In this document: positions 1 to 22,359 of the stretch, piece after piece
How the letters are laid out: every line of letters begins with the position of its first letter
Numbering within the stretch: position 1 is the stretch's first letter
Virus record (IMG/VR): IMGVR_UViG_3300020159_001925
Location: 1 to 22,359 of that record
DNA from: a virus
DNA length: 22,359 nucleotides
Strand: one strand, 5' to 3'
Made by a program: the position numbers and the translations under genes
The notes under the pieces: generated by a model
The model's input: only the letters and a program-made list of their open reading frames with translations
The model's database searches: none
What the model was told of the DNA's origin: nothing

Positions 1-3000
1 GGAGTAGCGAGACTATGGTTTCGCCTCTTCGTGAAGGGCGGCTCTCAAGATTCCTATTCCAGTTCTGGCCAAACGAAACTTCTTCCGTTGGTGCTGCAAG
101 TGTTTGAGCTGCAGACTCCGGCAACGATATCGGTGCCTGCGGCATGCCTTCGCTGAACCCATCTATCAGGGCTTTTTCTGCATCTGTAGCAATTGTCCAG
201 GCCATGTCTATCTCTTGCTGTGCGCCCTTCTTCTTTGCGCCAGGGTACTGAAGTATGGCAGGATTTGTGTTTCTATCAAACACAGAGTTGGTTTCCTTTG
301 AGACAGGGTACTCCGACTTCATTAGCCTTCTCTTTGTCGGGTCCATTCTGCCTACAAGATAGTCTGCAACCCTATCAATTTCAGACTTGTGCAACGTCCC
401 TCTAACCGTGTCTAGGCCAGATACTGAGTCTATAATATCTCCTACAGCGGCATACGGAAGGTTCATGTTCTGATTGTCCGGTGCCTTTTCAGATTTAACA
501 GTTGAGTAGTGCAGCTTTCTGGCTACAAAGATTTCAAAGTCAACGTAGTCTTGCATCAGTCTTGCCATTATATCCGTAGGTTCCGACTTGCCAATTTCGT
601 CAATGGCGCTATCCGGAACGTTGATGATCTTTTCCCTGACTGCCTTAGTCTCTTCAAGTAGTGGTACCTTTTCATCCGCGCCTGAGAGAATTCTCTTAAC
701 TGCAGTTACTGTGTCCTCCACATTGACGCCATCCATGGCCTGCTGCATCTTCCTGGCCATCTTGAGCGTGTGTCGCTTTACGTCATCATCGCTTATCTCA
801 ATTCCTATCTTGGCGTATCTTTCCTTAATTGAGTCGATAACAACAGCAATATGCCGAGCACTTGACGCAGGCCTTCTCCCTTCCCAAATTAGCTTGGCGT
901 AGTCAGGGGCTGCCTTGCCACTAATTTCCCTTCTCTCAGGAGAATCAGCTTGAAGTATATCGCCAAGCGTGTCCTTTGGCAGACCACCCTCTGTCTCTAG
1001 GTTTTGCTCCATCCTTCTATTCTTGTAGAATTCCGCATCTCCGTCGAACTGCTGCGCAACGCTTTCTCCTACCGCCTGGTCGCCAGAAAGTCCAAGACCC
1101 TCAAGTATTGGGGTGCCTGGCCTCTTTCCGTTTGCAACGACCTGGAACGCCCCGTCTCCGGTTAGTCTAGGCTTTGCCATAACCTGAACTAGCTCAGGAC
1201 GAGGTTTTACTGACAGCGAACTTCCGGATGCTTCTGCTGAGGCAAGGACAAGCTCCCTAAGAGCGCTTAGCCTTGGGTTCCTAAGCAGTGGGCTTTCTGG
1301 ATCAAGTGAAGGGTCAACAAGCACAGCTGGTACTTGCATTTTCTTATATATTGGCTTAGACAAATCGTCTTCTAGCTCGTAGGCAATAACTCCAAGTATT
1401 CTTTCTCCGCCCCTGCTTACTGCCCGTATCTCAGCACCTGGCCTCTGAGCTACTATATCGCCTTCCGGCTGGAACGTGGTTTCTTTCCTCTTCTTCTGAT
1501 ACCCTGTAAATACAGATACAGTTACCATTTGATTTGGCATAGGCTGGCCTGGCTGCAATGCTGCCGGAACGGCGGCGATGGTTGCCTTCGTTGCCTCGTC
1601 TGAGTAGTCGTTTACTTCCCAAATGCTTGTTGCATTTGACAGTCCCTTAACCCCGCCTGGCGATTCTACTCCGTACATAAGGTTGTCTGCAACGGTAAGT
1701 TTTGCAAATCCATTCATCTCGTGTTGGTTTTCAATTGCATCTGAAAGTGGACCAATTCCGCTTGCATTTGCAACTAATGAGTACGTCTCCAGATCTACTC
1801 GCCCAGTCTGCGCGTATACCTGCGAAAGTTCTGAGTTAACAACCGGTCGGTATGCTATCCATTCGGTTGGCATATCGGTAATCTCTATATCAAACTTTGC
1901 CTGGTCCGCAGCTGAGTACCCTGACACTTCGCTAAGGAACGCAACCCCAAACCGTGCTGGCCTTATTACGATCTCTACATCTGTAGGTTTTCCTGTTTCA
2001 GTATCAAACAGTGCTACGCTAATTGGTTCTGATAGAGACTTGTTCTCTATCAGTACAAGCTTTGTACCTTCCGGAAGATTCCGCATGTTGTGCGTCGTAA
2101 GCTGTGATGACAGCTTGGATACCCTGTCAAGGCCGTATGCGCCTACGGATCCGTAGTCACCTATATATGTCTTGTCGCCAGTTGCTTCGCGCATTACACC
2201 GCTAGCTTCCTCTCCCTTGTGCACAGGGAATAGCCACGGGTGTCGGTTCATAAACTGATTGAATCCGTCTCGCAGTTTAGGCTCTATGTCTGCTGGCGCA
2301 AAGTCAAGTCCTGGCCTGTAGTCTATTCTAGCAGACTTGTCCATCTGGTAATCCCCGCCAAGACCGTACGCATCAAGCCATTTCTGGGCTTCAGTAATAA
2401 ATCCGTTTTCGTCAAGCCATAGATCACGTATACCAGAACGTCTTCCGTTCTTGTCTACGTCTTCGTATGCAATGATTGCCCTGTAAATTCTGCTTATAGC
2501 TTTCTTAATCTCAGCATCTACTTCTCCAGACTCTGGGTTTAGCATTGCTGCGTCTGCTATATATTGCGCCCATGGAGTGCCCATGTTGCTGGCAAGCTCT
2601 GGTCCTGTCCTAAACTTTGGTATCAATTCTCCATCTTGAGTTTTAATATACTCAATTTCAATTGACCCGGTAAATGCTCTAAGGGCATCATTGTCTATCC
2701 CCTGCCAATAAGCCGACCCTTTTCTAATCGCATAGAACCTCTCGACGTGATCAACCGGCTTAATGTTGTCGTCCTCAAAGTAAGGGTTAAATCCTTCCCA
2801 CTTACCTTCCTCAAACACGTCAAGACTTTGTCGCATCGATGAGATCATGTAGTCAATCATGCCTGCGTATTGAGGGTTAGACTCAACAACTGAAGGGTTC
2901 CTGTTTAGGTACTCGTGCGTCGCCATTATTCTATCAAGCGCCCGCTGCCCTGCTGGTCCATACTCCTTCTGTCCCCTCGGCTCTCGAATCCCAAGACCAC

Positions 3001-5080
3001 CGCTTTGAATGATTGAACGCTGCATTGCGCCAACCATATCAGGATCAACTCCTGCCTTAATCAAGTTAGACTTAAGCTCTTTCCCTATCTTGGTGAATAG
3101 GCTCACAACAGCCGGAGGTGCGTTTCTTGGTGCCTGCCCCGCAAGCGCAAGGTATACAAGATACTTACCGCGAATTCTGTAGGCAAGCGTAAGGCGCTTT
3201 ACTGCCTGGTCGCGCTTTCCGATAGGGGCCCTCTTGTCCATGATATGCTTAAGGTTTGCCACAGTTCCGTCGTCAACCACACCTTTGACTGGGTCCTTAA
3301 TCTTAGACGCTTCTTTTATCAAGTTAAAGTACGCATTGATGAAGTGTGCGTCTATCCTGCTTCCTGAGTCTTCAATACCTGGGACCCGCACCCGTGCAGG
3401 CATCGCGGCAGATTCTATAGCCTCTGAGATAGGAGGGAGCTTCTCACCTTCGGGGGTCGCCGCCGTTGCTATTTTTTGAGTGGGTGCCGGGAGTGGTTCT
3501 GCAGTTTCCCCGGAAATGGCTGTAGGAGCCACGGAGACGGGCGTTTCCCCCTGGGGTGGTACCGGAAGGCCCCCCTGCTTTAAAGCGGGGCTCTTTGCTT
3601 GCTTAGCAGCAACCCTGGCCTTGGCGTCACTGATCATCTTCAGGTGCTTTTGTCGACCAGCTTCGTCCTCGTATCCTAGCGACTCTGGCGTCTCTCGAGA
3701 CATCAAGAGATCACGATCCTCGTATAGTCCTAGTTCAGGCGACTCTACTGAAACTGGACTTGTTGCGCTCTCCAGGGCAGAAAGCTCCTTGGTTAGGTCA
3801 AGCATGATCTTCTGGCGCTCTGGACCGGCTGGAAGCTTGAACGCGAACATCATGTCCTGCTGGATGTCTGCCGGCGTCCTAGATGGTACCTGGGCTGGAG
3901 CAGTCTTCGGGGCTGGCTTGGCGACGGCCTGTCCCGCAGGCTCTGCCGGAGGCTCTGTACCCGGGACAATAGTTGGGCCAGCAGGAGCTACATCTTTTGT
4001 TTGCCGCGTTTTGTACAGGCGCTCAATTGGTTGTGGGATGTTTACGTTTGGCACCGGACGGTCTGGGTGCATAAACGTGCGAGTGCTGCGCGCAAACGAC
4101 CTAGCGTTGTATCCCTCTGCCTTGGCTATATCCCTGATGTCTCGCGTGAAGACCTTGTTGTTGGCCATATCCCGCATTGCGACAAGCCCGTTGTCGCGGT
4201 CGAATGCAAGGATCTGGAATACTCCAGTTAGCCGTGCGTAGTGCGGGCTCTTTTCGCTACCAACGTTGATGATATCTCCAACCTTGGCGGATGGCATAGC
4301 GTTATACGCCCTGGTGGATTCAGTCCTTGTTCCTTTACGGATCTTCTGAAGGTTGCTGTCCTTGTCTCCAGGGATAATTGGATCTGGGTATCCGTTCTTT
4401 CCTGGGATACCGGTGTGCAGAAGGAGACCCCTGGACTCGTTCGGGTCAAAGGTACCACGCTCTACAGGCTCAAACTCGTAGTGCCAGATTGATCCAAGTG
4501 CAGGTATCTTGTCAAGCTTCTTTTGGGCAGGCTGTGCCTCGGGCGCCGCTGTTGCTGGTTTTTCTATGGCTGCAGGCTTTGGTGCCCCAGCTGCCGGAGC
4601 GGAGGGGGCGACAGCAGCTGGGGTCTTCTCTGGTAGCGGCGGTACGTCTTCTGGGATATCTGTTTCAAACGGCTGCATGTCCTCCGGAACAGGCGGAAGG
4701 TCTTCTGGCATACCGGCTGGGGCTGCTTCTGCTGGAGCCGCTGGCTTGGCCGCTGCTGGCTTGCCAGATTGAAGTTCCTTGACGTAGGCGTTGAGCGCCT
4801 TCTTGACCACGTCCTCTGGGAGCTTGGTCTCGAACATGATGGACTTGACAAGGTTGTCCTTCAAGCCTTCGTTCTTGGCTGCCACAGCGGTCATAATGTT
4901 GTTCTTCAGGCGCTCAAGGACGTCCTGGATGCTAGCCTTGCCAGCTATCACGCCCTTCCCTGGGACGAAGCGAGGCTGCTGCCCAATAGGTGCAGGGCCG
5001 GACTCACGCGCAATACCCTGAATGCGCTCGAGCTCAGCCTTCATCTTGTCGTTTAATGGATTTTTTGGATCTTCGGCCAC
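1..5080 (-). CDS. Giant phage protein, 3' end beyond window (at least 1693 aa)
   Basis: One open frame starts at a GTG at 5080, with GAGG six bases upstream, and stays open to the left edge, so the C-terminus is missing. I do not recognise a family. The N-terminal third is modular: a charged helical segment (about residues 1-100), a Pro/Ala/Glu-rich linker (about 105-175), a mixed segment starting near SIWHYEFEPVERGTF (about 195-350), a second Pro/Ala linker (about 373-400), a helical charged segment, and a third Pro-rich linker (about 490-535). After residue about 540 the protein is continuous and linker-poor, with globular-looking sequence rich in Asp, Tyr and Ile. No signal peptide or membrane span is seen. 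Base use changes near 3450: the 5' part is GC-rich, the rest AT-richer with many ATA codons. Possible roles are a virion-injected internal protein or a polyvalent-type effector. The sequence does not decide between them. Confidence 0.9.
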   Translation of the reverse strand, partial: MAEDPKNPLNDKMKAELERIQGIARESGPAPIGQQPRFVPGKGVIAGKASIQDVLERLKNNIMTAVAAKNEGLKDNLVKSIMFETKLPEDVVKKALNAYVKELQSGKPAAAKPAAPAEAAPAGMPEDLPPVPEDMQPFETDIPEDVPPLPEKTPAAVAPSAPAAGAPKPAAIEKPATAAPEAQPAQKKLDKIPALGSIWHYEFEPVERGTFDPNESRGLLLHTGIPGKNGYPDPIIPGDKDSNLQKIRKGTRTESTRAYNAMPSAKVGDIINVGSEKSPHYARLTGVFQILAFDRDNGLVAMRDMANNKVFTRDIRDIAKAEGYNARSFARSTRTFMHPDRPVPNVNIPQPIERLYKTRQTKDVAPAGPTIVPGTEPPAEPAGQAVAKPAPKTAPAQVPSRTPADIQQDMMFAFKLPAGPERQKIMLDLTKELSALESATSPVSVESPELGLYEDRDLLMSRETPESLGYEDEAGRQKHLKMISDAKARVAAKQAKSPALKQGGLPVPPQGETPVSVAPTAISGETAEPLPAPTQKIATAATPEGEKLPPISEAIESAAMPARVRVPGIEDSGSRIDAHFINAYFNLIKEASKIKDPVKGVVDDGTVANLKHIMDKRAPIGKRDQAVKRLTLAYRIRGKYLVYLALAGQAPRNAPPAVVSLFTKIGKELKSNLIKAGVDPDMVGAMQRSIIQSGGLGIREPRGQKEYGPAGQRALDRIMATHEYLNRNPSVVESNPQYAGMIDYMISSMRQSLDVFEEGKWEGFNPYFEDDNIKPVDHVERFYAIRKGSAYWQGIDNDALRAFTGSIEIEYIKTQDGELIPKFRTGPELASNMGTPWAQYIADAAMLNPESGEVDAEIKKAISRIYRAIIAYEDVDKNGRRSGIRDLWLDENGFITEAQKWLDAYGLGGDYQMDKSARIDYRPGLDFAPADIEPKLRDGFNQFMNRHPWLFPVHKGEEASGVMREATGDKTYIGDYGSVGAYGLDRVSKLSSQLTTHNMRNLPEGTKLVLIENKSLSEPISVALFDTETGKPTDVEIVIRPARFGVAFLSEVSGYSAADQAKFDIEITDMPTEWIAYRPVVNSELSQVYAQTGRVDLETYSLVANASGIGPLSDAIENQHEMNGFAKLTVADNLMYGVESPGGVKGLSNATSIWEVNDYSDEATKATIAAVPAALQPGQPMPNQMVTVSVFTGYQKKRKETTFQPEGDIVAQRPGAEIRAVSRGGERILGVIAYELEDDLSKPIYKKMQVPAVLVDPSLDPESPLLRNPRLSALRELVLASAEASGSSLSVKPRPELVQVMAKPRLTGDGAFQVVANGKRPGTPILEGLGLSGDQAVGESVAQQFDGDAEFYKNRRMEQNLETEGGLPKDTLGDILQADSPERREISGKAAPDYAKLIWEGRRPASSARHIAVVIDSIKERYAKIGIEISDDDVKRHTLKMARKMQQAMDGVNVEDTVTAVKRILSGADEKVPLLEETKAVREKIINVPDSAIDEIGKSEPTDIMARLMQDYVDFEIFVARKLHYSTVKSEKAPDNQNMNLPYAAVGDIIDSVSGLDTVRGTLHKSEIDRVADYLVGRMDPTKRRLMKSEYPVSKETNSVFDRNTNPAILQYPGAKKKGAQQEIDMAWTIATDAEKALIDGFSEGMPQAPISLPESAAQTLAAPTEEVSFGQNWNRNLESRPSRRGETIVSLL

Positions 5081-5119
5081 TATTTACCTCGGTATAAAGA
5101 GACTTATGTATATCCTATT

Positions 5120-5139
5120 TACCCTCGTATACGAGGGTA
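5120..5139. promoter_or_regulatory. Perfect 20-bp palindrome, likely operator
   Basis: TACCCTCGTATACGAGGGTA reads the same on both strands without a mismatch. It lies 40 bases upstream of the GTG start of the giant leftward gene, where a repressor dimer could control leftward or divergent transcription. Its right half contains GTATACGAGG, which recurs at two other non-coding sites. The operator role is inferred; no regulator gene is identified in this window. Confidence 0.6.
5127..5136 (+). repeat. GTATACGAGG repeat, copy 1
   Basis: Exact 10-base string that recurs at 5833-5842 and 10963-10972, with a one-base variant at 9282-9291. All four copies are outside protein-coding sequence and near borders of transcription units. 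This copy forms the right part of the 20-bp palindrome. Confidence 0.5.
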
Positions 5140-5310
5140 TAACTAGTCTCTATATATATCCAGTTGTGTCAAGGGCATGCCAACATTAAGATTCCTTATC
5201 AATGGGGTATGTCAGGTGGGGAGGTAGGGTAATCCGTCACGAATGCCACCCGTCTATAACGCTGCCGGGGGACCCCGTCAACCAAAATCGACACCGCAGA
5301 CTGCGTTATC

Positions 5311-5339
5311 TGGGTGGAACCGGCTTCTCGGTTCTCCCA
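5311..5339 (+). promoter_or_regulatory. Structured leader element, copy A
   Basis: TGGG (5311-5314) pairs with CCCA (5336-5339). Inside it, GAACCG (5317-5322) pairs perfectly with CGGTTC (5329-5334) across a six-base loop. The 3' half, CTCGGTTCTCCCAAA, recurs ahead of two more rightward genes (copies at 5944 and 7545), with the paired bases covarying. It stands 44 bases upstream of the ATG at 5383. The conserved CTCC could pair alternatively with the GGAG of the ribosome binding site, which suggests translational control. That role is inferred. Confidence 0.5.
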
Positions 5340-5382
5340 AACGAGCAGGGCAACGGCTCGTCATACAGGAAGGAGCGCACGA

Positions 5383-5763
5383 ATGCGCAAGACTCGCCCC
5401 ACCGTGGGGAAGCCCTCAGTCGAGAGGGGCAAAGTCCTCGACACGCTGACCGTGGCGGACGCGGTCATCCTTGGCTCTTGGAGCCACCCGGACGCGGATC
5501 CGGGCGCATTCTCAGTGGAGCGTGACGACTTCGAGGTAACCTCCTCGAATCTGAAGGGTGACCGTGTCCTCTTCACCATCGTCTCGCACCGCAGCGATGG
5601 GAGCATCGCATCGTTCCGCCGAGCAGCGGCTCGGACGCCAGAAATCGCAGAGGCGGTCAAGGCGCACCAGTGGCAGCGAGTCGCAGCGGTCTTCGAGACC
5701 CGCTTCGACTCAGCAACCGGTCGTGAGTGGAACGACATCGTGGCACTAACCCCAGCCGAGTAG
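5383..5763 (+). CDS. Hypothetical protein, GC-rich cargo-type gene (126 aa)
   Basis: The ATG at 5383 has AGGAAGGAG seven bases upstream; longer in-frame starts from 5314 lack a site and run through the leader hairpin. The product is soluble-looking, with a basic N-terminus (MRKTRPTVGKP) followed by a mixed segment containing FSVERDDFEV, VLFTIVSHRSDGSIASFRRA and WNDIVALTPAE. It has no signal peptide, membrane span or cysteines. I do not recognise the family. The gene and its flanks (about 5200-5820) are visibly GC-richer than the neighbouring plus-strand genes, with almost only C/G at third positions, which suggests recent transfer from a high-GC source, perhaps the host. A GC-rich hairpin closes it at 5780-5803, so it looks like a self-contained insert between the giant gene and the accessory operon. 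Confidence 0.75.
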   Translation: MRKTRPTVGKPSVERGKVLDTLTVADAVILGSWSHPDADPGAFSVERDDFEVTSSNLKGDRVLFTIVSHRSDGSIASFRRAAARTPEIAEAVKAHQWQRVAAVFETRFDSATGREWNDIVALTPAE

Positions 5764-5779
5764 TCGGCTAGCAGCGAGA

Positions 5780-5803
5780 CCCCCGGGAGTGGCACCCCGG
5801 GGG
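5780..5803 (+). terminator. GC-rich hairpin after the cargo-type gene
   Basis: CCCCCGGG (5780-5787) pairs with CCCGGGGG (5796-5803) around an eight-base loop, 17 bases after the stop at 5763. It is strong but lacks a following T run, so it is either a U-poor terminator (tolerated in high-GC bacteria) or a 3'-end stabiliser. Confidence 0.5.
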
Positions 5804-5832
5804 AATCCTGCCGGGTGCCGGTTACATGGGTT

Positions 5833-5842
5833 GTATACGAGG
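5833..5842 (+). repeat. GTATACGAGG repeat, copy 2
   Basis: Same 10 bases as 5127-5136. With that copy it brackets the GC-rich gene at 5383-5763 as a direct repeat about 700 bases apart. Confidence 0.5.
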
Positions 5843-5848
5843 TGAATG

Positions 5849-5925
5849 TTGATACAGTATCTTGATACGAAGGCAAAGGTGATAAGCATAGGGAGAGGGG
5901 TAAGTTGGGGAGGTAATGTATTACC
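5849..5925 (+). promoter_or_regulatory. Control region of the accessory operon with two dyads
   Basis: GATACAGTATC (5851-5861) is an inverted repeat with one central base, followed by another GATAC (5864-5868); TTGATAC occurs twice, 13 bases apart. Further on, GGTAAT and ATTACC (5912-5925) form a second tight dyad. Operator sites and a rightward promoter for the genes from 5999 are expected here. No consensus -35/-10 pair with 16-18 spacing stands out. Confidence 0.4.
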
Positions 5926-5943
5926 CCTGCTCATAACTCTCTA

Positions 5944-5969
5944 TTGGGTAGGCCGCTTGGCTCTCCCAA
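5944..5969 (+). promoter_or_regulatory. Structured leader element, copy B
   Basis: TTGGG (5944-5948) pairs with CCCAA (5965-5969); an inner GGCC/GGCT stem (5951-5954 with 5959-5962) closes on a GCTT loop. It is followed by ATGTGTAG, as in the copy at 7545; the two share 16 identical bases (TCTCCCAAATGTGTAG). It lies 29 bases upstream of the ATG at 5999, whose GGAG could pair with the conserved CTCC. The ATG at 5970 opens a four-codon frame (M-C-S-I-stop), a possible leader peptide. Confidence 0.5.
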
Positions 5970-5998
5970 ATGTGTAGCATATAGATAAGGAGTAGATA

Positions 5999-6346
5999 AT
6001 GTCACGCTTTACAGTTACCAAGTGGAACCCTCCAGTTCCTAATGAACCGGAGGAGTATGCTGTATATGACTATGGCTACGATAGCCAGCTCATGTACTAC
6101 TTCCTGGATATGGTAGGAACCAACATCCCAGGGATTGAAGCACCACAAGAACTGGTAGGTCCGCTTAGCAGTAGGTATGGAGATAGGACTAACCTTCATG
6201 AGGTAATGAAAGAGCATAGAATCTGGGAGCTTATCCCTGAGACACACAGGAACGACATCCTATTGGACCTACCTATTGGTACTATACAAGATGATATAGA
6301 TAAAGACTTCTATGTATCGTATAATAGCACAGTAGAGGAGGCATAA
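5999..6346 (+). CDS. Hypothetical phage protein, acidic (115 aa)
   Basis: The ATG at 5999 follows AAGGAG with a suitable gap. The protein is acidic and soluble, rich in Tyr and Asp near the start (EEYAVYDYGYDSQLMYYF) and with a helical middle. It has no cysteines, signal or membrane segment. No family is recognised. It is the first gene of the plus-strand accessory operon, directly behind a structured leader, so it is probably the most strongly controlled of the set. Its stop overlaps the next start by one base (TAATG), which points to translational coupling. Confidence 0.8.
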   Translation: MSRFTVTKWNPPVPNEPEEYAVYDYGYDSQLMYYFLDMVGTNIPGIEAPQELVGPLSSRYGDRTNLHEVMKEHRIWELIPETHRNDILLDLPIGTIQDDIDKDFYVSYNSTVEEA

Positions 6347-6459
6347 TGGTACCAGAGCCATGCACTGACTGGGGCGCAAGCAGCTACTTTATCGGGGCCA
6401 TGACGGGCGCATTAGCTACCATCCTGGTAGCCTGGCTATTTAGTAGAAAGGAGGTGTAA
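6346..6459 (+). CDS. Mini membrane protein (37 aa)
   Basis: A short frame whose ATG shares a base with the stop of the gene before it. After a polar start (MVPEPCTDWG) comes one hydrophobic span, about residues 13-32 (YFIGAMTGALATILVAWLF), and a short basic tail (SRKEV), so it is predicted to sit in the membrane with the C-terminus inside. The last codons contain AAAGGAGGT, which is the ribosome binding site of the next gene; this tight packing supports that the frame is real. Function unknown; too small for a confident family. Confidence 0.65.
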   Translation: MVPEPCTDWGASSYFIGAMTGALATILVAWLFSRKEV

Positions 6460-6461
6460 CA

Positions 6462-6584
6462 ATGGATATCGCAGCGTTTCTATGGACAGTTATCGCAGTA
6501 ATAGTAGGCATGACTATCTGGTATGCTGGATTCTACCTAATAGAAAAGGCATACGATCATCGCAAGTATAAGGAGAACAAGTAA
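6462..6584 (+). CDS. Mini membrane protein (40 aa)
   Basis: The ATG at 6462 follows GGAGG by about seven bases. One hydrophobic span covers about residues 3-28 (AAFLWTVIAVIVGMTIWYAG), followed by a charged basic tail ending YDHRKYKENK. It resembles the gene before it in size and topology but not in sequence, so the two may be partners. Its stop overlaps the ATG of the RadC-domain gene (TAATG). Small membrane pairs in phage accessory operons can act in superinfection exclusion or membrane control; nothing in the sequence proves such a role here. Confidence 0.65.
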   Translation: MDIAAFLWTVIAVIVGMTIWYAGFYLIEKAYDHRKYKENK

Positions 6585-7051
6585 TGAAAGAGGAACTAGT
6601 CACAGGGTGGAAACAGTATGAAGTTCAGGTCATTAGGCATAAGATATCAGAGGCTAACATCCTTAGAGTAGAGAAGCCGGCGGCAGCAATGGAACTATTC
6701 TCAGAGGATGCAGAACGACTAACTCAAGAATCTTTATGGGTAATGACAATGGATGGACGCAATGGAATAATGGGAATTGAGCGCCTATACCAAGGCACAG
6801 CAACTGGCACAAGCGTAAGGATAAGTGAAATATTCAGGTATGCTATCTCAGTAGGAGGTTGCGGCATAGTTCTAGTGCACAACCATCCAAGTGGAGACCC
6901 ATCGGCAAGCGATGAGGATATTAGGCTAACAGAGGAGGTGCTAAAGGCAGCAAGACTATTAGATGTTGAGTTCCTTGACCATCTCATCGTAGCAGGCAAG
7001 AACTATACTAGCATTAGGTCAATCAAGCCAGCAATATGGGAGGTAATGTAA
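6584..7051 (+). CDS. RadC-like JAB/MPN-domain protein (155 aa)
   Basis: The C-terminal two-thirds matches the RadC-type JAB (JAMM) metalloprotease-fold domain. It carries VLVHNHPSGDPSASDEDIRL, giving the metal-ligand pattern H99-x-H101 with Ser103 and Asp110, and an upstream acidic residue in the IERLYQGT strand (Glu66). The end (FLDHLIVAGKNYTSIRS) is also typical of RadC. The helix-hairpin-helix region of full-length RadC is missing; the protein is about 155 residues against roughly 220 for bacterial RadC. RadC-domain proteins accompany mobile elements and phages, but their biochemical role is unsettled despite the old 'DNA repair' label. A complete zinc site suggests an active hydrolase or a retained metal-binding function. 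It overlaps the upstream gene by one base and sits one base before the next start. Confidence 0.88.
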   Translation: MKEELVTGWKQYEVQVIRHKISEANILRVEKPAAAMELFSEDAERLTQESLWVMTMDGRNGIMGIERLYQGTATGTSVRISEIFRYAISVGGCGIVLVHNHPSGDPSASDEDIRLTEEVLKAARLLDVEFLDHLIVAGKNYTSIRSIKPAIWEVM

Positions 7052-7052
7052 T

Positions 7053-7544
7053 ATGGGATATGACATCTTTACCAGCCAGCCAGACCCAGTACTAGCGGAG
7101 AAGTTTGCTCGCAAGTATGGATATGCGTATCTATTCAAGCCATTAGATGGCACAAATGTATCAACAGTACAAACATTAGAAGGTGAAATCCCAATCGACC
7201 AGCTGCTTCATAGGGTAGGTATCCCAGTTGGTAGCAAGTTTGATGGAGACCCAAAAGTATACTTCAGAGCTAACATCTGGGGTATGCAGGAGGTACGCAA
7301 GTACTTCGTAGAGCTATTCAATACCATACCAGAAGACGAGCGCAAAATAGTAGGTGAGAAGTACATATCATTTATTGACGCCATCAGTTATAATGATGGC
7401 AAGCATGTCAAAACTCAGGACATCTTGACTATACTGCAGTTGATTCAGTACTATGGTCAAGACATAGGGCAGACACCATTAGTAGATGAGTTCATTGAAT
7501 ATATGGAGATAGCATCTACATTAGATGGCTTTCATGTATGGTAG
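7053..7544 (+). CDS. Hypothetical phage protein (163 aa)
   Basis: The ATG at 7053 is preceded by GGGAGG nine bases upstream, inside the end of the RadC-like gene. The product is soluble and acidic, with an N-terminal part containing KPLDGTNVSTVQTLEGEIP and a C-terminal helical part (ISFIDAISYNDGKHVKTQD, then LQLIQYYGQD). It has no cysteines, membrane span or catalytic motif. I do not recognise the family. The stop at 7542-7544 directly abuts the third copy of the leader element, so the following gene may be uncoupled from this one. Confidence 0.78.
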   Translation: MGYDIFTSQPDPVLAEKFARKYGYAYLFKPLDGTNVSTVQTLEGEIPIDQLLHRVGIPVGSKFDGDPKVYFRANIWGMQEVRKYFVELFNTIPEDERKIVGEKYISFIDAISYNDGKHVKTQDILTILQLIQYYGQDIGQTPLVDEFIEYMEIASTLDGFHVW

Positions 7545-7571
7545 TTGGAGGGGGCCACTCGGTTCTCCCAA
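7545..7571 (+). promoter_or_regulatory. Structured leader element, copy C
   Basis: TTGG (7545-7548) pairs with CCAA (7568-7571); inside, GGGGGCC (7550-7556) pairs with GGTTCTC (7561-7567) using several G-U pairs, with loop ACTC. The 3' strand keeps the conserved CTCGGTTCTCCCAAA seen in copy A and the ATGTGTAG tail seen in copy B, while the 5' strand differs yet still pairs. It precedes the GTG at 7590. The ATG at 7572 in its tail is in frame with that gene, so it could serve as an alternative start. Confidence 0.55.
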
Positions 7572-7589
7572 ATGTGTAGAGGAGGCAAT

Positions 7590-8024
7590 GTGAGCGAAGT
7601 AAATGTAACGATCCAGGCTGGGTTCAGCCAAGAGTCAGCAGAGCGGCATCTCTCTGCATTCAAGACAATCATCGAGGCTTGTGCCCAGGTGATTGCAGAA
7701 CCAGAGCGCATGCTAACTGCATATGGAGATTACTTTATGCCTATCATCGACGACATAGTAGATCGTGGTGAGATGGAGCGCAGCGAAGCAATCCAGATTG
7801 CTAAGGATGCATTGTCTGAGTTGTTCGTTATCAACCAGCGCTTGGCATTCATGGTAGGAACCGAAGTAGCAGAAGAGATTGGCGCAGACCCAATAAACCC
7901 AAAGTGTATGGCAGTGCCTATCTATCGTGGCAATGACGGCAGTGGATCAGAATCGCTTAGCAAAGAGGAGGTGATGGAAGAGCTAAGTAGAATCATGCGA
8001 CAGCCAGGAAAGGAAACAAATTAA
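7590..8024 (+). CDS. Hypothetical phage protein, helical (144 aa)
   Basis: The chosen start is the GTG at 7590 (VSEVNVTIQAGF), which has AGAGGAGG four bases upstream; an ATG at 7588 is out of frame and stops at once. An in-frame ATG at 7572 has no free ribosome binding site. The product is acidic and mostly helical (ERHLSAFKTIIEACAQVIAE; SEAIQIAKDALSELFVINQR), ending with a short charged tail. No membrane span or catalytic motif is seen and no family is recognised. It is probably controlled by the leader element immediately upstream, and is coupled to the next gene by a TAATG overlap. Confidence 0.75.
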   Translation: MSEVNVTIQAGFSQESAERHLSAFKTIIEACAQVIAEPERMLTAYGDYFMPIIDDIVDRGEMERSEAIQIAKDALSELFVINQRLAFMVGTEVAEEIGADPINPKCMAVPIYRGNDGSGSESLSKEEVMEELSRIMRQPGKETN

Positions 8025-8230
8025 TGGACATGCACATGCTTAACATAGATGCAGTAGAATGGGTGGAGGCACCGGGGCACGTAGACAACTACCGCATCGT
8101 AGGAGATCTAGCTACAGTATCGAACAAGTTTAAGGAGATGCAGGACACGAGGTCAAAGAGCATCTCATTTTACATTGAGTATTGCTGCGACACTTGTCGT
8201 GAAGCAATAGAAGGAGGTAGTAATGGATAG
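8024..8230 (+). CDS. Small hypothetical protein with C-terminal Cys pair (68 aa)
   Basis: It starts at the ATG at 8024, overlapping the stop of the gene before; a weak AAGGAA lies eight bases upstream. The middle reads like a small alpha/beta domain (WVEAPGHVDNYRIVGDLA), and the C-terminal end has IEYCCDTCREAI, a Cys-Cys-x-x-Cys cluster that could bind a metal or be redox active. No family is recognised. The last codons include the GGAGG for the next gene and the two frames overlap by eight bases, which supports both. Confidence 0.65.
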   Translation: MDMHMLNIDAVEWVEAPGHVDNYRIVGDLATVSNKFKEMQDTRSKSISFYIEYCCDTCREAIEGGSNG

Positions 8231-8681
8231 CGAACAGCTACTAGAAGCTCTGCGTGGAGCACTCAGTGAAGCAGGTGAGGCATCTGAACACGCACGCGAA
8301 GTAGCTCGTGAAGCAGGATGGGCAGAGCAAGCAGCCGATGACGCATACGGTGCCATTAATTCTATCATTGATGAGGTAGAAGAGTTTGCCGCTATCAATG
8401 TAGACCAGCACAAGGCTATCGTTAAACTTAGTTACAAAGTATCTAAGATTAGCGGATTCCTACATGGTCTGATTAATGACAGTGTAGGTGGCGATAGCCT
8501 TAGCGATAAGGAAGAGCGCAAACTAATGGATGTTGTTTCAATCTTGGACAGGCTGTTCAACTTTGACTATGATACCAAGGCAGTGCTTGGATTTAACGAG
8601 GAGTTCAATGTGGGATATGAGTATGGAACTGTTTCATACACAATCTCACCAGTAGTTAAGGAGGAAGCAAACAATGGCTAA
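8223..8681 (+). CDS. Hypothetical phage protein with Ala-rich helices (152 aa)
   Basis: The ATG at 8223 has AAGGAGG with good spacing. Residues 1-60 form a strongly helical Ala/Glu-rich segment (LLEALRGALSEAGEASEHA, EAGWAEQAADDAYGAINSI) with a possible coiled-coil heptad pattern. The C-terminal half is more globular (LDRLFNFDYDTKAVLGFNEE). It has no cysteine, signal or membrane span. The family is unknown. It overlaps both neighbours by eight bases, consistent with a coupled operon. Confidence 0.75.
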   Translation: MDSEQLLEALRGALSEAGEASEHAREVAREAGWAEQAADDAYGAINSIIDEVEEFAAINVDQHKAIVKLSYKVSKISGFLHGLINDSVGGDSLSDKEERKLMDVVSILDRLFNFDYDTKAVLGFNEEFNVGYEYGTVSYTISPVVKEEANNG

Positions 8682-9114
8682 CGCAAAGAAGGTATTCAAG
8701 GGTGGTACCCCTAAGGCCAAGGACTTGAAAGACTATGAGTCAATCATTAGTCTTGATGTCAATAGCATTGACAACTTCCATAGGGTGTTGTCATCTGCAG
8801 TTCCAGAGATTGGTAGGCAGATGGCTAAGAACAATGGTTGGAGTCCAGAAACACACATGAAGGTGTTGAGCATTGCAACCGGCCTTAGCTCAGCGCTTGA
8901 TGAAATTGGTGTGAACTCATACCATAAGCAGGCTAAAGAGTTTGCAGAGTACAACGGGTACGAGAGCAACTCATGGAATGCAATAGACAAGTGCGGCAAT
9001 CAAACCCGCAATGATTTCCAGGACTTGTACGATCAGCCGGAGTATGAAATCATCATCAGGTCTACGGCCAAGTTGAAGGATCGCAACGAACTCTCCAAGC
9101 GTGGCGTTAAGTAA
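8674..9114 (+). CDS. Hypothetical phage protein (146 aa)
   Basis: The ATG at 8674 follows AAGGAGG by nine bases. The N-terminus is short and basic (MANAKKVFKGGTPKAKDLK); the rest is a soluble helical protein including FHRVLSSAVPEIGRQMAK and YHKQAKEFAEYNGYESNSWN. One lone cysteine, no metal or catalytic motif, no membrane segment. Not recognised. Its stop overlaps the next small frame by one base (TAATG). Confidence 0.75.
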   Translation: MANAKKVFKGGTPKAKDLKDYESIISLDVNSIDNFHRVLSSAVPEIGRQMAKNNGWSPETHMKVLSIATGLSSALDEIGVNSYHKQAKEFAEYNGYESNSWNAIDKCGNQTRNDFQDLYDQPEYEIIIRSTAKLKDRNELSKRGVK

Positions 9115-9236
9115 TGTCGTGGTACAATGGCGACGGTAGAAGTAATATGGATAAAGACAACGAAGACTATATCTTTATTCTTATCATTCTATTCTTGCTG
9201 TTACCAGTGCTATCAATAGCACTTGCATCAGGTTAG
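9114..9236 (+). CDS. Mini membrane protein, C-terminal span (40 aa)
   Basis: The frame begins at the ATG overlapping the previous stop; an internal ATG at 9147 (MDKDNEDY) is an alternative start. A polar N-terminal half is followed by one hydrophobic span (YIFILIILFLLLPVLSIALA) that reaches almost to the stop, giving a tail-anchored topology. It is the third mini membrane protein of this operon. It ends 50 bases before the tRNA gene, with a hairpin in between. Function unknown. Confidence 0.6.
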   Translation: MSWYNGDGRSNMDKDNEDYIFILIILFLLLPVLSIALASG

Positions 9237-9248
9237 CGGGCGGATGCA

Positions 9249-9272
9249 GGGGGTGGGCAATTGCTCACCCCC
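9249..9272 (+). other. Hairpin ahead of the tRNA gene
   Basis: GGGGGTGGGC and GCTCACCCCC pair over ten positions (one G-U pair) around an AATT loop. It stands between the mini membrane gene and the tRNA. There is no T run, so it is more likely a processing or stabilising structure, or a weak terminator, than a standard intrinsic terminator. Confidence 0.5.
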
Positions 9273-9281
9273 ACATGCCCA

Positions 9282-9291
9282 GTATACGGGG
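9282..9291 (+). repeat. GTATACGGGG, variant of the GTATACGAGG repeat
   Basis: Nine of ten bases match the repeat at 5127, 5833 and 10963. Its last five bases are the start of the tRNA acceptor stem, so the match to the tRNA part may be chance. Confidence 0.35.
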
Positions 9292-9362
9292 CGTAGCTCA
9301 ACGGTTAGAGCACCGAGCTTATATCTCGGCGGTTCCTGGTTCGAATCCAGGCGCCCCGACCA
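9287..9362 (+). tRNA. tRNA-Ile (anticodon UAU), CCA encoded
   Basis: The full cloverleaf folds by eye: acceptor CGGGGCG/CGCCCCG (7 bp), D stem GCTC/GAGC, anticodon stem CCGAG/CTCGG with loop CTTATAT, a five-base variable loop, and T stem CCTGG/CCAGG with loop TTCGAAT. The discriminator is A and the gene encodes its own CCA. Loop position 34-36 reads TAT, which decodes AUA. Most bacteria read AUA with a CAU tRNA modified to lysidine, so a UAU tRNA is uncommon and needs no such modification. Phage genes here use ATA often, so it probably supplements a host poor in AUA decoding. Confidence 0.93.
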
Positions 9363-9377
9363 ACAGAAGGAGGTATC

Positions 9378-9569
9378 ATGTTTGATATGGATGAGTTCAT
9401 CAAGGACGCATCAGCAATAGGTATCAAGATTATAAACTTTGATTGCTTTGATTGCACAGAGTGTGGCAAGAGCTCAGGTGATTGGGAAGGTGGGGTTGAA
9501 CCTAACTGGAATCATTCATATTGTTCAGAGTGCTGGCCAAAGTATAAGCATCTACACGAGGAGGACTAA
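9378..9569 (+). CDS. Small Cys-rich, zinc-ribbon-like protein (63 aa)
   Basis: The ATG at 9378 has AGAAGGAGG directly after the tRNA CCA end. The protein contains CFDCTECGKS in the first half and HSYCSECWPKY in the second, giving two CxxC knuckles separated by about 24 residues, the layout of a small zinc ribbon. The N-terminus (MFDMDEFIKDASAIGIKI) is helical. It may be a DNA-, RNA- or protein-binding adaptor; the target cannot be told. Its stop lies one base before the next start. Confidence 0.75.
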   Translation: MFDMDEFIKDASAIGIKIINFDCFDCTECGKSSGDWEGGVEPNWNHSYCSECWPKYKHLHEED

Positions 9570-9570
9570 C

Positions 9571-9930
9571 ATGTGCGGTAAGTACAATGGATGGAACAAC
9601 TACGAGACATGGAATGCCATGCTATGGATCAACAATGTAGAAGGTGTATATGATGGCATCGTTGACGAGTTGGAAAACCAAATCAATCAGTTTGTTGACG
9701 AAGGTACATGGGATGAGGATGGATATCTGCAATACGCAGAGACATTCATTCAAGATTACTTCCAAGATACATTTATCTACCAGGGTTGTGACCCAGGTGA
9801 ATGGCATGAAAAGAACTACGGGCCAGTTAGCGACGGCATTGGAGCATACATCCAGACAGTAGACTGGCGTGAGATTGCTCAGTCAGTATGGGATGATAAG
9901 AAGCATGATTGGAGGTCAGAACGTGAGTGA
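9571..9930 (+). CDS. Hypothetical phage protein with NNYETW motif (119 aa)
   Basis: The start is the ATG at 9571, with GAGGAGG six bases upstream; the frame is open further upstream to 9439 but those starts lie inside the previous gene. The N-terminus, MCGKYNGWNNYETWNAMLWI, carries a W-x-N-Y-E-T-W pattern that I associate with a small family widespread in phages and of unknown function. The rest is acidic and aromatic (ETFIQDYFQDTFIYQG, then VDWREIAQSVWDD). No metal site or membrane span is seen. It overlaps the next gene by eight bases. Confidence 0.8.
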   Translation: MCGKYNGWNNYETWNAMLWINNVEGVYDGIVDELENQINQFVDEGTWDEDGYLQYAETFIQDYFQDTFIYQGCDPGEWHEKNYGPVSDGIGAYIQTVDWREIAQSVWDDKKHDWRSERE

Positions 9931-10534
9931 TTGGAGAGAGATAACAGCTCATGAGTACGAGGATGGATATGGATATCGCTTATTCCATGATGATTCGTAC
10001 GATGCATCAGACTATGAGCGTGGCTTCAAGATCTACGCTACTACTGGCGCAGCCAGGTACATCCCGGTAGATGTATCTATCAGCGCAGATAGTGCAGATG
10101 AGGAGAACCATGTGCAAGACCTCCTTCGTGGAGCTAAGGCATATGTTCCACTCTATCTTCTGGCACATGGTGATGTAAGTGTCAGCACTAATCCATTCAA
10201 TGATCCGTATGATAGCGGTCAGTGTGGATTCGCAGTGCTTGAGCAGGACTCACCGGTAGATGGTCGCATGGCCATGATGGAACTAGTACTTGAAAAGATG
10301 GTTGAAGAGTACAACCATGTACTGCGAGGCAATGTAATTGCATGGCAGGTAACTAAGCGTACCGTATGCGAGTCATGCAAGAACTCATCCGTTGATGTCA
10401 TCGACAGCTGCGGAGGATACATTGGCTTTGACTTCAAGGAGTTGGACTCATTGGTCAACGAGGTCATTGATGTAATCAGTAGGCATAGGGAGGCAGAACA
10501 TGCTAGCAAATCAACCAGAAGCTCCGACGATTAA
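9923..10534 (+). CDS. Hypothetical phage protein, Cys-pair C-terminal domain (203 aa)
   Basis: The start is the GTG at 9923 (VSDWREITAHEY), with GGAGG seven bases upstream, rather than the ATG at 9869 inside the previous gene. The middle has VPLYLLAHGDVSVSTNPFND followed by PYDSGQCGFAVL, and the C-terminal part has CESCKN followed by DSCGGYIGFD. This order (a PLYLLxH-type strand, a DPxDSGQ-GF loop, then CxxC and a DSCGGY/F segment) is one I associate with a recurrent phage protein family of unknown function. The Cys residues could form a metal site. No catalytic residues can be assigned. It overlaps the next gene by 35 bases. Confidence 0.78.
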   Translation: MSDWREITAHEYEDGYGYRLFHDDSYDASDYERGFKIYATTGAARYIPVDVSISADSADEENHVQDLLRGAKAYVPLYLLAHGDVSVSTNPFNDPYDSGQCGFAVLEQDSPVDGRMAMMELVLEKMVEEYNHVLRGNVIAWQVTKRTVCESCKNSSVDVIDSCGGYIGFDFKELDSLVNEVIDVISRHREAEHASKSTRSSDD

Positions 10535-10850
10535 GATAGACTTCGATAAGTTCTTAGTCTATGTAGACCGCAGGTTCCAACAAATCTGCGGTCTAAGCAT
10601 CCATGATGTAGAGGACTTTGCATTCTATGATTACTATCCAGGTGAGGAGGCTAAGCAAATCGAGTATGCGCAAGCAGTCAGGGACTGCGCGAGCGCATGC
10701 TTAGAGAATGCTGCCGGAGTTAGCATGCCCAAGGTAAAGACATGCGTTGAATGCGGTAGAGAGTTTGATCTACACAATGAGACCGACGCAGAAGAGTGGG
10801 AGTACGGCCACGACTGCGAGGTCTTTGAAGGACCCACGATTACAGTGTAG
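10500..10850 (+). CDS. Hypothetical protein with C-terminal zinc-ribbon-like motif (116 aa)
   Basis: The ATG at 10500 follows GGGAGG by six bases. An N-terminal alpha/beta part (KIDFDKFLVYVDRRFQQI) leads to an acidic helical middle, and the C-terminus carries KTCVECGREFDLHNET and then YGHDCE, a CxxC plus His/Cys arrangement that suggests one bound zinc. It is the last gene of the plus-strand operon. Two hairpins begin at its stop codon, the second a strong terminator. The family is not recognised. Confidence 0.78.
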   Translation: MLANQPEAPTIKIDFDKFLVYVDRRFQQICGLSIHDVEDFAFYDYYPGEEAKQIEYAQAVRDCASACLENAAGVSMPKVKTCVECGREFDLHNETDAEEWEYGHDCEVFEGPTITV

Positions 10851-10870
10851 GTAATTCGCGCTACCTACAC
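10845..10870 (+). other. Perfect 9-bp hairpin over the last stop codon
   Basis: GTGTAGGTA (10845-10853) pairs exactly with TACCTACAC (10862-10870) around an eight-base loop. It includes the TAG stop at 10848-10850. There is no T run on either strand. It may protect the mRNA 3' end or act with the terminator that follows. Confidence 0.6.
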
Positions 10871-10876
10871 GCCATC

Positions 10877-10917
10877 GTCCCCGGGATGTGAGAAGCCACA
10901 TCTCGGGGACTTTTTTT
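10877..10917 (+). terminator. Rho-independent terminator of the accessory operon
   Basis: GTCCCCGGGATGTG (10877-10890) pairs with CACATCTCGGGGAC (10897-10910) over 14 positions with a single G-U pair and a six-base loop, followed by seven T. It ends plus-strand transcription shortly before the convergent minus-strand operon ends at 10979. Confidence 0.92.
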
Positions 10918-10962
10918 GTAGGCAGCCCACGAAACGTCGTTCCCGCAACGCCTCGCCCAATA

Positions 10963-10972
10963 GTATACGAGG
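10963..10972 (+). repeat. GTATACGAGG repeat, copy 3
   Basis: Exact match to 5127-5136 and 5833-5842, here in the convergent gap between the plus-strand terminator and the end of the minus-strand operon. Confidence 0.5.
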
Positions 10973-10978
10973 CCAACT

Positions 10979-11248
10979 TTAATGAACCTGTTCTGACTTA
11001 TTGTTCCTATAGTTACGCTCAGCTCGTGGTTTACTTTTTGTTCTTTCTGGCGGGGCCGGTGTCGGTATGTTCCTGACCGACTCCACTCCGTGTTCTAGTA
11101 GGAACTGTCGTACAGTTTCGTGAGCATCAGCCCAGCCTGCATCGTACCCATCATCGTAAGTATTCTGTAGCATCTCAGCTACGTCTTGCATTGCGTGGTC
11201 GCAGATGGCAACCTTGCACTCGCAGTTAACCTTCAATATTTTTTGCAT
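10979..11248 (-). CDS. Small hypothetical protein (89 aa)
   Basis: The chosen start is the ATG at 11248 (MQKILKVNCECKVAICDHAM), just after the helicase stop, with a GGGGG tract upstream; the longer frame to 11326 lies inside the helicase gene. The N-terminal third holds three cysteines (CECKVAIC), the middle is acidic and aromatic (TYDDGYDAGWADAHETV) and the last 30 residues are basic and Pro/Arg-rich, probably disordered. No family is recognised. It is the last gene of the replication operon. Confidence 0.65.
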   Translation of the reverse strand: MQKILKVNCECKVAICDHAMQDVAEMLQNTYDDGYDAGWADAHETVRQFLLEHGVESVRNIPTPAPPERTKSKPRAERNYRNNKSEQVH

Positions 11249-11249
11249 G

Positions 11250-12548
11250 CTACCCCCTAAAGCTAGCTGTGGTCTTGATGAACTCGAGGTCGCATACCCC
11301 AGTCGCACCGTTGCGGTGCTTAGCAATCTTGCAGCTCACCACTTCGGTGGCGGCAAGGAAGTCTGGATCTGTCTTGCGCCATAGCATTAGCACAAGGTCA
11401 GCATCCTGCTCGATAGCGCCTGAGTCACGTAGGTCTGAGAGCCTGGGCTCACCACTCTCACGGTACTCAGACATGCGGCTCTGCTGCGACAGCGCAATGA
11501 CCGGCACATCTAGCTCACGTGCCAGGGCCTTGAGGCCACGGCTAATCTCCGACACCTCGTTAACCCTATTGGAATCCTTGCTGCTCCTGTCCGGTGACAT
11601 CAGCTGCAAGTAGTCAACGATGATGAGGTCGATACCCTGATCGGCCACTAGCTTGCGGCACTTGCTGCGCACCATAGATGGCGATGCAGTAGGTGAATCA
11701 TCCACGTAAATCCCAAGCTTGGCAACACGCTGTGCTGCCTGGTCTAGCTCGACGATCTGGATCATGTCCAACCCGCCGTGCCGGATAGCCTGGAGTGGCG
11801 TGCTGCTAGAGTACGACAACAGTCTTGCACCAACCTGCTCAGCGCTCATCTCGATGGAGAAGATAGCAACCTTCTTGCCAACGGATGCTGCGTTGTATGC
11901 CATCGTCGTAGCCAGTGCTGTCTTGCCCACGCTTGGGCGAGCGGCGAGGATTACGAGGTCAGACTTCTGCCAGCCACCAGTCACGGCATCGATCTGGCTG
12001 ATGCCACTTGGCACACCAATCCTTGCACCTGACGTAGCGATGGTGTTGATCCTGCCCTGTGTTATTCGCATTAGGTCGCTTGCAGACGACCACCTTGCTC
12101 CACGCTTCTTATTCCCAACCTGGAACAACACGCGCTCAGCCTCATCGATTGCAGCTAGCACGTCGTTCTGCTCAGACTGAGCGACCTCGACGATGCGTGC
12201 GCCGGCCTTAGCCAGGCCACGTAGCACAGCCATGCGCTCAACTATCTCGAAATAGCTAGCCGCATTTACTGAGGTAGGTGTGTCGGTCGTAAGGTCTGAT
12301 AGGTACGTCAATCCACCAATGTCCTCAACGTGACCTGCTGCCTGCAGCTGATCGCTAACAGTCACCACATCGACGGCTTGATTGGATATGTGCACCTGTC
12401 TTACGGCATCTGCAACCAAAGAGTTGCGCCGGTCCCAGAACATAGACGGGTCTAGCTCGATGTCGTTAAGTATATCCTGATCTATCAGGATTGATCCCAA
12501 TAGGGACCTCTCAGCCTGTGTGTTACTCGGCATCGTCGTCGTCTTCAA
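11250..12548 (-). CDS. dnaB: Replicative DNA helicase, DnaB family (432 aa)
   Basis: A hexameric ATP-driven helicase that unwinds the replication fork. The N-terminal helical domain (AERSLLGSILIDQDIL near residue 12) is typical of DnaB. The RecA-like domain has Walker A RPSVGKT (204-210), the SIEMS motif (231-235), Walker B IIVDYLQLM (about 310), and DLRDSGAIEQDAD with a following arginine-containing stretch. Its length is near the usual 440-470. The start is a TTG at 12548 with AGGAGG six bases upstream; the next ATG, at 12533, has no suitable site. It overlaps the small Cys protein upstream by 26 bases. No separate primase or helicase loader is seen in the window, so these lie elsewhere or come from the host. 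Confidence 0.96.
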   Translation of the reverse strand: MKTTTMPSNTQAERSLLGSILIDQDILNDIELDPSMFWDRRNSLVADAVRQVHISNQAVDVVTVSDQLQAAGHVEDIGGLTYLSDLTTDTPTSVNAASYFEIVERMAVLRGLAKAGARIVEVAQSEQNDVLAAIDEAERVLFQVGNKKRGARWSSASDLMRITQGRINTIATSGARIGVPSGISQIDAVTGGWQKSDLVILAARPSVGKTALATTMAYNAASVGKKVAIFSIEMSAEQVGARLLSYSSSTPLQAIRHGGLDMIQIVELDQAAQRVAKLGIYVDDSPTASPSMVRSKCRKLVADQGIDLIIVDYLQLMSPDRSSKDSNRVNEVSEISRGLKALARELDVPVIALSQQSRMSEYRESGEPRLSDLRDSGAIEQDADLVLMLWRKTDPDFLAATEVVSCKIAKHRNGATGVCDLEFIKTTASFRG

Positions 12549-12696
12549 TGTCTTCCTCCTTCTCCCTTGCCCACATGAAACATGGCTTCATTATACCACG
12601 GTCGATCTTGCTCTTGTACTTCCCGCACACAGGGCACTCGCCGTTGATGTCGCCGTCATCCCTATCTAAAGATGGCTGCGAGGATGTCAATGTCAT
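12523..12696 (-). CDS. Small Cys-pair protein overlapping both neighbours (57 aa)
   Basis: The frame begins at the ATG at 12696 (MTLTSSQPSLDRDGDINGEC) with GGAGG nine bases upstream. It has CPVCGKYKSKI and a further Cys in MKPCFMWARE, a partial zinc-knuckle pattern, and ends in a run of acidic residues (EEDIEDDDDAE). It overlaps the previous gene by 35 bases and the helicase start by 26. The acidic codons of its end contain the helicase ribosome binding site. The gene otherwise fills a gap of about 110 bases, which supports it. Function unknown. Confidence 0.6.
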   Translation of the reverse strand: MTLTSSQPSLDRDDGDINGECPVCGKYKSKIDRGIMKPCFMWAREKEEDIEDDDDAE

Positions 12697-12949
12697 CTTC
12701 TGTTACCTCCAGCTTCGGTGCTTCGCCACACTTATACTCGAAGATTGTACCATGGAACGTAGCCTTCTTGCCGTCTACCTCAGCGCAACCCCACACCTGG
12801 CATGTGTTGCATCCGAATGACGTGGCACTCCTGTCGTCCCGGATCATAAAGAACTCGTGGCCTAGCTCGTCGCATACGGCCTGCGCCTTAAGCTCTATCC
12901 TGCCTATCTTGGTACGTGCACGAAAGTACGTGCTTCTGTCTTTGGCCAC
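12662..12949 (-). CDS. Small Cys-rich hypothetical protein (95 aa)
   Basis: The start is the GTG at 12949, with AAAGGAGG seven bases upstream. The N-terminus is basic and helical (AKDRSTYFRARTKIGRIELK); the middle has SFGCNTCQVWGC, an apparent zinc-ribbon knuckle, with a further Cys in IFEYKCGE; the C-terminus is acidic (EVTEDDIDILAAIF). A single-stranded or duplex DNA-binding adaptor is possible given the operon, but no family is recognised. It overlaps the upstream gene by 46 bases. Confidence 0.75.
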   Translation of the reverse strand: MAKDRSTYFRARTKIGRIELKAQAVCDELGHEFFMIRDDRSATSFGCNTCQVWGCAEVDGKKATFHGTIFEYKCGEAPKLEVTEDDIDILAAIFR

Positions 12950-13308
12950 TTAATATCCTCCTTTACTGGCTTTATGACCACGTGGATCCTGCCACGCCAG
13001 AGCGGTGCCAGCTTCTTGAACGCCGCCGGAGACAAGTCTACCACACCGAATCCATTCTTGCAAGCACGGCAGAAGTCACGCACTGTGACAACCACACACT
13101 TGTCCTGGTTGCCACGCTTGCACACGCGTATGTCGTACGGCTTGTCGCCCCACCGCCAGCTACCAACAGCTGCGTAAAAGACCTGCTCCCCCGAAAGGTA
13201 AGGGGAGCAGGTCCGAAGATATCCGTCGTGGCACCGGCCACCATCGCCGTACCACGTAGCGTCGCCTCCACCTAGGTATAGACCTAGGGCTAGTGCTAGC
13301 TCAATCAT
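12904..13308 (-). CDS. Secreted barwin/RlpA-like double-psi beta-barrel protein (134 aa)
   Basis: The start is the ATG at 13308, with GGAGG six bases upstream. A short hydrophobic N-terminus (MIELALALGLYLGGG) could be an export signal, although it lacks a basic leader. Residues from ATWYGDGGRCHDG onward match the double-psi beta-barrel of the RlpA, expansin and EG45/barwin group: an early W-Y-G, then VTVRDFCRACKNG, and VVDLSPAAFKKLAPLWRG with the DLSPAAF signature. The conserved Asp of the barrel is present in RDFC. Relatives bind or cleave peptidoglycan or other wall glycans. Six or more cysteines suggest disulfides outside the cytoplasm. A cell-wall protein inside a replication operon is odd; it might modify the wall early in infection. 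Confidence 0.72.
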   Translation of the reverse strand: MIELALALGLYLGGGDATWYGDGGRCHDGYLRTCSPYLSGEQVFYAAVGSWRWGDKPYDIRVCKRGNQDKCVVVTVRDFCRACKNGFGVVDLSPAAFKKLAPLWRGRIHVVIKPVKEDIKWPKTEARTFVHVPR

Positions 13309-13528
13309 CCTCATCCTCCGTACTTCGGCCATTAAGTATGGCATTAGTCTTGCAGACCTCGCACGTACGGTAGTCTACATGTGTGTGTTTTGTCAAGGGA
13401 TCGACCCTGTCCCTGCCGCCAAGGGATTCGTACTCTATCCCGAACTGTCGACAGTACTCACGAAGCCCAAGGCCTAGGCGCTTGGCGTCTTCCTTGAACC
13501 ACTCGAGTGCGCTATCTTTGCGAGTCAC
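13301..13528 (-). CDS. Small hypothetical protein with Cys pair (75 aa)
   Basis: It starts at the GTG at 13528 and overlaps the gene before it by 17 bases; the upstream site (GAAG) is weak, so translational coupling is likely. The first half is a helical basic segment (LEWFKEDAKRLGLGLREYC) of the kind seen in small helix-turn-helix or end-binding proteins; the second half has THVDYRTCEVCKTN, a CxxC knuckle, and an acidic tail (STEDEDD). The family is not recognised. Confidence 0.65.
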   Translation of the reverse strand: MTRKDSALEWFKEDAKRLGLGLREYCRQFGIEYESLGGRDRVDPLTKHTHVDYRTCEVCKTNAILNGRSTEDEDD

Positions 13529-13733
13529 GCCACTTCTTTGCTAACTCATTGGCGATGGTCCGTGCAGCGTCCGGACCCAGCCGATCTTCACCTGAGGCAA
13601 TGACCTCCGACGTGGCTGGCTTCGTGTTGGTCACGAGCTGCGCCTTCCAACCGGACTGACCATAGATCATCACGAGACTTGCAACCTTCTTGCCTCGTGC
13701 GAATATGGGCAGGGTCTCTACCTCTTGCATCAT
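13512..13733 (-). CDS. Small hypothetical protein (73 aa)
   Basis: It starts at the ATG at 13733 inside ATGATG, where the upstream gene's TGA stop is embedded; the longer GTG start at 13760 is within that upstream gene. A compact beta-rich N-terminus (EVETLPIFARGKKVASLVMI, GWKAQLVTN) is followed by a helical C-terminus (AARTIANELAKKWRDSQR). No cysteine, signal or catalytic motif. Not recognised. Confidence 0.7.
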   Translation of the reverse strand: MMQEVETLPIFARGKKVASLVMIYGQSGWKAQLVTNTKPATSEVIASGEDRLGPDAARTIANELAKKWRDSQR

Positions 13734-14056
13734 TCCTCGCCCCTCGAAACAGAAGACCACTTCTCCTGGCCAAGCGCAATTAGGATAGCAGCGTAGTTAA
13801 TGGTGTCGATGAGGGCATCGTGAACCTCAGGCGTGTACCACCCAGGCTGTAGCTCCACCTTGCCCTCAACTATCTTCCCGTTCATCGCTCGTGCGATTCG
13901 GTTGACCTTATCCATTGCCATCCTTGAGAACACACCCTGCGGACCAAGGTGCTCTACGTTAGCCGGGCCGTACGATGCCTGGCGTTCTACCATGATCGAG
14001 TGTGCCTCAGTGTATAGATTCTTAAAGTAATCTACGAACGTCCTTGGAACAACCAT
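13730..14056 (-). CDS. DUF1599-like, nucleotide-modification-associated protein (108 aa)
   Basis: The chosen start is the ATG at 14056 (MVVPRTFVDYFKNLYTEAH), two bases after the previous stop; the same frame is open to 14239, but that extension lacks a ribosome binding site and overlaps a better-supported gene. The core has ERQASYGPANVEHLGPQGVF, RMAMDKVNRIARAMNG and DALIDTINYAAILIALGQ. This helical pattern (Y-G, then a DK-x-x-R segment, then D-x-x-x-D/N-x-x-x-Y) is that of DUF1599 (nucleotide modification associated domain 1), related in fold to MazG-like proteins. These are thought to handle nucleotides during phage replication. The family link is by motif only. Confidence 0.65.
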   Translation of the reverse strand: MVVPRTFVDYFKNLYTEAHSIMVERQASYGPANVEHLGPQGVFSRMAMDKVNRIARAMNGKIVEGKVELQPGWYTPEVHDALIDTINYAAILIALGQEKWSSVSRGEE

Positions 14057-14057
14057 C

Positions 14058-14255
14058 TCACTTCTTTCCGAGGAGGATGAATAGGAGCGATGCAACAGGG
14101 ATTGCTGTGCCCGGTCGATCAGCTCCGATTGCGAGAAGGACGGCTGCCGAAGCAGCCACTCGTGTGACGTTGCTGCTCGAAACAACTTCTTTCGCTGCTT
14201 TCGATACTCGTTGGAATCTTGTAGGTCCTTGTACTTCATCAGGTGTTGTCGCCAT
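14058..14255 (-). CDS. Small membrane protein (65 aa)
   Basis: The ATG at 14255 has AAGGAGG six bases upstream, a stronger site than the alternative frame at 14239 that covers the same bases. After a polar helical N-terminus (MATTPDEVQGPTRFQRVSKA), two hydrophobic stretches (about residues 30-43, RVAASAAVLLAIG, and 47-62, TAIPVASLLFILL) could form a membrane hairpin with a basic end GKK. It overlaps the previous gene by 17 bases and ends two bases before the next start. Function unknown. Confidence 0.6.
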   Translation of the reverse strand: MATTPDEVQGPTRFQRVSKAAKEVVSSSNVTRVAASAAVLLAIGADRPGTAIPVASLLFILLGKK

Positions 14256-14412
14256 TGGCGCCCTCCTTGGCAAGCGTGTCAGCTGCACGTGCCGCTATAT
14301 TGTGCGCATCAGGAACATCAAGCTCCTTAAGGCGCGTATGAATAAGCTCGAAGACCTTGGCCCATGCCACTGCCAGATCAAACGTTGTCAGTTTCTTCCT
14401 TGGCTTTTGCAC
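14239..14412 (-). CDS. Small helical hypothetical protein (57 aa)
   Basis: The GTG at 14412 (MQKPRKKLTTFDLAVAWAKV) has GGAGG five bases upstream; a TTG at 14424 is the longest frame but lies across that site. The protein is all helical: basic N-terminus, amphipathic middle (ELIHTRLKELDVPDAHNIAA), short acidic end. It overlaps the resolvase-like gene by 35 bases and the next gene by 17. Not recognised. Confidence 0.6.
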   Translation of the reverse strand: MQKPRKKLTTFDLAVAWAKVFELIHTRLKELDVPDAHNIAARAADTLAKEGANGDNT

Positions 14413-14731
14413 CAGAACCTCCAATCAACTCGAGGAAGTCATGCTCCTCGATTACTACGAACACCCGGCGCTTGCTGCCGGAGCCAGGAGCGTCGCCCAC
14501 CACGAGCAATGGTACCTGGTCTGCCTTGCGAGGCACAGCCTGGAGCCACCTCCAGTACTTCTCGCTGAACATCTGCCCGCACTTGGCCTGGATGTTGAAC
14601 TGACCAGCAGACACATCTTCAGGCCCACCGTACTGGCCTACCCTTTTCCCCCCAAACTTATGAGCTACCTCCCGCTCGAAAGCGTTACCCCTCGATCGGT
14701 TTAGCCGACCTCTCCTTGATGCGTCACCCAT
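14378..14731 (-). CDS. Restriction-fold, Holliday-junction-resolvase-like nuclease (117 aa)
   Basis: The start is the ATG at 14731 with GGAGG six bases upstream; the longer frame to 14821 lies inside the previous gene. The pattern is that of a small PD-(D/E)XK nuclease: helix RSRGNAFEREVAHKFGG (Glu19/Glu21), then GPEDV with Asp39, then strand FNIQAKCG giving the Q48-x-K50 end of the active site. Basic residues dominate the first 30 positions, fit for DNA binding. Such proteins resolve four-way or branched DNA. Its place behind Erf and the SSB-like protein supports a recombination role. RusA-type resolvases have a different motif set, so that assignment is not used. Confidence 0.7.
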   Translation of the reverse strand: MGDASRRGRLNRSRGNAFEREVAHKFGGKRVGQYGGPEDVSAGQFNIQAKCGQMFSEKYWRWLQAVPRKADQVPLLVVGDAPGSGSKRRVFVVIEEHDFLELIGGSGAKAKEETDNV

Positions 14732-15053
14732 CAATGTCCTCCAGGAAGACAGGCATGCCACGTCCGATGTATGCGCCGGCGATGTTGTACTCGAAGTACT
14801 CCAACGCCTGGTCCCATGCATCCTGTGCCAGAACCTTTCTCTCCTCGTCGCTAGTGTTTACCCTATTGTTAATCTCCTGAACAATGTCGTCAGCGATGAT
14901 ATCGAGCATGGCCTTCTTGCTGTAGATGTAGATGTACACCAGCCCACCTTCGGTGAACTGCTGCCCAACACCAATGATGGCATTGTCAAATCCGTCAGCT
15001 TTCCACGCCTCAATCTCTTCCAAGAACGTCATTGACAGATCACGCCTAGCCAT
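14724..15053 (-). CDS. Hypothetical phage protein, acidic (109 aa)
   Basis: The ATG at 15053 (MARRDLSMTFLEEIEAWKAD) overlaps the end of the SSB-like gene by eight bases, with AAGAAG just upstream. The product is helical and acidic, including FDNAIIGVGQQFTEGG, a Tyr/Ile-rich strand (LVYIYIYSKKAMLDIIADDI) and WDQALEYFEYNIAGAY. No metal or catalytic motif, no membrane span. It sits between the recombination genes in one transcript. Family not recognised. Confidence 0.75.
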   Translation of the reverse strand: MARRDLSMTFLEEIEAWKADGFDNAIIGVGQQFTEGGLVYIYIYSKKAMLDIIADDIVQEINNRVNTSDEERKVLAQDAWDQALEYFEYNIAGAYIGRGMPVFLEDIDG

Positions 15054-15429
15054 TCTTCTTAGTCCTCAGTGGACCGTACTGCAAAGGCGAGATATCCGAT
15101 ACAAGCATTGTGTAGTACTGCTTGCCCTGGTACTCACGGTCCTCGTTCAACGTGCCAACAACGTGAACGTTTGGTCGAGGATCTTTCTCCTTAGAGACTG
15201 CCCAGTCGTAAACCTTCTGCGCATGGTCACGCCCATCCACGTCAAAGAATCGTAGCGTAACGTACGCGTACCGGTCAGGAGCTGCGCTAGACTTGTCGCT
15301 GTCAAGCCACTCGTCGTACGCATGTGTCTGCATGCTAGCGTACACTTCTAGGTACTCGTTGCCGTTCTTAGATTGCTTTACTACTGGCGACTTCTTGTCG
15401 CTCATCCAAAGGTCTACACGACTTGCCAT
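15046..15429 (-). CDS. Probable single-stranded-DNA-binding protein, OB-fold type (127 aa)
   Basis: A small protein immediately after Erf, starting at the ATG that overlaps the Erf stop by one base. Strands such as YLEVYASMQTHAYDEW, YAYVTLRFFDVDGRD and NVHVVGTLNEDREYQGKQYY resemble an OB-fold with the G-T/S-L and aromatic residues used to stack on single-stranded DNA; YQGKQYYTMLVSDIS matches the late strand of phage SSB-like proteins. It lacks the acidic C-terminal DDDIPF-type tip of bacterial SSB. The assignment rests on fold-like pattern and neighbours (Erf, Cas4-like nuclease, resolvase-like protein), so it is moderate. A divergent replication accessory protein is the alternative. Confidence 0.55.
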   Translation of the reverse strand: MASRVDLWMSDKKSPVVKQSKNGNEYLEVYASMQTHAYDEWLDSDKSSAAPDRYAYVTLRFFDVDGRDHAQKVYDWAVSKEKDPRPNVHVVGTLNEDREYQGKQYYTMLVSDISPLQYGPLRTKKNG

Positions 15430-15950
15430 TAGAATGCCATCCCTTCAAAGCTGTCACCAGTCTTCTTCGGTGCTGGTGTCTTTACCGTTCCTTTTACAAT
15501 CTCCTTGGCTTTCTCCCAAGTCTCGTCGTCCGTCTTTGCGTCGGCCTCTGGGTCGTCTCCAGTTGGGATAAGGAAAGCTGTAAGAAGCGCGTACTTCAAT
15601 GCACCAGTGGCAGCTTTATACGCGGCCTTGTCGCCTGAGTCTGCCCCTGTTCCTATTGACTGGAACGTCAACGTCTCTCCATTGTCGCCGTCTGTCAGCT
15701 GCCATGTGTAACGAAGCGTAAGCAACGCTTGCTTTCCGCTAGGTGTGTGGCCCTCGCTGATGACGTCGATAGCAATCGGTATCATCGCAACGTTCAGTTT
15801 ACCAAGCTCATGACGTACCACCTTAGCAACGTCTGTGGCCTGAACAAACTTGTAGCCCTGAGCCGAGTTTGTACCGCCCTTATTGACGTACTCGACAGCC
15901 TGCATTACCATCGCCACCTTAGTGGCAAGACTGAGTTTATCTTCGCTCAT
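15429..15950 (-). CDS. erf: Erf-family single-strand annealing recombinase (174 aa)
   Basis: The start is the ATG at 15950 (MSEDKLSLATKVAMVMQAVE), behind a GGGGGT tract; the frame is open to 15998 but only inside the nuclease gene. The ERF core is clear: GTGADSGDKAAYKAATGALK followed by YALLTAFLIPTGDDPEAD (about residues 101-136), the family's hallmark. Erf proteins form rings on single-stranded DNA and anneal complementary strands, for circularisation and recombination. A charged, Pro-rich tail follows (KTPAPKKTGDSFEGMAF), ending in an acidic tip that could dock partners such as SSB. The gene lies directly after the Cas4-like nuclease, the usual exonuclease-annealase pairing. Confidence 0.92.
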   Translation of the reverse strand: MSEDKLSLATKVAMVMQAVEYVNKGGTNSAQGYKFVQATDVAKVVRHELGKLNVAMIPIAIDVISEGHTPSGKQALLTLRYTWQLTDGDNGETLTFQSIGTGADSGDKAAYKAATGALKYALLTAFLIPTGDDPEADAKTDDETWEKAKEIVKGTVKTPAPKKTGDSFEGMAF

Positions 15951-15952
15951 GT

Positions 15953-16627
15953 TTACCCCCTGCACTTTGTTAGCCACTGGCAACCTGCGCATGGCCACTT
16001 CTTCTTTACGTCCTGCCCATCAGCAACGGGCAAGCGCCAAGGGATTCTCCCCTGTTCCAGGAACTTATTGCCAACCTCCAGTACACGGATAGCCCTATCA
16101 TACCATTCAGGTTTAACCATGTACTCCGCAATACGGAAGTCGTCCTTGCTGACGTATACAACCCTAGCAGTTACCGGAGAACCTGTCAAGTGCTCACGTG
16201 TCAAAGCATAGGATGCTGCCTGGATCGCGTGCTCTGGCTTAGGACCTTTAAGATACGTAAAGCCACGAGAGTTCATAGACTTTAGCTCTATGACTTCTTC
16301 TTCCGTATCCCCCTTCCATTGAACAAGGATGTCGATGTTGCCAGAGAAGTTCTTCTCAGGCCATACCACCGGCACCTCGAACTGGATTGAATCGAAAAGC
16401 CCCGACGCTTCCAGCTTCTTGTAGAGCACGTCAGCAATGACGTGACCCTGCTCGAAGATGCGATAGAGCCGAGGCTCGAACGGGTTGCTTGGCTCTTCAC
16501 CTGTGGCAGCGTAATGCTGCGCCCGTAGACAGCCGCCCAGCGTGCTGCCCCGGAACGGCGTACTAGCCGGTCGCTCCGTGCGTGTATTCTGTAGCCCTAG
16601 ATCGAAAGCTTGCGATACCGTATTCAT
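15953..16627 (-). CDS. Cas4-like PD-(D/E)XK exonuclease with Fe-S cysteines (224 aa)
   Basis: The start is the ATG at 16627 with GGAGG four bases upstream. The nuclease core shows His62 in FEQGHVIADV, Asp99 in SGNIDILV, E114-x-K116 in EVIELKS, and motif IV Q136-x-x-x-Y140 in IQAASYAL, all in the RecB/Cas4 order. Cys33 near the N-terminus plus Cys213, Cys216 and Cys222 at the C-terminus (CAGCQWLTKC) form the four-cysteine set that holds an Fe-S cluster in Cas4 and AddB nucleases. It probably degrades one strand at DNA ends to give overhangs for Erf, three bases downstream. No CRISPR array or other cas gene is in the window. The ribosome binding site sits right behind a terminator hairpin. Confidence 0.88.
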   Translation of the reverse strand: MNTVSQAFDLGLQNTRTERPASTPFRGSTLGGCLRAQHYAATGEEPSNPFEPRLYRIFEQGHVIADVLYKKLEASGLFDSIQFEVPVVWPEKNFSGNIDILVQWKGDTEEEVIELKSMNSRGFTYLKGPKPEHAIQAASYALTREHLTGSPVTARVVYVSKDDFRIAEYMVKPEWYDRAIRVLEVGNKFLEQGRIPWRLPVADGQDVKKKWPCAGCQWLTKCRG

Positions 16628-16636
16628 ACGCCCTCC

Positions 16637-16676
16637 AAATAAAAAGACCCACAGTGGGTCCATCCACTGTGGATCT
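16637..16676 (-). terminator. Rho-independent terminator after the C39 peptidase gene
   Basis: On the minus strand GATCCACAGTGG and CCACTGTGGGTC pair around a short loop, followed by TTTTTATTT. A smaller hairpin, TAGAGC-ATCA-GCTCTA, lies just upstream at 16677-16692. The T run ends two bases before the GGAGG of the nuclease gene, so the replication operon has no separate promoter between terminator and first gene. Confidence 0.85.
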
Positions 16677-16697
16677 TAGAGCATCAGCTCTACGGCG

Positions 16698-17267
16698 TCA
16701 AGCCTTGCGCACAATAAGGCATCGCTTGAACGGTGCTTCCCCCTTGGATTCCGCGATGGCACGGAACTCAGACTCGGAGATAACTACCCCGAACTTCTCC
16801 TTGCCCTTGCCCTTCATGGTCGGGTCGGCTAGCTGCCACCCAACTTCTGGATGGTAAGCAACGCAAACCATGTGACCCCAGGTCATACCGGAAATCTTTA
16901 GTTTCTTTGCAAATGCATTGACTTGCAGTGCGTGTGATGGGTACCCAATGGGGGCCTGGACATTGACAATGATCGCCTTACCCCTCTTGCCGGCTAGGAT
17001 AACGTTGGCCCAGTCTGCAGGATACCCGGCCTGACAGCCCATTCGCTTGACAGTCTTGGCCAAATCAGAAAGGCTTGTGCCGTCAGGTCGTCCGTCCTTG
17101 TCCTCACGACCGGCATCGGCAGCAGCCTTGATTCCATCGAGGGCTGTGAAGTCCTTATTGTACCCATGCGCCCACGATGCCGCAGCAGCAGCACTTGAAG
17201 GGCCGCAGTCGTCTAGGATCTGCCCCTTCTCAATGTGTGGTAGTTGACTCTTTACTCTAAGCTTCAT
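16698..17267 (-). CDS. C39-like cysteine peptidase, possible endolysin (189 aa)
   Basis: The start chosen is the ATG at 17267 (MKLRVKSQLPHIEKGQ), with GGAG seven bases upstream; an ATG six bases earlier is too close to the site. Papain-like C39 pattern: Cys21 in LDDCGPSSAAAAASW, His132 in WGHMVCVAYHP and Asp148 in GWQLADPT, spaced as in C39 peptidases. Domains of this type are used as the peptide-cutting part of many Gram-positive phage lysins. No signal peptide and no wall-binding domain follow, so a lysin would be single-domain and holin-dependent, or this might instead process a phage protein. It overlaps the HAD gene by 11 bases and is followed by a terminator, ending the late-type block. 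Confidence 0.75.
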   Translation of the reverse strand: MKLRVKSQLPHIEKGQILDDCGPSSAAAAASWAHGYNKDFTALDGIKAAADAGREDKDGRPDGTSLSDLAKTVKRMGCQAGYPADWANVILAGKRGKAIIVNVQAPIGYPSHALQVNAFAKKLKISGMTWGHMVCVAYHPEVGWQLADPTMKGKGKEKFGVVISESEFRAIAESKGEAPFKRCLIVRKA

Positions 17268-17628
17268 CTGCATTCTCCAGTATTACTCTTGCAATGTCCA
17301 GCCAGTTGTTGTCAAACCGTACGCCCCTGTCATCCACGTATGCCATAGCTCCTGGCTTACCTTCTCCAACGTAGATGTCGTCGTAAGGTATGGCCCACTT
17401 GGCAAGCAGGACCTGCATCTCATCGATACGCTCCTGCCTGTCAGGCCACTGCTCCCATGCCCGGGCTGAATGGATCAGGATCTTGTACCCTGCCTCCTGT
17501 AGCATGGTGAGTGCGTCAACGGCACCGTTGGCAGGAACAACAGTGCCGAAGACACGGACGGCGATGGTGTCGTCGAAGTCGACAGCCACCGTTTTAGAAA
17601 ACTCTAGGTCAGCTTCCTGCTCGTTCAT
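17257..17628 (-). CDS. HAD-superfamily phosphatase-like protein (123 aa)
   Basis: The ATG at 17628 overlaps the stop of the exonuclease gene by one base. Motif I TVAVDFDDTIAVR provides the Asp nucleophile and the D-x-D partner, motif II LIHSAR gives the serine, and GKPGAMAYVDDRGVRFDN supplies the lysine and the acidic pair that hold magnesium, so the active site looks complete. The protein is small with a short cap, as in phage phosphatases acting on nucleotides, sugars or nucleic acid ends. The substrate cannot be read from the sequence. A 5' or 3' nucleotide phosphatase role would fit the nuclease neighbour. Confidence 0.85.
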   Translation of the reverse strand: MNEQEADLEFSKTVAVDFDDTIAVRVFGTVVPANGAVDALTMLQEAGYKILIHSARAWEQWPDRQERIDEMQVLLAKWAIPYDDIYVGEGKPGAMAYVDDRGVRFDNNWLDIARVILENADEA

Positions 17629-18344
17629 TATCGGTGAAGAATGTGTACCATTGGCTTTAGCTTGGCGTACACGTCACGGAGGACGAGCACGTCAGCCTCG
17701 CAATGCTCAATGATCTTGGCATACTTCGCCTTGTCGCCATGGTCAGCATCGTCCCACGTACGTGGATCGAGCGGGGTCTTCTGGTTCTGTACACCGAAGT
17801 ACTTCGAGACGTTGTCAAGTGACTTACGCCCGATTGAGATAGAAGATCCCGACGCCTTGTACATTAGGTCCAAGTGCATGCGCGGCTCGTAAGGTCGCAT
17901 TCCGTGATACAGCAGGCGAGCGTTCAATACCGGCACGTCAAACAGCTTGGAGTTCCAGCCTACAATCACGTCGAACGTGTCGAGGTACTCACAGTAAGCC
18001 TTGACAAGGACGCTGTCGTCCTGCCAGTCCTTACCTGGGTGTGTGTCGTGGCTGTACGTAACCACGTTACCGAACGAGTCAGCCACAGAAGCGCAGAGTA
18101 CACGGCGCCAGTTGCTGAACGTCGACTCGATGTCAAAGAACGCAATGTTGATCCCGACAAAGTCAGGGGTCTTGGTCTTTGACTTCCTTGCTGGAAGGTT
18201 GTCTTCAGGGATTCCCTCAACGTAACGCTTATGGAACTTCTGTACCTGATCCTTGCTCATGTTGAGCATCTCACCGATCCTGGAGAATGAAAGACCCTGC
18301 TCTTTCATTTCACCCACCCGGTCTACTAGGTTGGCCTTTGCCAT
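17628..18344 (-). CDS. HTH plus DnaQ-like 3'-5' exonuclease fusion (238 aa)
   Basis: The ATG at 18344 has GGAGG six bases upstream and overlaps the holin-like stop by one base. Residues about 5-42 form a helix-turn-helix (LVDRVGEMKEQGLSFSRIGE then MLNMSKDQVQKFHKRY), like those in Sigma-70 region 4 or resolvases. A linker (ARKSKTKTPD) follows. Residues about 65-235 are an RNase H-fold DEDD exonuclease: Asp71 and Glu73 in FFDIEST, IVGWNSKLFDVPVL with Asn131 and Asp136, and EHCEADVLVLRDVY with Asp218. It has no polymerase domain. The HTH could steer the nuclease to a DNA site. Enzymatic exonuclease activity is likely; the combined role is not known to me. Confidence 0.82.
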   Translation of the reverse strand: MAKANLVDRVGEMKEQGLSFSRIGEMLNMSKDQVQKFHKRYVEGIPEDNLPARKSKTKTPDFVGINIAFFDIESTFSNWRRVLCASVADSFGNVVTYSHDTHPGKDWQDDSVLVKAYCEYLDTFDVIVGWNSKLFDVPVLNARLLYHGMRPYEPRMHLDLMYKASGSSISIGRKSLDNVSKYFGVQNQKTPLDPRTWDDADHGDKAKYAKIIEHCEADVLVLRDVYAKLKPMVHILHR

Positions 18345-18568
18345 CACTTACCTCCATTCGAAAGTAACTCGATTACTTTCGTTACCAGGGTAATCAGCGA
18401 ACCAATTAGGGACGCAATGATTCCCAGCCGCCACTTTACATCTATCCCTTCATCCTGTCTAGTCTTCCGCACAGCTTTGTTTCCAGCCTGGTACAGCTCG
18501 ACCTCTCGCAGGCGCTCGTCTATAGCGTCTAGCCTAGATAGGAGGATTTCGAACTGACCCCGGGTCAT
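18344..18568 (-). CDS. Holin-like single-span membrane protein (74 aa)
   Basis: The ATG at 18568 has GGAGG five bases upstream and overlaps the tail gene's stop (ATGA). An N-terminal amphipathic coiled-coil-like helix (FEILLSRLDAIDERLREVEL) and a basic linker (KAVRKTRQDEGIDVK) lead to one hydrophobic span (about residues 47-66, LGIIASLIGSLITLVTKVIE), ending in LLSNGGK. This resembles XhlA-type phage holins or hemolysins. It follows the tail genes and precedes a cysteine peptidase, as lysis genes do. Only one span is visible, so it might be an accessory holin or antiholin. Confidence 0.65.
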   Translation of the reverse strand: MTRGQFEILLSRLDAIDERLREVELYQAGNKAVRKTRQDEGIDVKWRLGIIASLIGSLITLVTKVIELLSNGGK

Positions 18569-21063
18569 CGTCCCCTCCTAGTGAGATTATTGTTAGGATT
18601 AATCCCTACAGGACGTACGGCTCCTGGCTTTCCTGATGGGTACTTTGCCATGTAGAGTGCATGGATGTATGCTCCCCCCCTACCTGGCTGGAGATTTAGA
18701 TTTGGATTAGCCATCGGATCAGTTGGAGTATCCTTCTTACCATTACCAGGGGCTTTCGCTGGTGCAGGATTCCTGGTAGGCTTAGTCTGTTCTGGCTTTG
18801 GGGTGCTAGGAGTTGCGCCCCATGAAACGGCTGGTCCCTTGAACTTGCTTGGCTTAGCCAGGTCTAGCCTAAGGTCCTCATGCCCATCGATACGAGCGTG
18901 CCACTCCATACCTCCAACGTTGTACAGGCCAGAAACCTCGTCAACACCAACTCCAACAGCCTTTCGGCGCACCACAACGCGAACAGTCTCCCCAAGCTTT
19001 GGGGTACCTGCTACACCGATAGGGCCATAGAGCTCTGTCCTCATCTGGATAGAGATAGACCTAACGTCATCGTCCTGGCCAAGGTCATTTACTAGCCCCT
19101 GTGCAAAGTTGCCTGCCGACTGCGACGATAGGAATCCAGACTGAGATTGAACAATCGGCAAGGATGGATCGCTAACATTATATTGAGAAAGCTTAACAAC
19201 TCCTTGGCTCTTAGTGCCTGAGGCGGCCTCGGTACTTGCTCCAATAAGGAAGTCGGTAGTAGGTACGACTCGAACTGAGTTTACCTTGCTGCTAAGCTTG
19301 GATGTGACGTTGAATCCCTTGATGTTTCCTGGGTACACAAGTACTGCCTGTGCGTCTGCCGAGACAGCATGGTTTACAATCAGGCTACTACCAGTTGCCG
19401 ATGCACCTGGTACACCGTAGTAGTTAAACACCACCTTAGTACCGTCCATCCTAGATCCCATCTCGATATCAGCAAGATCACGGATGAAGTCCACTGGTCC
19501 TTGTCCTGCTGTTGTATATGGATGTTTTACTGAACTTGATGAAGTATTTAGTTGAGTAAGGGTTGTGAATTTAACAAGAGGAACAAGAGCAGTATTAGTT
19601 TTATTTAGAGTACCACCTGTACTAAAGCCGGAGGAAGCGGTACCAGCAGCTGTAAAAATAGTCTTCCTGTCACCAGAGATACTAGTAATGGCACCACTTG
19701 TGTCAGTGCTTGCGCCAGAGACGAGGGTGCTAGATGCTCCAGTAACAGTATCTCCAACAATATAGTTTTCTGGCAGCGGGTTAGACATGGTAACAGTTTT
19801 TACGGAAGACGCCATGCTTGTGTCCGTAACAGACTCAGAAGAAACAGGGTAGTCGTTTGCCCTGTCAAGTACATATTGAGGGTCTGTTGGTGTCGCAAGC
19901 AATGCGGTTATTGCGCCAGGCACTGTGTCGGTCTGTAGCCCAGCTGTGAATGTAGTGTCAAGCTCAGACGTAGCATTCCCCCATATTGCCTGGTTATAAT
20001 CAGAGCCGGTAACAGGACTTAGGTTTCCGATATAGTATGGGATTGCGTAAAACTCATAGCTAACCCCTTCTGTTAGGATTGAAAATACACGCTCTCTCCC
20101 TGTGTGGTCTTCGTCTGCTGGGTCGTAGTGGTTAGATGGCCTTAGGGTAATAGTGAATGGCATCGGTGCATCAAGTCCTCCTAATGCTGAATAGTATCCA
20201 CCGATCTCACTATTGCCTGGAGCAAAGTAATGATCAGTTGAGAAGTCAAGCAGAGCACCACCAGGCTGTGCGTACAAAAGTAGACCAATCCACCCTTTGG
20301 ATGAGGAACTAGTTCCAATGGAGAAGTTGCCTTCGATAGTCTTTCCTGTCTCACCATCTTGAAAGTATGCTGCAGTTACGTCACGCCATATGTACTGGCA
20401 CCCCTGAATGATAACAGCACCGGTCTTCTTTCCGCTCCCATCTTCTTGGTATGTAATCTTTAGCTTGTCCTTGTTCCCCCATGTATTTCCTGCAGTTCCA
20501 GGCTGTACATTGTCAGGTACTCCGTCATAGATTTCTATCTTTCCCACGTTAGGGTATACGGAATCAACAACTGGTACCCAATACCCCTCGCTTTTCTTAC
20601 CCAAATCTTTGGCAGACGCCCCGGCGATAACTGATTTTGGAGTAAATCCGTTTCCTCCTGCACTGATAGACGTGGTATCAGAACTTGGGATAGCCTTGTC
20701 GCCAATCTTAGGGCCATGGATCTGAGTGTAGTACTTGTTTAGAGCGGTCATGTAGTCCACCCCATTGACTACGATCTCGCTTACTCCTGCGTCATAGTCT
20801 GTAATGATACCGGACTGGATGTCTACGTACTGGCTTCCATCCCATCGCTGCACTGAGTAGTGCTGCTGTAGAGGCTGGATAAGTGGCGCTGCCGGATGGT
20901 CAATAGGTAGAGTGAAGTATGCGTACCCAGAGTCGTTAGCATACAGCTGAACACCGATGTCTCTAGCGTCCGGGATAACTGCTACCACCAGATCTTTTGC
21001 AAAAGGGGCAGCGTCGTTATAGGGCTTCATAGAGTAGATTACAACAATGTTCTTACGTGCCAT
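18565..21063 (-). CDS. Large tail protein, baseplate-hub / tail-tip type (832 aa)
   Basis: The ATG at 21063 overlaps the distal-tail-like gene's stop (TAATG). The N-terminal region (about 30-130: SGYAYFTLPIDHP, then QRWDGSQYVDIQSGIITDYD and NGVDYMTALNKYY) has the pattern of hub proteins in long-tailed phages of Gram-positive hosts, such as the Gp37-like proteins of Rhodococcus phage ReqiPepy6. A beta-rich middle follows, with a Ser/Thr/Ala/Gly-rich low-complexity stretch at about residues 415-500, and a C-terminal part with GPIGVAGTPKLGETVRVVVR and YNVGGMEWHARIDGHEDLRL, typical of the folding-back end of hub proteins. The last 100 residues are Pro/Lys/Asn-rich and probably flexible. It likely contacts the receptor or baseplate. 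Exact role is inferred. Confidence 0.82.
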   Translation of the reverse strand: MARKNIVVIYSMKPYNDAAPFAKDLVVAVIPDARDIGVQLYANDSGYAYFTLPIDHPAAPLIQPLQQHYSVQRWDGSQYVDIQSGIITDYDAGVSEIVVNGVDYMTALNKYYTQIHGPKIGDKAIPSSDTTSISAGGNGFTPKSVIAGASAKDLGKKSEGYWVPVVDSVYPNVGKIEIYDGVPDNVQPGTAGNTWGNKDKLKITYQEDGSGKKTGAVIIQGCQYIWRDVTAAYFQDGETGKTIEGNFSIGTSSSSKGWIGLLLYAQPGGALLDFSTDHYFAPGNSEIGGYYSALGGLDAPMPFTITLRPSNHYDPADEDHTGRERVFSILTEGVSYEFYAIPYYIGNLSPVTGSDYNQAIWGNATSELDTTFTAGLQTDTVPGAITALLATPTDPQYVLDRANDYPVSSESVTDTSMASSVKTVTMSNPLPENYIVGDTVTGASSTLVSGASTDTSGAITSISGDRKTIFTAAGTASSGFSTGGTLNKTNTALVPLVKFTTLTQLNTSSSSVKHPYTTAGQGPVDFIRDLADIEMGSRMDGTKVVFNYYGVPGASATGSSLIVNHAVSADAQAVLVYPGNIKGFNVTSKLSSKVNSVRVVPTTDFLIGASTEAASGTKSQGVVKLSQYNVSDPSLPIVQSQSGFLSSQSAGNFAQGLVNDLGQDDDVRSISIQMRTELYGPIGVAGTPKLGETVRVVVRRKAVGVGVDEVSGLYNVGGMEWHARIDGHEDLRLDLAKPSKFKGPAVSWGATPSTPKPEQTKPTRNPAPAKAPGNGKKDTPTDPMANPNLNLQPGRGGAYIHALYMAKYPSGKPGAVRPVGINPNNNLTRRGR

Positions 21064-21905
21064 TACAAGAGAGCCTCTCTGATAGTAATGGTGATAGTCT
21101 GACCAGACTGGCCAACCACGCTAACAGATGATGTTCCAGGTGGAATACTGAAGAACGCAAACCCTGTTAGTGTTGTCGGGCTAGTAGACACTGCTGTTTT
21201 AAACACATCTGTGATGTTTGACCCGAACGCTGAGTGAGAGACTGTGTCGCTACCAAGCGTGGCCGACACAGCTGTGCCGGTTGTTAGGCCCCAGGTTACT
21301 GTAGGCCATGCTACTGTGTTTCCGTTATTCACTACGCTTATTGTCCCTGACCCTGTTCTGCTAAACGTAGAGGTGTTAACAGAGTACTTATAAGGGTCCT
21401 CAGCAAAAAGGCTAACGTTAACAGTTACTGCATAGCCCTTGGCCGTAATGCCAGCAGCGGAAGACTTTTCTGTAACAAATCTAGGTAGCGCTACTGGCCT
21501 TACATTCATGTACAGGCTGGCAGTTCCGGCGGCAGAGGGCTGTGTAAACGATAGCTTCCTCATTCCGTCGAACGGCAAAGCGGTTCCGGTGGCGTACCTA
21601 GGCTGCGCCTGCAGCGCATAGTTTAAGTCATTCATCTTGTCCCAGAAGTCAGCGTAACTGTTTCCGTATACAGAAACTACCATGTTGATAGATCTGCCGC
21701 CAAGGTATGGGTCGCTAGCGTCTACTCCGTCTGCCTGTGGAATGTCCTCCACGAATGAAGTGATAGAAACTCCTGAGAAGTCTACCTGCTCAACGCTGTA
21801 CCCGGATAGAGGGGCAGAGCCCACTGCCAGAGGGTCACGGATACTATTGATATCCAGTGCCGACTGGCCCGGTCTCTCGATTGTAATTGCTGCAGATAGA
21901 TCCAT
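21063..21905 (-). CDS. Distal-tail-like (Dit-type) minor tail protein (280 aa)
   Basis: It begins at the ATG at 21905, one base after the end of the upstream gene. The first half includes YLGGRSINMVVSVYGNSYAD then FWDKMNDLNYALQAQPRYAT, the pattern of the N-terminal tail-ring domain of Dit proteins. The second half is beta-rich with Thr/Ser/Gly repeats (TSTFSRTGSGTISVVNNGN, SIPPGTSSVSVVGQSGQTI), a carbohydrate-binding-like jelly-roll region as in evolved Dits. Dit proteins link the tail tube to the baseplate and form its hexameric hub, partnering the large hub protein encoded directly downstream. No catalytic motif. Confidence 0.78.
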   Translation of the reverse strand: MDLSAAITIERPGQSALDINSIRDPLAVGSAPLSGYSVEQVDFSGVSITSFVEDIPQADGVDASDPYLGGRSINMVVSVYGNSYADFWDKMNDLNYALQAQPRYATGTALPFDGMRKLSFTQPSAAGTASLYMNVRPVALPRFVTEKSSAAGITAKGYAVTVNVSLFAEDPYKYSVNTSTFSRTGSGTISVVNNGNTVAWPTVTWGLTTGTAVSATLGSDTVSHSAFGSNITDVFKTAVSTSPTTLTGFAFFSIPPGTSSVSVVGQSGQTITITIREALL

Positions 21906-21906
21906 C

Positions 21907-22359
21907 CTATGGGGTCTTCCTTACTCGGCGGATAGCCTTGGACATCTGATCCCATCGGCGCTGCGCTGCACTATAAAGCTGTGCCAGCTGGATGCTGTTT
22001 GTGTCTGATGCCCCGGATGCAACGGCCCACTGCTGGAACCGAACTCGGTCGGAGATCAGCATGAACATTGCTTCTTTGGCGACCCAGGCACGCACGGCGT
22101 TAGTAGCATCGTCGTCGAGCTCGATAGAGGACGCGTCAGTCGTTGGCTGGGTATAGTGCTTGTATCCAAACACCCGCAGTGTACAGTTGTTAGGCAGTAC
22201 GAAATACTGTGGCATGTGCAGCTTTCCATCAATGAAGTCCCATCCACCATTAGCTTCGCTAACCTGTGAGAAAGGTACCGTAAGGAGAAGCTTGCCAGCA
22301 GAGTTATAAGCATCCACGCGATAGACCGCGTCCAGCGTGAGTGTGTCAATAGTGAAGAA
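21907..22359 (-). CDS. Phage structural or tail protein, 5' end beyond window (at least 150 aa)
   Basis: The frame is open across the right edge to its stop at 21907, so the true start lies outside; a GTG at 22317 is an internal option only. It includes FTIDTLTLDAVYRVDAY, FSQVSEANGGWDFIDGK, CTLRVFGYKHYTQPTTDA and a helical end (AQRRWDQMSKAIRRVRKTP). Position directly before the Dit-like protein and the beta-then-helix layout suggest a small connector or tail-associated protein, but I do not recognise a named family. It is not translationally fused to the next gene: one base separates stop and start. Confidence 0.7.
   Translation of the reverse strand, partial: FFTIDTLTLDAVYRVDAYNSAGKLLLTVPFSQVSEANGGWDFIDGKLHMPQYFVLPNNCTLRVFGYKHYTQPTTDASSIELDDDATNAVRAWVAKEAMFMLISDRVRFQQWAVASGASDTNSIQLAQLYSAAQRRWDQMSKAIRRVRKTP

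Follow-up and report, generated by a model that had tools for sequence, protein, structure and literature searches.

Three Hairpins in the Leaders of Rightward Genes

The window analyzed here is the whole 22,359-nucleotide stretch of IMG/VR virus record IMGVR_UViG_3300020159_001925 (positions 1 to 22,359), and its top direct-repeat family consists of three hairpins, A, B and C (Table 1). All three occur on the + strand only, and each forms part of the leader preceding a gene or operon that reads rightward (starts at 5383, 5999 and 7590); hairpin C abuts the stop codon of the gene before it. A first-pass annotation, made by a model from the sequence alone, had placed hairpins at 5311, 5944 and 7545 and reported 16 exact bases common to copies B and C. 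Coordinates and sequences check out, the shared 16-mer being TCTCCCAAATGTGTAG; copies A and C have an exact 15-mer, CTCGGTTCTCCCAAA, in common. The 3′ block of the window-type copies is nearly invariant, with a T/C alternation at one site only.

Table 1. Hairpins, ribosome binding sites and genes of the three leaders
Feature	Coordinates	Strand	Remarks
Copy A hairpin	5311-5339	+	TGGG(t)GGAACCG-gcttct-CGGTTCT-CCCA; 5′ strand 5311-5322, loop 5323-5328, conserved 3′ block from 5329
Second hairpin of leader A	5341-5361	+	ACGAGC...GCTCGT, between copy A and Shine-Dalgarno; similar small hairpin in relatives' leader A
Shine-Dalgarno of gene A	5367-5375	+	AGGAAGGAG
Gene A	5383-5763	+	126 aa
Upstream hairpin of leader B	5897-5927	+	GGGGTAA...TTACCCC, loop with GGGGAGG; similar segment in relatives
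Copy B	hairpin 5944-5969; with tail reaching GTGTAG, 5944-5977	+	TTGGG(ta)GGCC-gctt-GGCT(ct)CCCAA
Shine-Dalgarno of gene B	5987-5992	+	AAGGAG
Gene B	5999-6346	+	115 aa; heads a block containing a RadC-like gene (6584-7051)
Copy C	hairpin 7545-7571; whole, 7545-7579	+	TTGG(a)GGGGGCC-actc-GGTTCTC-CCAA; tail merges into Shine-Dalgarno
Shine-Dalgarno of gene C	7579-7585	+	GAGGAGG
Gene C	7590-8024	+	144 aa, GTG start

Gene A has a syntenic relative in the phage L009, at the same position, for which structure searches indicated an SSB-like OB fold; the query in these searches was the L009 protein, not the window protein, to which it is 23% identical. A family search with the gene B protein gave no match. 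No intrinsic terminators were found between 4900 and 8400, and an Rfam search returned only the tRNA and a match on the tRNA's other strand, with no known RNA family for the repeated element.

On the evidence of the window by itself, such a repeat is no more than moderately surprising: an exact same-strand 16-mer repeat arises in 4 of 60 dinucleotide shuffles. Matches to the 16-mer in contigs L001 and L002 lie in unrelated contexts, and we took them as chance.

Corresponding Elements in Syntenic Relatives

About 12 syntenic IMG/VR phages carry, in the corresponding leaders, an element of 12-23 nt, mostly in 3-6 copies per phage. It is near-identical inside one genome, differs between genomes and has (C)GTA(G) at its end. 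It is one of the top same-strand repeats at these loci, confined to the + strand and placed in the same leaders. The element is TGACTCCCTCGTA in L009, L028 and L029 (four copies), GTTGCTCTCCCGTATA in L012 (five copies, all exact, the next best site having 6 mismatches), GTYCGCTGGACTNNCCTCCATA in L019 (five copies), CCCTNNCCCGTA in L027 (six copies) and GCTGGTCTGCCCCCCGTAG in L031, L032 and L046 (four copies); L051 and L052 have four copies of theirs. Most sites lie some 14-45 bp ahead of start codons and are oriented with transcription. Like window copy C, the L027 copies at 1973 and 2196 follow a stop codon and precede the next Shine-Dalgarno.

The gene C sequences of the window and of L019 are 89% identical, whereas their elements differ, each matching the other copies of its own genome; the element therefore goes with the phage rather than with the gene. 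In L021, the homologous leader retains GGTTCTCCCAAA...TGTAGAGGAGG, and its 5′ strand is altered yet still pairs. These observations support the view that a structured leader element, with a phage-specific sequence, is a general feature of the relatives. The first-pass annotation had named a chance similarity missing from relatives as something that would refute it; since the relatives bear elements at the same places, we dropped a chance origin. We also disfavor a trans-acting antisense RNA, because no antisense copies of the element rose above background in the eight loci tested. Searches of window DNA by megablast/blastn yielded no close relatives among phage isolates or bacterial genomes, and the protein encoded at 7053-7544 found none among genome contigs.

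Pairing of the Sense RNA

To assess pairing, the 3′ block was held fixed and the 5′ strand was dinucleotide-shuffled 300 times. For the four window-type copies the pairing energy was -54.1 kcal/mol, as against -29.7 ± 4.3 kcal/mol for the shuffles, none of which (0/300) reached the observed value. Pairing of the 5′ strand likewise went beyond shuffles in the L009-type set (with L005, L014 and L028), in L019 and in L027 (0/300 each), and 8/300 shuffles matched it in L012. When pairing on either side of the block was permitted, both L012 and L031 gave 0/200. Upstream pairing was no better than shuffles in the L031-type (54/300), L051 (244/300) and L052 (251/300) copies, and setting the block 3 nt longer cost L009 (91/200) and L028 (26/200) their significance.

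The summed difference between sense and antisense hairpin stability was -51.6 kcal/mol, whereas shuffling of the 5′ strands gave +7.3 ± 9.4 kcal/mol (0/300), although some copies had been picked after their sense pairing was known, which favors the sense strand. Together, sense pairing beyond shuffles and a sense fold more stable than the antisense one support an RNA hairpin in the window type and in several relatives. The earlier suggestion that the 5′ strands differ and still pair thus holds up, and that of a leader structure under selection is supported, except that some distant relatives fail the pairing test.

Covariation between the two halves, also claimed, turned out to be minimal in the strict sense. 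RNAalifold on the window-type alignment counted 0 double-sided changes, as can be expected because the 3′ block is nearly invariant, and comparison of copies A and B by eye showed one compensatory pair (A-T to G-C). In L027, RNAalifold gave 1 compensatory pair, while a hand alignment leaning to structure gave two variable pairs. The cross-phage RNAalifold alignment contained 0 consensus pairs, probably due to stems differing in register; the covariance model derived from it held sequence only and was left unused.

Most copies have their partner strand upstream, but in L012, L031, L032 and L051 some leader-A copies have it downstream, meaning that the topology is not fixed. A swap test supported cognate pairing in L027 alone (0.046).

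Sequestration of the Shine-Dalgarno

A further proposal was a translation switch, in which the 3′-strand CUCC would pair either within the hairpin or with the GGAG of the Shine-Dalgarno. In the window this is thermodynamically possible: with the 5′ strand blocked, the unpaired fraction of Shine-Dalgarno bases in A, B and C is 0.26-0.37, down from 0.75-0.84, and additional blocking of the 3′ block restores it in A and B and partly in C. However, shuffled C-rich 3′ blocks sequester the site nearly equally (fraction at or below the observed value, 0.18-0.23 in A, B and C), and the effect is missing in L009C, L012, L027C and L031C. Nor is the anti-Shine-Dalgarno kept in distant relatives, the L051 and L052 blocks being devoid of CTCC. 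For all three copies of the window, the native fold exceeds the alternative in stability by 7-14 kcal/mol, so that the default state would be on and a trigger would be needed. A switch is feasible in the window and is not retained in the relatives, and we consider it quite improbable as the function of the element.

DNA Site, Processing Site or Cassette Boundary

The conserved asymmetric block could instead be a DNA site, or part of a promoter, for a phage-specific transcription regulator or polymerase, as in stoperators, ESAS or T7/N4-like promoters. The orientation and spacing of the sites would suit such a role, the block is kept as sequence along with loop and tail, and the shared (C)GTA(G) beside a block that differs by phage is reminiscent of phage RNA polymerase promoters, with their specificity and initiation parts. 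Putative SigA promoters are present in the ESAS of phage Adephagia (PMC11373665), and the failure of the L031-type, L051 and L052 copies to pair upstream beyond shuffles also fits a DNA site. The sense-strand pairing of near relatives, which exceeds shuffles, speaks against a DNA site. By eye, no recognizable -35/-10 stands immediately upstream of those copies that follow stop codons (window C and the L027 copies at 1973 and 2196), and the variability of the 5′ flank means that there is no fixed -35 at promoter distance. All in all, we regard this explanation as rather unlikely.

N4 early promoters are hairpin promoters of the virion RNA polymerase. Like them, the elements described here are a few same-direction, hairpin-forming repeats in an early region, with a giant protein gene adjoining; unlike them, they have stem sequences that differ between copies, and no RNA polymerase match was found in the records. 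A search for single-subunit RNA polymerase (PF00940) covered the records of L009, L016, L032 and L046, possibly fragments, and gave no match; the control was also without a match. The giant proteins scanned gave no polymerase match, and the giant leftward ORFs of the window and L009 contain no conserved polymerase motif. On these records, we provisionally disfavor an N4- or T7-type promoter. A phage sigma factor was set aside, nothing in G000-G004 matching sigma region 4 above the cut-off. One weak, sub-threshold sigma match falls in a DnaQ-like exonuclease.

The hairpin might also stabilize or process mRNA, marking an intercistronic cleavage or shielding the downstream message, in which case the fixed 3′ half would be a nuclease recognition site. 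The intercistronic copies, right after stop codons and ahead of a Shine-Dalgarno, are well placed for this, and the hairpin carries a free GTA(G) tail; but a generic stabilizer should require no phage-specific sequence, and one would expect the site of a host nuclease to stay the same between syntenic phages. This makes such a function improbable.

A boundary for recombination of gene cassettes, with phage-specific repeats permitting cassette gain and loss like species-specific integron attC families, seems to us very improbable. It would fit the presence in L027 of a pair of gene A paralogues and of two additional small genes, with a copy before each, and that of an extra small ORF between copies in L012. 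However, the sites are bound to gene starts and their places are kept between phages, the pairing strands and flanks are not conserved, and there was no recombinase among the scanned proteins.

A Possible Phage-Specific RNA Control Element

Our preferred reading, to which we would give somewhat less than an even chance, is that the three copies are a cis-acting mRNA-leader element of the rightward (early-type) genes, serving post-transcriptional control through a phage-specific trans-acting factor. The recognized part would be the 3′ strand of the stem-loop with the adjoining (C)GTA(G)-type tail, the role of the 5′ strand being limited to pairing with it. A single factor, specific to each phage, may read the element and so jointly control the translation or stability of several early messages. 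Action as RNA is our inference. One phage-specific factor is the most likely reader, because the copies share the recognized part, which turns over between close phages at kept positions. It is conceivable, though on the whole unlikely, that this family of uncultured phages uses a private RNA "address", that is, a hairpin before several early genes, renewed between lineages with places and anatomy kept, and read by a co-evolving factor acting on its own messages only.

Repeats of the start-associated kind have been on record since 2011 for several clusters of actinophages, with a function still termed ill-defined. In the present syntenic set, genes and positions were retained through repeated replacement of the element, and the partner strand gives a hint as to which part has to pair and which has to be read, which makes the question testable by element swaps between relatives. 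If the element does work through a phage-specific factor, it would amount to a compact orthogonal RNA control module.

The autogenous Ssb mRNA targets of T4 and RB69 have diverged in sequence and are similar in structure; the gp32 target consists of a pseudoknot plus a long less-structured region and serves a single gene (PMC535899). Similarly, here a structured leader precedes an SSB-like gene and its sequence has diverged between related phages. By analogy with gp32, the trans-acting factor might be the SSB-like gene A product, which is a weak candidate. Unlike the gp32 targets, however, our element is a short hairpin found in several leaders, and gene A similarity is independent of element type: L005 and L009 share an element, while their gene A proteins are 33% identical. 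For this reason we dropped gene A as a proven factor.

Relation to Start-Associated Repeats

In cluster K phages, the SAS is a 13-mer (GGGATAGGAGCCC) found in 11-19 copies, 3-7 bp from the start and overlapping the ribosome site, and the ESAS is a 17-bp imperfect inverted repeat upstream of it (PMC3203893, PMC12699233, PMC11373665). Our elements resemble both in being short, transcription-oriented repeats before a subset of non-structural genes, and the ESAS consensus, too, varies by subcluster. They differ in copy number (3-6), in pairing support, the ESAS inverted repeats having been judged not to support RNA pairing, and in a sequence that changes between phages. The window element is not a SAS, since it consists of GGYTCTCCCAAA plus a tail, upstream of a separate Shine-Dalgarno; it is not an ESAS either, as there is no SAS at the starts, the paired arms are shorter and the partner strand is variable. 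A likeness to SAS in concept with a different sequence, as the first-pass annotation put it, is therefore apt, with the addition that the distance to the start differs too and the Shine-Dalgarno is not overlapped.

Intergenic repeats have also been described in Microbacterium phages: 18 bp in cluster EC, SAS-like repeats and an ESAS centered on GTAGAG in EF, and five copies of 30 bp in EI (PMC7302621). Like these, our elements occupy short intergenic gaps; their sequence is unrelated, and turnover among syntenic relatives is not reported for EC, EF or EI in the part of that study drawn on here. We rejected the ESAS of AnnaSerena (EF) as the same thing, its repeats having by eye no comparable hairpin-plus-tail layout. 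The EC copies are asymmetric, share one orientation and precede the ribosome site, at 21-30 bp from the start (PMC7302621). Our element is best read as a new variant among the start-associated repeats already known from phages: taken loosely, as for the EC and EI types, it occurs as multiple same-orientation copies in small gaps just upstream of ribosome sites.

Leader Hairpins and Their Counterparts in Related Contigs

In the window, a 22,359-base virus record of IMG/VR, a giant leftward gene and a block of small rightward genes point away from each other at about 5,100-5,380, and three copies of a leader element, each comprising a hardly varying 3' block and a 5' strand able to pair with it, lie exclusively on the + strand (see the table). 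They constitute the top repeat family of the window, with 16 exact bases in common between B and C and 15 between A and C. Since an exact same-strand 16-mer repeat also arose in 4 of 60 shuffles, the window by itself is only suggestive.

Coordinates of leader elements and neighboring features (L numbers, IMG/VR viral contigs)
Feature	Contig	Position (strand)	Context
Copy A	window	5311-5339 (+)	before gene A, start 5383
Copy B	window	5944-5977 (+)	before gene B, start 5999
Copy C	window	7545-7579 (+)	between stop codon of 7053-7544 gene and gene C, start 7590
Leader-A copies, downstream partner strand	L012	3040, 3313	
	L031	8137	
	L032	8569	
	L051	4258	
Tandem duplicate gene A	L027	2328-2672, 3014-3361	own leader element before each
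Palindrome ACCCTCGTATACGAGGGT	window	5118-5143	divergent region
TACCTGGCGAAYGC / ACGAAYGC	window	5239, 5864	
	L009	7750, 7771, 12173, 12214	
	L012	3795, 3813, 5131, 8160, 8202	
	L019	4280	
	L028	1464, 6300, 6341	
Giant leftward protein	window	2-5083 (-)	beside divergent region
	L009	1480-6975	beside divergent region
	L064	1105-8862	beside divergent region
tRNA-Ile, anticodon TAT	window	9287-9362 (+)	inside rightward block

The searches made found no close relatives among phage isolates or bacterial genome records; syntenic contigs were obtained by searching viral contigs with the window proteins and with alignments of them. L009, for instance, is collinear with the window across most of its length, most shared proteins being 60-97% identical. 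Among these relatives, only L021 carries TCTCCCAAA at the corresponding leaders, and the others have a repeated element of their own there. In a k-mer count run without any leader information, these elements were the first- or second-ranked repeat in L009, L012, L019, L022, L028, L029, L031, L032, L046, L051 and L052. Copies from one genome are almost invariant (L012, five exact 16-mers, next best site at 6 mismatches; L031, four sites with 0-2 mismatches, next at 5), and between genomes the element differs except for a (C)GTA(G)-like end. Distant relatives (L049, L053, L055-L061) contain other repeated words, TGCCCGACGGGG or TGCCCTACGGAG, often preceded by GTACTATCA and arranged in clusters.

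Gene C is 89% identical between the window and L019, yet its leader carries GGTTCTCCCAAATGTGTAG in the former and GTCCGCTGGACTACCCTCCATAG in the latter, each resembling the other copies in its own genome; the element thus goes with the phage rather than with the gene. In L021, gene C is 63% identical to that of the window, and the window's element is present. Such matching would be the expected outcome if all copies in a phage were read by one trans-acting factor. Under gene conversion one would expect the 5' strands and flanks to become alike as well, and both of these vary.

Pairing, Mechanism and Candidate Factor

When only the 5' strand was dinucleotide-shuffled and the 3' block left as it is, native pairing exceeded 300 of 300 shuffles for the window type (window and L021), the L009-type set, L019 and L027, and 292 for L012; L031-type, L051 and L052 were not above chance. 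When the partner could lie on either side of the block (200 shuffles), pairing exceeded all shuffles in L012, L027, L031 and the window type, 199 in L046 and 197 in L051; it was weaker in L019, L032 and L028, and not above chance in L009 and L052. Some leader-A copies have a downstream partner, placing the GTA part in or beside the loop. Sense-RNA hairpins were more stable than antisense ones, by a difference that 0 of 300 shuffles reached, some copies having been picked with the pairing already known. The first-pass annotation had described a covarying 5' half: pairing is indeed retained, mostly via wobble or one-sided changes, but strict covariation is slight (RNAalifold double changes, none in the window type and one pair in L027; swap test marginal in L027 only, 0.046).

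On the best-supported reading, which we favor tentatively, several early genes have in common a cis-acting RNA element in their leaders, which one phage-specific factor would read. Its main rival, a DNA site (regulator site or promoter part), seems less likely to us; it is favored by those distant members that lack pairing support and by the ESAS (Extended Start Associated Sequences) of Adephagia, which contain putative promoters (PMC11373665), but the records searched, possibly fragments, yielded neither a T7-kind polymerase, in a search without positive control, nor a sigma factor above the cut-off.

The proposed switch, in which CUCC of the block alternates between hairpin and Shine-Dalgarno GGAG, proved feasible in that blocking the 5' strand in silico let CUCC capture the Shine-Dalgarno in 3/3 window leaders. 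As a conserved function it is unsupported: shuffled C-rich blocks did nearly as well, and many relatives lack the effect.

As for the putative reader of the leader RNA, gene A, the first gene behind the element, is predicted to encode an SSB-like OB fold (modelled from L009 and relatives, pLDDT 92; Z 10.5, 2.1 Å over 87 residues against Streptomyces SSB 4dam). Because autogenous repression by the SSB proteins of T4 and RB69 works through mRNA targets that have diverged in sequence (PMC535899), its product is a candidate factor, against which counts that gene A does not track element type (L005 vs L009).

Comparison with Known Repeats and Neighboring Features

Broadly similar repeats are known from phages of clusters K (PMC3203893), EC, EF and EI (PMC7302621), EG and O. 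The present element is neither SAS nor ESAS of the cluster K mycobacteriophages, differing from both in sequence, distance and anatomy. Two aspects are new: its setting in a hairpin whose partner strand is free, and its replacement from one syntenic relative to another at unchanged positions.

The divergent region of the window holds an operator-like palindrome, and CCCTCTAAGAGGG or a near-match, often repeated, occurs in those of L005, L009, L012, L019, L027 and L031. A second repeated motif, TACCTGGCGAAYGC / ACGAAYGC, occurs both in leaders and close to where the rightward block ends on the right; unlike the hairpin element, its sequence is common to several phages. The giant leftward proteins (at least 1694 aa in the window, 1831 in L009, 2585 in L064) have almost no family match; the N-terminal part is proline-rich in the window and L009, and those of L009 and L064 show weak tail or tape-measure similarity toward the C-terminal end.

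Follow-up and report, generated by a model that had tools for sequence, protein, structure and literature searches.

Among related phages, carriage of a tRNA-Ile with the anticodon UAU coincides with a codon-specific increase of ATA, and we consider it likely that this phage tRNA supplies AUA decoding and thereby relaxes selection against AUA. Codon supply is the best-supported account of our data, and evasion of a host defence is not needed here.

A tRNA-Ile(UAU) gene in a tailed-phage fragment

The window, i.e., the whole stretch of DNA analyzed, is a 22,359-base IMG/VR virus record (IMGVR_UViG_3300020159_001925); the virus infects bacteria and was sampled from the environment. Genes were taken throughout as mechanical open reading frames (ORFs; minimum 90 aa, longest first). 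The window encodes a DnaB-like helicase, a Dit tail protein, a Cas4-like exonuclease, an Erf-like annealing protein, and a polymerase exonuclease subunit, and the presence of these genes identifies it as a fragment of a tailed phage. Megablast of the window against 50,697 phage records gave no near DNA match, and tblastn searches of the phage records with two window ORFs and with the terminase, portal, and Cas4-like proteins likewise found nothing. The helicase had 1583 matches in the phage records, every one below 60% identity, and a helicase scan of genome contigs gave, among the 80 loci listed, only cellular or distant helicases (best identity 41%). Two relatives, G009 and G013, have 123-base direct terminal repeats and measure about 42.5–43 kb each; a complete genome of the helicase family is therefore probably about as long, and the window would cover roughly half of one. 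ORF 12904–13344 matches the Pfam family DPBB_1 (lytic transglycolase; E 7.1e-8). The features used below are as follows:

2–5080, minus strand: long truncated ORF (1693 aa) with a relative in G001; ATA 37/106
8674–9114, plus strand: ORF (146 aa) flanking the tRNA gene upstream; marker of the insertion site in relatives; no Pfam match
9236–9280, plus strand: G+C-rich hairpin shortly before the tRNA gene (−28.3 kcal/mol, z −3.5)
9287–9362, plus strand: tRNA-Ile(UAU) gene with a full cloverleaf, supported by ARAGORN, Rfam, fold, and covariation
9320–9322, plus strand: anticodon TAT inside the loop CTTATAT (9318–9324)
9359, plus strand: discriminator A, read from the sequence
9360–9362, plus strand: encoded CCA, read from the sequence
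9378–9569, plus strand: small ORF (63 aa) directly downstream of the tRNA gene in the window
9571–9930, plus strand: downstream flanking ORF (119 aa) that matches DUF7249; also the following gene at this position in relatives
11250–12548, minus strand: DnaB-like replicative helicase, basis of the family tree; ATA 5/30

ARAGORN called a single tRNA in the window, a tRNA-Ile with the anticodon tat at 9287–9362 on the plus strand. Rfam likewise gave a single match in the window, the tRNA model (RF00005) at 9287–9359, which scored 71.1 bits where the gathering cut-off is 29 (E 5.4e-14). At minimum energy, the RNA folds into a full cloverleaf (−32.7 kcal/mol, z −2.7). These results, together with the sequence itself, confirm the preliminary description, which had read a tRNA-Ile with UAU anticodon and encoded CCA at this position. 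The anticodon is UAU and not the CAU that defines the tRNA-Ile2 of the TilS pathway.

Related records and the insertion site

Related IMG/VR contigs were gathered by scans with the helicase and neighbouring genes. The Rfam tRNA model matched in 9 of 31 related records, for which ARAGORN reported tRNA-Ile(UAU) in seven, tRNA-Arg(UCU) in G013, and a doubtful CAU tRNA in G029, a distant relative that was set apart. A tRNA pattern scan returned 71 stretches, and nine further family records (G106–G114) were added, chosen for their many family proteins when the ATA values of these loci had already been seen; two family matches, L357 (4.5 kb, ATA 0.295) and L370 (1.3 kb), were left out of the whole-record counts. 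The helicase tree comprises 42 rows, 31 of them with a known tRNA state (17 carriers and 14 without the tRNA). The comparison of 17 with 14 is restricted to records in which the flanking genes can be seen or whose length is 38 kb or more, and near copies occur among the carriers (G001/G003/G107 and G005/G110). The minus sets of the first codon comparison and of the comparison of residues opposite ATA also include fragments of undecided tRNA state (G002 and G006, for example, stop short of the site).

The eight family tRNAs (seven distinct, the window's included) are paired in 147/147 cells, have compensatory changes on both sides in 10/21 pairs, and share the invariant loop CTTATAT. Full pairing, compensatory changes, and the constant loop lie far above chance and do not fit random decay, and by this comparison the tRNA-Ile(UAU) appears intact and under selection. 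As CTTATAT was fixed in the scan pattern, the 71 stretches are uninformative on loop conservation.

In the window and in G001, G003, G004, and G005, the tRNA gene sits after the hairpin region that follows the 146-aa gene and before the next gene. In G007, which lacks the tRNA and whose 203-aa neighbour is 91% identical to that of the window, the hairpin region directly abuts the ribosome-binding region of the next gene, i.e., the site is empty. G015 and G031 show the same gap without the tRNA, which is located elsewhere in these records. The empty site and the displaced genes together indicate that the tRNA gene was gained, lost, or moved more than once. A G+C-rich hairpin of varying sequence, or in tRNA-less relatives a hairpin-like stretch, follows the 146-aa gene in tRNA-carrying and tRNA-less records alike (G001, G003, G005, G007, G009, G013, G015, and G031). 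Reading it as an intrinsic terminator is unsupported by eye, since no T run follows the hairpin in the window; it is possibly an RNA-processing or attenuation element.

ATA use with and without the tRNA

The share of isoleucine codons written as ATA was 16.5–38% in the 17 carriers and 3.7–14.4% in the 14 records without the tRNA (pooled 1316/5715 versus 441/7358). Comparison of mean codon use revealed ATA as the lone strong outlier (0.223 versus 0.071, log2 1.64); the next codon, AAA, reached 0.45. In the first set of records, carriers had 17–38% ATA and the close tRNA-less relatives G009, G012, and G013 had 4–5% at similar GC and GC3. At aligned orthologous sites, ATA was higher in the carrier in 63/63 record pairs, which are not independent of one another, and the summed counts were 897 ATA in carriers versus 189 in records with the flanking genes in view. 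Measured against the expectation pooled from A-ending codons, ATA reached 0.42–1.02 in the first eight carriers, 0.12–0.13 in the near relatives G006, G009, G012, and G013, and 0.04–0.58 in other records without a seen tRNA, the highest value being that of G018. On the helicase tree, an ATA share of at least 0.15, a cut-off chosen after the values had been seen, coincides with the tRNA in 31/31 rows of known state. Each trait (tRNA and ATA level) changes three times on this tree, giving three independent pairs that all point in the same direction; a sign test on three pairs cannot go below p 0.25.

Within the window, 80/390 isoleucine codons of 28 chosen ORFs are ATA, 37/106 in ORF 2–5080 and 43/284 elsewhere. 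The earlier statement that the window's genes use ATA commonly thus holds on average, but the use is uneven, with 37 of the 80 codons in that one ORF. Low ATA use, which the preliminary description had named beforehand as speaking against its reading, did not occur. Compared with the empty-site relative G007 at matched sites, the window shows a modest excess (27/208 versus 18/199). Window proteins are in places 82–99% identical to those of G007, G006, and G009, and several of the genes nearest to tRNA-less phages have few ATA codons; ORF 18565–21063, for example, is 86–87% identical to G006 and G007 and has only 4/47. Set against the ATA-rich ORF 2–5080, we read these genes as the result of recombination, which would make the window a mosaic with sequence from tRNA-less kin.

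A parallel case is found in the wider family, where seven records carry tRNA-Arg(UCU) instead of tRNA-Ile(UAU) (G013, G056, G067, G072, G074, G087, and G098; in G013, contig L015, at 11140–11215). AGA use was 0.172–0.187 in three tRNA-Arg(UCU) records of 36 kb or more versus 0.064–0.137 in seven records of 38 kb or more that lack this tRNA (exact p 0.017, uncorrected for relatedness). tRNA-Arg(UCU) and AGA are a second codon–tRNA pair in the same wider family.

The major head protein avoids ATA

The contrast was also seen gene by gene. ATA counts in carriers versus other records, which include some of undecided tRNA state, were 17/58 versus 5/232 for the terminase, 22/92 versus 5/349 for the portal, 32/85 versus 13/196 for Dit, and 42/243 versus 12/653 for the helicase. 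The 337-aa protein, identified as the PHROG major head protein (E 3.3e-47), behaves differently from these: ATA accounts for 1/88 in six carriers and 0/268 in fifteen other records. In four carriers the count was 1/60, against 17.9 predicted from the remaining late genes of these records. The major head protein is presumably the most heavily made protein, and some bacteria are described in an excerpt of PMC12514573 as having no AUA in highly expressed genes. As the head protein is nearly free of ATA despite the tRNA, the tRNA seems to make AUA tolerable rather than favoured.

These data also bear on a host shift, in which the tRNA-carrying lineages would infect other hosts that use AUA freely, with the tRNA as a by-product. 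ATA use would then track the host. Such a shift should move several codons, however, and only ATA moved strongly, with all others at a log2 of at most 0.45. The head protein still avoids ATA, and the protein identities of 82–99% shared in places with G007, G006, and G009 suggest gene exchange in overlapping hosts. We regard a host shift as unlikely.

Similar tRNAs in phages with little ATA

tRNA-Ile(UAU) genes also occur outside the helicase family. The window's tRNA differs at 3/76 bases from those of L330, L335, L351, and L381, and is further from that of its helicase relative G001 (87% identity). That it is nearer to these outside phages than to G001 suggests movement of the tRNA between phage families. 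ATA is scarcely used in L330, L335, L351, L381, and L340. Among such outside phages, whose tRNAs are near-identical or similar and which include the four at 3/76 differences, the ATA share was 0.030 in G115, 0.032 in G117, 0.054 in G116, 0.072 in G121, and 0.085 in G120, which suggests a recent arrival of the tRNA or another role. Four further contigs with tRNA-Ile(UAU), L319, L345, L372, and L385, are read as isolate genomes from their IMG numbers; three of the tRNAs lack an encoded CCA, and BLAST of L345 matched no phage record.

One such role is evasion of defence, in which the phage tRNA would replace a host AUA reader cleaved by an anticodon nuclease or depleted by another tRNA-targeting defence, the UAU loop itself staying uncut. 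A role of this kind for phage tRNAs is proposed in the part of PMC10264068 consulted, and the low-ATA phages G115, G116, G117, G120, and G121 are left unexplained by codon supply. However, evasion does not predict a codon-specific ATA rise in the tRNA-carrying lineages, and phages that avoid AUA would lose little from a missing AUA tRNA. We consider this explanation very unlikely for the helicase family. Of the first interpretation, which had offered codon supply and defence evasion side by side, it is the codon-supply half that is borne out, by the covariation of the tRNA, by the reading of AUA as isoleucine (see below), and by the rise of ATA with the tRNA among related phages.

High ATA without a tRNA in view

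Two records combine high ATA use with no tRNA in the fragment at hand. G049 (L228 and L408), a terminase relative, has an ATA share of 0.268 and no tRNA in its 17.7-kb fragment; at matched sites it has 82/281 ATA versus 0/246 in G012. G018 has 0.169 and no tRNA in 7.8 kb. Because its helicase is identical to that of the tRNA carrier G111, the tRNA of G018 probably lies just beyond the fragment end. For G049, the codon-supply model predicts a tRNA-Ile(UAU) in the remainder of the genome. Both records could be taken to favour the reversed order of events, in which mutation bias raised AUA first and the tRNA was gained later to compensate, the more so as the order is unreadable from present sequences. 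Against this, GC and GC3 of carriers and tRNA-less records overlap, other A-ending codons rise little, G018 probably has its tRNA nearby, and the outside-family phages G115–G117, with the tRNA and low ATA, hint that the tRNA comes first. The reversed order thus appears more doubtful still than defence evasion.

AUA remains isoleucine

Aligned relatives most often have isoleucine opposite the ATA codons of carriers (I 0.52, V 0.17, L 0.12, M 0.03; 2531 pair-counted cells). This pattern is like that of ATT (I 0.53, V 0.15, L 0.14, M 0.02) and ATC, whereas M reaches 0.46 opposite ATG; in these alignments AUA reads as isoleucine in the carriers. We therefore reject reassignment of AUA to methionine or another residue by this tRNA as virtually excluded. 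ATG counts at matched sites, inspected for a fall of methionine codons through misreading of AUG, differed weakly (1980 versus 2239, record-level p 0.074).

A model of codon supply and its relation to known systems

In most bacteria there is no UAU tRNA, and AUA is read by a lysidine-modified CAU tRNA, as stated in an excerpt of PMC8007984, in agreement with the background given in the preliminary description. The UAU anticodon would pair with AUA without lysidine, and the anticodon implies that the phage tRNA may bypass TilS. In the model that we favour, the starting point is the intact tRNA under selection that the sequence shows inserted between two genes of the rightward gene cluster. The host may read AUA poorly, which fits the low ATA of the tRNA-less relatives, whose avoidance would be greatest in late structural genes. 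Once the tRNA is gained, selection against AUA would relax and AUA would build up across large parts of the genome, a causal step suggested by the observed association; the most extreme record reaches just the level expected from other A-ending codons. Relaxation would be incomplete, in keeping with a head protein nearly free of AUA, and the spread of AUA may in turn make the tRNA hard to lose.

The model would also require a host IleRS able to charge a UAU tRNA, or a modification of U34. According to the accessible portion of PMC4810244, the IleRS of Mycoplasma mobile charges unmodified tRNA-Ile(UAU) and that of E. coli does not do so efficiently; given the latter, the phage tRNA would need a permissive IleRS or modified U34. 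UAU tRNAs without modification do occur and seldom misread AUG, as an excerpt of PMC5485724 reports.

The codon-compensation hypothesis for phage tRNAs is cited to Bailly-Bechet et al. 2007 in the consulted part of PMC10264068, and it is established that phage tRNAs serve codons rare in the host. Our case is alike in that AUA use rises with a tRNA that reads AUA and the codon is enriched in carriers over kin without the tRNA; judging by the tRNA-less relatives, AUA would also be rarer in the host than in the phage. Codon-compensation studies compare phage with host, whereas here related phages with and without the tRNA are compared at matched sites. Prophages of Latilactobacillus curvatus likewise combine isoleucine tRNAs with high ATA (ten tRNA-Ile, one of them UAU; ATA 15.7% in phages versus 4.3% in hosts); in the excerpted account of PMC10688831, however, these tRNAs are mostly CAU and reliant on host TilS, and a comparison with tRNA-less sisters is not part of that account. 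The cellular tRNA-Ile(UAU) of M. mobile and Lactobacillus plantarum, as far as the excerpts describe them, share the anticodon and the direct reading of AUA without lysidine, but the window's is a phage gene. M. mobile lacks tilS and its IleRS charges the unmodified tRNA, according to the same excerpts. Like the bacterial tRNA-Ile2(CAU)/TilS system, the phage tRNA reads AUA as isoleucine; the bacterial tRNA needs lysidine in its CAU anticodon, and the phage tRNA carries U34. In the open-access PMC papers searched, we found no report of the helicase family or of AUA use compared with and without a tRNA.

A more speculative and rather doubtful extension is that AUA is a phage-owned codon, which the host reads badly, in which late genes become rich, and which makes late-gene expression dependent on the phage tRNA, near-identical tRNAs being passed between different phages in the same waters. 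If so, the tRNA would be locked in place, AUA-rich genes would be a poor prize for tRNA-less rivals in co-infection or recombination, and the host IleRS would have to accept a UAU anticodon that is unmodified or modified in another way.

What tRNAs do for the phages that carry them is a matter of debate. The present case is known in kind, as codon compensation, and what it adds is unusually clean comparative evidence: one codon, one tRNA, and genomes with and without it allow a before-and-after comparison in which one insertion site is empty and the major head protein serves as an internal control. The comparison raises the question of which host IleRS charges the UAU tRNA; it supports codon supply as a role of this phage tRNA and shows the limit of that supply.
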